A stretch of DNA of 64,000 bases, taken from assembly GCA_011391595.1 (NCBI GenBank), contig JAABQG010000008.1, positions 1 through 64,000 of the forward strand. Reading direction: 5' to 3'. Below are positions 1-64,000 of the stretch, piece by piece. How positions within the stretch are numbered: position 1 is the first letter of the stretch; the number at the start of each line of letters is the position of its first letter. The notes beneath the pieces were generated by a model. It did not search any database. It was not told the DNA's origin and saw nothing but the letters and a program-made list of their open reading frames with translations. The translations under genes were made by a program, and so were the position numbers. The DNA is from Hydrogenophaga sp. (lineage in GTDB: Bacteria > Pseudomonadota > Gammaproteobacteria > Burkholderiales > Burkholderiaceae_C).

Positions 1-1
1 C

Positions 2-241
2 GATGTGAAGAAGCTGCGCGCGCTGATTGACGAGGCTGCCCGGGACGACTATTGCGTGGCCAGCGAGGAGCATGAGCTGGGCGTGCATGCCCTGGCCGTG
101 CCGCTGCGCAACATGCAGGGCAAGACGGTGGCCGCGTTGAACGTGGTGGCACCGCAGGCGCGGCTGCGGCCGGAGGTGATGCAGCGCGACCTGTTGCCGC
201 TGTTGCTGGAAGCGGCGCGGGAACTGCGGCCGCTGCTCTGA
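2..241 (+). CDS. IclR-family transcriptional regulator, C-terminal part (left edge truncated)
   Basis: Only the last 79 residues lie in the window and the frame is open to the left edge, so the gene begins outside. The segment shows the end of the IclR effector-binding domain: a Glu-rich turn (SEEHELGVHA), the strand pair ALAVPLRNMQGKTVAALNVV, and a closing amphipathic helix ending LRPLL. This is the ligand-sensing half found in regulators of aromatic and organic-acid catabolism such as PcaR and PobR; the DNA-binding half is not visible. It converges on livF, with 15 bases between the stops. Regulation of the neighbouring transporter by this protein is possible but cannot be shown here. Confidence 0.8.
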   Translation, partial: DVKKLRALIDEAARDDYCVASEEHELGVHALAVPLRNMQGKTVAALNVVAPQARLRPEVMQRDLLPLLLEAARELRPLL

Positions 242-256
242 ACCCCGCGCCTGACT

Positions 257-973
257 TCAGACACCCAGGTGCTGTTCCATCAGGCCCGGCTGTCCGAGCA
301 GCGCGTCCGAGGTTCCGGCGAACACCACTTCGCCCTTGACCAGGATGACGTTGCGGTCGGTGATCTGGGTGACGTGTTTCCAGTTCTTGTCGACGATGAC
401 GCTACTGATGCCGCTCTGTCGGATCAGGCCGCAGATGCGCCAGATCTCGCGCGCGATCAGCGGCGCCAGGCCTTCGGTGGCTTCGTCCAGGATCAGCACG
501 TCGGGGTTGGTCATGAGTGCGCGGCCGATGGTCAGCATCTGCTGTTCGCCACCGCTGAGCTGCTGGCCGCCGTGGCCCAGGCGTTCCTTCAGGCGCGGAA
601 AGGTCTCCAGCACGCGCTCGTAGGTCCAGTCGCGCTGGCCCCGGGTGCCCGCGCGGGCCGCCATCTTCAGGTTCTCGACCACGCTCAGGTTGCCGAAGAT
701 GCCGCGGCCTTCCGGTACGTAGGCGATGCCGAGCTGGGCGATCTCGTAGGGTGCGCGCCCGGTCATGGGCTGGCCCATGATCTCCACCGTGCCACCACGG
801 GGCTTGACCAGGCCCATGATGGATTTCAGCAGCGTGCTCTTGCCCATGCCGTTGCGGCCCATGAGACCGATGGTCTCGGCCCGAGCGACAGAAAAATCGA
901 CGCCGCGCAGGATGTGGCTGGCGCCGTAATAGGTGTTGAGGCCGGTGGCGCGGATCAGCAGGTCGGTGGCCAT
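257..973 (-). CDS. livF: Branched-chain amino acid-type ABC transporter ATPase LivF
   Basis: 238 aa, the usual LivF length. Walker A is GRNGMGKST (residues 39-47), the ABC signature LSGGEQQ lies at about 139-145 and Walker B VLILDEATEGLAP begins near 159. It is the second cytoplasmic ATPase of a HAAT-family importer, pairing with LivG on the LivH/LivM channel. It is last in a five-gene minus-strand operon, and its start codon overlaps the end of livG by one base at 973. These systems carry branched-chain amino acids but also amides, urea or aromatic acids, so the substrate is open. Confidence 0.93.
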   Translation of the reverse strand: MATDLLIRATGLNTYYGASHILRGVDFSVARAETIGLMGRNGMGKSTLLKSIMGLVKPRGGTVEIMGQPMTGRAPYEIAQLGIAYVPEGRGIFGNLSVVENLKMAARAGTRGQRDWTYERVLETFPRLKERLGHGGQQLSGGEQQMLTIGRALMTNPDVLILDEATEGLAPLIAREIWRICGLIRQSGISSVIVDKNWKHVTQITDRNVILVKGEVVFAGTSDALLGQPGLMEQHLGV

Positions 974-1818
974 CAGTGGTCTTCCCCCAGGTAGGCCGCC
1001 TGCACGCCACGGTCGGCGCGCACGGCGGCCGGCGTGCCGCTGGCGATGACCTGGCCGTTGACCATCACCGTGAGGTGGTCGGCCAGCGCGAAGATGGCGT
1101 CCATGTCGTGCTCGACCAGCAGCATGGCGTGGTCCGCTTTCAACTTGAGCAGCAGTTCGACCATGCGTTCGGCCTCGGCCACGCCCATGCCGGCCAGTGG
1201 CTCGTCCAGCAGCAACACTTGCGGCTCGGTGGCCAGGGTCATGGCGATCTCCAGCTGGCGCTGCTCGCCGTGGCTGCTGGCGCCGGCGATCACGTTGCGC
1301 CGGTCGCCGAGCCCGGCGAGCTCGATGGCGCGGGTGGCGCGCTCCAGCGCCGTGGCGGACTTGCCCGCGCTTTGCAGCCAGCGCAGGGGGTTCCAGGGCT
1401 GTTGTGCATCGCGCGACTGGGCGGCCAGGCGCACGTTTTCCCAGACTGTGAAGGGCGCGAAGATGTTGGTCTTCTGGTAGCTGCGGCCCAGGCCCTGGCG
1501 CGAAATTCGCTCGGGCGACCAGCCGGTGATGTCCTGGCCAGCCAGCATGATCCGCCCCGACGTGGGGGGCAGATCACCGGACAGCAGATTGGTCAACGTG
1601 GATTTGCCGGCGCCGTTGGGGCCGATCACTGCATGGATGCGGTCGCGCCACAGATCCACCGACACTTCATTGACCGCCGCCAGGCCGCCGAAACGCTTGG
1701 TGAGATTTTTCGCGGAGAGTAGGACCCCCACGCTGGCCACTTCGTGTGCTGCGCTGCCCCCCGAGGGGGCTCTCGCGCCTTGGGACGGCCCAGCGGCGCT
1801 TGGAAAAATCTCACTCAT
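973..1818 (-). CDS. livG: Branched-chain amino acid-type ABC transporter ATPase LivG, with a repeat-derived N-terminal extension
   Basis: 281 aa, about 25 longer than usual. Walker A GPNGAGKST is at residues 66-74, much further in than is normal for LivG. The conserved protein begins near LLSAKNLTKRFGGL (about 33). Residues 6-31 are Ala/Gly/Ser-rich and are encoded by a dispersed repeat (core 1725-1770) that also occurs between genes at 44705. The repeat is in frame and stop-free, and the ATG at 1816-1818 overlaps the end of livM, so translational coupling seems to be kept. An internal start close to the GTG/GTC codons at the repeat border is a real alternative. Signature and Walker B (LLLDEPLAGMG) motifs are intact, so the ATPase should be functional. 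Confidence 0.9.
   Translation of the reverse strand: MSEIFPSAAGPSQGARAPSGGSAAHEVASVGVLLSAKNLTKRFGGLAAVNEVSVDLWRDRIHAVIGPNGAGKSTLTNLLSGDLPPTSGRIMLAGQDITGWSPERISRQGLGRSYQKTNIFAPFTVWENVRLAAQSRDAQQPWNPLRWLQSAGKSATALERATRAIELAGLGDRRNVIAGASSHGEQRQLEIAMTLATEPQVLLLDEPLAGMGVAEAERMVELLLKLKADHAMLLVEHDMDAIFALADHLTVMVNGQVIASGTPAAVRADRGVQAAYLGEDH
1725..1803. repeat. Dispersed palindromic repeat, copy 1 (inside livG)
   Basis: The 46-base core 1725-1770 is identical to 44705-44750 except for one base (CGCTGGCC versus CGCTTGCC). It contains the near-perfect hairpin GCCCCCCGAGGGGGC. A diverged Gly/Cys-poor GC-rich tail (GGGACGGCCCAGCGGCGC) continues to about 1803. It encodes residues 6-31 of LivG. Confidence 0.85.
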
Positions 1819-2809
1819 CGCCGGCCTCCTTGCGGCGCAGGAAGCGCTCGACCAGGCCCAGCAGTCCGCGTGGTGCCAGGATCACCACGGCCACGATGAA
1901 CAGGCCCATCCAGAGCTGCCAGTGCTTGCCGGTGTTGAAGGTGCCGATGGCGGGCAGATCTTTCAACGCGTGCAGCACGTACTCGAAGGCAAAGGCGCCG
2001 ATGATGGCGCCGGCGAAGTTGCCCATGCCGCCCAGGATCACCATCATGATGGCGTGCGCGCTCATGTGGAAACCCATGAGCTCCGGGTTGACGTAACCGG
2101 TCTGCGCGCCCCACAGGTAGCCGGCGAGCCCGGCCAGCGCGCCGGCCAGCGTGAAGGCCGTCAGCTTGTAGCCGAAGGTGCCGAAGCCCATGGCGCGCAT
2201 GCGGTGCTCGTTCACGCGGATGCCCGACAGCGCGCGGCCGAACGGGCTCCAGAGCAGGCGGCGCAGGAACACATAGGTGCCCAGCAGGCAGGCCAGCGTG
2301 AAGTAATAGAACTCGCGCTTGTTCTCCAGGTCGAACAGCGCGGCGTTGGGCTTGAAGTTGATGTAGAGGCCGTCGGAGCCGCCGAGCGCCTTGTTGTCGA
2401 AGAACAGGAAAAAGATCATCTGGGCAAACGCCATGGTGACCATGATGAAGTAGATGCCGTGGGTGCGCACCACGAAGAAACCGATGACCAGCGCGGCCAG
2501 GCCGGAGGCCAGCACGGCCACCGGCAGGGTCCACCACAGGCTCACGGCCTCGCCCTGCGGCGTCAGGAAAGCCAGCGCGTAACCCGCCAGGCCGAAATAC
2601 GCGGCGTGCCCCAGCGACACCAGGCCGGTCACGCCCTGCAGCAGGTCCAGGCTCATGGCGAAGATGCCCAGGATCATCATCCGCGTGACCATCTGGGTAT
2701 AGAAGTCGGTGCCCACGAAAGGGAAGGCCAGCAGCGCGACCGCGCCCAGCCCCAGCACGAACTGGATGCTGCGCGGCAGGACTTCGAGGTTGGCTTTCGG
2801 GCTGCTCAT
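1811..2809 (-). CDS. livM: ABC transporter permease LivM
   Basis: 332 aa integral membrane protein with many hydrophobic helices and the LivM-type loop GHAAYFGLAGYA after the second or third helix. With LivH it forms the inner-membrane channel of the HAAT importer. It begins MSSPKANLEVLPRS and lies 10 bases downstream of livH. Its end overlaps the livG start by eight bases, indicating one polycistronic message. No unusual features. Confidence 0.93.
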   Translation of the reverse strand: MSSPKANLEVLPRSIQFVLGLGAVALLAFPFVGTDFYTQMVTRMMILGIFAMSLDLLQGVTGLVSLGHAAYFGLAGYALAFLTPQGEAVSLWWTLPVAVLASGLAALVIGFFVVRTHGIYFIMVTMAFAQMIFFLFFDNKALGGSDGLYINFKPNAALFDLENKREFYYFTLACLLGTYVFLRRLLWSPFGRALSGIRVNEHRMRAMGFGTFGYKLTAFTLAGALAGLAGYLWGAQTGYVNPELMGFHMSAHAIMMVILGGMGNFAGAIIGAFAFEYVLHALKDLPAIGTFNTGKHWQLWMGLFIVAVVILAPRGLLGLVERFLRRKEAGDE

Positions 2810-2819
2810 CTTGATCCGG

Positions 2820-3683
2820 TTACTGTTTGAACAGGCCTTCCGGCTTCCACAGCAGTACCGCCGCCATCAGCATGTAGACCAGCATGCCCGAAACCTGGGG
2901 CAGCAGCACCTTGCCAAAGGTGTCGACCAGGCCCACCAGCAGCGCCGCGATCAGCGCGCCGCGCACCGAGCCGATGCCGCCGATCACCACGACCACGAAG
3001 CACATGATCAGCACCTGCGAGCCCATGTTGGGGTAGACGCTGGAGATCGGCGCGGCGATCATGCCGGCCACGGTGGCCAGGGCCACGCCCAGCGCGAACA
3101 CGATGGCGTGGATCAGCTTGATGTTGATGCCCAGCGACTCGGTCATGTCGCGGTTGAACGCGCCGGCGCGGATCTTCATGCCCAGGCGGGTTTTCGAGAT
3201 AAGCAGGTACAAGCCGATGGCCAGCGCAATACACACGCCGGACATGAACAGGCGGTACACGGGGTAGGACAGGGTTTCCGTGAGCGGAATTGAGGCGCCG
3301 AGGAAGTCCGGAATGGGCACGCCATGCACGTCGTCGCCCCACAGCATGGATCGCACTTCTTCAAAAATGTAGATCAGGCCGAAAGTCAGCAGCACCTGGT
3401 CGAGGTGGTCGCGCTGGTAGAAATGGCGAAACAGCAGCCATTCGAGCGCCAGCCCGAACACCACAGACAGCGCCGCACCGCCCAGGATGGCCAGGGTCAG
3501 GCTGCCAAACAGGCCCGAGAGTGAGTACGCCAGGTAGGCCCCCAGCATGTAGAAGCTGCCGTGCGCGAGGTTGACCACGCCCATGATGCCGAAGATCAGG
3601 GTCAGGCCGGCGGCCAGCATGAACAGCAGCAGGCCGTACTGCACGCTGTTCAGGATCTGGATGAGGAAGTTGGCGAAATCCAT
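2820..3683 (-). CDS. livH: ABC transporter permease LivH
   Basis: 287 aa, the normal LivH size, with hydrophobic helices throughout and the family motif GVVNLAHGSFYMLGAY near residues 35-50. It partners LivM in the membrane channel. It sits 78 bases downstream of the substrate-binding protein gene and 10 bases before livM, in the standard order binding protein, H, M, G, F. Confidence 0.93.
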   Translation of the reverse strand: MDFANFLIQILNSVQYGLLLFMLAAGLTLIFGIMGVVNLAHGSFYMLGAYLAYSLSGLFGSLTLAILGGAALSVVFGLALEWLLFRHFYQRDHLDQVLLTFGLIYIFEEVRSMLWGDDVHGVPIPDFLGASIPLTETLSYPVYRLFMSGVCIALAIGLYLLISKTRLGMKIRAGAFNRDMTESLGINIKLIHAIVFALGVALATVAGMIAAPISSVYPNMGSQVLIMCFVVVVIGGIGSVRGALIAALLVGLVDTFGKVLLPQVSGMLVYMLMAAVLLWKPEGLFKQ

Positions 3684-3761
3684 GGGATCGGGTCAAGAAA
3701 AACGGCGGAGGATGTCCGCCGCTTCCGCGCCTCAGTTCAGCAAGAGCCTTCTTATCGGGCC

Positions 3762-4952
3762 TCAGCCCATCTTGCAGCCGGCGCCGGAGTCCGACAGCGC
3801 CTTGGCGGCGATGCCGATCACCTTGTTTTCCTTGTTCTCGACCACGCGCAGGTAGATGTCCTGCACCGGGTTATGGGCCTTGCTCAGGGTCCACTTGCCG
3901 CGCGGGCTGTCGATGACAGCGCCTTCCATGGCTTTGTAGAGCGCGGGCTTGGCATTGAAATCGCCCTTGACCGCGTTGGCGCCCTGCACCAGCAGCAGGC
4001 CGGTGTCGTAGCCCTGCACGGCGTACACGTCGGGCTGGCTCTTGAATTCCTTGGCGTAGGCGAGGCGGAACTGCTTGTTGCGCGGCGTGTCCAGCGAGTC
4101 GCTGTAATGCATGGTCGTGACGATGCCTTCGGCAGCCGGGCCGGCGGCGTCGAGCACGCCTTCGGTCAGGAAGCCCGAGCCGTACAGCGGGATCTTGCCC
4201 TTCAGGCCGGCCGCCGCGTAGTCGCGGATGAACTTGGCCGCGCCACCGCCGGCGAAGAAGCAGACCACGACATCGGGCTTGAGCGCGGCGATCTCGGTCA
4301 GCAGGGCCTGGAACTCGACGTTGGGGAAGGGCAGGCCGAGTTCCTTGACGATGGTGCCGCCGGCCTTGGTATAACTCTCCTTGAAGCCTTCGAAGGCCTC
4401 GTCGCCTGCGGCGTATTTCCAGGTGATCCAGACGGCCTTCTTCAAGCCCTTGTCCATCAGCACCTTGCCGAGCGCCAGCGTGGGCTGGCTGTTGGTGAAG
4501 CTGGTGCGGAACACATTGGGCGCGCACAGGGCGCGCGTGGCGGCGTGCACGCCGGCGTTGGGAATGATGCTGAGCACGCCGGTGTCGCGCGCCACCTTGA
4601 GGATGCCCATCTGCACGCCGGAGTGCACGGTGCCGATGAGCACATCGACCTTGTCGCGCTGCACAAGCTTGGTGGCGTTCTCCACGCCTTTGGATGGGTC
4701 GGACTCGTCATCGACCTTGAACCATTCGATCTCGCGGCCGCCCAGCTTGCCGCCCTGTTCATTGATCGCCATCCGCACCCCGTTCTCGATCGCAACGCCG
4801 AGCTGGGCGAAGGTGCCAGTGTAGGGCAGCATCAGACCGACGCGCACTTTGGCGCCCTGGGCGCGCACGATCTCGGGCATGAGCAACCCGGTGGAGGCGG
4901 CGGCGATCAGGGTCGCGCTGCGGGACAGGACAAGACGGCGGGAATTCGACAT
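3762..4952 (-). CDS. Periplasmic substrate-binding protein of the liv-type ABC transporter
   Basis: 396 aa with an N-terminal export signal (MSNSRRLVLSRSATLIAAAS, likely cleaved after about residue 32 near RAQ). The mature part is a type I periplasmic binding fold of the LivK class, starting VRVGLMLPYTGTFAQLG, with the TVHSGVQMG loop and a two-lobe layout. It is first in the operon and followed closely by livH. Its sequence resembles the broad family used for amino acids and aromatic acids, so I leave the ligand open. The IclR-type regulator at the other end of the operon slightly favours an aromatic or organic acid. Confidence 0.9.
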   Translation of the reverse strand: MSNSRRLVLSRSATLIAAASTGLLMPEIVRAQGAKVRVGLMLPYTGTFAQLGVAIENGVRMAINEQGGKLGGREIEWFKVDDESDPSKGVENATKLVQRDKVDVLIGTVHSGVQMGILKVARDTGVLSIIPNAGVHAATRALCAPNVFRTSFTNSQPTLALGKVLMDKGLKKAVWITWKYAAGDEAFEGFKESYTKAGGTIVKELGLPFPNVEFQALLTEIAALKPDVVVCFFAGGGAAKFIRDYAAAGLKGKIPLYGSGFLTEGVLDAAGPAAEGIVTTMHYSDSLDTPRNKQFRLAYAKEFKSQPDVYAVQGYDTGLLLVQGANAVKGDFNAKPALYKAMEGAVIDSPRGKWTLSKAHNPVQDIYLRVVENKENKVIGIAAKALSDSGAGCKMG

Positions 4953-5036
4953 GGGGTCTCCTTTTGTTTAGGCTTAAAGTACTTTACAGGAACTCTGGGT
5001 CGCCGGGCCTAATGGCTAACCCGAACATGGCATGGC

Positions 5037-5507
5037 TCATGCGGCCAGCGCCAGCGTCAGCCAGCCGCGGCACCAGGCGGCACCATCGGCCTGCGGCACA
5101 CTGCCATCGCTGGCATCGTGGCACCAGATTTCGCCAATGCGATGGGCGCCGAGGCCCTGAAGGCGCTCATCGAACAGCTTGCCGCCGAAACAGAAGGTGG
5201 CGCCATGGCTGCCAAGGTCGCCCAGTGCGATGACGCCGTAGCGAACCGTGCCCAGATATTTGGGCACCAGGTCCAGCGAATCGAAAAGCGCGCGTGCGTT
5301 GTCGGGCACGTCGCCGGACCCATAGGTCGAGGTGCAGATCAGGAACAGGGCTTCTTCGTCGAAGACCTTGATGTCCAGCCCGTCCATGAGCTGGACCTCG
5401 ATGTCACCCACGAGGTCGGTACAGTCCATCTGAATCGCCTGGGCCACGGACTCGGCTGTGCCCGTCACGGTGCCGACCAGAATCTTGAGCTTGATGACGG
5501 GGTCCAT
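5037..5507 (-). CDS. Flavodoxin-like protein (MioC type)
   Basis: 156 aa single-domain flavodoxin. The FMN-phosphate loop GTVTGTAES is at residues 12-20 and the isoalloxazine-side loop STYGSGDVPDN at 60-70, followed by the conserved YGVIALGD strand. No FAD/NADPH reductase domain is attached, so it should act as a small cytoplasmic electron carrier, closest to MioC. The ATG at 5505-5507 is preceded by an AT-rich region with a -10-like TATACT (5546-5551, minus strand), suggesting its own promoter. The redox partner is not evident. Confidence 0.85.
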   Translation of the reverse strand: MDPVIKLKILVGTVTGTAESVAQAIQMDCTDLVGDIEVQLMDGLDIKVFDEEALFLICTSTYGSGDVPDNARALFDSLDLVPKYLGTVRYGVIALGDLGSHGATFCFGGKLFDERLQGLGAHRIGEIWCHDASDGSVPQADGAAWCRGWLTLALAA

Positions 5508-5637
5508 GGGTGGTGCAGTAAACTACTTTTTTGATAAAAATATGCAGTATAGTGCAAAAAATCATCAATCAGAAGTTTAAGTTTTGTAGCAAACAATGAC
5601 CACCCAATGCTGGATAAATGCCAATACCGTTCAAGAA

Positions 5638-7509
5638 TCAGGTTCCAACGGCTCCACCGTCGCGTCGCCACACAGCCAGGGTTGCGGAACGTGGGCGCGC
5701 TGATCCAGGGATGCCTCCATCGGGCCATGCGCTCGTCGTCATGCCGCCCCCGGCGTCGCTTGTCTCGCCGGGATGCTGGATATTGACAAACAGCGTGGAG
5801 CGGTCTGGCGTGACCACGCAGCCGGTGATTTCGCAGCCGCTGGGGCCGGTCAGGAAGCGCTTGATCTGCCCGGAGGCAAGGTCGGCGCAGAGCAGGGCGT
5901 TGTTGCCAAGACTTGCATAAGCCCCCTTGCCAATCGCCTGGCCGCTCATGTCCGTCTGGATCCACAACAGACCGGCGCGGTCAAAGTACAGGCCATCGGG
6001 GGCGCCAAAGGGATCGACCTGTGACGACGGATAGCGCGTGCCGGAGGCGGGCTGGGCCGGGTCGCCGGCCAGTACGAAGTGGCGCCACTCAAAAGTGCTC
6101 GCGCCAGCGTCCGCACCAGCTTCACTCCAGCGGATGATGTGCCCGCCCAGGTTGGCCACACGGGGGTTGGCGGCGTCCGGACCGGGGCGTCCGGGTGCGC
6201 CGCGCTGGTGGTTGTTGGTGAGCGTGACGAACACCTCGCCAGTCTGGGGGTGGACGGCAATCCACTCGGGGCGGTCCATCGGCGTGGCACCTGCCGCGCT
6301 GGCGGCCAGGCGGGCATGGGTCACGACCTCTGCAGCGTCGGCGACGCCAATGGAGGCGGCCAAGCCGCTCTTTCCCGGAGTCAGCTCAAGCCAGACGCCA
6401 TGGCCATTGGCATCAAAACGCGCCGCGTAGAGCGTGCCGTGGTCCAGCAACTCCCGGTTGGCGGCATACCCGCCTGGGCTCACCCGGTCGCGGCTGACGA
6501 ACTTGTAGATGAACTCGAATCGCGCGTCGTCCCCCATGTACACCGCGACGCGGCCATCGCGCGTCAGCGTGCATGTGGCGCTTTCCGTGCACTTTCGGCC
6601 CAGCGCCGTGCGCTTGATGGGCGTGGAAGTCGGGTCCATTGGGTCGATCTCGACCACCCAGCCAAAGCGGTTGGGTTCGTTGGGATGTTTCGTCACATCA
6701 AAGCGTTCGTCAAGCCGGTACCAGTCCACCCACTGGGCACCCGGCCCGATGCCGTAGCGCTGGCTGGCTGCTTCGCCTGCCCAAGGCGAGCCCTTGTCCG
6801 CGCCAAAGTACCCGTGAAAATTTTCCTCGCAGGTCAGGTAGGTGCCCCAGGGCGTGACACCCATGGCACAGTTGGCCAGCGTGCCAAGCACCTGCTGCCC
6901 GGCGGGGTCGGCCACGGTCTTCATTCGGGCGCTGCCTGCGGCGGGTCCGGCGAGGCGCATCGGCGTGTTGCCGTGAATGCGCCGCGCATAGGCAGACGGC
7001 AGAACCTGCTTCCATCCGCCGGGGGTGCGCTCGATTTCAACCACCGACACACCCATGGCGTTTTGAGACTTGCGAACCTTCTCCAGCGTCAGTGGCCTGG
7101 GACCGTCGGCGTGCAGCAGGTGTTCGTCGGTGTATTCGTGGTTGAGTACCAGCAGCGCGCGCTTGCCGTCATTGCCCAGCGGAAAGAAATGCATGCCGTC
7201 ATGGTGCATGCCGGCTTGCACCGCCTGCTCCGCGGCGGTATTGGAGGCATCGGACCTGAACGTGGGCATATGGCCGGGGATACCCGTCGGATCGCCCCAG
7301 CGGTAGAGCACCTGGTGGTCGTATTCAGGCGGCACGACCACCGCGTCGCGCAGTGTTGGGGCTACCGACGTAAATCCCAGCGGCAGTCGGGACTCCGCAG
7401 CCTGAACGGTCCATCCTTGTCCCAGCAGGGCCGCGATGGCGGCGACGCCTGACTTGAGGGCGAAGCGGCGATCGATCGGGCTGGCTGCTTGCGGGTGCCT
7501 CGGTGCCAT
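5638..7509 (-). CDS. PhoX-type phosphatase (DUF839), predicted Tat-exported
   Basis: 623 aa from the ATG at 7507-7509. An in-frame extension upstream runs through the DUF805 gene and is not credible. The N-terminus has a twin-Arg motif (DRRFALKSG, Arg14-Arg15) followed by a hydrophobic stretch to about residue 38, fitting Tat export. The body matches the PhoX/DUF839 family: LVLNHEYTDEHL, CAMGVTPWGTYLTCEENFHGY, VAVYMGDDARFEFIYKFVS and the C-terminal pattern RPRSATLAVWRRDGG. PhoX enzymes are calcium- and iron-dependent periplasmic phosphomonoesterases, although many DUF839 proteins are uncharacterised. It lies eight bases downstream of a DUF805 gene and probably shares its transcript. Confidence 0.85.
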   Translation of the reverse strand: MAPRHPQAASPIDRRFALKSGVAAIAALLGQGWTVQAAESRLPLGFTSVAPTLRDAVVVPPEYDHQVLYRWGDPTGIPGHMPTFRSDASNTAAEQAVQAGMHHDGMHFFPLGNDGKRALLVLNHEYTDEHLLHADGPRPLTLEKVRKSQNAMGVSVVEIERTPGGWKQVLPSAYARRIHGNTPMRLAGPAAGSARMKTVADPAGQQVLGTLANCAMGVTPWGTYLTCEENFHGYFGADKGSPWAGEAASQRYGIGPGAQWVDWYRLDERFDVTKHPNEPNRFGWVVEIDPMDPTSTPIKRTALGRKCTESATCTLTRDGRVAVYMGDDARFEFIYKFVSRDRVSPGGYAANRELLDHGTLYAARFDANGHGVWLELTPGKSGLAASIGVADAAEVVTHARLAASAAGATPMDRPEWIAVHPQTGEVFVTLTNNHQRGAPGRPGPDAANPRVANLGGHIIRWSEAGADAGASTFEWRHFVLAGDPAQPASGTRYPSSQVDPFGAPDGLYFDRAGLLWIQTDMSGQAIGKGAYASLGNNALLCADLASGQIKRFLTGPSGCEITGCVVTPDRSTLFVNIQHPGETSDAGGGMTTSAWPDGGIPGSARPRSATLAVWRRDGGAVGT

Positions 7510-7517
7510 GAGTCGCT

Positions 7518-7865
7518 TCAAACCGCGTTCAGGCCGCTGGCTGGTTCTCCGAATTCGTTGGCGCCGGGCTGGCTGGGCTGGACCGCCCAGTAAATCAGGA
7601 GCAGTGTGCCGATCACGGGGATGAAACCGATCAGCAGCCACCAGGCACTGCGTCCAATGTCGTGCAGTCGCCGCGCCCCGGCGGCGAGGACCGGCAACAA
7701 CAGCACCAGTCCGGCCAGACCGCCGAGCCTGTCGCTGATGGCAGATACACCGACGATGATCAGGACTTCGCACAGGATGAACCACCAGTATTCAGATCGC
7801 GTGGCGCGTCCGGAAAACGTGGCGTACTTCTTCATGCAGGTGACGAAAGCTTCTTTCATGTCCAT
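7518..7865 (-). CDS. DUF805 family inner-membrane protein
   Basis: About 115 aa from the ATG at 7863-7865. A second ATG six bases in (MKEAF) is also possible, and a GGGAG motif sits about eight bases before the first. The protein starts with the DUF805 signature KKYATFSGRATRSEYWWFIL, then has four hydrophobic helices, and carries the conserved ARRLHDIGRSAWWLLI between helices three and four. The family is of unknown function. It precedes the PhoX-like gene and follows the two tRNA genes on the same strand. Confidence 0.88.
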   Translation of the reverse strand: MDMKEAFVTCMKKYATFSGRATRSEYWWFILCEVLIIVGVSAISDRLGGLAGLVLLLPVLAAGARRLHDIGRSAWWLLIGFIPVIGTLLLIYWAVQPSQPGANEFGEPASGLNAV

Positions 7866-7955
7866 GGAGAGTCTCCCGAAGTTAGCAGTCCGGGCGGGTC
7901 CGGGACTGGTGCATTCTATGTTCGTGAAAGCGCAATTTAAGCAACGCAAGCCGGC

Positions 7956-7986
7956 AAAAAGCCCGCAATCCATGGGCCTTGCGGGC
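7956..7986 (-). terminator. Rho-independent terminator after tRNA-Arg
   Basis: On the minus strand GCCCGCAA (7979-7986) pairs with TTGCGGGC (7961-7968) and is followed by five T (7956-7960). It lies about 20 bases beyond the tRNA-Arg 3' end. Confidence 0.85.
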
Positions 7987-8004
7987 GGAGAGGCAGGGCA
8001 AATC

Positions 8005-8081
8005 TGGCCTGCCCGGAGGGACTCGAACCCCCGACCTACGGCTTAGAAGGCCGTTGCTCTATCCAGTTGAGCTACGGGCAG
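8005..8081 (-). tRNA. tRNA-Arg (anticodon TCT)
   Basis: 77 bases. Acceptor arms CTGCCCG and CGGGCAG pair fully, followed by discriminator G and encoded CCA. D stem GCTC/GAGC, anticodon stem ACGGC/GCCGT with loop CTTCTAA, T arm GGGGG-TTCGAGT-CCCTC with one G-T pair. Confidence 0.95.
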
Positions 8082-8087
8082 ATGGAT

Positions 8088-8112
8088 AAAAGGCTCACCG
8101 AGTGAGCCTTTT
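8088..8112. terminator. Symmetrical hairpin between two tRNA genes
   Basis: AAAAGGCTCAC (8088-8098), loop CGA, GTGAGCCTTTT (8102-8112): a perfect 11-bp stem with A and T runs on both sides. It could terminate transcription, or shape processing, between tRNA-Pro and tRNA-Arg. Confidence 0.7.
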
Positions 8113-8121
8113 CATATTCAG

Positions 8122-8198
<77 letters not shown>

Positions 8199-8354
8199 AC
8201 AAGCCTTGCATTCTAACCTTTACCGGGCTCTCGAACATGTGGGCTGCGCTTTTTATGCTGTTCCTTGTCAGACAAGGTGGCGCGCTCAAGGCGCCAGCCC
8301 GTCACTCCGAAAAGGCGATTGGCTTCGTTCCCAGGTCGGTTGTTGCAGCGGGAA

Positions 8355-9614
<1,260 letters not shown>

Positions 9615-9647
9615 CGTGATCTCCTGTGGCGGATAAAAAAGTGGGGG

Positions 9648-10733
9648 TCAGGCCTTCTGGGCGAATCTCCAGGCCAGTTCGGCCATGGGGCGAGCCCCGG
9701 CGCCCGAACTGATGGCTTGCGGGCTGGAGGCCGTGCCGGCCTCCACCCGCTTGGCGATGCCTTGCAGGATGGCGGCAATGCGGAACAGGTTGTAGGCAAG
9801 GTAGAAATTCCAGTCTGCCTTCAAAGCTTCAGGCGTGATGAAGCCCGTCCGGTCGCAGTACATGCGGATGTACTCGGCTTCCGTGGGAATGCCCAGGCTG
9901 GCGACATCAAGGCCACCGATGCCGCGAAACGAGCCCGGCGGGATGTGCCAGGCCATGCAGTGGTAGCTGAAGTCGGCCAGCGGGTGGCCCAGGGTGGAGA
10001 GTTCCCAGTCGAGCACGGCAAGCACCCGCGGCTCGGTCGGGTGGAACATCAGGTTGTCGAGCCGGTAGTCGCCATGCACGATGCTGACCATGGCCTCGTC
10101 ACGAGCCTTGGCGGGTATGTGCGCCGGCAGCCACGCCATCAACTGGTCCATCTCGGGGATCGGCTGGGTGATGGATGCCACGTACTGCTTGCTCCAGCGG
10201 CCTATCTGGCGCTCGAAATAGTTGCCCGGCTTGCCATAGCCCGCAAGGCCGCGATCGGCGAACTTCACGGTGTGCAGCGCGGCGATCACACGGTTCATCT
10301 CGTTGTAGATGGCACCACGCTCGCTGTTGTCCATGCCGGGCAAGGACTGGTCCCACAGGACCCGGCCCTGCACGAATTCCATGACATAGAAGGCACGGCC
10401 AATGACAGATTCGTCTTCGCAAAGCACGTGCATTCGGGCCACGGGCACATCGGTGCCGTACAAGCCTTTCATCACGGCAAATTCGCGCTCGACGGCATGA
10501 GCGGAAGGCAGCAGCTTGGCGACAGGCCCGGGCTTGGCGCGCATCACATAGCTTTGGCCCGGCGTGACGAGCTTGTAGGTCGGGTTGGACTGCCCACCCT
10601 TGAAGATCTCCACCGTCAAGGGGCCCTGAAAGCCGGGCAGGTTTTTGTCAAGCCAGACGCTCAGCGACTCGACGTCGAAAGCGTGCGAACCGGTCACGGG
10701 ACGGGTACCGACAAAATGGGTGAAGTCGTTCAT
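9648..10733 (-). CDS. APH-fold kinase paired with the acyl-CoA dehydrogenase
   Basis: 361 aa aminoglycoside-phosphotransferase-like kinase. The ATP lobe is at about residues 40-120 (IFKGGQSNPTYKL, YVMRAKPGP). The catalytic loop is HGDYRLDN (220-227) and the metal-binding LDWE is at 241-244, so the active-site residues are present. The closest relatives by layout are the N-terminal kinase of ACAD10/11 and LvaA of levulinate catabolism, which phosphorylate the hydroxyl of 4-hydroxyacyl-CoA. It lies between a Crp-like regulator gene (33 bases upstream) and the dehydrogenase (33 bases downstream). Antibiotic resistance is unlikely in this context. Confidence 0.85.
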   Translation of the reverse strand: MNDFTHFVGTRPVTGSHAFDVESLSVWLDKNLPGFQGPLTVEIFKGGQSNPTYKLVTPGQSYVMRAKPGPVAKLLPSAHAVEREFAVMKGLYGTDVPVARMHVLCEDESVIGRAFYVMEFVQGRVLWDQSLPGMDNSERGAIYNEMNRVIAALHTVKFADRGLAGYGKPGNYFERQIGRWSKQYVASITQPIPEMDQLMAWLPAHIPAKARDEAMVSIVHGDYRLDNLMFHPTEPRVLAVLDWELSTLGHPLADFSYHCMAWHIPPGSFRGIGGLDVASLGIPTEAEYIRMYCDRTGFITPEALKADWNFYLAYNLFRIAAILQGIAKRVEAGTASSPQAISSGAGARPMAELAWRFAQKA

Positions 10734-10766
10734 GGTCAGGTGGGGAAGGTTGTTCTTCTTGATCTG

Positions 10767-11486
10767 CTAGTTGTCAGCATCGACGATGCGCATCAGCGCT
10801 TCGCGATCGCGCACCACCAGGCCACCCGGCTCGATCCGGATGGCATTTTCCCGCTCCATCGCCTTGAGTTCCTGATTGACCCGCTGCCTTGAGGCGCCGA
10901 GCAGTTGGGCCAGTTCTTCCTGGGCCAGTTGCAGGCTGATCCGCACTTCGCGCCCGTCCGACAGGCTTGGCACGCCGTAGCTGCGCACCAGATGCAGCAG
11001 TTGTTTGGCAAGCCTTGCCCTGAGCGGCAGCGTGTTGAGGTCTTCCACCAGGCCGTAGAGTTGCCGGATGCGGCGCGACTGCAGGCGCACCAGGGCCTCG
11101 TACAGCTCCACGTGCTGGGCCAGAATTTTCTGGAAATCGGTTCGCGCCACACAGAGCAGCGTGGTTTCTCCATGGGCATAGGCATCGTGGGTGCGCCGGT
11201 CGCCATCGAAGATTGCCACGTCGCCAAACCAGATCCCCGGTTCCACATAGGTCAGCGTGATCTGTTTGCCGGAAATTGAGGTCGAACTGACGCGGACGGC
11301 GCCACGGGCACAGGCCGTCCACTCCACGGGTGGCTCTCCGCGCGCCACAATGAGCTCGCCATCCTTGTAGCGTTTGACGTAGGCGCATCTGAGTATGTCG
11401 TGTCGCAGTGACGGTGAGAGGGATGAGAACCAGCGACCGGTATTGATCGCCTCGCGTTCGTCGATGGTAAGAATCGGATCGTCCAT
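10767..11486 (-). CDS. Crp/Fnr-family transcriptional regulator
   Basis: 239 aa from the ATG at 11484-11486. A cyclic-nucleotide-binding-type beta-roll occupies about residues 25-140 (GIWFGDVAIFDGDRRTHDAYA), followed by the dimer helix and a C-terminal winged helix with recognition segment LAQLLGASRQRVNQELKAME. No N-terminal Cys cluster of the FNR [4Fe-4S] type is present, so it is not the oxygen sensor FNR. It lies upstream of the APH kinase and acyl-CoA dehydrogenase in the same direction and is a plausible local regulator of acyl-CoA catabolism; the effector is unknown. Confidence 0.88.
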   Translation of the reverse strand: MDDPILTIDEREAINTGRWFSSLSPSLRHDILRCAYVKRYKDGELIVARGEPPVEWTACARGAVRVSSTSISGKQITLTYVEPGIWFGDVAIFDGDRRTHDAYAHGETTLLCVARTDFQKILAQHVELYEALVRLQSRRIRQLYGLVEDLNTLPLRARLAKQLLHLVRSYGVPSLSDGREVRISLQLAQEELAQLLGASRQRVNQELKAMERENAIRIEPGGLVVRDREALMRIVDADN

Positions 11487-11633
11487 GGCCTGTCCTATGC
11501 GTGACTGATATTCATCGGATTGTCGCGTGAGGGACGTTCCGGCATGCACAGGGTTGTCACCTGAGCGTCTGAAAAGTCCGAAGTCCGCAGCGGTCTGCGG
11601 GGCGGCGCACAGGAACTTGCGTGCCTGCCGGGC

Positions 11634-12413
11634 CTATTCGAAGCGGGGCGGCTTCTTTTCCAGAAAGGCGTTGATGCCGATTCCCGCATTGACGTGGTGC
11701 AGGTTTCTGACGAAATGGTCACGCTCCATCGCCAGGTGACGCGACAGGGTGGAGGTCGCGGCTTCGCTGACCAGTTCCTTGATGCTGGCCAGTGCATTGG
11801 GGGCCCGCGCATTGAGCCGTTCAGCCAGTTCAAAAGCGCCTTGCAGGGCGTTGCCCGGCTCTGTCAGCCGGTTGACAAGGCCCAGCTGGTGAAGCCGTTC
11901 GGCACTGATGCGCTCGCCGCACATCAGCAGTTCGGTCACCAGTTGGCGCGGCAGGGCCCGTGAAAGACTCCAGCTGCCACCGCCGTCCGGTGAAAGCGCG
12001 ATATTGCTGTAGGCCATGACGAATACCGCGTCACGCGCCGCGACGATGAAGTCGCAGGCCAGGGCGAGAGAAAAACCGGCGCCGGCTGCCGGACCCTCCA
12101 CGGCGCCGATGACCGGTTTGGGGAAGGTGCGTATCGCTTCGATCCAGTTGTGCAGGCCTTCGATGCTTCGCGCCTGCACGTCTGGTGGCAATTGCCGGTT
12201 GGCCTGCAGTCGCTGAAGGTTGCCGCCTGCACTGAAAACCGCACCTTCGCCGGCGATGACGACGCTGCGCACCTCTGGGCTGGACTCCGCGACATTCAGT
12301 GCCTCGACGCCCGCGGCATAGATTTCAGGGCCCAGGGCATTGCGGTGCTCAGGATTGCAGATGGTCAGGACCATCGTCAGGCCCTCGCTGGTGCTTCGGA
12401 GCTCTGCGGTCAT
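11634..12413 (-). CDS. Enoyl-CoA hydratase/isomerase family protein
   Basis: 259 aa crotonase-fold protein. Oxyanion-hole segments are GEGAVFSAGGNLQRL (about 55-69) and VEGPAAGAGFSLALACDFIVAA (about 104-125). The catalytic loop reads ALSPDGGGSW, with Asp where many hydratases have Glu, resembling PaaG-type isomerases. It should act on an enoyl-CoA in beta-oxidation or aromatic degradation. Only five bases separate it from the 3-hydroxyacyl-CoA dehydrogenase gene upstream, so the two are probably co-transcribed and act in sequence. Confidence 0.88.
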   Translation of the reverse strand: MTAELRSTSEGLTMVLTICNPEHRNALGPEIYAAGVEALNVAESSPEVRSVVIAGEGAVFSAGGNLQRLQANRQLPPDVQARSIEGLHNWIEAIRTFPKPVIGAVEGPAAGAGFSLALACDFIVAARDAVFVMAYSNIALSPDGGGSWSLSRALPRQLVTELLMCGERISAERLHQLGLVNRLTEPGNALQGAFELAERLNARAPNALASIKELVSEAATSTLSRHLAMERDHFVRNLHHVNAGIGINAFLEKKPPRFE

Positions 12414-12418
12414 GGGCG

Positions 12419-13942
12419 CTATTCCTCGGTATGCATCAGGCTCAGGCCGATGGCGCCACGGCGGCGTAACCAGGGGCTAGGGCGATAGCGCGGGTCCCCG
12501 TAGACCGTCTGCATGTTGAACAACACTTCAAGGATGTTTGTCGGGCCATAGCGATCCCCCATGGCCAGAGGGCCGAGCGGGTAGCCCAGGCCGAGTGTGA
12601 CCGCGGTTTCCAGATCCTGCGGTGTGCAAACGCGTTGCTGGCACATGTCGGCGGCGATATTGACGATATTGGCCACCACGCGCTGGGTGACGAAGCCGCC
12701 ACTGTCGCGGATCACGCTGACGGCCTTTGCATCCCGGGAAAACAGCGCATGGGCCGCGTCACGCATGTCGATCCGGGTGGCCGGGTTTGTCGCCAGCACC
12801 CGGCGCCGGGTCGTGGCGTCATCCACCAGCATGTCGATGCCCACCGTTCGCGCCGGGTCCAGGCGTTCGACGACCGCCACGGTGGTTACGTCAAAGCCCA
12901 GGGGCGCGACCAGGGTGAGCGCCACAGGAGAGGGGGATACACCGGTTTCGATCTTTGCCCCAAGATCCTTGAGCAGTTGCAGGAGTTCGGATCGACGGGC
13001 CGCGCGGGGCGACACCCAGACGGGCGGCATTTCGGTGACCTGCGGCGCCGGTGGCTCTGGGGTGATCCGGGCGACTCCGTCCTCATAGCGGTAGAAACCT
13101 TCCCCAACCTTCCTGCCCAGCATGCCGCCAGCCAGGCGCTGCGCCGTGATCACGCTGGGGCGGTAGCGTGGCTCCTCAAAATACTGCCGGTAGATCGACT
13201 CCATGACGGGATGCGAGACATCCAGCGCGGTCAGGTCGAAAAGTTCAAAGGGCCCCAGTTTGAAGCCGGCCTGATCTTTGAGGATCCGGTCGATCGTGGC
13301 GAAATCGGAGATGCCTTCGCCCACGATGCGCAGGGCCTCGGTGCCATAACCGCGGCCGGCATGGTTGACGATGAAGCCGGGCGTGTCTTGCGCCTGTACC
13401 GGCGTGTGTCCCATCTGGCGGGCGTAGCGCGTCAGTCCATCGCAAGCGGCCGGATCGGTCTTGAGACCCGCGATGACCTCGACGACCTTCATCAATGGAA
13501 CAGGGTTGAAGAAGTGGTAGCCGGCAAACCGGCCGGGCCGCTTCAGCTCCGCGGCGATCGCAGTGACGGAAAGCGAGGATGTGTTGGTGACCAGCACCGT
13601 GTCCGGACCGACGATGGCCTCCAGCTCTGCAAACAGGGTTTTCTTGACGTCCAGGCGCTCAACGATGGCCTCGACGACGAGGTCGCAGTCGTGCAACATG
13701 GACAGATGATCGGCCAGCGTCAGGCGGGCTTTGTTGTCCACGACGGACTCCGGGCTCAAACGGCCTTTTTCTTCGAGTCTGTCCCACTGCGAGAACACGG
13801 CTTCGCGGGCGGAGGCCAGAGTCTCGGGCTGGGTGTCAAAAATCTTGACTCTGCTGCCAGCCTGGGCAGCGATTTGCGCGATTCCTCGCCCCATGGCGCC
13901 GGCGCCGATGACGGCAATTGTCGAAAATGTGACTTCTTTCAT
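12419..13942 (-). CDS. 3-hydroxyacyl-CoA dehydrogenase (PaaH type)
   Basis: 507 aa from the ATG at 13940-13942; an in-frame extension upstream is unlikely. The Rossmann motif GAGAMGRGIA is at residues 13-22. The VEAIVERLDVKK segment and the active-site run GYHFFNPVPLMKVVEV follow, then two 3-hydroxyacyl-CoA dehydrogenase C-terminal domains; the second one gives the length of about 500 typical of PaaH/PaaC. It oxidises 3-hydroxyacyl-CoA to 3-ketoacyl-CoA with NAD+. It heads a likely two-gene operon with the enoyl-CoA hydratase and is divergent from the FimV-like gene, 60 bases away. Confidence 0.88.
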   Translation of the reverse strand: MKEVTFSTIAVIGAGAMGRGIAQIAAQAGSRVKIFDTQPETLASAREAVFSQWDRLEEKGRLSPESVVDNKARLTLADHLSMLHDCDLVVEAIVERLDVKKTLFAELEAIVGPDTVLVTNTSSLSVTAIAAELKRPGRFAGYHFFNPVPLMKVVEVIAGLKTDPAACDGLTRYARQMGHTPVQAQDTPGFIVNHAGRGYGTEALRIVGEGISDFATIDRILKDQAGFKLGPFELFDLTALDVSHPVMESIYRQYFEEPRYRPSVITAQRLAGGMLGRKVGEGFYRYEDGVARITPEPPAPQVTEMPPVWVSPRAARRSELLQLLKDLGAKIETGVSPSPVALTLVAPLGFDVTTVAVVERLDPARTVGIDMLVDDATTRRRVLATNPATRIDMRDAAHALFSRDAKAVSVIRDSGGFVTQRVVANIVNIAADMCQQRVCTPQDLETAVTLGLGYPLGPLAMGDRYGPTNILEVLFNMQTVYGDPRYRPSPWLRRRGAIGLSLMHTEE

Positions 13943-14002
13943 GATTTGATTATGGTTCAGTGTGTTACTGCAGGATACAACTGTGCCAAAATCCCGATTC
14001 AA

Positions 14003-16057
14003 ATGAAGCAAGCTGTGAACTTAAGACATATCGTGGCCGGAGGCCTTGTTCTGGCGTCGGCATTGAATTGCGACGCCATGAGTCTTGAACGGGCCAAGGG
14101 TATGGCCTTGATTGGCCGCCCCCTTGACCTCAGCGTCCAGGTCAAGCTGGACCCTACCGATGACGCCGCGGCGCTGTGCGCCGTTGCCGAAGTCTTCTAT
14201 GCGGACCGTCGCGTGGAAGCCGGTCAAGTGCAAGTGACCTCGGAGCGTGGTACTTCCGCAGAGGAAGCGACGGTCCGTATCCGGTCGTCGGCGCTCGTGG
14301 ACGAGCCGGTCGTCACCGTTTCACTGAAGGCGGGTTGCAAGCAAGGCTTGACGCGTCGCTATGTCTTGCTTTCTGAGTTGCCTGGTCAAAGCGTCGTGGA
14401 AGTGCCTGTGGCCAGCGCACGTGCTGCAGTTGAGCCGGCGGGCCGTCCCTATCCGGCGACGGCAGGCGATGGCGAAGGTGGAGTGATTCCGGGTGCAATG
14501 CCGCCTGTGAGCCGAACCGAGCGGGTCAGGGCCACAAAAGAAAAGCCCCCGGTGGCAGCCAAGGCGGCTGCCCCTGCCGAGTCCCGCCGGGCAGAGGCCA
14601 AAGCGCCGGCGCGAAGTGTCGTGCGTAGCCAGGAGCCACCGACTTCGGCTGGAAAGCCTCGCCTGAAACTCGATCCCGCCGAGATCTTGATCGCGCGCGA
14701 TCCAGTGTTGCGGGCGTCAACAGAACTGCTGACGGCTCCCCAGGAGACCGGCTCCCGGCGCGTGGAAGCAGCGGCCCTTTGGCGTGCGCTCAACGCGACG
14801 CCTGACTCGGTCATGAGAGACGAACAACGCATGCTGGCGCTTCAGACAGATGTCACCGCCATGCGGCTGCAGAACCAGAAGAACGAAACCGCCATCGCAG
14901 ATCTCAAGGCCCGTTTGCAGACGGCGCAGGCGGAGCGCTATCAGAACGCGCTCGTTTATGGCCTGCTGGCTGCACTGGTGCTGGCCTTGGGTGCCGCAGC
15001 GTATCTGTGGAGCCGAGGCCGCCGGCAGTCCAAGCCACAGTGGTGGGGTATTGGGGACGAAGAATTCAAGGATGCTTCGGCGATGGCGCCAGAGCCGGTG
15101 GTGGCGACGGGACGGTCCAGCGTTGATCTGGATGTCGATCTGAGCGCCAGCTCGGTGCCAGATGTCATCCCGGAGCCTGTTTTGCGCAAGCTTGACGCAC
15201 GTGCCGCAGCGACACCGCCGAGGGGTGCAGATTTCCAGGGCAGTCTGTCGGGTGGCGGTCGGGCGGTCAAGGTGGAGGAACTTCTGGACGTCCAGCAGCA
15301 AGCGGATTTCTTCCTGTCTCTGGGGCAATACGAGCAGGCCATTGCGACCCTGCGGAACCATATCTCAGACAACGTTGAAACGAGTGCATTGGCGTACCTG
15401 GATCTTCTCAAGGTGTTCCATATGCAGGGGCGCAAGAAGGACTATGAGCTGGTGCGCAAGGAGTTCAATGCGGCATTCAACTCTGAAGTTCCGGAGTTTG
15501 CCGCCTTTGGCAAGCAAACGAAGGGCTTGACCACCTATGAATCGGTAATGCCCCGAATTGTTTCGCTCTGGCCCACCGAAGAAGTACTTGAGTTCATCGA
15601 GGAGTCCATTTTCCGCAAGCCCGGGCAGGGCAACCACGCGTTCGACCTGGAGGCATACGACGAACTCCTGATGCTGTACGTGGTCGCGAAAGACATCGTG
15701 AAAGGGCAGCGCGGCGGGTCAGCATATGACGCCGCGCGCTCCGGTTTGGCAACGCCTGAAAGCTCGCATGGCTCGACCTGGGCTGATCTGGAGCGTCTGA
15801 GGTTTCAGGCAACCTCCATGCAGCCGTTACCTGTCAGCCCAATGCCTGGTGACGGTTCGGAATCGTCAACCCCGGGTGTTTTGTCGTCTCGGGATGTCGA
15901 GGTGGACATTGATTTGTCCGAATTCCCCAGCGAATTTTATGAGGCGCCGGCGACTTCTGCGCCAGTTGAAAAGGGTGGAGCCAAGCCGGCCGTACCGGAT
16001 TTCGATCTCTTCGATTTGGCGACCCAGGCGCACGCTGCCTCAAAGCGCAAGCCCTGA
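14003..16057 (+). CDS. FimV/HubP-like envelope protein
   Basis: 684 aa from the ATG at 14003. The frame is open for more than 1.3 kb further upstream, but that part only mirrors the dehydrogenase gene. Residues 1-25 look like a secretion signal (AGGLVLASALNCDA). An N-terminal domain with RPLDLSVQVKLD resembles the FimV periplasmic region. A Pro/Ala/Lys-rich linker follows, then a coiled-coil stretch (about 275-310), one membrane segment (VYGLLAALVLALGAAAYLW, about 316-334) and a cytoplasmic TPR-like domain (QQADFFLSLGQYEQAIATL). This is the FimV/HubP plan, which serves in polar organisation and type IV pilus function. It is shorter than Pseudomonas FimV and no LysM motif was clearly seen. Confidence 0.68.
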   Translation: MKQAVNLRHIVAGGLVLASALNCDAMSLERAKGMALIGRPLDLSVQVKLDPTDDAAALCAVAEVFYADRRVEAGQVQVTSERGTSAEEATVRIRSSALVDEPVVTVSLKAGCKQGLTRRYVLLSELPGQSVVEVPVASARAAVEPAGRPYPATAGDGEGGVIPGAMPPVSRTERVRATKEKPPVAAKAAAPAESRRAEAKAPARSVVRSQEPPTSAGKPRLKLDPAEILIARDPVLRASTELLTAPQETGSRRVEAAALWRALNATPDSVMRDEQRMLALQTDVTAMRLQNQKNETAIADLKARLQTAQAERYQNALVYGLLAALVLALGAAAYLWSRGRRQSKPQWWGIGDEEFKDASAMAPEPVVATGRSSVDLDVDLSASSVPDVIPEPVLRKLDARAAATPPRGADFQGSLSGGGRAVKVEELLDVQQQADFFLSLGQYEQAIATLRNHISDNVETSALAYLDLLKVFHMQGRKKDYELVRKEFNAAFNSEVPEFAAFGKQTKGLTTYESVMPRIVSLWPTEEVLEFIEESIFRKPGQGNHAFDLEAYDELLMLYVVAKDIVKGQRGGSAYDAARSGLATPESSHGSTWADLERLRFQATSMQPLPVSPMPGDGSESSTPGVLSSRDVEVDIDLSEFPSEFYEAPATSAPVEKGGAKPAVPDFDLFDLATQAHAASKRKP

Positions 16058-16059
16058 GT

Positions 16060-17232
16060 TCATTGTGTTTCAGGGGGCTTGGCGCTGTTTGCAGTTGTCG
16101 CAAGCCAGCTGACACACAATGCGGCCAGCAGGCCCGCCAGTCCGTACCAGTTCAGCTGTTCCATCTGGCCTTGGGCAATCAGCCAGCCTCCGCCGGCAGC
16201 CCCGAAGGCCTGTCCGGCGTACATCGCGGACGTGTTCAGCGCAATAGAGGCCGATGCAAGGGCAGGAGCGATTCCCAGCAAGCGGGCCTGTTGCGCCGAA
16301 TTCGACGAAAAGCAGCCCAGTGCCCAGGGGACGGACACCAGAGCTGCCAAGACAAGGGTGCTTCCCAGCGGCCACAGTCCCAGGCTCAGTGCCATGCTGG
16401 CGATGCCGACGCCGACTGCACGTGAGGCGCCGATTCGGTCGATGTGGCGTGACATCAGCATGTTGCCGGCAAAACCGAAGATGCCAAACCAGGCAAAAAG
16501 CAGGCTCAGCTCAAGCGGTGTGACGCCCAGGCGGTGCTTGAAATAGGGGGCAAAGTAGGAAAAAAGGACGAACTGGCCTGCTGCATACAGCACCGTGACC
16601 AGGATGCACAGCATCAGCGGGCGGGACTGAAGCGTCTGGCGCCATGACGACCAGGACAAGGCCGGTGGCTTGACCCCGTCGGGCAGGGTGCGCCAGACCC
16701 ATGCAGCGCTCGCGAAGGACAATACACCGACCAGGACGAAGGCTGCTCGCCATCCGAACAGGCCGCCGATCAATGCGCTGAGCGGCATGCCGAGAACCGA
16801 GGCGACGGACCAACCCAGGAAAACGAAGGTGATGGCTCTGCCGCGGTGCGACGCTGGAACCAGATGGCCGATGCAGGCTGCGGCTTGCGGCGTGAAGATC
16901 GCCGGGGACACGACAGCGAAAATCCGCAAGGCCAGAAGCACCCTGAAGTCGGGAGCGATCGCGGATGCGAGGTGCATCACCCCATACCAGAGCAGGCAGG
17001 ACGCCAACAGCCTTCTCCGGTCCCATCCTGCGACCATCGCAGCGAAAAGGGGCGCACCCAGGCACATCACCAAGGCCGCGGCCGAGATCAGCTGCCCTGC
17101 GGTTGCAGGCGAAATCTGCAGTGATTCGCTGATTTCGTTGAGCGTGCCCGGAACCACCATGACGCCGGTGCCGATCACCACGTTGCCAAACATCAGGGGC
17201 CACAACACCGCCGGCAGGCGCTGTCGGGCCAT
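16060..17232 (-). CDS. MFS transporter
   Basis: 390 aa with about twelve hydrophobic helices and the MFS loop 2-3 pattern (GAPLFAAMVAGWDRRRLL). Its closest style is the sugar-efflux/AraJ-type DHA1 group. It begins one base after the D-2-hydroxyacid dehydrogenase stop on the same strand, so the two are almost certainly co-transcribed, and its stop lies two bases from the convergent FimV-like stop. The substrate is unknown; an organic acid related to the neighbouring dehydrogenase would be a reasonable guess. Confidence 0.85.
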   Translation of the reverse strand: MARQRLPAVLWPLMFGNVVIGTGVMVVPGTLNEISESLQISPATAGQLISAAALVMCLGAPLFAAMVAGWDRRRLLASCLLWYGVMHLASAIAPDFRVLLALRIFAVVSPAIFTPQAAACIGHLVPASHRGRAITFVFLGWSVASVLGMPLSALIGGLFGWRAAFVLVGVLSFASAAWVWRTLPDGVKPPALSWSSWRQTLQSRPLMLCILVTVLYAAGQFVLFSYFAPYFKHRLGVTPLELSLLFAWFGIFGFAGNMLMSRHIDRIGASRAVGVGIASMALSLGLWPLGSTLVLAALVSVPWALGCFSSNSAQQARLLGIAPALASASIALNTSAMYAGQAFGAAGGGWLIAQGQMEQLNWYGLAGLLAALCVSWLATTANSAKPPETQ

Positions 17233-17233
17233 G

Positions 17234-18241
17234 TCAGCGGCGGACCTGCAGTGCGCCCGGGTTAACGATATTAGTTGGGGTGCCCCTGATGAAGTTCACT
17301 ACATTGTCAAAGGCCGCGCCGAAATACATCTCGTAGCTGTCGCGCTCGACATAGCCGATGTGCGGGGTACAAATGCAGCTTTCCAGCCGCAACAGGGCGT
17401 GGCCCTGCAGAATGGGTTCTGTTTCAAACACGTCCACGGCCGCCAAGCCGGGATTGCCCCGGTTGAGCGCGCTGATGAGGACGTCGGGCTGAAGCAGCTC
17501 GGCCCGCGAAGTGTTGACGAAAAGTGCCGTGGGCTTCATGCGCGAGAGGTCGTCCAGGTTGACGATGCCCTGGGTTGCCTCGTTCAGGCGCAGGTGCAGG
17601 GACAACACATCGGATTGCTCGAAAAACGCCTCGCGTGTGCCTGCCGGCACAAATCCATCGCCAGCAGCCTTCGCGCGCGAAGCCGCGCTGCCCCAGATCA
17701 TCACATGCATGCCGAAGGCCTTGCCATACCCGGCCACAATCTGGCCGACCTTGCCATAGCCCCAGATGCCCAGCGTCTTTCCCTTGAGAACCGTACCTAA
17801 CGAGAAGTTCGGGGGCATCGACGCCGACTTCAAGCCTGACTGCTGCCACGCGCCATGTTTCAGATTGCCGATGTATTGCGGAAGGCGCCGCATTGCCGCC
17901 ATGATGAGCGCCCAGGTCAATTCAGCCGGTGCAACCGGGGAGCCAGTTCCTTCGGCCACCGCAATGCCACGTTCGGTGCAGGCCGATACGTCGACATGGC
18001 TGCCGATCCGCCCGGTCTGGACAATCAGCTTGACGCGGGGTAATTTTTCAATCAGCTGGCGGGTAATGTGCGTACGCTCGCGGATCAGCACGATGACATC
18101 GGCGTCTTTCAGCCGGACAGACAGTTGACCGATGCCCTTGACAGTGTTGGTATAGACCTTGGCGGGAAAGGCATCCAGCCGTGTCGCGCAGTCAAGTTTG
18201 CGCACGGCGTCCTGATAGTCGTCGAGAATCACAATGTTCAT
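17234..18241 (-). CDS. D-2-hydroxyacid dehydrogenase family protein
   Basis: 335 aa. The NAD-binding Rossmann motif is GIWGYGKVGQIVAGYG in the middle of the protein. The catalytic set of the D-2-hydroxyacid dehydrogenase family is present: Arg in LHLRLNEAT, Glu in DVFETEP and His in TPHIGYVE. It should interconvert a 2-hydroxyacid and a 2-ketoacid with NAD(H). It is first in a two-gene operon with the MFS carrier. It is not clearly SerA: the C-terminal ACT domain is missing. Confidence 0.87.
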   Translation of the reverse strand: MNIVILDDYQDAVRKLDCATRLDAFPAKVYTNTVKGIGQLSVRLKDADVIVLIRERTHITRQLIEKLPRVKLIVQTGRIGSHVDVSACTERGIAVAEGTGSPVAPAELTWALIMAAMRRLPQYIGNLKHGAWQQSGLKSASMPPNFSLGTVLKGKTLGIWGYGKVGQIVAGYGKAFGMHVMIWGSAASRAKAAGDGFVPAGTREAFFEQSDVLSLHLRLNEATQGIVNLDDLSRMKPTALFVNTSRAELLQPDVLISALNRGNPGLAAVDVFETEPILQGHALLRLESCICTPHIGYVERDSYEMYFGAAFDNVVNFIRGTPTNIVNPGALQVRR

Positions 18242-18372
18242 CCCGCCATTGTGCCCTCTGCCAGCCGGGCCGCGCAGGGCGGCACCCTGTCTTGCGGCTC
18301 AAGTACAGGCCCGTGAAAGAAAATATCGCGGCCCTGCCCCCGATACAGATGGAGGCCTTGCGCGGTTCAGAA

Positions 18373-18696
18373 TTACATCCTGGCTTCCATCGCTGCGAGT
18401 CGATCCAGTTCAGCGCAAACATCGGCCATCCGGCCGGAGATCATCATCCGGCCGGTACTTCCGACCGGCATCCCTGAATCAATCGTGCGCACCACGCGCA
18501 ACGGCAGTGCGCGGCGAGGCTGCACACTACTGTTTTTCTTCAATGGCATCCGCACTGTGCAGGGGGGCGATCCGGGCCCGCAAACGGCGCGGGGAGGTGC
18601 TTTCGCGGCGGGCCGAGAATTGAATGGCACCAGCCGGGTTACAAGCTCCTGCAGGGGCGTCAGAAGTGACGAGAGGGTGAAAAGGGCGATTCCCAT
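18373..18696 (-). CDS. Small hypothetical protein downstream of lexA
   Basis: 107 aa. It starts with a hydrophobic run (MGIALFTLSSLLTPLQELV), has a basic Pro-rich middle, and ends with GRMMISGRMADVCAELDRLAAMEA, which looks like a folded short helix module. An AAAGG Shine-Dalgarno motif is six bases before the ATG. It lies 132 bases downstream of lexA in the same direction. I believe similar ORFs occur in relatives but cannot confirm it here. Function unknown. Confidence 0.55.
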   Translation of the reverse strand: MGIALFTLSSLLTPLQELVTRLVPFNSRPAAKAPPRAVCGPGSPPCTVRMPLKKNSSVQPRRALPLRVVRTIDSGMPVGSTGRMMISGRMADVCAELDRLAAMEARM

Positions 18697-18828
18697 GTGA
18701 AACCTTTCAAGGGTTGGAGGTCGAACACAGGCAGGATTGAAAAAGGATGCGCCACAACAGGGTTATGACAAAACAAGGTTGCCAAACGCCCGCCACCTGC
18801 CGCAGCGCACGGGATCAATTGGCGGCAG

Positions 18829-19515
18829 TCACATCAGCATCGTGTTGCGGATCAATCCGACGGCCAGGCCCTCAATCTCAAAGGGCTCGCCCGGCTCCAC
18901 CACGATGGTGGGGTAGTCGGGGTTCTCGGCATGCAACTCGATCAGGTGCTTGTTGCGCCGGAAGCGTTTGACTGTGACCTCATCTCCCAGGCGCGCGACG
19001 ACGATCTGGCCATTTTTCGCATCCTTGGTGGCCTGCACGGCCAGCAAGTCGCCGTCCATGATGCCTGCATCACGCATGGACATGCCGCGCACCTTGAGCA
19101 GGTAGTCGGGCTTGCGCTGAAACAGGCTGTTTTCGACGTAATAGGTCTGGTCCACGTGTTCCTGCGCGAGAATCGGGGAGCCGGCGGCAACACGCCCGAT
19201 CAGGGGCAGTGCCAGTTGGGCCAGGCTGGGCAGCGGAAGCGAAAACTGCTTCATGCGCGACTCGTTGATGGATCGCAGCGCATCACTTTTCAGCCGGATG
19301 CCGCGTGAAGTGCCGCTGACCAGTTCGATAACGCCTTTGCGTGCCAGCGCTTGCAGGTGCTCTTCGGCGGCATTGGCCGACTTGAAGCCCAGTTCAGTGG
19401 CGATTTCTGCGCGCGTGGGCGGCGCGCCGGTGCGGGCAATGGCACTCTGGATCAGATCCAGAATCTGTTGCTGCCGGGCGGTAAGCTTGGCGGGAAACGG
19501 TGAAATGTCGATCAT
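18829..19515 (-). CDS. lexA: SOS repressor LexA
   Basis: 228 aa from the ATG at 19513-19515. The N-terminal winged helix-turn-helix covers residues 1-75 ([34 protein letters not shown]). The self-cleavage site is Ala111-Gly112. The catalytic dyad is Ser146 (GMSM) and Lys183 (VTVKRF). It represses the DNA-damage regulon and cleaves itself when RecA filaments form. Two SOS boxes lie just upstream, giving autoregulation. It is divergent from an asparaginase gene. Confidence 0.96.
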
Positions 19516-19549
19516 GGCGACTCCTTGGGATCGTGCCGGGGACTGCATA

Positions 19550-19565
19550 CTGGCTGGATAGACAG
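19550..19565. promoter_or_regulatory. Second, weaker LexA box
   Basis: CTGGCTGGATAGACAG keeps CTG-N10-CAG spacing but has G instead of T at position four. It lies about 35 bases upstream of the lexA start and four bases from the stronger box, as in the tandem operators of other lexA genes. Confidence 0.55.
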
Positions 19566-19568
19566 TAG

Positions 19569-19584
19569 CTGTATTTTTAAACAG
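19569..19584. promoter_or_regulatory. LexA (SOS) box
   Basis: CTGTATTTTTAAACAG is a perfect CTGT-N8-ACAG operator in the lexA/asparaginase intergenic region. It lies 53 bases upstream of the lexA ATG and only 20 bases upstream of the asparaginase ATG, so LexA bound here could affect both directions. Confidence 0.9.
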
Positions 19585-19604
19585 TTTTGGAAAGTTTGCA
19601 AGTC

Positions 19605-20594
19605 ATGGCCCTAGCGGACAACTCGAAGATCGTGATTTTGGGTACAGGTGGCACCGTTGCTGGAACCTCGACGAAGGTGGGGGACAATATCGGCTACAGC
19701 GCGGCCCAGGTGGGCGTGGCGCAGTTGCTGGGGGCTATCGAGGCCTTGCCTGCCGCCTTGCGCGGACGCGAGCTGTTGACCGAGCAGGTCGATCAGGTTG
19801 ACAGCAAGGACATGAGCTTTGGCCTGTGGCAAAGACTGGCCGCTCGATGCGCCCACTGGCTCGCGGACGCCAGCGTGCAAGGCATCGTCATCACTCACGG
19901 AACCGATACGCTGGAGGAAACAGCCTGGTTCCTCCAGTCCGTGTTGCAGCCGGGCAAGCCGGTGGTTCTCACTTGTGCGATGCGTCCGGCGACGGCGCTG
20001 GCGCCCGATGGGCCGCAAAACATTCTTGACGCTGTTGCCGTCGCGCTTGACCCCGGCGCACAGGGCGTTGTCGCGGTCTGTGCCGGGGTTGTGCACAGTG
20101 CGCGCGATGTCCGCAAGGACCACCCTTACCGTCTCGACGCGTTTGGTTCCGGTGATTCGGGTCCGCTGGGCTTTGTGGAGGAAAACTCGGTGCGCTGGGT
20201 CAATCATGTTCGAAAAGACGACCTATCCCTCGAGAAATGGCCACAGCCTGCTATTGAAAACATAGTGAAGTCAGGTTCCTGGCCGCGCGTTGAAATCGTC
20301 ATGAATTACGCTGGCGCCAGTGGCACGACAGTCGATCTGCTGGTCAGGGATGGTGTGCAGGGTCTGGTGGCCGCATGCACGGGCAATGGCAGTCTCCATC
20401 AAGATCTTGAAGCGGCCTTGATCCGCGCGCAGGCGGCAGGCGTGAAGGTGGTCCGTGCGACCCGCTGTGCGCAAGGCAGGGTCTTGCCCAAGCCCGGTGA
20501 CCTCATTGGCGATTCAAACGGGCTGAGTCCGGTCAAGGCGCGAGTGGCGATGATTCTGGCGCTACTGGGTGCCCAGACGGCACGCACTGCCTGA
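19605..20594 (+). CDS. L-asparaginase
   Basis: 329 aa from the ATG at 19605. The first catalytic motif GTGGTVAG (Thr17) and the second ITHGTDTLEET (Thr100-Asp101) are both intact, with DSKDM near 66-70. It hydrolyses asparagine to aspartate and ammonia. There is no signal peptide, so it should be cytoplasmic although the sequence style is that of the type II group. It is divergent from lexA, with an SOS box just upstream. Its end overlaps slightly with open frame of the next membrane-protein gene. Confidence 0.92.
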   Translation: MALADNSKIVILGTGGTVAGTSTKVGDNIGYSAAQVGVAQLLGAIEALPAALRGRELLTEQVDQVDSKDMSFGLWQRLAARCAHWLADASVQGIVITHGTDTLEETAWFLQSVLQPGKPVVLTCAMRPATALAPDGPQNILDAVAVALDPGAQGVVAVCAGVVHSARDVRKDHPYRLDAFGSGDSGPLGFVEENSVRWVNHVRKDDLSLEKWPQPAIENIVKSGSWPRVEIVMNYAGASGTTVDLLVRDGVQGLVAACTGNGSLHQDLEAALIRAQAAGVKVVRATRCAQGRVLPKPGDLIGDSNGLSPVKARVAMILALLGAQTARTA

Positions 20595-20598
20595 ACTG

Positions 20599-21021
20599 AT
20601 GGTTTCCGGCATTTCGCTTCCCTGGCCGTGGGCCTATCCGGCCCTTGAGGTGATCCACCTGATCGGTGTGGCGCTGCTGCTCGGCAATCTGGTTCTGCTG
20701 GAATTGCGGGTTTTCGGTCGTGGCGCCGCTCTGCCAGTCTCTGAACTGGCGCGCTTGAGCCTGATGCTGGTGGCGATCGGCTTTTCGATGGCTGCGGTAT
20801 CGGGTACCTTCATGTTTGCCACCCAGCCGGGCGACCTGCTGGCCAACCGCGCATTTACCCTGAAGATGCTGTTGCTATTCGTTGCGGGTTCCAATGCGGC
20901 CATGTTCCATGCCCGTCAGTCGTTCGAGAAGATGGACCTGACAGCGCGCATGCTCATGCTTGTGTCCAGTGTGATCTGGGTGGCGATCATCGCGCTGGGT
21001 CGCTGGATCGCCTATGTCTGA
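20599..21021 (+). CDS. Small four-helix membrane protein (DUF6644-like)
   Basis: About 140 aa from the ATG at 20599, five bases after the asparaginase stop. Four hydrophobic helices are visible, with charged residues at helix ends (YPALEVIHLIGVALLLG, LELRVFGRG, LANRAFTLKMLLLFVAG, MLMLVSSVIWVAIIALGRW). Family assignment is tentative. It lies 12 bases upstream of a DUF6152 gene; this pairing of a small membrane protein with an exported DUF6152 protein suggests one functional unit of unknown role. Confidence 0.7.
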   Translation: MVSGISLPWPWAYPALEVIHLIGVALLLGNLVLLELRVFGRGAALPVSELARLSLMLVAIGFSMAAVSGTFMFATQPGDLLANRAFTLKMLLLFVAGSNAAMFHARQSFEKMDLTARMLMLVSSVIWVAIIALGRWIAYV

Positions 21022-21033
21022 CAAGGAGTCAAC

Positions 21034-21513
21034 ATGAATCGACGTGAACTCGTGCTGGCCTCGCTGGCGGCACCCGCGCTGAGCCTGCCCTTGCTGGCGC
21101 GGGCGCACCACGGTTGGGCCAGTTTTGACCAGGACCGGCCGATTTACCTCGAAGGCAGGGTGACCAAAGCCAAATGGCAAAACCCGCATGCCGAGCTGGA
21201 ACTTGAAGTGCCTGCAGGGCTGAAGGTGCCGGCGGGCCTGGCTCAGCGTTCCATTCCTGCGCAGTCGGCCCCGGTTGTTGGCAAGGCGCTCCTTGCCAGG
21301 GCCGTGGTGCCGAACCGCAAGGACCGCAGATGGGAGATCGAGCTGGCGCCGCTCACGCGCATGAATGCCTGGAACGTGGCCGAAATCAAGGTGGGGAATG
21401 CCATCTCAGTGGTGGGCTTTATCTTCAAGGAAGAAAAGGGAGAGCCCATCCTGCGCGTCGAATACCTTTTCGTGGGCAGTCAGGCGTACGGACTTCGCTC
21501 CAGCCCGGTGTGA
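21034..21513 (+). CDS. Exported DUF6152 family protein
   Basis: 159 aa. The N-terminus is an export signal (MNRRELVLASLAAPALSLPL, cleavage near ARA). The mature protein begins with the DUF6152 signature HHGWASFDQDRPIYLEG, followed by VTKAKWQNPHAELELEV. The fold is probably a small beta-barrel in the periplasm and the function is unknown. It is last in the run asparaginase, membrane protein, DUF6152, and is followed by a strong terminator. Confidence 0.85.
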   Translation: MNRRELVLASLAAPALSLPLLARAHHGWASFDQDRPIYLEGRVTKAKWQNPHAELELEVPAGLKVPAGLAQRSIPAQSAPVVGKALLARAVVPNRKDRRWEIELAPLTRMNAWNVAEIKVGNAISVVGFIFKEEKGEPILRVEYLFVGSQAYGLRSSPV

Positions 21514-21516
21514 GAT

Positions 21517-21543
21517 AAAAAAAGGCCCGTGAGGGCCTTTTTC
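21517..21543. terminator. Bidirectional rho-independent terminator
   Basis: AAAAGGCCC and GGGCCTTTT form a stem around a short loop, with A and T tracts on both sides. It sits between the convergent DUF6152 gene and adk and can serve both. Confidence 0.85.
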
Positions 21544-21564
21544 TTGAAACCAATGCCCGATACC

Positions 21565-22245
<681 letters not shown>

Positions 22246-22367
22246 TCAGCAGCATGGCTGGTGCGGCAAACGGCCGCATCACGATGTCTCTCCACCTAAG
22301 AGAATATCACGCACAAGGTTCATCCTGACTTGCTGCGCACTGAACCCCATGGGGTACCGCTTTCGTT

Positions 22368-23171
22368 TCAGACGGCGAAGATCCGTCGCACGCGCGCCAG
22401 GTCTTCGGGGGTGTCCACGCCGGGGCCGGGGGCGTGTTCCGTCACATGGACAGCGATGCGGTGGCCATGCCACAAGGCACGCAACTGCTCCAGTGCCTCG
22501 CCAACTTCCACGGGTGCCTGGGACAGGCCAGGAAACTGCCTCAGGAAGCCGACGCGGTAGGCATAAATGCCCACGTGGCGCAACGGCGCAGGCTTTGGCA
22601 GGGCGTTGATGCCTTGGGCAAATCCGTCGCGCCACCACGGAATCGGCGCCCGACTGAAGTACAGGGCGTACTGCCGCGCGTCCAGCACGACCTTCACCAC
22701 GTTGGGGTTGGTGAAATCGGCGACGCTGTCGATCCGGTGCGCAGCAGTGCTCATGCTGGCATCGGTCTTTGCGGCCAGAAGGCGGGCTACAGCGTCGATC
22801 AGCGACGGCTCGATCAGCGGCTCATCGCCCTGAACGTTCACGACGATGGCGTCTTCAGGCAGGCCGAGCAACGCGCACGCTTCGGCAAGTCGGTCACTGC
22901 CCGATGGGTGGTCGGTGCGGGTCAGCACCGCCTCGATGCCGTGCTGCCGGCAGGCCGCGACGATGGCCGGGCTGTCCGCGGCGACCACGCAGCGCGCCGC
23001 GCCGCTTTGCAGGGCGCGCTGGGCCACTCGCACCACCATGGGCGCGCCGCCCAGGTCGGCCAGTGGTTTGTCGGGCAGCCGGGTGGAGGCCAAGCGCGCC
23101 GGGATCAGGACGGTAAAGGCGGGCGCTTCGGCCCCAGTAGCCACGGCCGGTGTTGCGTAGGGCGGGTTCAT
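22368..23171 (-). CDS. kdsB: 3-deoxy-manno-octulosonate cytidylyltransferase
   Basis: 267 aa, slightly longer than usual because of an Ala-rich N-terminal segment of about 18 residues before [24 protein letters not shown]. This glycosyltransferase-A-like nucleotide-binding motif is diagnostic, and [11 protein letters not shown] supplies the metal-binding Asp. It activates Kdo as CMP-Kdo for lipid A-core synthesis in the cytoplasm. It lies eight bases downstream of the Trm112-like gene. Confidence 0.96.
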
Positions 23172-23179
23172 GCCGGGAG

Positions 23180-23386
23180 TCAGACCAGCGGCGTGCGGGC
23201 CGGCAGGGCTTCGAGTTCTTCGTCGCTCAGCGTGCGGGCCTCACTCTCCAGCATCACGGGGATGCCGTCGCGCACCGGGTAGGCCAGACGCGCACTGCGC
23301 GAGATCAGTTCCTGCTTCTCCCGGTCGAAGTCCAGCGGCCCCTTGGTGACGGGGCAAACCAGCAGTTCAAGAAGTTTGGTGTCCAT
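23180..23386 (-). CDS. Trm112-family protein (YcaR-like)
   Basis: 68 aa from the ATG at 23384-23386, starting [21 protein letters not shown]. Only one of the Cys residues of the zinc-ribbon Trm112 family remains (CPVTKG). The strands [16 protein letters not shown] match the family closely. Small proteins of this type activate methyltransferases, but in this lpxK-kdsB position the partner is unknown. Its start lies inside the end of lpxK by 20 bases, implying translational coupling. Confidence 0.9.
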
Positions 23387-24401
23387 ACCGTGATGATAGC
23401 TTCGCGTCCAGCCGCAAATCGAGCGCCTTGAAAAAGCCGGGCTCTGGCGTAAGGACCAGCGGCACCGCCCAAGCATCCGGGTGGTCCACCCAGAGTTTGG
23501 CGGCGTCTTTTTCGGTGCAAACAAGCTCTAGTCCAGCGTCTTCCGGACGCTTCCAGCTATGGAAATCGTAGTGATCTGGCAAGGCCTCGGTCGCTTCCAG
23601 CGTCAGTCCAAGGGACTGCAGCATCGTGAAAAACGCCTCAGGCCGCGCGATGCCGGCCAGCGCCAGCAAGCGGCGGCCCCGCAGGCCGTCCAGGCTGATC
23701 CGGCTGCCGTCGGCGCGCTGGGCTTGGTCGGCCAGATCGCGACGGGCCATGAAACCGGCAATGCCTGGGCGACCGTCGACGGGCTGAAAAGTGTTCAGCA
23801 CAATGTCCACGTCGCGCGGCCAGGGTTCGCGCAGCGGGCCCGCTGGCAGCAACAAGCCGTTGCCGGCGCCGCGTTCGTCAAACACGCAGATCTCGATATC
23901 CCGTTGCAGCGCGAGATGTTGCAGTCCGTCATCACACACGATGACGTCCGTGCCCGGATGGCGCGCCAGCAGTGCCCGTGCGGCATCGATGCGGCGCGCG
24001 GCCACGAAGACAGGCGCGCCTGTGGCCCGACGTACCAGCAGCGGTTCATCGCCGGCGATCCGGGCCTCCGTTTCGGGCACGACCTCGAGGCAATCATTGC
24101 CGTCGCGGCCAAACCCTCTGGAGATCAGCCCCGGTCGCCGCCCACGGGCCTGCAGATGCCGGAGAACGGCCATGACCGTGGGCGTCTTGCCGGCGCCGCC
24201 AGCTACGACGTTGCCGACGATGATGACTGGCACGCCGGGGTGATGGGATCGAAGAATGCCTGCGCGGTAGCCGGCGCGACGGACGGCGACCAGGCCGCGC
24301 AGGAGCAGCGAAAGTGGCCATAACAGCCAGGCCAGCAGGCCACGGTGCAGCCACGCCTGTTGGAGGCTTTGCCGAGAGGAAGACTGGCAGTTGCCCGGCA
24401 T
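23367..24401 (-). CDS. lpxK: Tetraacyldisaccharide 4'-kinase
   Basis: 344 aa. An N-terminal membrane-associated helix ([16 protein letters not shown]) is followed by the P-loop [13 protein letters not shown], then [31 protein letters not shown] and the motif [19 protein letters not shown]. It phosphorylates the lipid A disaccharide at the inner membrane. It lies 22 bases downstream of exbD in the same operon. Confidence 0.96.
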
Positions 24402-24423
24402 GGGTGCGCGGTCGCCCGCGGAC

Positions 24424-24852
24424 CTACTTGGCGCCGGCGTGCGCCGTCGACTGCGTGGCGAACGTGATCTGGGACAGCCCGGAGCGGCGGGCCGCCTCCA
24501 TCACGGTGATCACGCTCTGGTGGGCGGTGCTGGCGTCGGCGCTGATGATGATCACGCTGTCCTTGCCTGCTTTGGCAGCGTCCGCCAGCGCCGCGGCCAT
24601 GACCTCCACACTTCGACCCTCCACAGGGACCTTGTTGATCATGTAGCGCCCGTCACTGCTGACGGCCACCACGACCTCTTTCGGATAATCGCGCTGCGCC
24701 TGGGTGTCGGCCACCGGCAAGGTCAACTGCATTTCCGTGAATCTGCTGTAGGTCGTGGTGAGCATCACGAAGATCAGCACCACCAGGAGCACGTCGATGA
24801 ACGGGATCAGGTTGATTTCCGGTTCCTCCTTCACTCTCGAGCGGAAGTTCAT
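24424..24852 (-). CDS. exbD: Biopolymer transport protein ExbD
   Basis: 142 aa from the ATG at 24850-24852; an open frame further upstream only mirrors exbB. It has a short cytoplasmic N-terminus ([20 protein letters not shown]), one membrane helix ([15 protein letters not shown]) with the conserved Asp of [10 protein letters not shown], and a periplasmic domain. With ExbB it forms a proton-driven motor for TonB-type outer-membrane uptake. No tonB lies in the window. Confidence 0.93.
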
Positions 24853-24860
24853 GGGCAGCC

Positions 24861-25499
24861 CTACTTGCTTCTCAAGTTGTTGAGGTGCCTGGCGAACCGG
24901 TCTGAAGCCAGTTCCATCGTCAGCAGATAGCTGTCCACCTGGGCGCGGAAATAGCGCCAGAAAATCAGGGAAGGAATGGCCACAATCAACCCGAAGGCGG
25001 TGTTGTACAGCGCGACCGAGATTCCGTGGGCCAGCTGAACCGGGTTGGCGCCACCCATCGTGACGCCCCCGGTGGGGGCTTGTGCACCGAAGATCTCGAT
25101 CATCCCGATCACCGTGCCCAGCAGGCCCAGCAAGGGTGCTGCGGAGGCGATCGTGGCCAGGGCCGACAGATAGCGTTCCAGCCGGTGCGCCGCGGTGCGG
25201 CCAGCACCTTCCATGCTGGCGCGAAGATCGGCCTCGGTACAGCGCGGGTTGGCAATCAGCGCGCGAAACCCGCTGGCCAACACCTCGCCCAGTGCCGAGT
25301 TCTGTTCGAGCTGGCTCACCACCTCGGCGGAGGGAACGCCATTGCGCGAGACCGCCAGAGCTTCGTCCAGCAGCCTGGGCGGCGCGACGCGGGCCGTCTT
25401 CAAGCTCACAAAACGTTCGAGGATGAGGGCCAGCGCCAGAACGGAGCAGGCAATGAGGGGCCAGATCGGCCAGCCTGCAGCTTGTATGATCGAAAGCAA
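24861..25499 (-). CDS. exbB: MotA/TolQ/ExbB proton channel protein ExbB
   Basis: About 212 aa if started at the TTG at 25497-25499, which has GGAGAG six bases before it and gives the expected N-terminus LSIIQAAGWPIWPLIACS. An upstream ATG (25559) would add 20 residues without family support. Three membrane helices are visible, with the family loop ATIASAAPLLGLLGTVIGMI and Pro/Thr-rich turns. It lies eight bases upstream of exbD. Confidence 0.9.
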   Translation of the reverse strand: MLSIIQAAGWPIWPLIACSVLALALILERFVSLKTARVAPPRLLDEALAVSRNGVPSAEVVSQLEQNSALGEVLASGFRALIANPRCTEADLRASMEGAGRTAAHRLERYLSALATIASAAPLLGLLGTVIGMIEIFGAQAPTGGVTMGGANPVQLAHGISVALYNTAFGLIVAIPSLIFWRYFRAQVDSYLLTMELASDRFARHLNNLRSK

Positions 25500-25841
25500 A
25501 AGGGTCTCTCCGGGGATTTTCGGCGTGCGCCAGATGCACGGATTATGGCTCAGTGCCATCGCGTGACGCGGGGTACTGCGAAGTGAACCGGGGGGCGGTA
25601 CGGCGGTCCACAATTTCTGTGGATAACTCTGTGGGAAACCGGGGCGTCATGGCGTCCCAAGCCGCATGAAATCACGACTGTGGCCAACTGATCACAAATT
25701 GAGCAGAAAAAAATTCATATAAATCAATGAGTTGCACCAAAAAATCAGCGTTATCAGCGATGTGGCCCGTGCAACAGGCGAATCGGGCTGCCTGTGGAGT
25801 AGTTACAGCGGTCAAACGGCTTGCCACGCGCATGGAGACTG
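25500..25841. other. Intergenic region between divergent exbB and xseA
   Basis: 342 bases. It holds the exbB Shine-Dalgarno motif on the minus strand (GGAGAG near 25507) and an AT-rich patch at about 25693-25750 likely to contain promoters. I see no ORF, RNA or repeat here. Confidence 0.5.
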
Positions 25842-27170
25842 ATGTCCAGCCCTGAAAACCCAGCAATGGCGCCACGAATCTGGCAAGTTGGCGCGCTATG
25901 CCGCGCCGTGGCTGATGCGCTGGATGCGCGATTCAACCCGGTTGCGGTGCGCGGCGAGGTTTCGGGCTTCTCGCGCGCTTCCAGCGGACATTGCTACTTT
26001 TCGATCAAGGACGAAACCGGCCAGATCCGTTGCGCCATGTTCCGCCGTGCAGCGAGCCTGCTGAACTTCGTGCCGGGTGATGGCGATCTGGTTGAATTGC
26101 GCGGCCGCCTGGGCGTCTATGAGGCCCGCGGCGACTTGCAGTTGATCGTGGAGAGTCTTCAGCGGGCCGGACAGGGCGCGCTGTTCGAGCAGTTCTTGCG
26201 CCTGAAGGAAAAGCTGGAAGGCGAAGGCCTTTTCGATTCGGACCGCAAACGACCGTTGCCGGTGATGCCGCGCGCCATCGGGGTCGTCACTTCGTTGGGG
26301 GCGGCTGCGTTGCATGACGTCGTCACGGCCCTGCAGCGGCGGGTGCCGCACATCCCGGTGGTGGTGGCACCAGCGGCGGTGCAGGGCGCGGCGGCGCCGG
26401 CTGAACTGGTGCGAGCGCTTTCGGCACTGTACCGGTTGACGCCCACAGGTCGGGCTGGCGAGGCGGCAGCGCCAGGCAGTGCACCCTCGGTCGACGTGAT
26501 CCTGCTCGTGCGCGGCGGTGGCTCCATGGAAGACCTCTGGTCCTTCAATGACGAGCAGGTCGCCCGGACGCTGGTCCAGAGTCCGGTGCCCGTGGTCTGT
26601 GGCGTGGGCCACGAGACCGACTTCACCATCGCGGATTTCGTGGCGGACCTGCGGGCTCCCACGCCAACCGCTGCCGCTGAACTGGTCTCGCAGCCGCGCG
26701 ATGTCTGGCTCGGCGCGCTGGCGCTGATCGATGGCCGCATGCTGGATGCCAGTCAGCGCCTGCTGGACACGCAAAGCCAGCGACTCGACCTCGCCGCGTC
26801 ACGGCTCGGCCGGCCGTCGGCGCTGGTGGCCCGGCAGCAGATGCAACTGGCGCGCCAGGCCCAGCGGCTGCGCTACGCGACGCTCTCAAAGATGGAGCGG
26901 CTCACGACCGAATGGCGTAGGCTTTCCAGTGAATTTCCCCAGAAAATTGAGCAGCAGATGGTTCGCAGGCATGACCGGCTTGACCGGGCAGGCCTGCGCC
27001 TGCAGTCGCTGGACCCCCGCCTGGTCTTGCAGCGCGGCTACGCCTGGCTGACCGATGATGGCGGGAGCGCCGTCACCAGCGTCGCTCAGACCCGCCCCGG
27101 GCAGGCGCTGCAGGCCACCCTTGCCGATGGCACGGTTGATCTGGCCGTGACACAGCGGCGCCTGCTGTAA
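25842..27170 (+). CDS. xseA: Exodeoxyribonuclease VII large subunit
   Basis: 442 aa from the ATG at 25842 (GGAGA just before); the ATG at 25866 is an alternative. The N-terminal OB fold covers about residues 15-110 ([35 protein letters not shown]). The catalytic domain has [29 protein letters not shown] and [28 protein letters not shown] coiled-coil C-terminal region ends in [15 protein letters not shown]. With XseB it degrades single-stranded DNA. The gene is shorter-spaced than usual from sodB, 61 bases downstream. Confidence 0.96.
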
Positions 27171-27231
27171 CTTCCTACAATCGCGCTCTGGCCGAATCCC
27201 TTCACGTCAAACCCAACTTACGAGGACCCCC

Positions 27232-27813
27232 ATGGAACACACCTTGCCCGCACTGCCTTACGCCATCGATGCCCTGGCGCCGCATTACTCCCAGGAGACG
27301 CTGGAGTTCCACCACGGCAAGCACCACAACGCCTACGTGGTCAACCTGAACAACCTTCAAAAGGGCACCGAGTTCGAGAGCAAGTCGCTTGAGGAGATCA
27401 TCAAGACCTCCAGCGGCGGCGTCTACAACAACTCGGCGCAAATCTGGAATCACACCTTCTTCTGGAACTGCATGAAGCCCAACGGCGGCGGCGAGCCTTC
27501 CGGCGCGCTGGCTGCGGCCATCAACGCCAAATGGGGCAGCTACGCCGCCTTCAAGGAAGCTTTCGTGAAGTCGGCCGTGGGCAACTTCGGCTCAGGCTGG
27601 ACCTGGCTGGTCAAGAAGCCCGATGGCTCGGTGGACATTGTCAACATGGGCGCTGCGGGCACCCCGCTGACCACCGCCGACAAGGCGCTGCTGACGGTGG
27701 ACGTCTGGGAGCACGCCTATTACATCGACTACCGCAACATGCGTCCGAAGTTTGTCGAGACTTTCCTCGACAAACTAGTGAACTGGAGCTTTGCGGAGGC
27801 GAATTTCTCCTGA
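27232..27813 (+). CDS. sodB: Superoxide dismutase [Fe]
   Basis: 193 aa. Metal ligands are in the expected motifs: His in [13 protein letters not shown], His in [11 protein letters not shown], and Asp/His in [22 protein letters not shown] and the Gly/Gln pattern favour the iron form. It converts superoxide to hydrogen peroxide and oxygen in the cytoplasm. It is a single gene after xseA, with a GAGGA motif seven bases before the ATG and a terminator after it. Confidence 0.96.
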
Positions 27814-27832
27814 TCCGCGTTGCGACCCTGAG

Positions 27833-27860
27833 AAAAAGCCGGCCTGGAGCCGGCTTTTTT
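27833..27860 (+). terminator. Rho-independent terminator of sodB
   Basis: AAAAAGCCGGC (27833-27843), five-base loop, GCCGGCTTTTTT (27849-27860). Confidence 0.9.
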
Positions 27861-27920
27861 GTTTCTCAGGAAAAACGGCACCATGCCAGCGTCAACGGGT
27901 CATTTGCAGCTATGAAATGA

Positions 27921-27954
27921 ATAGCGTCCAGGCGTCAGCAGGGCGAGACGCTAT
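27921..27954. repeat. Imperfect palindromic element, possible family repeat remnant
   Basis: ATAGCGTC (27921-27928) and GACGCTAT (27947-27954) form a perfect 8-bp inverted repeat around 18 bases. Just before it is AGCTATGAAATGA. The layout resembles an intergenic repeat I recall from Comamonadaceae, but only one copy is visible here. It overlaps the end of the DUF192 gene. Confidence 0.35.
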
Positions 27955-28433
27955 CGGGTGCCGAAGGGTGCTCCGCCCAGTTTGGTCCCGGCCTTGAGGT
28001 TCTTCCTGGCGAACCAGCCCTGGTTCATTTCCAGTACATAGCGCACCGGCTTCGTAGAGCAGTGGGAGTCCTCGGTCTGCGGCTTCATGTCGACGAGATT
28101 CACGATGGTGCCATCGTCGGCGACGAACGCTGCCGTCAGCGGCAGCAGCGTGTTTTTCATCCAGAAACACTGGGTCGCGGGCTGTTCGAAGATGAACAGC
28201 ATGCCTTCGTGCTGGGGCATTTCACGGCGGTGCATCAGGCCGATCTGCCGCTGCTGGGCGGTCTGCGCGACCTGCGCGTCAATCAGATGCATGCCAGCAG
28301 TTAGCTGTGTTCGCCCAAGATTCATCTGCGGCGCTTCCTGCGCGCATGCGGTGCCGCACAGGGCCACTGTCAGCGCAAGGGCCGGTAGCACAGGCGCGCT
28401 CAGGCGCTTGGCATTCTGGGGTTTCTCATTCAT
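27951..28433 (-). CDS. Exported DUF192 family protein
   Basis: 160 aa. The signal peptide is residues 1 to about 31 (LPALALTVALCGTACAQ). The mature part is a DUF192 domain: VAQTAQQRQIGLMHRREMPQHEGMLFIF, CFWMKNTLLPLTAAFVADDGTIV, VRYVLEMNQGWFARKNL. The conserved Met-Lys-Asn-Thr run is intact. The family is small, periplasmic and of unknown function. It is followed on the opposite strand by the sodB terminator region. Confidence 0.9.
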   Translation of the reverse strand: MNEKPQNAKRLSAPVLPALALTVALCGTACAQEAPQMNLGRTQLTAGMHLIDAQVAQTAQQRQIGLMHRREMPQHEGMLFIFEQPATQCFWMKNTLLPLTAAFVADDGTIVNLVDMKPQTEDSHCSTKPVRYVLEMNQGWFARKNLKAGTKLGGAPFGTR

Positions 28434-28476
28434 GAAGAGGGACTCCGGATCAATTCAGCCAGTTTGGGACACCCAT

Positions 28477-28504
28477 AAAAAATGCCCGCCGAAGCGGGCA
28501 TTTT
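28477..28504 (-). terminator. Rho-independent terminator of the Ala/Lys-rich protein gene
   Basis: On the minus strand AAAATGCCCGC and GCGGGCATTTT flank a short loop and run into six T. It lies about 20 bases past the 28525 stop. Confidence 0.88.
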
Positions 28505-28524
28505 GACGCAAGGTCACCGAAGAA

Positions 28525-28797
28525 TTACTTCTTGGCGTCAGCTGCGGGAGCGGCAGCCTTGGCATCAGTCGACTTGGTCGACTTGGCTTTCTTTTCTTTC
28601 TTTTCTTTCTTGGGAGCGGCAGCTTTGTCAGACTTGGCATCCGCAGCAGGCTTGGCTTCGGCAGCAGGAGCGGCCTTGGCAGCAGGAGCAGCAGCAGGTG
28701 CGGCAACAGCAGCAGGTGCGGCAGCAGGAGCAGCGGCTTGCGCGAAAGCGCCAGCGGCGAACAGACCAGCGATCAGGGCGGCGAGTACTTTGTTCAT
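28525..28797 (-). CDS. Small exported Ala/Pro/Lys-rich low-complexity protein
   Basis: 90 aa. Residues 1-19 form a good signal peptide (MNKVLAALIAGLFAAGAFA, cleaved after AFA). The remainder is almost only Ala, Pro, Lys, Asp and Ser: a PAAAPAA-type stretch, then a strongly basic KKEKKEKKAKSTKS block, then AAAPAADAKK. No fold is expected, only an extended or helical, positively charged periplasmic chain. The gene has its own terminator, and a promoter probably lies in the 187-base gap shared with icd. Function unknown. Confidence 0.8.
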   Translation of the reverse strand: MNKVLAALIAGLFAAGAFAQAAAPAAAPAAVAAPAAAPAAKAAPAAEAKPAADAKSDKAAAPKKEKKEKKAKSTKSTDAKAAAPAADAKK

Positions 28798-28984
28798 TTC
28801 AGTTTCCTTGAATGGAGTTGATTTCTAGGTTTTCCCCCCATTTCTGGGAAGACCCATCCGTAACGGGGGCGAATGACCGTTGGTTGACAGCATTCCGTAA
28901 TTTTCTTGCGCGTAAAATTCGGGTGGGTTCTACCTAGCCCGCGCTAATTTAGGCAATTCAGTCCAATCCGGAGACGTTTTTTCC

Positions 28985-30238
<1,254 letters not shown>

Positions 30239-30292
30239 TTCTGACGCGGCAGCCCGCCGCAATCGAGGCGGCGCCAGACTTTGATCGATTGT

Positions 30293-30320
30293 CAAAAAGC
30301 CCGGGAAACCGGGCTTTTTG
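30293..30320 (+). terminator. Rho-independent terminator of icd
   Basis: Perfect 12-bp stem CAAAAAGCCCGG/CCGGGCTTTTTG with a GAAA tetraloop, 55 bases after the icd stop. Confidence 0.92.
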
Positions 30321-30419
30321 TCGTTTTGGCTCGACGCCGGCAGATGCGTCCAAGATGTTGCGAAGTGTTGCTATTCCCCCGAAATAGTCGCGGGCCGTCC
30401 GGCTCGATAGAATGAAATC

Positions 30420-30779
30420 ATGGCAACCAAAAAACCTTCCATTCCGACCGCGCCGACGACGCCCGTGCGCGAGGGGGAGGGCGGCAATTCGGTGGTGCTG
30501 GAGCGGCGCACCCAGAGGGTCAAGCCGCCCCAGATGTACCAGGTCGCGATGCTCAATGACGACTTCACCCCGATGGAGTTCGTGGTGATGGTGATCCAGG
30601 AGTTTTTCAGCAAGGACCGTGAAACAGCCACCCAGATCATGCTCAAGATCCACCTGGACGGCAAAGGCGTCTGCGGCGTCTATTCGAAGGATGTGGCCGC
30701 GACCAAGGTCGATCAGGTGCTGGATGCAGCGAAACAGCACGGTCATCCGTTGCAATGTGTCAGCGAGCCTGTTGAATAA
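30420..30779 (+). CDS. clpS: ATP-dependent Clp protease adaptor ClpS
   Basis: 119 aa. A disordered Pro/Thr/Gly-rich tail of about 38 residues precedes the ClpS fold: [24 protein letters not shown], then [20 protein letters not shown]. The Asn-Asp pair and Met that bind N-degron residues are present. It delivers N-end-rule substrates to ClpA, encoded 60 bases downstream. Confidence 0.96.
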
Positions 30780-30839
30780 ACGGTTTCACCCCCGACATGA
30801 CAGGACATCACTTTTTTTAGCAAGGCAAAAGGAAATCTC

Positions 30840-33173
30840 ATGATTGCCCAGGAATTGGAAGTCAGCTTGCACATGGCTTTCGTGGAGGCGCGCCAGCAAC
30901 GCCACGAATTCATCACCGTGGAGCACCTGCTGCTCGCCTTGCTCGACAACCCCAGCGCCGCCGAGGTGTTGCGGGCTTGTTCGGCCAACGTCGATGATCT
31001 GCGCAAGTCCCTGACCAACTTCATCAAGGACAACACGCCGCAGGTGGCCGGGACGGATGACGTGGACACCCAGCCGACGCTGGGCTTCCAGCGAGTGATC
31101 CAGCGCGCCATCATGCACGTTCAGTCGACCGGCAACGGGAAGAAGGAGGTCACCGGTGCCAACGTGCTGGTGGCGATCTTCGGCGAGAAAGACTCGCACG
31201 CTGTTTACTACCTGCACCAGCAAGGCGTGACCCGGCTCGACGTGGTGAACTTCATCGCGCACGGCATCAAGAAGAGCGACCCACCCGAGCCCGCCAAGGG
31301 GGCTGATGCCCCATCCGGCGGCGAGGGCGAAGAGGGCGGCGGCGAGAAGAACGAGAAAGCCTCGCCGCTGGAGCAGTTCACCCAGAACCTGAACCAGCTC
31401 GCCAAAGACGGCAAGATCGACCCGCTGATCGGGCGCGAGTACGAGGTCGAGCGGGTGATCCAGATTCTGTGCCGCCGCCGCAAGAACAATCCGTTGCTGG
31501 TCGGCGAGGCCGGCGTCGGAAAGACGGCGATTGCCGAGGGCCTGGCCTGGCGCATCACGCAGAAGGACGTGCCGGAAATCCTGGCCGAATCCAGTGTCTA
31601 TTCGCTGGACATGGGCGCGCTACTGGCGGGCACCAAGTACCGCGGGGATTTCGAGCAACGCCTAAAGGGTGTGCTCAAGTCGCTCAAGGACAAGCCCAAC
31701 GCGATCCTTTTCATCGACGAGATCCACACGCTCATTGGTGCCGGCGCGGCATCGGGCGGCACGCTCGACGCGTCCAACCTGCTGAAGCCTGCCCTGAGTT
31801 CGGGCGCGCTCAAATGCATCGGGGCGACGACGTTCACCGAGTACCGCGGCATTTTTGAAAAAGACGCCGCGCTGTCGCGCCGCTTCCAGAAGGTCGATGT
31901 GGTCGAGCCGACTGTGCCCGAGACGATCGAGATCCTCAAGGGCCTGAAATCGCGCTTCGAGGAGCACCACAGCGTGAAGTACGCCAATGCGGCGCTGCAG
32001 GCGGCCGCTGAATTGAGCGCCAAGTACATCAACGACCGCCATCTGCCTGACAAGGCCATCGACGTGATTGACGAGGCCGGTGCCGCCCAGCGCATCCTGG
32101 TGCCATCGAAGCGCAAGAAAACAATCGGCAAGGCCGAGATCGAGGAAATCGTGGCCAAGATCGCCCGCATTCCGCCGGCCAACGTGTCCAACGACGACCG
32201 CGGCAAGCTGCAGACGCTGGAGCGTGACCTCAAGAGCGTGGTGTTCGGGCAGGACAAGGCGCTCGAAGTGCTGGCCGGCGCCGTGAAGATGGCGCGTTCC
32301 GGCCTGGGCCGCGCTGACAAGCCGATCGGCTCCTTTCTGTTCTCCGGCCCCACCGGCGTGGGCAAGACCGAGGCGGCCAAGCAGCTGGCCTACATCATGG
32401 GCATCGAGCTGATGCGCTTCGACATGTCGGAGTACATGGAGCGCCATGCGGTGAGCCGCCTGATCGGGGCACCTCCCGGTTACGTCGGATTCGACCAGGG
32501 TGGCCTGCTGACCGAGGCGGTGACCAAGAAGCCGCACGCGGTGCTGCTGCTCGACGAGATCGAGAAGGCGCACCCGGACATCTTCAACGTGCTGCTGCAG
32601 GTCATGGACCATGGCACGCTGACCGACAACAACGGACGCAAGGCCGACTTCCGCAACATCATCATCATCATGACGACGAACGCGGGCGCCGAGACCATGA
32701 ACAAGGCGACCATCGGCTTCACCAACCCGCGTGTGGCGGGCGACGAGATGGCCGACATCAAACGACTGTTCACGCCCGAGTTCCGCAACCGGCTCGACGC
32801 CACGGTCAGCTTCAAGGCCCTCGACGAAGTTGTCATCATGCGCGTGGTGGACAAATTCCTGCTGCAGCTGGAGACCCAGCTCGCCGAGAAGAAGGTCGAC
32901 GTCACCTTCACCGACAAGCTGCGCAAGCACCTGGCGAAGAAGGGCTTCGATCCGCTGATGGGCGCGCGCCCGATGCAGCGCCTGATCCAGGACACCATCC
33001 GCCGTGCGCTGGCCGACGAACTGCTTTTTGGCCGCCTGACCGAGGGCGGCCGCCTGACGGTGGACATCGACGACAAGGAAGAGGTGCTTCTCGATATCCA
33101 TCCCCTGCCGAAGAAAGAGGGCAAGGCGTCCCGCGCAGAGCCGGCGGAGCCGGAACAGGCAACGGCGGACTGA
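30840..33173 (+). CDS. clpA: ATP-dependent Clp protease ATP-binding subunit ClpA
   Basis: 777 aa. N-terminal Clp repeats are at residues 1-140, followed by an acidic/Gly linker ([14 protein letters not shown]). The first AAA+ domain has [13 protein letters not shown] and [18 protein letters not shown]; the second has [13 protein letters not shown] and [13 protein letters not shown]. The C-terminus is Glu/Ala-rich. It unfolds substrates for ClpP. It pairs with clpS upstream and is followed by a terminator. Confidence 0.97.
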
Positions 33174-33205
33174 GTCGCGAAAGAGGCGCCTCAGCGCCCC
33201 TGAGA

Positions 33206-33243
33206 AAAAGGTCGGTAGCGCTCAGCTCCCGGCCTTTTTTTCT
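33206..33243 (+). terminator. Rho-independent terminator of clpA
   Basis: AAAAAGGTCGG (33206-33216) pairs with CCGGCCTTTTT (33230-33240) with one G-T pair, and the T tract continues to 33241. Confidence 0.8.
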
Positions 33244-33377
33244 CCAGTCGTACCGGGTTATTTCAAAAATAATAGCGAACTACGACCATTCGACGCTGGG
33301 ATAGCCCCTATTTTGTTGATATTTTGCCTCCGAAGGCCTGTTTTGCGGCTACAGTGACGGCGCAAACCTCCACGCCC

Positions 33378-34856
33378 ATGACCGCACGACCCCCATCCCC
33401 CACTGGCCCGCACACCTTTCTCTGGCACGACTATGAAACCTTTGGCGCCAACGTCCGCCATGACCGGCCGGCGCAGTTCGCCGCCATCCGAACCGACGCT
33501 GAACTGAACGAGATCGGCGAGCCGCTGATGCTGTACTGCCAGCCCGCACCCGACTACCTGCCGGACCCTGCCTCTTGCCTGATCACCGGCATCACACCCC
33601 AGAAGTGCCTGGAGCTTGGCGTGCCTGAAAATGAATTCGCGGCCCGGATCGAAACCGCCTTTTCGCAGCCCGGCACCATCGGCGTGGGCTACAACACCAT
33701 TCGTTTCGACGACGAGATCACACGCTTCATGTTCTGGCGCAATCTGATCGACCCCTACGCGCGCGAGTGGCAGAACGACTGCGGCCGCTGGGACATCCTG
33801 GACGTGGCGCGGACCGCCTACGCGCTGCGGCCCGAGGGCGTCCACTGGCCCAAAAAAGAGGATGGTTCTCCCAGCTTCAAGCTGGAACACCTGTCGAAGG
33901 TCAATGGTCTGGTGCACGAGGCCGCGCACGATGCCTTGTCGGACGTGCGCGCCACCATCGCGCTGGCGCGGCTGATTCGTGACCGGCAGCCCAAGCTGTT
34001 CGATTTCTGCCTGGCGCTGCACAAAAAGGACCGTGTTGCGGCCGAACTGGGCCTGCCCACCACGCCGCAGCACGCCAAACCGTTCCTGCACATCTCGGGC
34101 ATGTTCCCGGGGGAGCGCGGCTGCCTGGCCGTCATGTGGCCGCTGGCCAGCCACCCGACCAACAAGAACGAGCTGATCGCCTGGGATCTGGCGCACGATC
34201 CGGCCGAATTGGCCACGCTGAATGCCGACATCCTGCGCCTGCGCCTGTTCACCCGCGCTTCCGATCTGCCTGTGGGTCTGACGCGCCTGCCTGTCAAGAC
34301 TATCCACCTGAACAAGTCACCCATGGTGATAGGCAACCTGAAAACCCTGTCGCCAGCGATGGCCGCACACTGGGGCATCGATGTGGATCAGGCGCTGCAA
34401 TTTGCCGCGGTGGCCCGAGACCTGCCCGACATGAGCGCCATCTGGAACGAGGTGTTCCGCCGGCCCGCAGACACCGGCGAGGGGCTGATCGACGTCGAGC
34501 AGGACCTGTATGGCGGCTTCATCGGCAACGGCGACCGGCGCCGACTGAACCAGTTGCGTGCCTTGTCGCCGGCGCAGCTGTCAACGGCGCGCAGCAGCTT
34601 TGACGACGCGCGGCTGGAGGAGATCGTGTTTCGCTATCGCGCACGCAACTTTCCCGCCACGCTCACGCCCGAAGAAGTCCAGCGCTGGGATGCACACCGG
34701 GCTGCGCGCCTGCTCGAAGGCGCGGGCGGCGCCCGCACCGTGGAGCAACTGTTCGGCGAGATCGACACGCTGTCGGAGGCTGCGGACGACCGCGGCGAGG
34801 CGATATTGGGCGCCTTGTACGACTACGCCACGGCCATCGCGCCAGAAATTGAATGA
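33378..34856 (+). CDS. sbcB: Exodeoxyribonuclease I
   Basis: 492 aa from the ATG at 33378, the usual length for SbcB. The DEDD exonuclease domain starts FLWHDYETFGANVRHDRPAQF (Asp18, Glu20), and the third and fourth acidic motifs are in VGYNTIRFDDEITRFMFWRN and HDALSDVRATIALARLI. The SH3-like and C-terminal domains follow (IHLNKSPMVIGNLKTL, DVEQDLYGGFIGNGDRRRL). It degrades single-stranded DNA 3' to 5'. No strong Shine-Dalgarno motif is visible and the gene stands alone. Confidence 0.94.
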   Translation: MTARPPSPTGPHTFLWHDYETFGANVRHDRPAQFAAIRTDAELNEIGEPLMLYCQPAPDYLPDPASCLITGITPQKCLELGVPENEFAARIETAFSQPGTIGVGYNTIRFDDEITRFMFWRNLIDPYAREWQNDCGRWDILDVARTAYALRPEGVHWPKKEDGSPSFKLEHLSKVNGLVHEAAHDALSDVRATIALARLIRDRQPKLFDFCLALHKKDRVAAELGLPTTPQHAKPFLHISGMFPGERGCLAVMWPLASHPTNKNELIAWDLAHDPAELATLNADILRLRLFTRASDLPVGLTRLPVKTIHLNKSPMVIGNLKTLSPAMAAHWGIDVDQALQFAAVARDLPDMSAIWNEVFRRPADTGEGLIDVEQDLYGGFIGNGDRRRLNQLRALSPAQLSTARSSFDDARLEEIVFRYRARNFPATLTPEEVQRWDAHRAARLLEGAGGARTVEQLFGEIDTLSEAADDRGEAILGALYDYATAIAPEIE

Positions 34857-34910
34857 AAACTGCCTTTTCCCGTCGTCGAATGGTCGGTTTATGTTCTCAA
34901 AACAGGTGAT

Positions 34911-35455
34911 TCAGTTGGCAGGCGAACCGCTCGAAAGCGCCTGGGGCGCGACGGCCACCGAGGCATTGAACAAGGCGCGAATCGATTCCACCCGGGCCCG
35001 GTTCACGCCCCGGTCGCCGTGGCCGATGCGGCTGGCGGAACGAACGTGGATCAAGCCCGCCCCTTCATCCAGATAGAACTCCACATCGTCAGTGAAGCGC
35101 ATCAGCTTCGTGGTGGACTGCGCATAAAGATAGGCGGGCTCGTCGGTGACCAGCACGGTGCGTTCCATGGCAGGCAGGATCGCCGCCAGCTTGCGCATCG
35201 CTGCACGGCCGTCGCCTGGATAGCGCAGCGGCTCGATCTCGGCGTAGCGGGCCGGAGGGGTGTCCGGCCAGAGCGCGGCCTGGCTGCTCACGCTGTTGGG
35301 CGTGGACGAGGGTGGCTTGAGCCGGCCGGCTTTCACACCCAGGTCGCCCGGTTGTGAGCCCGAGAGGGCGCCAAGCTGTGCCGCCCCGATCAGCAGGGCA
35401 GGCGCCAGCACCACGATGGCAATCAGGCTCATGATGATCTTTCGGTTGCGAGGTT

Positions 35456-35459
<4 letters not shown>
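34911..35459 (-). CDS. DUF1499 family membrane-anchored protein
   Basis: 182 aa. One N-terminal membrane helix (IIMSLIAIVVLAPALLIGAAQLG) is followed by a DUF1499 domain: LKPPSSTPNSVSSQAA, IVY-like strands and DVEFYLDEGAGLIHVRSASRIGHGDRGVNRARVESIR. The SRxGxxDxGxNRxRVExIR pattern is the family hallmark. Function unknown. Its ATG overlaps the stop of the EVE-domain gene by four bases, so they are co-translated. Confidence 0.88.
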
Positions 35460-35935
<476 letters not shown>

Positions 35936-35956
35936 GGCCAGCGCGCCTGCGATCCG

Positions 35957-36670
35957 CTAGCCGGCCAGGCTGACAAACACATTCTGCACGTCGTCGTTCG
36001 CATCAATGGCGGCGAGAAAGGACTCCACTTCCTCCAGATCGGCGGCGCTCAGGCTCGCCGGGTCGATCGGGTTCTTGGGCCGGTAGCCCAGCCTGGCCGA
36101 CAGCACTGAAAAGCCTTGCGCCGGGAGGGCCCGGCTGACCAGATCAAGGTCCGTCGCGCTGGTGATGAACAGCGTGCTGCCCTCGGCGTCGCCCGGCTCC
36201 AGGTCTTGCGCGCCGGCCTCAATGGCGGCCACTTCAGGGTCAGTGCCCTGGGTCACTGGCTCCGCCTCGATCAGGCCCACGTGGTCAAAATCCCAGGCCA
36301 CCGATCCGGATGTGCCCAGTTGCCCCTTGCGGAACAGCACGCGCATCTCTGGCGCGGTACGGTTCACGTTGTCTGTGAGGCACTCCACCATCACCGCCAC
36401 CCGGTGCGGGGCAAAGCCTTCGTACATCACGTGCTCGAAATGCACCACCTCCCCGGTGAGACCGGCGCCCTTCTTGATCGCCCGATCCAGCGTTTCCTTG
36501 GGCATGGACACCTTGCGCGCCTGTTCCACGACCAGGCGCAGCCGAGAATTGGAGGCCGGGTCGGCCCCGTTGCGCGCCGCGACCATGATGTCCTTGGCCA
36601 GGCGGCCAAACAGCTTGCCCTTGGCATTTGCCGCCAGTTCCTTGCCTTTTGCTTTCCACTGCGCGCCCAT
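35957..36670 (-). CDS. YebC/PmpR-family regulator, divergent paralogue
   Basis: 237 aa from the ATG at 36668-36670 (AGGAA about nine bases upstream). It starts [21 protein letters not shown], unlike the MAGHSKW start of canonical YebC, and the three-domain layout is kept through [11 protein letters not shown]. The MGAQWK start matches the YeeN/YebC2-like branch. A second family member, the canonical one, is at 39881. YebC-type proteins were described as transcription regulators, and recent work links them to translation of proline-rich stretches; which role applies here is open. It heads a probable operon with the EVE and DUF1499 genes. Confidence 0.9.
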
Positions 36671-36927
36671 TTTGGAGGTTCCTTGATGTTGGGGGATGTT
36701 GCTTGATTCTCGCAGGCTGTGCGCCAGGCCCGATATCACCCATCGCGCCAGAACGTCCCCGCGACAGGTGAACTGCGTCTGGAACCGGTGCAGACAGCGG
36801 CATGCCTTGATCTGCGGCAAGTCAACGGCATCCGCCGGTGTCCACAATGGAATGCAGCACGGGGACGTTGTTCCGTGCAATCCTCGGGAATTGCGGCATG
36901 CTGCCGGCTTCATGGAAGGTGATTCAA

Positions 36928-37461
36928 ATGACAAGATTCTCTATTTTTTCGCTGAAACAGCCCTTGAACCCCATGCCACCGGCGCGCCGCAGCCTGTTGT
37001 ACGTCGGTGCCTTTGTGTCGGTCCTGCTGCTGGCCGGTTGCAGTGTGGAATTTGAGAATCTGCAGCCCGCCAAGGAAGCTGGCCAGCTCACGAATCCCTC
37101 CGGTTCCGTCTATACCGGATGGCGCGTGTTCCAGGACAAGTGCGCGCGCTGCCATGGGACTGCGGCAACCGGCACGGCCAAAGCGCCGGATTTGCTGCCT
37201 GTCGTCCGGGAAATGGGCCCGCGCCAGTTTGTGAGTCTGGTGCTGCAGCGCTACGACTGGAACCAGCAGACGCCGCAGGCCCGAAGCGACAGCAGCGCGC
37301 GGGAGGTCGCGGTCGATCTGATCATGCAGCGCAAGGACGTGCCGGTCACGATGCCTGCCTGGCAAGGCGAACCCAGCGTGGACGCCCATGTCCTGGATCT
37401 TTACGCCTGGCTCTCGGCGCGCGCGCAGGGTACTCAGGATCCGGGGCGTCCGGCGCAGTAG
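36928..37461 (+). CDS. Lipoprotein cytochrome c, monohaem
   Basis: 177 aa from the ATG at 36928, which has AAGGTG six bases upstream; longer in-frame starts are less likely. The N-terminus carries a lipoprotein signal with lipobox LLLAGCSVE. One haem site CARCH occurs in [16 protein letters not shown], and a C-terminal Met ligand is likely in [14 protein letters not shown]. It should be an outer- or inner-membrane-anchored periplasmic electron carrier. Neighbours do not reveal the partner. Confidence 0.87.
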
Positions 37462-37639
37462 TTGCCCAATGCGCCGGCGGCTGGAAGTGGCCGCTGTAGC
37501 GGTACTGGGGCACCTCAGTTCCTGACAGGCGCCATGAGCGTCCCGATCAGGCAGAAAGCCGGGCTGATCGCATGCCGCAGATGGAAAAGACGTATCGGGA
37601 GGCGTGCCGGCAGGTTGGATTTCAGGGAAAAGTCCGGTT

Positions 37640-38269
37640 TCAGGTGGTGCCGAAGATGCGGTCGCCCGCGTCGCCCAATCCGGGCAGGATGTAACCGCGG
37701 TTGTTGAGCTCGCGGTCGATGGCGGCGGTGTAGATTGGCACGTCCGGGTGGGCCTTGTGCACCGTGGCGAGGCCCTCGGGGCAGGTCAGCAGGCACACGA
37801 ACTTGATCGAGCGCGGTGTGAGGGCCTTGAGCTTGTCGAGGGCGGCCACCGCCGAGTTGCCGGTGGCCAGCATGGGGTCCAGCACGATGACGTCACGTTC
37901 CTGCATGTCGGACGGCATCTTGAAGTAGTACTGGATGGCCTGTAGCGTGGCATGGTCCCGGTACAGGCCGATATGGCCCACGCGCGCGCCGGGCACCACG
38001 CTGAGCATGCCGTCCAGGATACCGAGGCCCGCGCGCAGGATGGGCACGAAAACCAGCTTCTTGCCGTCGATAACCTGACTGGTCATTGTCTCCAGCGGGG
38101 TTTCGATCTCCACGGCGTGCAGCGGCATGTCTCGCAGGACCTCGTAGGCCATCAGCGTGCTCAGTTCGTTGAGCAGGGTGCGGAAGGTGTTGGTGCTGGC
38201 GTCCTTCTTGCGCATCAGCGTGAGCTTGTGCTGGACCAGCGGGTGGGTGATGTGGTGAACCTGGTTCAT
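37640..38269 (-). CDS. upp: Uracil phosphoribosyltransferase
   Basis: 209 aa from the ATG at 38267-38269. The PRPP-binding loop [18 protein letters not shown] is diagnostic, and the uracil-binding C-terminus is [25 protein letters not shown]. It salvages uracil to UMP. It lies 18 bases downstream of the HerA-like ATPase gene in the same direction. Confidence 0.97.
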
Positions 38270-38287
38270 GGTGAGTTCCTTCAAGGG

Positions 38288-39808
38288 TTACCGTTTCTTG
38301 CCGCCGAAAAGGCCGCCCAGCACGCCGCGGATGATCTCGCGGCCCACAGTCGAGCCCATGGTGCGCACGGCGGACTTGGCCATGGACTGGGCCAGGCCGT
38401 CATGCTTGGCGCCTCGTGGACCAGTGGTGCCGAACAGCACGTCGTTCAGGCCCCCGAGCAGGCCTCCGCTTTCGGCTTCTGCTTTACCGTCCGCGCCTTT
38501 ACCGGCCTGGCTCGCGGAGGTGGCAGAGGCTTCGGCGCGGCCCTTGAGCTTTTCATAGGCGGATTCTCGGTCCACGGCTTTCTCGTAGACGCCGGCAACC
38601 AGGGAAGTCTGCAGCAGCGCCTGGCGCTGGGCTGGCGTGATCGGGCCGAGCTGGCTGCCTGGCGGCAGCACATAGACACGTTCGGTGATGCCAGGGCGGC
38701 CCTTGACGTCCAGCAGGCTCACCAGCGCTTCGCCCACGGCCAGTTCGGTGATGGCGGTCTCGATGTCGAGGCCGGGCTTTTGCCGCATGGTCTGGGCGGT
38801 GGCCTTGACGGCCTTCTGGTCGCGAGGCGTGTAGGCCCGCAATGCGTGCTGTACGCGGTTGCCGAGTTGCGCCAGCACACTGTCTGGAATGTCCAGAGGG
38901 TTCTGCGTGACGAAATACACGCCCACGCCCTTGGACCGCACCAGGCGCACCACCAGTTCGATGCGCTCGACCAGCGCCTTGGGCGCGTCGGTGAACAGCA
39001 AATGCGCTTCGTCGAAGAAAAATACCAGCTTCGGCTTCTCCGGGTCGCCGATCTCCGGCAGTTGCTCGAACAGCTCCGACAGCATCCACAGCAGGAAGGT
39101 GGCATAGAGGCGCGGCGAGTTCATGAGCCTGTCGGCGGTCAGGACGTTGATCACCCCGCGCCCGTCGCCGTCGGTCTGCATGAAATCGGTGATGTTGAGC
39201 ATCGGCTCGCCAAAAAACTGTTCGCCACCCTGGCTCTCGATCTGCAGCAGCCCGCGCTGGATGGCGCCGACGCTCGCCGCGCTGACGTTGCCATACTGGG
39301 TGGTGAAATCGGACGCGTTGTCGCCGACGTACTGCAGCATGGAGCGCAAGTCTTTCAGGTCGAGCAGCAGCAGGCCGTTGTCGTCGGCGATCTTGAACAC
39401 CAGATTGAGCACACCGGCCTGGGTTTCGTTCAGGTTCAGCATCCGGCCCAGCAGCAGGGGGCCCATGTCGGAGACGGTGGCGCGCACCGGGTGGCCCTGC
39501 TCGCCAAACACGTCCCACAGGGTGGTCGGGCAGGCGCGCGATGCGGGCAGCTCAAGCCCCCGATCCTGGAGCACGGCGGCCAGTTTGTCGCCAATGTGGC
39601 CGGCCTGGCTGATGCCTGTCAGGTCGCCTTTGACGTCGGCCATGAAGACAGGGACGCCGATCTTCGAGAAGTTCTCCGCCAGTGTTTGCAGGGTGACGGT
39701 CTTGCCGGTGCCTGTGGCGCCGGTGATCAGGCCGTGGCGGTTGGCCAGTCCTGGCAACAGGTGGCATTCAGCGGTGGAATTCTTTGCAATCAGCATTGGC
39801 TCGGCCAT
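38288..39808 (-). CDS. HerA-like ATPase (DUF853, YjgR type)
   Basis: 506 aa. Walker [11 protein letters not shown] is at about residues 29-38, and [24 protein letters not shown] supplies Walker [39 protein letters not shown] matches the DUF853/YjgR helicase-like ATPases. An Ala-rich segment near 435-465 precedes a C-terminal tail rich in Lys and Arg (LFGGKKR). The role is unknown; relatives are related to DNA translocases. No NurA partner is present, so a HerA-NurA defence system is not supported. Confidence 0.92.
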
Positions 39809-39880
39809 GGTGGAGGGTGTCCTGGAAGTGGAAAAGTAAAATCACACCCGACAGATTAAATCAACAGACAAGGATTTCCG

Positions 39881-40606
39881 ATGGCCGGCCACAGTAAATG
39901 GGCAAATATCCAGCATCGCAAGGGCAGACAGGACGAAAAGCGCCAACGGATATGGACGAGGGTGGTGCGTGAGATCATGGTGGCGGCACGTACCGGAGGA
40001 GGCGATCCGACGGCCAATCCGCGCCTGAGACTGGCCATCGAGAAGGCCAAAGCCGCCAATATGCCGGCCGACACGGTCAAACGTAACATCGACAAGGCCA
40101 CCGGTGCCCTCGAGGGTGTGAACTATGAGGAGATCCGCTATGAGGGCTATGGCATTGGCGGCGCCGCGATCATCGTGGACACCATGACCGACAACCGCGT
40201 GCGCACCGTGGCCGAAGTGCGCCACGCCTTCAGCAAGTACGGCGGCAACATGGGCACCGAGGGGTCGGTGGCGTTCCAGTTCAAGCACTGCGGCCAGTTG
40301 ATCTTTGCGCCGGGGACAAGCGAAGACCAGGTGATGGACGTGGCGCTGGAAGCCGGTGCGGAAGACGTTATCGCCGACGAGGAGGGCGCCATCGAGGTGC
40401 TGACCCCCCCTGGAGAATTCGAAGCCGTGAAGAACGCCCTCGAGGCCGCCGGGCTCAAGGCAGAGGTCGCTGAAGTCACGATGCGCCCGGAAAACACCGT
40501 CGAACTGACCGGTGATGACGCCGCGCGCATGCAGAAACTGCTCGACGTGCTGGAAGACCTGGACGACGTGCAGGACGTCTTCCACAACGCGGAGATCGCG
40601 CAATGA
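39881..40606 (+). CDS. yebC: YebC/PmpR-family regulatory protein
   Basis: 241 aa, canonical form starting [23 protein letters not shown], with [18 protein letters not shown] and [14 protein letters not shown] at the end. It is cytoplasmic, binds DNA or ribosomes, and belongs to the same family as the divergent copy at 35957. It lies 10 bases before purD, the standard Burkholderiales arrangement. Confidence 0.95.
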
Positions 40607-40616
40607 GGGCGTTCGC

Positions 40617-41927
40617 ATGAAAGTACTGGTTGTCGGGGGTGGAGGCCGCGAGCACGCGCTGGCATGGAAGCTGGCGCAGTCTCCCAAAGTGCAGCAGGTC
40701 TACGTGGCGCCCGGCAATGGCGGCACGGCGATGGACCCGGAACTGGTGAATGTGCCGATCACGGATATTGCCGAGTTGCGGCGCTGGGCGGCGGCCGAGA
40801 AAATTGTCGTCACCGTGGTCGGCCCAGAAGGGCCATTGGCGGCGGGCATCGTGGACGAATTCCGGGCGCACAACATGCGGATCTTCGGTCCGACGAGGGC
40901 GGCGGCGCAGCTGGAAAGCTCCAAGGCGTTTTCCAAGGCGTTCATGAAGCGCCACGGCATTCCCACGGCGGCGTACGACACTTTTTCAGACGTCGGGGCG
41001 GCGCATGCCTACGTCGACCGGATGGGTGCGCCCATCGTGGTCAAGGCTGACGGCCTGGCCGCAGGCAAGGGTGTGGTCGTGGCGATGAGCCTTGCGGAGG
41101 CCCACGAGGCTATTGACTTCATGTTGCTGGACAACGCACTGGGTGTCAGCCACAACGCCGGCGTGGATGGACTGGCCGTTCCGCGGGTGGTCATCGAGGA
41201 GTTTTTGCAAGGTGAGGAGGCCAGCTTCATCGTGATGTGTGACGGCAAACATGTCGCTGCGATGGCCACGTCGCAGGATCACAAGCGCCTGCTCAACGGC
41301 GATGCTGGACCCAACACCGGTGGCATGGGCGCGTATTCACCGGCGCCGGTGGTGACCGCCGAGGTGCATGCCCGTGCCATGCGGGAAATCATCCTGCCAA
41401 CGATCCGCGGCATGGAAAAGGATGGCATTCCCTTCACCGGGTTCCTGTATGCGGGGCTGATGATTGACGCCGGCGGCCATCCCAGGACGCTCGAGTTCAA
41501 TTGCCGCATGGGCGACCCGGAGACGCAGCCCATCATGATGCGCCTGAAGACCGACCTGCTCGACGTGATGCTGGCCGCCACGGCAGGCCAGCTAGACAAC
41601 ATCGAGCTGGAGTGGGACCGCAGGCCGGCTCTTGGCGTGGTCATGGCGGCGGCTGGCTATCCACACGCCCCGCGCAAGGGCGACGTGATCACGGGCCTGC
41701 CGAAAGACGCCGATGACGTGATGGTGTTCCACGCCGGCACGGTCGAAAAAGACGGGGCGATCCTGAGCGCGGGTGGTCGGGTGTTGTGCGTGACAGCGCT
41801 GGCCGATTCCGTGAAGCAGGCACAACAGCACGCTTACGACGCCGCCCGGAGCATTCACTTCGATGGCATGCAGTACCGCCACGATATCGGGTTCCGGGCG
41901 ATCAAGCCGACGGGGCGGGCCGAATGA
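40617..41927 (+). CDS. purD: Phosphoribosylamine-glycine ligase
   Basis: 436 aa from the ATG at 40617. The N-terminus [19 protein letters not shown] is diagnostic, and the ATP-grasp core shows [28 protein letters not shown] and [19 protein letters not shown]. It makes glycinamide ribonucleotide in purine synthesis. Its stop overlaps the hemF ATG (ATGA). Confidence 0.97.
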
Positions 41928-42859
41928 CAGCGGCAACGACAACGGCAACGGCAACGGTTGCATCGGTCCGCAGCTATCTGCTCGACCTGCAGGCGCGCAT
42001 CACCATCGCCATCGCGGCGATCGATGGCGCGCGCTTTCTGGAGGACGCGTGGACCAAGGCGCCTGGCGAGGCTTTGCAGGGCAGCGGTATCACCCGCATC
42101 CTGGAGGGTGGCGCGGTCTTTGAGCGGGCCGGCTGCGGTTTCTCGCACGTGAGCGGCCCGAAATTGCCACCGTCGGCGACCCAGCACCGCCCGGAACTGG
42201 CGGGTGCACCCTTCGAGGCGATGGGAGTGTCCCTGGTGTTCCACCCGCGCAACCCTTACGTGCCCACGGTGCATATGAACGTGCGCATGATTGCTGTTAC
42301 GGCGGCCGGAAAGGCGCCCGTGTGCTGGTTTGGTGGTGGCATGGACCTCACTCCGTACTACGGTTACGACGATGACGCGGTGCATTTCCACACCGTTTGC
42401 CGACAGGCTCTGGTGCCTTTCGGCGCTGACAAATACCCGCGCTTCAAGACCTGGTGCGACGAATATTTCTATCTGAAACACCGCAGCGAGCAGCGCGGTG
42501 TCGGCGGGGTGTTTTTTGACGATTTCTCCGAGGGCGGCTTCGACAATGGCTTCGCCATGATGTCCTCGGTCGGTGACGCCTTCCTGGATGCCTACCTGCC
42601 CATCGTCAAGCGGCGCCGCGATAGTCCCTATGGCGAGCGCGAGCGCGACTTCCAGCTGTATCGGCGCGGCCGATATGTGGAGTTCAACCTGGTGTGGGAC
42701 CGGGGCACGCACTTCGGCCTGCAGTCGGGCGGGCGCAGCGAATCGATCCTGCTGTCCATGCCACCCCTGGTCAGCTGGTCCTACAACCGGACGACCGAGC
42801 CGGGCACGCCCGAAGACGATCTGTACCGCAAATTCCTGGTGCGCAAGGACTGGGTTTGA
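41924..42859 (+). CDS. hemF: Oxygen-dependent coproporphyrinogen III oxidase
   Basis: 311 aa from the ATG at 41924, overlapping the purD stop. A short Thr/Ala repeat ([12 protein letters not shown], from ACGGCA-type hexamers) precedes the family start. Motifs: [34 protein letters not shown] and [10 protein letters not shown]. It oxidatively decarboxylates coproporphyrinogen III in haem synthesis and needs oxygen, so another enzyme (HemN) would be required for anaerobic growth. Confidence 0.96.
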
Positions 42860-43476
42860 CCGATCGGGCGCAGCGTATCGGCGTGTTCGGCGGCGCCTTC
42901 GATCCGCCGCACAATGCCCATCTTGCGCTGGTCCAGGCGGCACTTTCGAGGCTTTCGCTCGATGAGCTGATCGTGTTCCCTACCGGCCATGCCTGGCACA
43001 AGGCGCGGCCCCTCAGCCCGGCGGCTGACCGGCTTGCCATGGCTCAGCTGGCATTTTCGGATTGCCCGAAGGTGTCTGTCGATCCGCGCGAGATGCATCG
43101 GCCCGGCCCCAGCTACACCATCGACACCTTGAGCGAACTTCATGCCGAACGGCCAGGGGCGGAGCTGGTTCTGCTCCTGGGGGGCGACCAGGCCGCTGCA
43201 TTGCCAACCTGGCATCGTTGGCGGGATATTCTGAAAATTGCTATAATTTCCGTAGCTTTCCGCGACCCATCGGCGCTGGAAAACCTCCGTTTTTTGCCTG
43301 AATCCACGCCTCTTGATCTCGATGAAGGATGTTTTCAGGCGCTTCAGATGCCTGCCATGAACCTGAGCGCTACGGAAGTACGCCGCCGGGTTGCCGCCGG
43401 CCTCGGGATTGCCCATCTGGTTCCCGCGGGCGTTGCGCGTTATATTGACCAACACCACCTCTACCTTGCTCCATGA
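42856..43476 (+). CDS. nadD: Nicotinate-nucleotide adenylyltransferase
   Basis: 206 aa from a TTG start at 42856 that overlaps the hemF stop (TTGA); no in-frame ATG is suitably placed. The protein begins [23 protein letters not shown], the adenylyltransferase motif, and later has [12 protein letters not shown] and [13 protein letters not shown]. It forms deamido-NAD. It overlaps rsfS by four bases. Confidence 0.94.
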
Positions 43477-44219
43477 CTGATCTCGATACAACCGGCAAAA
43501 AAGACACCCAGAAAATGCAACGCGCCGTCGTTGATGCGCTCGAGGATGTGAAGGCGCAAGAGATCAAGGTGTTCGATACCGAGCATCTTTCGGCCTTGTT
43601 CGAGCGCGTGATCATCGCGTCCGGTACCTCCAACCGCCAGACCAAGGCGCTCGCAGCCAGCGTGCGCGACAAGGTCCGCGAAGCGGGTTTTCCCAAGCCG
43701 CGCATCGAAGGCGAGGACAACGGCGAATGGATCATCGTCGACTGCGGCGCCGTGGTCGTCCACATCATGCAGCCGACCATCCGCCAGTACTACAACCTCG
43801 AAGAAATCTGGGGCGAAAAGCCGGTTCGGCTGAAGTTTGGTGCGCCCAAGCCGTTGGCAAAGGCAGAAGTTCCTGCGGCAAAGAGGGCCGTCGCCAAGTC
43901 CGCCCGTTCCAAGGCAGGCTCATCCGAGCCGACGCCCGCGCCGGCCAGCGCACGACCGCCCGCCAAGGCGCCTGCCCGGCGCACAGCAGCACCGGGCGGT
44001 CGTGAACCGTCCCGACAGCGCTCCGACACGCCGGTGTTTGAATCAAAGCCTGGAAAACCCAGCGTGAAAAGGTCACCTTCTGCTTCAAAAGCCGAAATTA
44101 CGAAGGTCGTGATCGCGGCCACCCCGAAAGGAACGCCTGCAAAGAAAGCGATCCCATCGGACAAGGCTGGCGCGCCAAAGAGGGCACCCGCCAGGAAAGT
44201 CCCATCCGGCAAGGCCTAA
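43473..44219 (+). CDS. rsfS: Ribosome silencing factor RsfS with long basic C-terminal tail
   Basis: 248 aa, about twice the usual size. Residues 14-120 are the RsfS (DUF143) domain: QRAVVDALEDVKAQEIKVFD, VIIASGTSNRQTKALAASV and VVVHIMQPTIRQYYNLEEIWG. Residues 125-248 are a low-complexity tail of Lys, Ala, Pro, Arg and Ser (AKRAVAKSARSKAGS, ARPPAKAPARRTAAPGG, TPAKKAIPSDKAGAPKR), like histone H1-type bacterial tails. RsfS binds uL14 and blocks subunit joining in starvation. The ATG overlaps the nadD stop (ATGA). Tail function is unknown; it may bind RNA. Confidence 0.93.
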   Translation: MTDLDTTGKKDTQKMQRAVVDALEDVKAQEIKVFDTEHLSALFERVIIASGTSNRQTKALAASVRDKVREAGFPKPRIEGEDNGEWIIVDCGAVVVHIMQPTIRQYYNLEEIWGEKPVRLKFGAPKPLAKAEVPAAKRAVAKSARSKAGSSEPTPAPASARPPAKAPARRTAAPGGREPSRQRSDTPVFESKPGKPSVKRSPSASKAEITKVVIAATPKGTPAKKAIPSDKAGAPKRAPARKVPSGKA

Positions 44220-44231
44220 CGCCGCGTACCG

Positions 44232-44699
44232 ATGAAATTGCTGATCGTGGCCGTGGGTCAGCGCGTGCCCGATTGGGCGCAGAGCGCCTGGGATGACTAT
44301 GTCAAACGTTTTCCGTCCGAACTGAAAGTTGAACTCAAGGCCGTCAAGACCGAGCCACGAGGCTCGAAGACGCTTGAGACCCTTTTTGCCGCCGAGCGCC
44401 AGCGCATCGAGGCGGTCCTACCCAGAGGTGCCCGCATCGTGGCACTCGATGAACGGGGCACCTCACTGACTACGATGGCGCTTGCTGCAAAGCTGAAGGC
44501 CTGGCAGCTTGAAAGTGACGATGTGGCCATGGTGATTGGCGGGCCGGACGGGCTGGATCCCGCGTTTCGCCAGGCCGCCCATGAGCGGATCCGACTGTCC
44601 GACCTGACCTTGCCGCATGCTTTTGCGCGGGTGCTGCTCATCGAACAGCTCTACCGGGCCTGGTCGATCAATGCCAACCATCCCTACCATCGCGAGTGA
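44232..44699 (+). CDS. rlmH: 23S rRNA (pseudouridine-1915-N3) methyltransferase
   Basis: 155 aa SPOUT-fold enzyme. It starts [28 protein letters not shown], followed by [35 protein letters not shown] and the C-terminal knot [27 protein letters not shown]. Length and motifs are standard. It lies 12 bases after rsfS. Confidence 0.97.
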
Positions 44700-44704
44700 A
44701 ATGG

Positions 44705-44783
44705 CCCCCACGCTTGCCACTTCGTGTGCTGCGCTGCCCCCCGAGGGGGCCCGCCTTGCTTGGGGCGGCCCGGCGCGGCGGCG
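44705..44783. repeat. Dispersed palindromic repeat, copy 2 (between rlmH and maf)
   Basis: Core 44705-44750 matches the livG copy at 45 of 46 bases, including the GCCCCCCGAGGGGGC hairpin, and is followed by GGGGCGGCCCGGCGCGGCG, related to the tail of copy 1. It fills most of the 104-base gap after rlmH. Confidence 0.85.
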
Positions 44784-44803
44784 TGCCTGATACTGGTTGA
44801 AAT

Positions 44804-45406
44804 ATGCCTGATTTTGTTTATCTCGCGTCGCAAAGCCCGCGCCGGCGGCAGTTGCTGGAACAGATCGGGATTCGCCATGAATTGCTGCTGCCCGACGCCA
44901 GCGAGGACACAGAAGCCCTCGAAGCGATCCAGACCGGTGAGGTTCCCGCAGCTTACGTAAAGCGCGTGACGGCGCTCAAGCTTGACGCTGCCGTTGCGCG
45001 CCTGAAGCGACGTGGTCTGGCGGCAGGGCCGGTCCTTTGTTCTGACACCACGGTGGCGCTGGGGCGCACCATCTACGGTAAACCGGACAACGCGGCCGAT
45101 GCCCGGCGCATGCTGGGCGAACTCGAGGGCCGGACCCACCGGGTTCTGACCGCCGTGGCCGTGCAACACGGCAAGAAGCGTCTTGAGACGCTCAGTGAGT
45201 CGCGGGTGCGCTTCTGCGATCTCTCGCCCGCCCGAATCCGGACCTACGTCGCCACTGGCGAGCCGCTGGGCAAAGCTGGGGCCTACGCGGTGCAGGGGAG
45301 GGCGGCGACTTTCATCGAACACATTGCCGGAAGCTACTCTGGCATCATGGGATTGCCAGTGTTTGAAACAGCGGTGCTGTTGCGCCAGCTTGGCTTCAAG
45401 TGCTGA
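44804..45406 (+). CDS. maf: Maf-family nucleotide pyrophosphatase
   Basis: 200 aa. Motifs: [18 protein letters not shown] at the start, [17 protein letters not shown], and [33 protein letters not shown]. Maf proteins hydrolyse non-canonical or modified nucleotides and are linked to septum control. There is no Shine-Dalgarno motif; the repeat element lies directly upstream. Confidence 0.95.
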
Positions 45407-45433
45407 GCCCATCAGAAACGGATCCCCCCATTC

Positions 45434-46924
45434 ATGCAACAAGACATCTTGATCAACTGGTCGCCCCAGGAAACCCGGGTCGCGATCGTGGAGAACGGCG
45501 CGGTTCAGGAGTTGCATGTGGAGCGCACACTGGAGCGCGGCCTGGTAGGCAATGTGTACCTTGGCAAGGTGGCGCGGGTACTACCCGGCATGCAGTCGGC
45601 TTTCATCGACATTGGCCTGGAGCGCGCCGCTTTTCTGCATGTGGCAGACCTCATGTCTGCATCTGGCGGGCATCGTTCCAGTGAAACTGACGTCAGCGGA
45701 ACGGCGAAAGCCGCTGCGACACCGCTGCCCATAGAAAAACAGGTTTTTGACGGGCAGGCCCTGATGGTGCAGGTCATCAAGGACCCGATTGGCAGCAAGG
45801 GGGCCAGGCTGTCCACGCAGATCAGCATTGCCGGACGGTTGCTGGTGTTCCTGCCGCAGGACAACCATATTGGTGTCTCCCAGAAGATCCCGACGGCCTT
45901 GCGGGAGTCCTTGCGTGCGCGGCTGCAGGGATTGGCGGGCGAGGCCGGCGGCGGATTTATCCTGCGCACCAATGGTGAAGACGCGACCGATGCTGAACTG
46001 GCAGACGACGTCGCCTACCTGCGCAAGACCTGGACCCGGATCAAGGAGGCGTCCGTTCGCCTTCCGCCTCTGTCCCTGCTGCACCAGGATCTGAACCTGC
46101 TGCACCGCGTGTTGCGCGACATGGTTGGCGAAGCCACTCAGGCGATCCGGCTGGATTCGAAGGAGCAGTTCGACCTTTTGATGGGCTTTGGTCGGGAATT
46201 CATGCCTGCTGCAGCCGCGAGGTTGCAGCATTACAAGGGCGAACGGCCCATTTTTGACCTGTTTTCCATAGATGAAGAAATTGCCAAGGCGCTGGGCAGG
46301 CGCGTGGAATTGAAATCTGGCGGCTACCTGATCGTGGAACAGACGGAGGCCCTGACCACCGTCGATGTCAATACGGGGGGATTCGTCGGCGCACGCAATT
46401 TCGACGACACCGTTTTCAAGACCAACCTGGAGGCCGCGCAGGCCATAGCCCGCCAGTTGCGACTGCGCAATCTGGGCGGCATCATCATTGCCGATTTCAT
46501 CGACATGGTTCGCGAAGATCACCGCGAGGCGGTGCTGGCCGAATTCCGCAAGCAACTGGCGCGCGATCGGGTCAAAACCATGACGGGCGGGTTCTCGCAA
46601 CTCGGGTTGGTCGAGATGACGCGCAAACGCACACGCGAATCACTGGCCCATATCCTCACGGAGTCCTGCGAGGCCTGCCAGGGCCGTGGACATTTGAAGA
46701 CGGCGCGCAGCGTGGCGTACGACATCCTGCGCGAGATTCTGCGCGAGGCGCGTCAGTTCAACCCACGCGAGTTCCGCGTGGTCGCATCACCCAAAGTGAT
46801 TGAGCTGCTGCTCGACGAAGAAAGCCCCCACCTGGCCGGACTGAGTGATTTCATTGGCAAACCGATTTCCCTGCAGAGCGAGACCGCGATGGGGCAGGAG
46901 CACTACGACATCGTGCTGCTCTAA
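45434..46924 (+). CDS. rng: Ribonuclease G
   Basis: 496 aa. The S1 domain (GLVGNVYLGKVARVLPGMQSAFIDIGLERAAFLHV) is interrupted by a flexible Ser/Thr/Ala insert (about 75-100). Then come the RNase H-like and DNase I-like parts: EQTEALTTVDVNTGGFVG with catalytic Asp, the LGGIIIADFIDM segment and the zinc-link CEACQGRGH. No C-terminal scaffold as in RNase E. It processes 16S rRNA and mRNA. Confidence 0.95.
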   Translation: MQQDILINWSPQETRVAIVENGAVQELHVERTLERGLVGNVYLGKVARVLPGMQSAFIDIGLERAAFLHVADLMSASGGHRSSETDVSGTAKAAATPLPIEKQVFDGQALMVQVIKDPIGSKGARLSTQISIAGRLLVFLPQDNHIGVSQKIPTALRESLRARLQGLAGEAGGGFILRTNGEDATDAELADDVAYLRKTWTRIKEASVRLPPLSLLHQDLNLLHRVLRDMVGEATQAIRLDSKEQFDLLMGFGREFMPAAAARLQHYKGERPIFDLFSIDEEIAKALGRRVELKSGGYLIVEQTEALTTVDVNTGGFVGARNFDDTVFKTNLEAAQAIARQLRLRNLGGIIIADFIDMVREDHREAVLAEFRKQLARDRVKTMTGGFSQLGLVEMTRKRTRESLAHILTESCEACQGRGHLKTARSVAYDILREILREARQFNPREFRVVASPKVIELLLDEESPHLAGLSDFIGKPISLQSETAMGQEHYDIVLL

Positions 46925-46934
46925 GGCAGACGCT

Positions 46935-48731
46935 TCATTTGGACTCGGGCTCCGGGCTTGATTCAGCGGTGAGTGCGCCGTGGCTTTGCAGTCGCGCGTA
47001 GAGGCCATCGGCAGCCATCAGTTCGGCGTGGCTGCCTTGTTCCATGATGTGGCCGTGTTCCATGACCACCACACGATCAGCGTGTTCAATGGTGGACAGT
47101 CGGTGGGCTACGATCAGCGTCGTCCGTCCCGCCATCAGCCGCTGCAGCGCCTGCTGAACGAGCCGTTCGGATTCCGTGTCCAGCGCCGATGTGGCTTCGT
47201 CGAGAAGCAATATGGGAGCGTCCTTGTAGAGCGCCCGGGCGATCGCCAGCCGCTGACGTTGGCCGCCTGAGAGCTGCGTGGCGTTGTGTCCCACGAGGGT
47301 GTCCATGCCTTCGGGCAGGGCCGCAACATGCTCCGAGAGGTTGGCAGCTTCCAGGCAGGCGGCCACGCGGTCGCGGTCCACTGCCTGGCCCAGTGCCACG
47401 TTGGCGGCGATGGTGTCGTTGAACATGATGACGTCCTGACTCACCATGGCGAACTGTGCGCGAAGCGCAGGCAATTGCCATTGGGTGAGCTCATGGCCGT
47501 CCAGAAAGATCTGCCCCTGGCTGGGCAGGACAAACCGGAGCAGCAGGTTGATCAAGGTCGTCTTGCCGGAGCCGGAGGGGCCGACCAGCGCCACAACTTC
47601 GCCCGGTGCGACGGTCAGACTCAACTTTTCGAGTGCGGGAGCGTGGTCTTCACGGTAGTTCACCGTGACGTCGCGCAAATCAATACGGCCTTTGGCGCGA
47701 CCCGGCGCCAAAGTGCCACCTTCCTCCGGTTGGACGTCCTCCATCATAGCCAGGCCACGCTCCAGCGCAGCCACGGCGCGCGTCACGGGGTTCGCGATCT
47801 CGCCTAAGCGGCGGATGGGCGTGATCAGCAAGAGCATGGCGCCAATGAATGCCACGAAGTCGCCCACGGTCACGGTGCCAGCACCCCCTGTGCGCCCCTG
47901 CCACAGTGCCAAGGTGATCACGAGCGACAGGGATGCTGCAGCAATCATCTGCGTCAGTGGTGTCATGGCTGCCGCGGCGACTGTCGACTTGAGCGCGAGT
48001 CGCCTCAAGCGCAGGCTCAGCGCGTCAAACCGGCTCGCCTGACTGGCCTCGGCACTGTGCAGCCGAACCATCCGGTGGGCCAGCACGTTTTCTTCCACGA
48101 CATAGGCCAGATCGTCAGTGGCGGTCTGGCTGGATTTGGTCAGCCGGTAAAGTCGCCTGGACAGGGCCTTCATGATCCATGCGACCCCGGGACCCATCAG
48201 CGCGACAATGAGCGTCAGCTTCCAGTTCAGATAAAGAAGGTAGCCGAGCAGCGCGATAAGGGTAAAGCCGTCCCGGGTCATGGCGATGAGCGCGGAAACC
48301 AGAAGATTGGCGCCGAGCTGAACTTCATAGACCACCGTATTGGACAACGAACTGGCGGATTGCCTGGCAAATAGCGCCATGTCGGCATTCAGCAGCCTTG
48401 CAAACATGCCCTCGCGCAGGAGATGCATCCCGTCGTTGGTGATTCTCGACAACGCGTACTGGCCAATGAAGTTGGCCACTCCCCGCAGCCCGAAGAGACC
48501 CATCACGCCGACCGGGACCATCCATAGAGGCAGCGTGCCGCTGGTGAAACCCTGGTCCAGCAGGTACTTCAGCAGTGCGGGAATCATCGGCTCGGTAGAG
48601 GCCGCAACCAGAGACGCCAGCAGTGCAATACCCCAGGCTTTTCGTTGATGGCCAAAATAGCCAGCCAAGCGTATGACGCGCTGGATAAGTGATCGCTCAG
48701 GGGGCGTTTCTTGGGGGGTATTCTGAGTCAT
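46935..48731 (-). CDS. msbA: MsbA-like lipid A ABC exporter
   Basis: 598 aa from the ATG at 48729-48731. Six membrane helices in the N-terminal half (GIALLASLVAASTEPMIPALLKYLLDQGF onward) are fused to an ATPase with GPSGSGKTT, LSGGQRQRLAIARAL and ILLLDEATSALDTESE. Length and helix layout match MsbA, the flippase of lipid A. Other exporters of this half-size type cannot be excluded. It is divergent from tolB and convergent with rng. Confidence 0.87.
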   Translation of the reverse strand: MTQNTPQETPPERSLIQRVIRLAGYFGHQRKAWGIALLASLVAASTEPMIPALLKYLLDQGFTSGTLPLWMVPVGVMGLFGLRGVANFIGQYALSRITNDGMHLLREGMFARLLNADMALFARQSASSLSNTVVYEVQLGANLLVSALIAMTRDGFTLIALLGYLLYLNWKLTLIVALMGPGVAWIMKALSRRLYRLTKSSQTATDDLAYVVEENVLAHRMVRLHSAEASQASRFDALSLRLRRLALKSTVAAAAMTPLTQMIAAASLSLVITLALWQGRTGGAGTVTVGDFVAFIGAMLLLITPIRRLGEIANPVTRAVAALERGLAMMEDVQPEEGGTLAPGRAKGRIDLRDVTVNYREDHAPALEKLSLTVAPGEVVALVGPSGSGKTTLINLLLRFVLPSQGQIFLDGHELTQWQLPALRAQFAMVSQDVIMFNDTIAANVALGQAVDRDRVAACLEAANLSEHVAALPEGMDTLVGHNATQLSGGQRQRLAIARALYKDAPILLLDEATSALDTESERLVQQALQRLMAGRTTLIVAHRLSTIEHADRVVVMEHGHIMEQGSHAELMAADGLYARLQSHGALTAESSPEPESK

Positions 48732-48856
48732 CGTTGGTGGGCATTCTACGTTTGCCTCCGGTCGAGGGCTGTGCTGTTCACAGATTGTCACGAGGGCTTG
48801 CCGGCAGTGTGTAACATGGCGGGTGAATCAAGGCATTTACGTACATTCCGCACCGC

Positions 48857-50158
48857 ATGAAGACTGCTCCCTCAATTTCTGAAATTTCCATCTTCCGCCG
48901 CGACATCCTGCTTGGGGCGATCGTTGCCTGCAGCGCCGTTCCAGCGTGGTCACAGTTTCGGGTCGAAGTATCGGGTGTCGGCTTGACCCAGTTGCCGATC
49001 GCGGTGCTGAGTTTTCGGGGTGAGGCGCAATCTCCCGTCAAGATCAGTGCGGTGATCCTGGCCGATCTTGAGCGCAGTGGGCGTTTCAAGTCGGTGGACG
49101 CGACCGGGCAGGCTCTGGACGATGCAAGCAGGCCGGATTTTGCGCTTTGGCGCCAGCGCAGCAGTGAGTCGATTGTCACAGGGAGCGTCGCGCGCATGCC
49201 GGATGGCCGATTTGCTGTCAAATTTCGGCTTTGGGATGTGGTGCGCGGGCAGGATCTCGGAGGGCAGAGTTTTGTCGTTGCCCAAGGTGACTTGCGCCTT
49301 GTGGCGCACAAGATCGCAGACTATATTCATGAGAAATTGACCGGGGAAAAAGGGGTGTTTTCCACGCGGATTGCCTACATCACCAAGACAGCACGTCAAC
49401 ACACGCTCTGGGTGGCGGATGCCGACGGAGAAAACGCGCAGACTGCGCTGGCCAGCCCCGAGCCGATCATTTCTCCGGCCTGGTCGCCGGGGGGGGAGCA
49501 ACTTGCCTATGTGTCCTTCGAGGCCCGGAAACCGGTCGTGTATGTGCACGACGTGGGTACTGGCCGGCGGAGGCTCCTTGCGAACTTCCGTGGCTCAAAC
49601 AGTGCGCCGGCCTGGGCGCCAGACGGCAAAACCTTGGCCCTCACGTTGAGCCGTGACGGTGGTTCGCAGATTTATCTGATCGATGCCGGTGGTGGCGAGC
49701 CTCGGCGATTGACCCAGACACAGGGGATTGACACAGAACCGGTATTTGCGCCCGACGGGCGAAGTATTTTCTTTGTCAGCGATCGTGGTGGGGCGCCGCA
49801 GATCTACCGCATGCCGACTTCCGGTGGCACTGCGGAGAGGGTGACTTTTTCGGGTGTCTATAACATTTCGCCAGCCATCAGCCCCGACGGTCGCTGGCTT
49901 GCCTATGTTTCGCGGGTCAGCGGTGCATTCAAGCTCCAAGTGATGGAGTTGGCCACAAGCGTTGTTGCCGGGATTACGGAAACTTCGGCGGACGAGAGTC
50001 CGAGTTTTGCGCCGAACAGCCGCTTGATCGTTTATGCCACGCAGATTCAGGGTCGCGAGGCGTTGATGACAACCACGCTCGACGGCAAGATCAAGGCCAG
50101 GCTTGCGGGGCAAGATGGCGATATTCGTGAACCCAGCTGGGGTCCGTTTCAGAAGTAG
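48857..50158 (+). CDS. tolB: Tol-Pal system protein TolB
   Basis: 433 aa. Signal peptide with a twin-Arg-like start (FRRDILLGAIVACSAVPAWSQ, cleaved near residue 32). The N-terminal domain is followed by a six-bladed beta-propeller with repeats such as SPAWSPGGEQLAYVS, APAWAPDGKTLAL and SPAISPDGRWLAYVS. It is periplasmic and binds Pal. It leads the tolB-pal-cpoB operon; tolQRA are not in the window. Confidence 0.96.
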   Translation: MKTAPSISEISIFRRDILLGAIVACSAVPAWSQFRVEVSGVGLTQLPIAVLSFRGEAQSPVKISAVILADLERSGRFKSVDATGQALDDASRPDFALWRQRSSESIVTGSVARMPDGRFAVKFRLWDVVRGQDLGGQSFVVAQGDLRLVAHKIADYIHEKLTGEKGVFSTRIAYITKTARQHTLWVADADGENAQTALASPEPIISPAWSPGGEQLAYVSFEARKPVVYVHDVGTGRRRLLANFRGSNSAPAWAPDGKTLALTLSRDGGSQIYLIDAGGGEPRRLTQTQGIDTEPVFAPDGRSIFFVSDRGGAPQIYRMPTSGGTAERVTFSGVYNISPAISPDGRWLAYVSRVSGAFKLQVMELATSVVAGITETSADESPSFAPNSRLIVYATQIQGREALMTTTLDGKIKARLAGQDGDIREPSWGPFQK

Positions 50159-50179
50159 ATGATTTACAGGAGCATGGCG

Positions 50180-50713
50180 ATGAAAAGGATTTTTCTGGCA
50201 GCTGCCTTGGCGGCTTTTCTGGTGGGTTGCGGTTCCAGTGTCAAACTGGACGACGTGCCCGTGGAGGACAAGACCGGTGCCGCAATGACAGGCGGTAGTG
50301 GTGCAGGGGGGGCAGGCGCTTCGGCAAAGTCTGGCGTCACTGGTGTGGATCTGGGCAAGTCCGGGCAGGATTCAGCGGGCCCGGCAGGGGCCAACGTCGT
50401 TTACTTTGACTATGACAGCTATGTTGTCAAACCCGAGTATCAGTCGGTCGTTGAAAACCAGGCGCGTTACCTGCGCGCGGATTCGAAGCGAAAGGCCATG
50501 CTGGAGGGGCACACGGACGAGCGGGGCGGACGGGAATACAACCTGGCCCTGGGGCAGCGGCGTGCCGAGGCAGTCGCAAAGGCGCTGGCCCTGCTCGGCG
50601 TGCCCGCCGTCCAGGTGGAGGCGGTGAGTTTCGGAAAGGAAAAACCCGCTATAGCCGGATCAGACGAAGCTGCGATGGAGAAAAATCGTCGGGTTGAGGT
50701 GAAGTACCGGTGA
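50180..50713 (+). CDS. pal: Peptidoglycan-associated lipoprotein Pal
   Basis: 177 aa from the ATG at 50180, with AGGAG seven bases upstream; the ATG at 50159 is less likely. Lipobox FLVGCGSS, a Gly/Ala-rich linker (about 40-65), and an OmpA-like domain with VVYFDYDSYVVKPEYQ and LEGHTDERGGREYNLALGQRRAEAV, which binds meso-diaminopimelate in peptidoglycan. The stop overlaps the next start. Confidence 0.96.
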   Translation: MKRIFLAAALAAFLVGCGSSVKLDDVPVEDKTGAAMTGGSGAGGAGASAKSGVTGVDLGKSGQDSAGPAGANVVYFDYDSYVVKPEYQSVVENQARYLRADSKRKAMLEGHTDERGGREYNLALGQRRAEAVAKALALLGVPAVQVEAVSFGKEKPAIAGSDEAAMEKNRRVEVKYR

Positions 50714-51489
50714 GCCCCCCATATGCCATGAAGTGGTTCAAGGCCACACTGATTGCTTTGACCGCCATCGGTTCGATGAGTGGCCACGCGGCATTGTTCG
50801 AAGACGATGAGGCGCGCAAGGCGATCCTCGAAATGCGCCAGAGAATGGAAGCGCAACGGGCGGCAAGTGAAATCCTTGAGCGGCGCCAGGTGGACGAAAT
50901 CAATCAGTTGCGGCGCAGTTTGCTCGACCTCCAGAACCAGATTGAGATGCTGCGAGCCGAACAGGCGCGGATGCGAGGTCAAGGCGAGCAATTCGCACGG
51001 GATCTCGCGGAGGCCCAACGCCGGCAGACGACGGCGGGACAGGCACTCGATGACCGATTGCGTTCAGTGGAGCCCCAAAAAGTCACTGTGGACGGCCGGG
51101 AGTTCGTTGCCGGCCCCGGTGAAAAGCGCGATTTTGACGCTGCAATGGCTGTTTTTCGGGCCGGTGACTTTGTCGGGGCACAAGCCGCTTTTCTCGACTT
51201 TTCGAAAAGGTATCCCAAGAGCGGTTATCAAACCTCCTTGCTTTTCTGGCTCGGCAACGCACAGTACGCCACGCGCAATTACAAGGAAGCCATCACGAAC
51301 TTCCGGTCAATGCTCGCGCAGGCGCCTGATCACCCGCGTGCCTCCGAAGCGCTCCTGGCCGTTGCGAACTGCCAGATTGAGCTGAAGGACACGCGCGCCG
51401 CCCGCCGAACACTGGAAGATGTCATTCGTCTGCATCCTGAGACGGAGGCAGCGCAGGCTGCCAAAGAACGCTTGACCAAGATTCGCTGA
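50710..51489 (+). CDS. cpoB: Cell division coordinator CpoB (YbgF)
   Basis: 259 aa from the GTG at 50710 (GAGGTG upstream, GTGA overlap with pal), or 253 aa from the ATG at 50728. Signal peptide (TLIALTAIGSMSGHA), then a coiled coil of about residues 30-110 for trimerisation, then TPR repeats at about 140-255 (AAMAVFRAGDFVGAQAAFLDF, LLFWLGNAQYATRNYKEAI). It couples Tol-Pal constriction with peptidoglycan synthesis. Confidence 0.94.
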   Translation: MSPPYAMKWFKATLIALTAIGSMSGHAALFEDDEARKAILEMRQRMEAQRAASEILERRQVDEINQLRRSLLDLQNQIEMLRAEQARMRGQGEQFARDLAEAQRRQTTAGQALDDRLRSVEPQKVTVDGREFVAGPGEKRDFDAAMAVFRAGDFVGAQAAFLDFSKRYPKSGYQTSLLFWLGNAQYATRNYKEAITNFRSMLAQAPDHPRASEALLAVANCQIELKDTRAARRTLEDVIRLHPETEAAQAAKERLTKIR

Positions 51490-51558
51490 GGGCGCGCGCC
51501 CCGGGGGCGTTGAATTGACTGCACGGGGCGCAGCATGGTGCGCCACTAGAATCAGGCG

Positions 51559-52674
51559 ATGCAAGCTTCCGACCTATCAGTGATCACGTTCCAGGTCCTG
51601 TGCGCCGCTTTTGCTGTGTCGTTGGCTTTCGGGCTGATTGCGCAGCGCACGCACTTTTGCACCATGGGCGCTATCAGTGACGTGTTCAACTTCAGTGACT
51701 GGACACGCATGCGCCAATGGGGTTTGGCGGTCGGCGTCGCCATGATCGGTTTTTCCGTCATGGCCTATGCCGGATGGATAGATCCCGGGAAAAGCATCTA
51801 CGCAACCACCCGTTGGTTATGGCTTTCCGCTTTGACCGGAGGGGCGTTCTTTGGTTTTGGCATGGTGCTCGGCTCGGGATGCGGCAGCAAGACACTGGTT
51901 CGTATCGGCAGTGGCAATCTCAAATCAGTGGTGGTTTTTTTGGTCATGGGGGTGGCCGCATTCGCCACGCTCAAGGGCATGACTGCGGTACTTCGTGTCG
52001 CGACAGTTGAGCGAGTCGCACTTGATTTTTCTTCAGGGACCACAATCACGGCATGGGTGGCAAACGCACTAGATGTACCGGCGACATTGGCTGGACTTGT
52101 TCTCTCTCTGATGATCGGTGGGGGGCTGATCTTGTGGGCATTCCTCGGACGCGAGTTCCTGCGTTTTGACAATCTGCTGGCGGGCCTGGGTATAGGCGCT
52201 TCCGTGGTTGCGATGTGGTGGGTCAGCGGCGTACTGGGCCATGTTATGGAGCACCCGGAGACCCTGCAGGAGGCTTTTCTGGGCACCAACAGCGGTCGCA
52301 TGGAGGCCATGACATTCACTGCGCCGATGGCCTACACCCTGGACTGGATCATCTTTTTCAGTGACCAAAGCAAGGTCCTGACGTTGGCCGTGGTATCCGT
52401 TCTTGGCGTGATCGTCGGTTCGGCTGCGTCCGCTCTGGTCTCCCGGACTTTTCGCTGGGAGGGCTTTGGCGGTACAGAGGATCTGGCCAATCACCTTGTT
52501 GGTGCGACGCTGATGGGTGTGGGGGGCGTAACCGCCATGGGATGCACGGTCGGGCAAGGCTTGAGTGGCGTCTCTACGTTGAGCGCTTCCAGTTTTGTCG
52601 CCGTCGCAGGCATCATGGTCGGTGCTGTGACGGCTTTGAAGTTCCAGAGTTGGCGTCTGGAGAGACTCGCTTGA
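51559..52674 (+). CDS. YeeE/YedE-family sulfur-compound transporter
   Basis: 371 aa with about ten hydrophobic helices and pseudo-twofold repeats. Conserved Cys motifs: RTHFCTMGAISD in the first helix region, MVLGSGCGSKTLVR, and MGCTVGQGLSGVSTLS near the C-terminus; these match the thiosulfate uptake protein TsuA/YeeE. It should import thiosulfate or a related sulfur compound. No tusA-like gene is adjacent. It is translationally coupled to tcdA. Confidence 0.9.
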   Translation: MQASDLSVITFQVLCAAFAVSLAFGLIAQRTHFCTMGAISDVFNFSDWTRMRQWGLAVGVAMIGFSVMAYAGWIDPGKSIYATTRWLWLSALTGGAFFGFGMVLGSGCGSKTLVRIGSGNLKSVVVFLVMGVAAFATLKGMTAVLRVATVERVALDFSSGTTITAWVANALDVPATLAGLVLSLMIGGGLILWAFLGREFLRFDNLLAGLGIGASVVAMWWVSGVLGHVMEHPETLQEAFLGTNSGRMEAMTFTAPMAYTLDWIIFFSDQSKVLTLAVVSVLGVIVGSAASALVSRTFRWEGFGGTEDLANHLVGATLMGVGGVTAMGCTVGQGLSGVSTLSASSFVAVAGIMVGAVTALKFQSWRLERLA

Positions 52675-53468
52675 CGCCCTTGCCATATGACGGGGCGGAT
52701 CTGAAGCGTCGCTTCGGCGGCCTTGAGCGCCTTTACGGTATCTCGGGAGCGGCGGGCATTCAGCAGTCACACGTGGTGGTTGTGGGCTTGGGGGGAGTAG
52801 GTTCCTGGGCTGCCGAGGCGCTGGCTCGCAGTGGTGTGGGCCATCTCACACTGATTGACCTCGACCACATCGCAGAGTCCAACATCAATCGCCAGGTCCA
52901 TGCCCTCGCCACCACGGTCGGGCAGGCAAAAGTTCAGGCCATGCGAGAGCGCATCGCGCTGATCCATCCCGGATGTCGCGTGACCTGCATCGAGGAGTTC
53001 GTCGATCCTTCGAACTGGCCGCAGCTGGTTTGCGAACCAGCGCACGCCGTGATCGATGCGTGCGACCAGATCGCGGCGAAGACGGCCCTTGCAGCGTGGG
53101 CAAGGCGCAATCAAGCCGCGTTTATCAGTGTGGGTGCGGCGGGCGGAAAAAGGCTGGCGCATAAAGTGGATATTGATGACCTCTCCAGGGTGACCCACGA
53201 CCCGTTGCTGTCCCAAATGCGTTACCGGTTGAGAAAGCACCACGGCGCGCCACGGGAGGGAAAAAGACTGGGAGTCCCCTGCGTTTTCAGCCGGGAAACC
53301 GTGAGTGCGCCCGACCCATCCTGTGCGGTCGAAAGCGACGGCACCCTGAATTGCCACGGTTACGGCTCGGTGGTCAGTGTGACCGCAACCTTTGGTCTTT
53401 GCGCCGCCGGTTGGGTCGCTGATTTTCTTGCGCGCCGCGCACAGGAATCGTCGAAAATCAAGCTATAA
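52671..53468 (+). CDS. tcdA: tRNA threonylcarbamoyladenosine dehydratase TcdA
   Basis: 265 aa from a TTG at 52671 that overlaps the YeeE stop (TTGA) and has GGAGAG six bases upstream. A longer frame upstream lies inside the transporter gene and is rejected. E1-like ATP motif VVVVGLGGVGSWAAEALARSG, then LIDLDHIAESNINRQVHAL, and VIDACDQIAAKTAL. It closes the t6A hydantoin ring in tRNA, fittingly just upstream of a tRNA-Lys gene. Confidence 0.95.
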   Translation: MTPLPYDGADLKRRFGGLERLYGISGAAGIQQSHVVVVGLGGVGSWAAEALARSGVGHLTLIDLDHIAESNINRQVHALATTVGQAKVQAMRERIALIHPGCRVTCIEEFVDPSNWPQLVCEPAHAVIDACDQIAAKTALAAWARRNQAAFISVGAAGGKRLAHKVDIDDLSRVTHDPLLSQMRYRLRKHHGAPREGKRLGVPCVFSRETVSAPDPSCAVESDGTLNCHGYGSVVSVTATFGLCAAGWVADFLARRAQESSKIKL

Positions 53469-53516
53469 TTGAAGGCTGGGCCTCGTTGCAATCAACTGCG
53501 GCGAAATAAGCTCAAC

Positions 53517-53592
53517 GGGACGTTAGCTCAGTTGGTAGAGCAGCGGACTTTTAATCCGTTTGTCGTGGGTTCGACCCCCGCACGTCCCACCA
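53517..53592 (+). tRNA. tRNA-Lys (anticodon TTT)
   Basis: 76 bases. Acceptor GGGACGT/ACGTCCC, discriminator A and encoded CCA; D stem GCTC/GAGC; anticodon loop CTTTTAA; T loop TTCGACC. Confidence 0.96.
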
Positions 53593-53603
53593 AGTACAGT
53601 ATG

Positions 53604-53638
53604 AAAACCCTGCTATCTAATCAGTAGCGGGGTTTTTT
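53604..53638 (+). terminator. Rho-independent terminator after tRNA-Lys
   Basis: AAAACCCTGCTA pairs with TAGCGGGGTTTT (one G-T pair) and the T tract continues. It starts 12 bases past the tRNA 3' end. Confidence 0.88.
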
Positions 53639-53694
53639 GTTTGCGGCGCCTTGCAGGGAATCTGTAGGCGCATTGGCTGAGTGCAGAGCGACCA

Positions 53695-53724
53695 ATAAAA
53701 AACCCAGCGGGTTAGGCTGGGTTT
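53695..53724 (-). terminator. Rho-independent terminator, probably of the hydrogenase operon
   Basis: On the minus strand AAACCCAGC (53716-53724) pairs with GCTGGGTTT (53700-53708) and runs into a T tract (53695-53702). It is about 350 bases beyond the large-subunit stop with no gene in between. Confidence 0.72.
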
Positions 53725-54071
53725 ATCGCGCTGGAGGGAGGTCAAAAACAACGCGAGAGCTTTCACTCGAAAGCAAGTATGCGCTCCCTTAGCGAAAACT
53801 TGATTGTGTTGAATCAACGCTCGAAAGAAAACCTGCACATTGCGGGATGCGGGCTGCCTGTGGATGGGCGATTCCGGCGACTTGAAGATGGCGGTCCCAC
53901 GGTTGTCGTGCCGTGACCAAGCAACAGGCCAATCGCTGGACGCAGGGGGGCGCCCCATGGATCGATTTCATCTGCATGGCCAGCGCGCAACTGACGCGCG
54001 CGGAGGTTTGCGAAACCGCATCGAATGCCTTACCTACCGAGGCATTGAGCCAACGACTGATTAGTCGTGCC

Positions 54072-55853
54072 TCAAGTCACCCTTACCTGCACCAGTTCCT
54101 CGCCTTGCGGATCGGTCACGTGTACGGCACATGCGATGCATGGATCGAAGCTGTGGACGGTGCGCAGGATCTCCAGCGGTTGCTTGGGGTCGTGCAAGAC
54201 GTGGTTGTGCTGCAATGCGGCTTCGTAAGGTCCCGGCTGACCCTTTGCATCTCTGGGTCCGGCATTCCAGGTGCTGGGAACCACGGCCTGGTAGTTGCTG
54301 ATCTTGCCTTCGTCAACCACGATCCAATGCGACAGGCCCCCACGCGGAGCTTCCATCAAGCCCACCCCCTGCATGTGGCTTGGCCAAGTCGATGGATCCC
54401 AGTACTGGTCGTTGAAAGTGCGTACATCGCCGGCCTTGATGTTGGCGATCAAGGCGTCGTACCAGCCCTGCATGGCGTCCGCAATGATTTTTGATTCGAG
54501 CCCACGCGCCGCAGTGCGCCCCAAAGTGGAAAACAGCGCGGTGACCGGGACGTCAAGGGTTTTCAGGGTGGAGTCGACCAGTTCGCGAGTCTGCTTGTGT
54601 CCGTTCGCGTACATCAGCAGGACGCGCGCCAGCGGCCCTACCTCCATCACCTTGCCCTTCCAGCGGGGCGATTTGATCCAGGAGTATTTCTGCTCAACGT
54701 CCAGGTGCTCGTACGGCGGTTTTGGGCCCGTGAAATTGAGCGCGGTCTCCCCCTTGAAGGGGTGCAGGCCCTGTGCGTCTCCGGCGCCATATCTGTACCA
54801 GGAGTGGCTGACGAATTCCTGGATCTCGTCGTCCTTGTCCAGGTCGATGGGATGAATGGTGGAAAGGTCGCCGTTGAGAATTGCGCCACGGGGAATGAGG
54901 AAGGAATCCTTCTCCCAGATGGACTTCTCTGGTAGGTCGCCGAAGGCCATGAAGTTGCCGCCGGTATTGCCGATGCTGCCCCAGTCCTTGTAAAAGGATG
55001 CAATAGCCAGCAAGTCGGGCACGTAGACCTGATCGACAAACTCCTGCATCTGTTTGATCGCGTTCTGAACGATCTGCAGGCCGACCATATTGACGGCGGT
55101 GGCCGCCTGACCGCCGCCGCCGCGCTGCGGGCCGGCACTGGTCTGCACCGAGATCGCGGAAGGTACGCCGCCGACCACGAAATTCGGATGCGGGTTCTTG
55201 CCCCCAAAGATAGTGTGCAGTTTGACCACTTCACGCTGCCAGGTGAGCGCTTCCAGGTAATGGGCCACCGCCATGAGATTGGCCTCCGGCGGCAGCTTGT
55301 AAGCCGGGTGTCCCCAGTAGGCATTGGAGAAAATACCCAGCTGCCCCTGTTCGACAAAGGTCTTGATCTTCTTCTGCACATCCGCAAAGTAGCCCGGTGA
55401 GGACTTGGAATAGCGGGAGATGCTCTGTGCCAGCGCCGACGTTGCCTTGGGGTCGGCTTTGAGTGATGAAACTACATCGACCCAGTCGAAGGCATGCAGA
55501 TGGTAGAAATGCATGACATGGTCATGCACGTACTGGGTCGCAATCATCAGGTTGCGGATCAGTTCTGCGTTGCGGGGAATCGCGTAGTTGGGGACGGCGC
55601 GATGCAGCGCATCCTCGACTGAACGCACCGAGGCGATCCCGTGAACCAGGGTGCAGACCCCGCAAATGCGCTGGGCAAAGGCCCAGGCGTCCCGTGGGTC
55701 GCGTCCGCGCAGAATGATTTCGATTCCGCGCACCATGGTCCCAGCCGAATAGGCCTGGGTGATCTTGCCGGCGGCATCGGTCTGTGCCTCGATGCGCAAA
55801 TGCCCTTCAATCCGCGTGACAGGATCAACAACGATGCGTTGTGCTGTGGTCAT
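54072..55853 (-). CDS. hynL: [NiFe]-hydrogenase large subunit, Isp type
   Basis: 593 aa. The N-terminal nickel ligands are in RICGVCTLVHG (Cys64, Cys67) and the C-terminal pair in DPCIACAVH (Cys572, Cys575), so the NiFe(CN)2CO site is complete. Fifteen residues (VTDPQGEELVQVRVT) follow His578 and should be removed by the maturation protease. It is last in the operon, 12 bases after a 148-aa gene. In Isp-type (group 1e) systems of Thiocapsa and Allochromatium the large-subunit gene is also split from the small one by isp1-isp2, which fixes the class. It oxidises or makes hydrogen at the periplasmic face. Confidence 0.96.
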   Translation of the reverse strand: MTTAQRIVVDPVTRIEGHLRIEAQTDAAGKITQAYSAGTMVRGIEIILRGRDPRDAWAFAQRICGVCTLVHGIASVRSVEDALHRAVPNYAIPRNAELIRNLMIATQYVHDHVMHFYHLHAFDWVDVVSSLKADPKATSALAQSISRYSKSSPGYFADVQKKIKTFVEQGQLGIFSNAYWGHPAYKLPPEANLMAVAHYLEALTWQREVVKLHTIFGGKNPHPNFVVGGVPSAISVQTSAGPQRGGGGQAATAVNMVGLQIVQNAIKQMQEFVDQVYVPDLLAIASFYKDWGSIGNTGGNFMAFGDLPEKSIWEKDSFLIPRGAILNGDLSTIHPIDLDKDDEIQEFVSHSWYRYGAGDAQGLHPFKGETALNFTGPKPPYEHLDVEQKYSWIKSPRWKGKVMEVGPLARVLLMYANGHKQTRELVDSTLKTLDVPVTALFSTLGRTAARGLESKIIADAMQGWYDALIANIKAGDVRTFNDQYWDPSTWPSHMQGVGLMEAPRGGLSHWIVVDEGKISNYQAVVPSTWNAGPRDAKGQPGPYEAALQHNHVLHDPKQPLEILRTVHSFDPCIACAVHVTDPQGEELVQVRVT

Positions 55854-55865
55854 GGTCTGTTTTCC

Positions 55866-56312
55866 TCAACTCTGCAGGAAGGTTTCAAGAATCCGGTATT
55901 GCTCCCGGGCTTCGGTGTTCTCGGTGCCCAGGCCTTCCGCAACCGTCTGGCAGGTCCTTGCCAGACGGGCCTGCATGGCGGCTTCCCAGGCGATGTTTTC
56001 GCCCGGAACAGCGATTCGCACGCACGCCTGCGCGGCCTTGGCCACAAAGTGACCGGCCTGCGCGGTCCAGCCGGCGTCGCTCCCGCACTGGGCATAGCTG
56101 TCCACCCGCGCGGCATGGGCCGCATGCGCAGCCATCAGCAACTCGGCTTCCGTGATGTCGGCCCGCGCGGCGGACTCCAGAGCGGTCTTGACCCGCACGT
56201 CGTGCGAAAGGTCCAGCACCCGCCGGCAGAACGCGACGGCGACCTGGCGCTGCTGCTCAATGGGCAAACCTGCCAGCGCCATCTTGAATTCCTTGTCATG
56301 GGTGATCGACAT
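55866..56312 (-). CDS. Unrecognised 148-aa protein within the hydrogenase operon
   Basis: 148 aa, mostly alpha-helical by composition (Ala, Glu, Arg-rich helices such as QQRQVAVAFCRRVLDLSH and ARADITEAELLMAAHAAHAARVD). It is soluble, without signal peptide or membrane segment, and has three Cys (in VAFCRRVL, YAQCGSDAG and QACVRIAV) that do not form a known Fe-S motif, plus a fourth in TCQTVAEG. It lies five bases after isp2 and 12 before the large-subunit gene, so it is firmly in the operon. The published order hynS-isp1-isp2-hynL lacks such a gene. A chaperone or assembly factor for the large subunit is a guess. Confidence 0.8.
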   Translation of the reverse strand: MSITHDKEFKMALAGLPIEQQRQVAVAFCRRVLDLSHDVRVKTALESAARADITEAELLMAAHAAHAARVDSYAQCGSDAGWTAQAGHFVAKAAQACVRIAVPGENIAWEAAMQARLARTCQTVAEGLGTENTEAREQYRILETFLQS

Positions 56313-56317
56313 GGCAG

Positions 56318-57583
56318 CTAGGCTCCTTTTTCAACAAGGTGGTCAGCGACCATCTCGGTCAGGCCGACCACGGGCAGATCCATCTGGTAATGTTCCAGAC
56401 CCTCCTCAAGAACGATGCGGCAATTGGCGCAGGCGGTGACCACCCGGTCCGGCTTGACCGTTTCGAACTGGGATTTCTTGACCTTGAACGCCTCCAGACG
56501 CAGTTCTTCGCCTTCCTCGATCGCCGAAGCGCCGCCACCACCCCCGCAGCACCAGTTCATGTAGCCAGCGTCCGGCATCTCGACGAAGTTCTTTGCCACC
56601 ATGTTCATCAGATTGCGCTGCGGCTGAATGACGCCGCCACGTCGCGCCAGCTGGCAGGGGTCGTGGAAGGTCAGGCGGTCTTTCTCGAAGCCTTCCGTCT
56701 TGAGCAGCCCGAGTTCCTGAAACTCGCCCAGCACTTCGACGATGTGCTGGACCTTGAAGGTGAACGGTCGGCCCATCAGGTTGGCACCTTCCCAGCGCAG
56801 GGCGGTGTAGGCGTGTCCACACTCCGGGCTGATGACCGTTTTGACCTTGAGTTTCTCCGCGCCTTCGACGATGCGCGAAACGATCACCCGCGCCAAGTCC
56901 GAGTTGCCGATCTGCATGCCGGCGTTGGTCGCCTCGAAGGCGGTCGAACACAGCGTCCAGGTCTTGCCGACATGCTGCATGATCTTGGCGATGGCCCCGA
57001 GGTACTCGGGAAAGTTCATGATCTCCATCGACGACAGCATCACCAGGTACTCGGCGCCTTCCACGTCCATCGGGATCGGGATGCCGAAGTCTTTCTCCAC
57101 ATGCTTCATCTGCGCCTTGACGGCGGGCAGCTTTACGCCCATCGGACTGCCGATCGTGATCGTGCGGTTGGCCGCGCCCTTGATGCCTTCGGGCGCGTTA
57201 CCAGAGGCGGACATGCCCTCCCGGAACTTGCGCACCATGTAAACGATGTCGTTGCCGACCGGGCACACGGCCGAGCAGCGACCGCACAGGGTGCAGGAGT
57301 TGTAGACCAGCTCCTGCCATTCGCCGAGTTCGGCGTCGGTGACTGGTCTGGACAGCCCGAACGCTTTCTTCATCCGACCCAGCAGCGTGTATTCCTGCTC
57401 GTAGACGCGCCGCATGGGTTCCAGCTTGTGAATCGGCGTGTACTTGGGATTGCCGGTCTCGGTGTAGAACAGGCAGGCTTCAGCGCAAAGGCCACAGTGC
57501 ACGCAACTGTTGAAGTAGCTGGCGATGGGTGCATCGATGACTTCCTTCAGGACGCGCACGCCCTTTTCAAGTGAGGCGCTCAT
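56318..57583 (-). CDS. isp2: Isp2: HdrD/DsrK-like iron-sulfur protein of the hydrogenase
   Basis: 421 aa from the ATG at 57581-57583, overlapping the isp1 stop (ATGA). Two [4Fe-4S] sites: CVHCGLCAEAC (Cys27, 30, 33, 37) and CTLCGRCSAVC (Cys97, 100, 103, 107). The C-terminal half carries the CCG-type site (Cys310, Cys345-Cys346 in NWCCGGGG, and CANC at 385-388), plus Cys255 of an earlier partial motif. This is the heterodisulfide-reductase subunit D / DsrK plan. It is cytoplasmic and should take electrons from Isp1 towards a disulfide or sulfur-linked acceptor, or feed the quinone pool. Confidence 0.94.
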   Translation of the reverse strand: MSASLEKGVRVLKEVIDAPIASYFNSCVHCGLCAEACLFYTETGNPKYTPIHKLEPMRRVYEQEYTLLGRMKKAFGLSRPVTDAELGEWQELVYNSCTLCGRCSAVCPVGNDIVYMVRKFREGMSASGNAPEGIKGAANRTITIGSPMGVKLPAVKAQMKHVEKDFGIPIPMDVEGAEYLVMLSSMEIMNFPEYLGAIAKIMQHVGKTWTLCSTAFEATNAGMQIGNSDLARVIVSRIVEGAEKLKVKTVISPECGHAYTALRWEGANLMGRPFTFKVQHIVEVLGEFQELGLLKTEGFEKDRLTFHDPCQLARRGGVIQPQRNLMNMVAKNFVEMPDAGYMNWCCGGGGGASAIEEGEELRLEAFKVKKSQFETVKPDRVVTACANCRIVLEEGLEHYQMDLPVVGLTEMVADHLVEKGA

Positions 57584-58245
57584 ACGGCAACTCCTTTGTG
57601 ACCGTTGACGGTGCCATTGAACCAGCGTGATCCGAACACCGTGAAGGCGTGGAACAACTTGGTAAACGGCAGAAAAATCAGCAGCAACTCCACGCAAAGG
57701 ATGTGCAAGGCCAACATGGTGGTGTACGGCAGCAGAAGATGCCGCACGGCCAGCCAGCCGGTCAGCAGTGGCAGGAAAGTCAGCGTCCAGGTGAACCAGT
57801 CTTCAAAGGTGGAGAGAAAGCGCTTCACCGGATTCATGATGCGATCTGCCAGCAGCACCAGCATGGCGACGATGGTCACGATGGTGATGAGATCGATGAA
57901 TTGCGAGGGCAGGGCCGGCCAGGACACGCCGATCAGGCTCTGGATCAGTTTGATATGCGGTGCAAACAGCAACACGACGATGGCCAGTCCGATATGAAAA
58001 ACGCCACCCGCAATGTAGGTGACAGGTGCCTTCTTCAGCATGCCCTCGGCGGGCAGGGTGCGCCGGAAAATCGTCCGCCATCCGGATGCGCCTGACGCCG
58101 CGCGCGGGGCCGAGAGGTCCTTCTTGCGTCCGAGGCTGTAGATCTCGAACAAACGCCACAACACGCCGAGTACAAATATTCCCACGGCAAGGTTGAGACC
58201 CGGTCCCCGGACCCAGGTCAGCAGTTGCATCTCATTCATGATCAT
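57580..58245 (-). CDS. isp1: Isp1: NarI-like membrane cytochrome b of the hydrogenase
   Basis: 221 aa with five hydrophobic helices (starting GLNLAVGIFVLGVLW). His84, His97, His181 and His199 lie in or near helices and are the likely haem b ligands, as in NarI/DsrM. It anchors the small subunit electrically to the membrane and passes electrons inward. Start MIMNEM at 58245 overlaps the small-subunit stop (ATGA); the ATG at 58239 is an alternative. Order small subunit-isp1-isp2 is that of the Isp-type hydrogenases. Confidence 0.93.
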   Translation of the reverse strand: MIMNEMQLLTWVRGPGLNLAVGIFVLGVLWRLFEIYSLGRKKDLSAPRAASGASGWRTIFRRTLPAEGMLKKAPVTYIAGGVFHIGLAIVVLLFAPHIKLIQSLIGVSWPALPSQFIDLITIVTIVAMLVLLADRIMNPVKRFLSTFEDWFTWTLTFLPLLTGWLAVRHLLLPYTTMLALHILCVELLLIFLPFTKLFHAFTVFGSRWFNGTVNGHKGVAV

Positions 58246-59333
58246 TTCTCCAGATCGGCCAGTGTGGTCGTCTCGTGCCCCGCCTTGGCGGCGCTCTTTT
58301 TGGACCGGTTCAGGAAGCTCACGACAGCGCCTGTTGCCACGCCAGCGGCCGTCGCGGCGCCCACCATTTGCATGGGACCCGCAGGCATTGAAAGCGCCCG
58401 GTAGAAGCCGCCCGCATCCCAGAAATCAGGTTCCGAGCAGCCCAGGCAACCATGCCCGGACTCTACTGGCCACGACGTGCCTGCGTTCCACTTGGTTGTG
58501 GCACAGGAGTTGTATGTCACCGGCCCCTTGCAGCCGAGTTCGAACAGGCACCAGCCATTGCGTGCGCCTTCGTCATCGAAGGTTTTTGCAAACTTGCCCT
58601 GATCGTAGAACGGGCGACGGTAGCAGCGGTCGTGGATGGTTTCGCCATAGAAGGCCTTGGGCCGTCCCTTGTCATCGAGTTCGGGCAGACTGCCAAAAGT
58701 GATGAAATGGGCCAGCACACCGGTCATGACCACCGGGATGGGCGGGCAGCCGGGAACATTGACGATGGGCCTGTCCTTGATGATGTCTGAAACGGACACC
58801 GCGCCAGTGGGATTCGGATTGGCATTCGGAAGACCCCCAAACGCGGCGCAGGAACCCATGGCAACGATCGCCGCGGCGCCCCTGGAGGCTTCCTTGAGCA
58901 GTTCCAGGTTAGTCCTGCCGGCGATGCAGGAATAGGCACCATCCAGCCCCAATGGGATGGAGCCATCAACGATCAGCAGGTACTTGCCGTGGTTCTCTTT
59001 CATCGCCGCGTGCAGGGCTCCCTCGGCCTGGAATCCCGCAGCGGCCATCAGCGTCTCCTGATAGTCCAGCGAAACCATGTCGAAAATCATCCCTTCGATG
59101 GTGGGCGAGTGCGATCGCGTGATCGACTCGGTGCAGCCGGTGCATTCCTGGAACGGCAGCCAGATGACTGAGGGGCGCCTGGTGGCGGCCTGTGCAGCGG
59201 CAAGTGCCGAGGCCATGGCGCGTCCGGCAACGGGCGGAAGCGCCATCATGGACGCCAGGGTGGCACAGTACTTCGAAAATGTGCGACGACTCACGCCGTG
59301 CCGTGCGAGTGTTTCGATCAATGGACCTTGCAT
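58242..59333 (-). CDS. hynS: [NiFe]-hydrogenase small subunit, Tat-exported
   Basis: 363 aa. Twin-Arg signal SRRTFSK (Arg16-Arg17) with hydrophobic run to about residue 45. Proximal [4Fe-4S]: Cys64 and Cys67 (CTGCTES), Cys162 (MGSCAAFGG), Cys196 (VPGCPP). Distal: His234, Cys237, Cys262, Cys268. Medial [3Fe-4S]: Cys277, Cys296, Cys299. The two extra Cys of oxygen-tolerant enzymes are Gly here (positions 66 and 167). A C-terminal membrane anchor (VGAATAAGVATGAVVSFL) follows. It carries electrons from the active site to Isp1, located in the periplasm. Confidence 0.96.
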   Translation of the reverse strand: MQGPLIETLARHGVSRRTFSKYCATLASMMALPPVAGRAMASALAAAQAATRRPSVIWLPFQECTGCTESITRSHSPTIEGMIFDMVSLDYQETLMAAAGFQAEGALHAAMKENHGKYLLIVDGSIPLGLDGAYSCIAGRTNLELLKEASRGAAAIVAMGSCAAFGGLPNANPNPTGAVSVSDIIKDRPIVNVPGCPPIPVVMTGVLAHFITFGSLPELDDKGRPKAFYGETIHDRCYRRPFYDQGKFAKTFDDEGARNGWCLFELGCKGPVTYNSCATTKWNAGTSWPVESGHGCLGCSEPDFWDAGGFYRALSMPAGPMQMVGAATAAGVATGAVVSFLNRSKKSAAKAGHETTTLADLEK

Positions 59334-59379
59334 GTTGTTTCACCTTCCGATCCGTCACACATTGAAGTAAAAGAACGCC

Positions 59380-59799
59380 TCAACTCAAATCTGAAATCAG
59401 CAGATTAAGCCGATCCAGACCGGCTGCAACGTCGTCGATCGGCGCCTTCACCAGTTCAGGCACCACGGCGACTTCGATGAACGCGGACGCCACCCCGCCT
59501 TGTCCGTTGTGGTGCGTGACCCACCAGACACCCGGGCAACTGGTTTCATCCAGCCTGGATTCGCCGCCCGCGTTCAGACTGATGTGGGTTTCGCCGTTTC
59601 CCAGAGATTCGCGCAGCCAGTCCAGGTCGGCCGCGGTCAGCGGCATCGCCAGCAAATCAATGGTGGACGCCTCGCCGGCGTCAACCAGCATGCGCACTTT
59701 TTCCGCAATTTCCCTCAACACGACACCGGCATTGCCGGTCAGCGCCGCATGGGGACCAGGGGCAGAAACAGCGACAACGGGAATGGCGTCAAGCTTCAT
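59380..59799 (-). CDS. HupH/HyaF C-terminal-domain protein
   Basis: 139 aa from the ATG at 59797-59799, which overlaps the protease gene by 11 bases; a TTG at 59823 would add eight residues. The body matches the HupH_C domain: LLAMPLTAADLDWLRESLGNGETHISL, SCPGVWWVTHHNGQGGVASAFIEVAVVPELV. HupH/HyaF proteins are usually about 280 aa with two such halves and help assemble the small subunit or its proximal cluster; here only one half is present. It lies between the protease and the small subunit genes, consistent with assembly. Confidence 0.82.
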   Translation of the reverse strand: MKLDAIPVVAVSAPGPHAALTGNAGVVLREIAEKVRMLVDAGEASTIDLLAMPLTAADLDWLRESLGNGETHISLNAGGESRLDETSCPGVWWVTHHNGQGGVASAFIEVAVVPELVKAPIDDVAAGLDRLNLLISDLS

Positions 59800-60262
59800 G
59801 CTGCCAGGCGCCCACAAGATCAAAAATCGCAGCGGTAACCGCAGGGATGGCCGCCGCTACGACAGGCGTTGGCAATTCGCCCCAGTCCATGACTTGTGGC
59901 TGAATGGCCACCATCGCGCGCTTGCTGGGCCAATGACCTGCCAACATGGCAATGGCGCGCAGGTCGGTCAGTCCGACCTCATGTACCGTGGACTTGCGAT
60001 TTCCCAGCAGGAAGGTATCCACCGCCTCGCCCTCGATCAGGCGCCACGTGCCCGCTGGCGAACTGATGTTGGCGGCGTCGACAACAACAAGGGCGTCGGC
60101 ATCCTGAATGGGGCCGGCCAAGGTAAATGACAAGGTGCCGCCATCCAGGAGTTCCACTCCTTCCGGTAGCGCGGGGCCCGCACGGAGTGCCTCAAGTACA
60201 TGAATGCCCACACCTTCGTCCGTCAGGAGTGTGTTTCCAATGCCGAGCACCAGGATTTTCAT
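59789..60262 (-). CDS. hupD: Hydrogenase maturation protease (HupD/HybD family)
   Basis: 157 aa, the usual size. Nickel-sensing residues match HybD: Glu16 (LLTDEGVG), Asp62 (VVVDAANI) and His94 (TVHEVGLTDL). It cleaves the large-subunit C-terminal peptide after nickel insertion. It is the first gene of the operon. The ATG at 60260-60262 follows the intergenic region with the FNR-type site. Confidence 0.94.
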   Translation of the reverse strand: MKILVLGIGNTLLTDEGVGIHVLEALRAGPALPEGVELLDGGTLSFTLAGPIQDADALVVVDAANISSPAGTWRLIEGEAVDTFLLGNRKSTVHEVGLTDLRAIAMLAGHWPSKRAMVAIQPQVMDWGELPTPVVAAAIPAVTAAIFDLVGAWQHEA

Positions 60263-60319
60263 GGTGAGCCAGTTTAGACTTAAGCAATAGCGAATGTATA
60301 GGCCTCAATTTTCGATTCT

Positions 60320-60333
60320 TTGATCCAGATCAA
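60320..60333. promoter_or_regulatory. FNR-type anaerobic operator
   Basis: TTGATCCAGATCAA is a perfect TTGAT-N4-ATCAA palindrome, centred at 60326.5, between hypC and the hydrogenase operon. On the minus strand a -10-like TACATT lies at 60293-60298; a transcript starting near 60285-60286 would place the site near -41, the FNR class II position. Towards hypC a TATAAA at 60373-60378 would place it near -58. Whether FNR or a relative (Dnr, Crp-like) binds is inference. Confidence 0.85.
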
Positions 60334-60407
60334 CGCCGGATCGGGCGAGCGAAGTCGCACCTGCGAAGCGGTTATAAAGCTCCTGTACTCCAAGAAACTG
60401 ACTACCT

Positions 60408-60656
60408 ATGTGCCTCGCGATACCCATGCAAATCACCGCGATCGACGGACTCTCCGCCCGTTGCGAGGCGCGCGGAGTCTGCCGTGACATATCGGTATTC
60501 ATGATCCGGGACGAGATCCCGAAGGTGGGTGACCATGTCATGGTCAGTGCCGGGCAGGCTGTCCGAAAGGTCAGCGAGGAGGATGCGCGACTTTCGTGGG
60601 AACTCTACGATCAGATCCTGGCGGAAATGCCGGAGCCGTCGCTTCATCGTCGCTAG
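60408..60656 (+). CDS. hypC: Hydrogenase assembly chaperone HypC
   Basis: 82 aa with the invariant start MCLAIPMQI (Cys2), followed by GVCRDISVFMIRDEIPKVGDHVMVSAGQAVRKVSEEDA. HypC carries the Fe(CN)2CO unit from HypD to the large-subunit precursor. It is divergent from the operon across the FNR-type site. No hypA, B, D, E or F is in the window, so these must be elsewhere. Confidence 0.94.
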   Translation: MCLAIPMQITAIDGLSARCEARGVCRDISVFMIRDEIPKVGDHVMVSAGQAVRKVSEEDARLSWELYDQILAEMPEPSLHRR

Positions 60657-60763
60657 GGGATTGGGCGACCTTGAGCGGTGCAACCCAACTTCATTCGTGC
60701 CATTGGCGCCTATCGAGCTGATCCTGTCTCTGCTTTCCGCAAAGCTGAGACGCTTCAGTCGGG

Positions 60764-61276
60764 CTATTCGACATCCTCATTGATCGGGTGGTACGGAAGG
60801 CGCAGTTCTGCCTTCAGGGCGACGCGAACGCAGTCCTTCATATGTTCTTCGCCGATATAGCGGATGGCTGAATAGCCAACCATAGCGGACAGCAGCTGGC
60901 CGGCCATCGGCACGTAGCGTGCCGCCTGGCCCGCAGTAAGTCGCAGGCCGACCATCTTCGCTGCCTTGATCACCAGATCCCGAGTGATGAACTTGCCGAT
61001 CAGCACCGTGCCAACGAGCGCCACAGCCTTCTGAACCCGCTCGCGTTCGTGCGGTGTCAGCCGGTCCAGCTGATCGGGCATGAGGCCAAATTCCGCGTTG
61101 ATTTTCGGGATGATCCTGGACAACAAGGCCGCGTCGACGGCCCAGTCGAGCCCAGGGACAGGCATGGCACCGGCCGCGGCAGCGACCAGCGCACGGCGGT
61201 GAAGAATCTTGCGGCCACGCCGGACGGCAGCCGTGAGGCCGGCGTGGCCGGACGCCAGTTCGAGAGCAGTCGGCAT
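60764..61276 (-). CDS. Hypothetical protein with hydrophobic helices (DUF697/EcsC-like)
   Basis: 170 aa. An amphipathic N-terminus (RRGRKILHRRALVAAAAGAMPVPGLDWAVDAALL) resembles the DUF697 pattern PxPGxD after a hydrophobic helix. Later helices (AVALVGTVLIGKFITRDLVI, GQLLSAMVGYSAIRYIGEEHM) look membrane-embedded. Family assignment is tentative and function unknown. It lies 10 bases downstream of the GlsB/YeaQ-type gene on the same strand and converges with hypC. Confidence 0.7.
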   Translation of the reverse strand: MPTALELASGHAGLTAAVRRGRKILHRRALVAAAAGAMPVPGLDWAVDAALLSRIIPKINAEFGLMPDQLDRLTPHERERVQKAVALVGTVLIGKFITRDLVIKAAKMVGLRLTAGQAARYVPMAGQLLSAMVGYSAIRYIGEEHMKDCVRVALKAELRLPYHPINEDVE

Positions 61277-61286
61277 GGTGTCGAGT

Positions 61287-61541
61287 TCAGGCCGACTTGC
61301 CCTTGATCAGTCCGTAGACGAACAGCAGCACGACAGAGCCGATCACGGACGCGATGAAGCCGGCGGCATCGCCTTGCCGATACAAGCCCAGGGCCGCGCC
61401 CGCATAGCTCGCCAGGAACGAGCCGCCAACGCCGAGAACTGCAGTCATGATCCAGCCAAGCTTGTCGTCGCCGGGCTTCACCGCGCGGGCTATCAAGCCC
61501 ACGATGAGACCGACGAAGATGGTTCCAAGAATGGACATCAT
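61287..61541 (-). CDS. GlsB/YeaQ/YmgE family membrane protein
   Basis: 84 aa with three hydrophobic helices: ILGTIFVGLIVGLIARAVKPG, GWIMTAVLGVGGSFLASYAGAALG and GFIASVIGSVVLLFVYGLI. The GLIARAVKPGDD and GVGGSFLA patterns are typical of this small stress-associated family. The start may be either of two adjacent Met codons (61541 or 61538). Confidence 0.9.
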   Translation of the reverse strand: MMSILGTIFVGLIVGLIARAVKPGDDKLGWIMTAVLGVGGSFLASYAGAALGLYRQGDAAGFIASVIGSVVLLFVYGLIKGKSA

Positions 61542-61617
61542 GGCGCGACCTTTCGAAGTGAATGAAGTCTTGACTTTACCCTGAGGGCTTGTGGGATCGT
61601 TATGGGCACTCTGTCGT

Positions 61618-63645
61618 TCAGGCTGCAGCGGTCTGTTCCATCTGTTCGCTCAGGCAGAGCCACTCGCCCTCAAGGGCATCAAGTTCGTCGATGACGGTTT
61701 TCAGCTGGCGACCGGTGTCGGCAATTTCGGGGGCGGGCAGGGGCGTGCAAAGCCGCTGTTCGAGCCGGGCCTTGTCCTGTGCGAGCGTGGCCATGCGCGC
61801 CTCGGCCTGTTCCAGGGCGCGTTTGATGGGACGAGTCCGCTCGGTCAATTGCTGGCGCCGGGCGGCGTCCTGCTTGCGCTGTTCATGCGTGGAAAGACCG
61901 GTGCTGCTCGAAGGCGCGATGTTGTCAATGTCGGCGGGCGCGTCGGCCACTGGCGCCTTGCGTGCGGCAGTCTCCTCGCGCGCAGATTCCCGCGCCGACT
62001 CACGCTGTCGCTTTGCTTCGTCGAGCAGGTAGCGCTGGTAGTCGTCGAGGTCGCCATCGAACGGCGCCACGCCGCCGCGCGACACCATCCAGAATTCGTC
62101 GCAGACTGCGCGCAGCAAGGCGCGGTCGTGGCTGACCAGCATGACGGTGCCCTCGAACTCGTTGAGCGCCATCGACAGGGCTTCTCGGGTGGCCAGGTCC
62201 AGGTGGTTGGTGGGCTCGTCCAGCAAGAGCAGGTTCGGGCGCTGCCACACGATCATGCACAGCACGAGTCGTGCCTTCTCCCCGCCGCTCATGCTTCCCA
62301 CGGCCTGCTTGACCATGTCGCCGCCGAAATTGAACATGCCCAGAAAGCTGCGCAGGTCCTGCTCTCGCGTGGCTTGGCCACTGATCTTGCCGTCCGCAGT
62401 GACCTCCTTGACCAGGCGGATCATGTGTTCCAGCGGGGTATCCGCCGGCCGAAGCACGTCGAGTTCCTGCTGGGCAAAGTAACCGATATTCAGGCCCTTG
62501 CCTTCGGTCATTTCGCCGCTGATCGGGGCCAATGCCCGCGCCACGGTCTTGACCACGGTGGATTTGCCCTGTCCATTGGCGCCCAGAATTCCGATGCGCT
62601 GGCCCGCCAGCACGGATCGGCTGACGTTTTGCACGATGACGGTGGGTGGCGTGCCTTCCGGAGCTCCATCAGGCGGGGGGTAGCCGAAGCAGACGTCCTG
62701 CATCGACAGCATGGGGTTCGGCAGGTTGGCAGGTTCCTTGAATTCGAAGGTGAAATCGGCCTCCGCCAGCAACGGCGCGATTTTCTCCATGCGGTCCAGC
62801 GCCTTGACGCGGCTTTGGGCCTGCTTGGCCTTGCTGGCCTTGGCCTTGAAGCGGGCGATGAACTTCTGCAGGTGTGCGATTTTTTCCTGTTGCTTGGAAA
62901 ACGCGGTTTGCTGCAGCGCCATCTGTTCCGCGCGCAGGTCCTCGAACTTGCTGTAATTGCCGCCGTAGCGGGTCAGTTTGCCGCTTTCGATGTGAACGGT
63001 GACCTCGGTCACGGCATCGAGAAACTCGCGATCATGGCTGATCACCAGCATCGTGCCCTGGTAGCGCTTCAGCCAGGCTTCCAGCCACACGAGGGCGTCG
63101 AGGTCCAGGTGGTTGGTTGGCTCGTCGAGCAGCAGCAAATCTGACGGGCACATCAGGGCACGCGCGAGCTGCAGGCGCATGCGCCAGCCGCCCGAGAAGC
63201 TGTTGACCGGGTTGTCAAGCTCACTGACCTTGAAGCCCAGCCCCAGGATCAACGCCTGCGCGCGCGCCTGCGCATCGTGCGCGCCGCAGTCGTACAGCTC
63301 CATGTAGGCGTGCGCCATGCGGTCGCCATCGCCGCTGGCCTCGGAAGCCTCGACTTCAGCCTGTGCTGCCTGCAGGACCACGTCACCTTCCATGACGTAG
63401 CTGGTGGCACTTTGCTCTGTCTCCGGCATGTCCTGGGCGACCTGCGCCATGCGCCACTGTGCCGGGACGAAGTACTCCCCGCCATCTTCGTGCAGCGTCC
63501 CGTTGAGCAAGGCAAACAGTGTGGACTTGCCGGCACCATTGCGCCCGACCAGACCGACTTTTTCGCCAGGATTGAGCGTGACGGAAGCGCTGTCGAGCAA
63601 AACCTTCGCTCCGCGGCGAAGGATAACGTTCTTGAGGGTAATCAT
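61618..63645 (-). CDS. ABC-F family ATPase (YheS-like)
   Basis: 675 aa from the ATG at 63643-63645. Two ATPase domains: Walker A GRNGAGKST (first) and GANGQGKST (second); signatures FSGGWRMRLQLARAL and MSGGEKARLVL; both have DEPTNHLDL. A charged linker between them (AFSKQQEKIAHLQKFIARFKAKASKAKQAQSR) is the P-site tRNA interaction motif, and a C-terminal coiled coil is rich in Arg and Glu. No membrane segments, so it acts on ribosomes. The ATG overlaps the prmB stop (ATGA). Confidence 0.93.
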   Translation of the reverse strand: MITLKNVILRRGAKVLLDSASVTLNPGEKVGLVGRNGAGKSTLFALLNGTLHEDGGEYFVPAQWRMAQVAQDMPETEQSATSYVMEGDVVLQAAQAEVEASEASGDGDRMAHAYMELYDCGAHDAQARAQALILGLGFKVSELDNPVNSFSGGWRMRLQLARALMCPSDLLLLDEPTNHLDLDALVWLEAWLKRYQGTMLVISHDREFLDAVTEVTVHIESGKLTRYGGNYSKFEDLRAEQMALQQTAFSKQQEKIAHLQKFIARFKAKASKAKQAQSRVKALDRMEKIAPLLAEADFTFEFKEPANLPNPMLSMQDVCFGYPPPDGAPEGTPPTVIVQNVSRSVLAGQRIGILGANGQGKSTVVKTVARALAPISGEMTEGKGLNIGYFAQQELDVLRPADTPLEHMIRLVKEVTADGKISGQATREQDLRSFLGMFNFGGDMVKQAVGSMSGGEKARLVLCMIVWQRPNLLLLDEPTNHLDLATREALSMALNEFEGTVMLVSHDRALLRAVCDEFWMVSRGGVAPFDGDLDDYQRYLLDEAKRQRESARESAREETAARKAPVADAPADIDNIAPSSSTGLSTHEQRKQDAARRQQLTERTRPIKRALEQAEARMATLAQDKARLEQRLCTPLPAPEIADTGRQLKTVIDELDALEGEWLCLSEQMEQTAAA

Positions 63646-64000
63646 GGGATGGGTTTGTGTGCGTTCAGCGCTTCGCGCCACGATTGCAGTGCGTCACGGG
63701 TCAGCAGCAGGACCTGGTCTTCGCCGGCGCTGGTCTCCAGCCAGACGACTTCCAGGGTCGGGAAGGCAGTTTCAAAATGGTGGCGTTCGTTGCCGATCTC
63801 CAGCACCAGTACCGCATCGGGCGTCATGTGCGCCGGGGCGTCGCGCAGCAACTGCCGTACGAAATCCATGCCGTCGGCGCCGCCAGCGAGCGCCAGCACG
63901 GGCTCGGCGCGGTACTCTGCGGGCAGAGTGGTCATACTGTGTGCGCTGACGTAGGGCGGATTGCAAAGAATCAGGTCATACGTCCCCGGCACGCCGTGCA
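63642..64000 (-). CDS. prmB: Ribosomal protein uL3 glutamine methyltransferase PrmB, C-terminal part (right edge truncated)
   Basis: About 119 residues are visible; the frame is open to the right edge, so the start is outside. The catalytic motif DLILCNPPYV and the run SMTTLPAEYRAEPVLALAGGADGMDFV are the PrmB signature, distinguishing it from PrmC. It methylates the glutamine of uL3. The stop overlaps the ABC-F start. Confidence 0.92.
   Translation of the reverse strand, partial: HGVPGTYDLILCNPPYVSAHSMTTLPAEYRAEPVLALAGGADGMDFVRQLLRDAPAHMTPDAVLVLEIGNERHHFETAFPTLEVVWLETSAGEDQVLLLTRDALQSWREALNAHKPIP

Follow-up and report, generated by a model that had tools for sequence, protein, structure and literature searches.

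orfX, a conserved and optional gene between isp2 and hynL in operons of Isp-type [NiFe]-hydrogenases

The orfX gene and its operon

The window, i.e. the whole 64,000-nucleotide stretch of Hydrogenophaga sp. DNA that was analysed, carries on its minus strand a hydrogenase operon with the gene order hynD-hupH-hynS-isp1-isp2-orfX-hynL. The hynD gene (59789..60262) encodes a HycI-type hydrogenase maturation protease and is followed by a gene for a hupH-like expression protein (59380..59823, HupH_C match). Next come hynS (58242..59333), which encodes the hydrogenase small subunit with a twin-arginine-like SRRTFSK motif (recognised by eye), isp1 (57580..58245), which encodes a membrane cytochrome-type subunit similar to TmcC/HmcE, and isp2 (56318..57583; start placed by alignment with relatives, the listed open frame extending to 57697), the product of which is an Fe-S protein consisting of two Fer4 motifs and a C-terminal CCG (HdrD/DsrK-like) domain. 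The product of hynL (54072..55853) is the [NiFe]-hydrogenase large subunit (NiFeSe_Hases) with a DPCxxC motif and a C-terminal extension. A hypC-like chaperone gene (60408..60656) lies on the plus strand, divergent from the operon. The best NCBIfam scores of Isp1 and Isp2 (56318-58245) are to the sulfate-respiration modules TmcC/HmcE and DsrK/TmcB/HmcF, all below cut-off.

The orfX gene (55866..56312, minus strand; ATG at 56312, stop ending at 55866) encodes a predicted all-helical protein of 148 residues. It is separated from isp2 by five bases (56313-56317) and from hynL, on the 54 kb side, by 12 bases (55854-55865). AGGAG is found 10 bases upstream of its ATG, and GAGGA nine bases upstream of the ATG of hynL. 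The gene and both gaps had been described in a sequence-only reading of the window, which did not name the strand, and are confirmed here. The same applies to its statements that OrfX has no export signal (none is visible by eye in the N-terminus, MSITHDKEFK), no Fe-S motif (the four cysteines, at positions 29, 76, 97 and 121, form no CxxC) and no recognised family, as no Pfam, NCBIfam, PHROG or PDB sequence match stands above noise. With the window protein, Pfam gave nothing at E ≤ 1, NCBIfam a single match and PHROG two, all at noise level (E 0.49, 0.07 and 0.65), and the PDB sequences just two designed proteins (E ≥ 0.5). A search of Pfam with 22 aligned family members at E ≤ 1 lists 19 families, with DUF416 and Imm5_like not among them; a match to Apc13p (E 0.0008, one of the 22 rows) and other low single-row matches were taken as noise. 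No DNA-binding or ligand-binding family is matched above noise, and no relatives were found in the plasmids and phages searched. Pfam and NCBIfam contain no profile of a Hyp, Hup, Hya, Hyb or Hox accessory family that matches OrfX, so the match to a known hydrogenase factor, which the earlier reading had named as evidence against it, did not occur at the level of sequence.

The OrfX family

Searches by tblastn, pattern and profile found 28 distinct members of the OrfX family (three duplicate loci, L090, L098 and L099, were dropped). Since the relatives are 34-63% identical and dN/dS is 0.07-0.29 in 23 pairs of close relatives, which indicates purifying selection, orfX is more than a chance open frame: it is a real, conserved and selected gene of the isp operon. 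Residues R22, R116, A118, Q138 and Y139 (window protein numbering) are kept in all rows of a 22-row alignment, two rows of which are without the N-terminus, and those kept in at least 90% of these rows include D6, L16, R40, C76, W82, Q85, F89 and E134.

The order isp2-orfX-hynL is found in 24 of the 28 members, and orfX lies directly behind isp2 in 26. Thirteen members, from the named collection, belong to metagenome-assembled genomes of Nitrosomonadales, Rhodocyclaceae/Rhodocyclales, Burkholderiales, Gallionellaceae, Sideroxyarcus, Thiotrichales/Thiotrichaceae and unplaced Gammaproteobacteria or Proteobacteria; all 13 loci were found via orfX alone, and in all of them it is located directly behind isp2. 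In L052 (the same locus as L098) there is no hynL behind orfX, and the sequence of L113 ends about 90 bases behind it. The order is rearranged in L054 (genome G317, 8940-10044), where orfX comes after hynL, with a permease-like gene between the two (its DsbD_2 match is weak and below cut-off). A solo orfX lies outside any hydrogenase locus in L115, from genome G917, in which HynL was not found and the best Isp2-like match has 31% identity. The gene upstream of this solo orfX (L115:715-1980) starts with MINIDNDTEFNAYI, echoing the start of orfX, as if the 5' end of orfX had been duplicated onto another gene.

Distribution among isp loci

Clear orfX carriers number at least seven among 399 genomes of the order, a lower bound because the profile search scored no more than nine candidates per genome, and all seven have isp1. 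The latter is present in 47 of the 399 genomes (E ≤ 0.001), and orfX was not found in 40 of these. The co-occurrence of the two genes is significant by genome (Fisher p 2e-7) and by genus (p 0.004); two further genomes of the order, without isp1, gave partial orfX matches (E 3e-4 and 4e-4) inside long frames. In the phylum sample there are three carriers among 398 genomes, G917 being one of them. Within a single genus (code g396), orfX is present in G513, G553, G624 and G743 and absent from G714.

In the class sample, 53 isp1 places were taken (all at E < 1e-30, the window's own excepted; nine weak places were left out), 40 of which have hynS or hynL. Ten of these 40 hydrogenase-linked loci have orfX and 30 do not, or 27 of 37 when only judged loci are counted, since the contig ends at isp2 in L036, L039 and L046. 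At the 13 isp1-isp2 loci without hynS or hynL, orfX was not found (0/13 versus 10/40; Fisher p 0.10), which is what a hydrogenase-specific role would predict. Neighbours were scanned at two of the 13 (L078:4902-11585 and L086:744-7352), and in both isp1-isp2 stands behind genes for a molybdopterin oxidoreductase, a 4Fe-4S protein and a cytochrome b561, an arrangement that makes Isp1-Isp2 look like a wiring module of general use.

Thus, of the earlier description of the gene as locked into the hydrogenase operon, membership in the operon holds, and the survey of other isp1-isp2 loci that it had proposed finds orfX co-occurring with isp genes, but "locked" does not hold, given the 40 of 47 isp1 genomes and 27 of 37 judged loci without orfX. 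The gene is an optional part of Isp hydrogenase operons.

Its presence or absence is clean in 60 complete loci (22 with and 38 without orfX, a set enriched for carriers by the way it was found). In orfX-plus loci, 450-612 bases lie between the isp2 stop and the HynL match (-11 in L054); in the 38 orfX-minus loci this distance is at most 37 bases in 29, 68-183 in seven, and 363 and 916 in two. Five of the complete orfX-minus loci have gaps of more than 150 bases. Those of L147 and L033 contain no orfX-like frame, that of L043 contains an unrelated gene for a protein of 250 residues (4441-5193) with weak Pfam matches only, and those of L040 and L152 contain no orfX by profile search, the sole coverage of these two.

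Predicted fold of OrfX

Structure prediction, which the sequence-only reading had also proposed, gave a seven-helix model with a small set of strong matches. The AlphaFold2 model of the window OrfX has a mean pLDDT of 92.8 and a pTM of 0.88, and that of a second, 37% identical member a pLDDT of 87.6 and a pTM of 0.86, the two being built from the same 14 sequences in different order and hence not independent. The only solved structures matched above Z 8 by both models are 3f7c and 2q9r (DUF416/YjaG) and chain B of 7jtu, with Z scores of 11.9, 11.4 and 11.6, respectively, for the window model and 12.2, 10.9 and 11.6 for the second. These matches cover 138-144 residues (rmsd 2.9-3.2 to 3f7c and 2q9r), and the next-best rows have Z scores of 5.8 and 6.2. 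Z scores of up to 13 can arise between helical models through common arrangement; despite this, the drop to the next row, the extent covered and the repeat with the second member speak for a real likeness, with OrfX sharing the fold of DUF416/YjaG and 7jtu chain B. TorD/NarJ-like folds are absent from the structure-comparison rows listed for either model.

Foldseek found no match at E ≤ 0.001 in PDB (first model only) or in BFVD (both models). A viral Imm5-like model in BFVD (A0A6J5RNF9) was matched by the two OrfX models with a probability of 1.00, TM of 0.70 and 0.66 and E of 0.02 and 0.19. Alignment of the OrfX and DUF416 profiles with hhalign gave a probability of 1.7% (P 0.03), compared to 0.2% (P 0.35) for the control against Isp1.

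Which subunit orfX follows

On trees of the 60 complete loci, the orfX label (present or absent) needs six changes for the Isp2 C-terminal domain (Isp2 C), seven each for whole isp2 and isp1, eight for the N-terminal part of Isp2 (Isp2 N), nine for hynL and 11 for hynS, with a mean of 18 for each tree when the labels are shuffled; the counts for Isp2 C, isp2 and isp1 are just one apart. Clade tests, made with 24 of the 60 loci and on clades named after the trees had been seen, bear on two rearrangements that share one reference group, and a third brings the number of events to only three. In the first event, HynL unites the orfX-plus window, L110, L112 and L114 with the orfX-minus L148/L149 (98/98), a clade rejected by Isp2 C (dlnL 207, AU p 4e-7) and not rejected by HynS, Isp1 or Isp2 N (p 0.08, 0.24 and 0.14). 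In the second, Isp2 C unites the window, L110, L112 and L114 with the orfX-plus L089/L091 (100/99); Isp2 N agrees (92/97), Isp1 does not reject this clade (p 0.40), and HynS and HynL do (p 3e-5 and 6e-4). The orfX tree sides with Isp2, placing L089/L091 beside the window (90/81, within a 98/98 clade). At the level of gene phylogeny, these two main rearrangements show the presence of orfX to follow the C-terminal domain of Isp2 and not HynL or HynS.

The third event concerns G131, a fragmented assembly, in which hynS-isp1-isp2-orfX is intact (L098:514-3970) and an Isp-type hynL, 73% identical, is found on a separate contig of 6 kb (L168:1501-3240), with no isp genes or orfX beside it. A second large subunit, 52% identical, is also present. 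If the assembly is right, G131 has a split Isp-type hydrogenase operon.

Several observations stand against a strict partnership of OrfX with Isp2. In L111, Isp2 parts from its relatives and orfX does not, L049 gained orfX, or its kin lost it, without replacement of Isp2, and in L054 orfX lies behind hynL and the permease-like gene. Over 22 loci the distance correlation of OrfX is lower with Isp2 C (r 0.63) than with the others (0.77-0.79), so a coevolution of OrfX with Isp2 C in particular is not borne out. The lack of orfX at the 13 isp1-isp2 loci where hynS and hynL are missing and its occurrence in G917 also weigh against the Isp2 reading.

A sharp recombination point within isp2 (near residue 122) was considered and is not claimed: as the relatives compared have kept the Fer4 part, and the tree of this part has poor resolution, replacement of the whole isp2 fits equally well. 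Associations of single Isp2 positions with orfX carry no correction for relatedness and were set aside.

Proposed role of OrfX

The reading ranked most likely, though put forward tentatively, is that OrfX is a cytoplasmic protein-binding accessory of Isp2: a subunit, a gate or an assembly chaperone. With no export signal to be seen, any lasting partner of OrfX would be expected in the cytoplasm. From the fold and the genomic association we infer that OrfX would serve some Isp-type (group 1e) [NiFe]-hydrogenases as a cytoplasmic accessory and that its scaffold would hold the cytoplasmic subunit Isp2, most likely at the C-terminal CCG domain of the latter. OrfX could then be either a permanent subunit that shapes or gates the electron exit or a chaperone that maintains Isp2 in a competent state before it docks on Isp1; in lineages without orfX, Isp2 would not need it. 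A more specific version, which we regard as improbable, is that an immunity-like scaffold was recruited to respiration, where OrfX would bind on top of the CCG cluster domain of Isp2, gating whether electrons from H2 take the cytoplasmic exit or pass to quinone alone. If so, orfX-plus and orfX-minus hydrogenases would differ in electron routing.

The next most likely candidate, although on balance an unlikely one, is a dedicated cytoplasmic chaperone of the hydrogenase core, which would stay bound to pre-HynL (or to the HynSL pre-complex) until insertion of the Ni-Fe site, removal of the tail by HynD and export by the Tat system. Such a role would suit a small, helical protein without an export signal, whose gene immediately precedes hynL in 24 of the 28 members and, in the class sample, was found at 10 of 37 judged hydrogenase-linked isp loci and at none of the 13 without hydrogenase genes. 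It fits poorly with G131, where orfX stays with isp2 and hynL is elsewhere, with the history shared by orfX and Isp2 of L089/L091 and rejected by HynL and HynS, and with the occurrence of close HynL homologues (80-84%) without orfX.

Among the roles guessed at in the sequence-only reading, a link to Isp2 is thus the one favoured by the label counts, the clade tests and G131, and nothing was found for a regulator. A regulatory or sensory protein, or an anti-factor, tuning hydrogenase expression or activity could well be optional, small and soluble and have a fold known from a protein-binding immunity protein, but orfX lies midway in a structural operon and follows the isp2 type, and its product resembles no DNA- or ligand-binding family, making this improbable. 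A genuine immunity protein or antitoxin (DUF416/SsdAI/Imm5-like) that resides in the operon but protects against a toxin instead of serving the hydrogenase is very improbable. The fold matches and the solo member in L115 would agree with it; 26 of the 28 members lie directly behind isp2, orfX co-occurs with isp1, the scanned neighbours in the window are hydrogenase genes with no toxin family among them, and neither the Imm5_like nor the DUF416 profile matches OrfX. The preferred reading remains that of an Isp2 accessory.

Comparison with known systems

The window has the same four genes in the same order as the Isp-type group 1e operon hynS-isp1-isp2-hynL (PMC2621215, PMC7735108, PMC10892978), with one further gene between isp2 and hynL. 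As the earlier reading had said, orfX is absent from the described order: the available parts of these papers and of PMC3102683 put isp1 and isp2 between the genes of the two subunits and mention no other gene at that position. The titles and abstract starts listed in literature searches, few subscription papers among them, contain no description of a gene between isp2 and hynL, which does not prove its absence. A model of archaeal Isp hydrogenases has both the large and the small subunit on the outside, Isp1 embedded in the membrane and Isp2 on the cytoplasmic side, and proposes that electrons may exit to quinone as well as to a low-potential acceptor in the cytoplasm (PMC11018855). A fifth protein of the operon, with a presence that tracks the type of Isp2, bears on what Isp2 does in the cytoplasm, and relatives with and without orfX within genus code g396 provide matched pairs for testing Isp2 function. 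Hydrogenase-specific chaperones of the HyaE/HybE, HupG-K and HoxO/Q types are, like orfX, small accessory genes in hydrogenase operons, but OrfX has no profile match to any hydrogenase factor.

The predicted fold of OrfX is like that of DUF416/YjaG (PF04222; 3f7c and 2q9r, both labelled as of unknown function) nearly end to end in two family members (Z 10.9-12.2, 139-144 residues). Unlike these proteins, OrfX is about 50 residues shorter, is only 8-15% identical to them and has no Pfam match; the DUF416 profile is absent from 60 relatives and present in one of 185 class genomes. 7JTU is a complex of the deaminase toxin SsdA with its immunity protein SsdAI; the latter is described as exclusively α-helical, and the interface it forms with the toxin, its single partner, as large (PMC7901873). 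Judging from its helical fold, chain B would be SsdAI, which both OrfX models match at Z 11.6, but OrfX is found among hydrogenase genes and no toxin family lies beside orfX in the window. Likeness to Imm5-like proteins (PF21805) is limited to a fold match to the one viral model so named, with no profile match of OrfX. Taken with the place of orfX in the operon, the models suggest that a DUF416/SsdAI-like fold is used outside toxin immunity.
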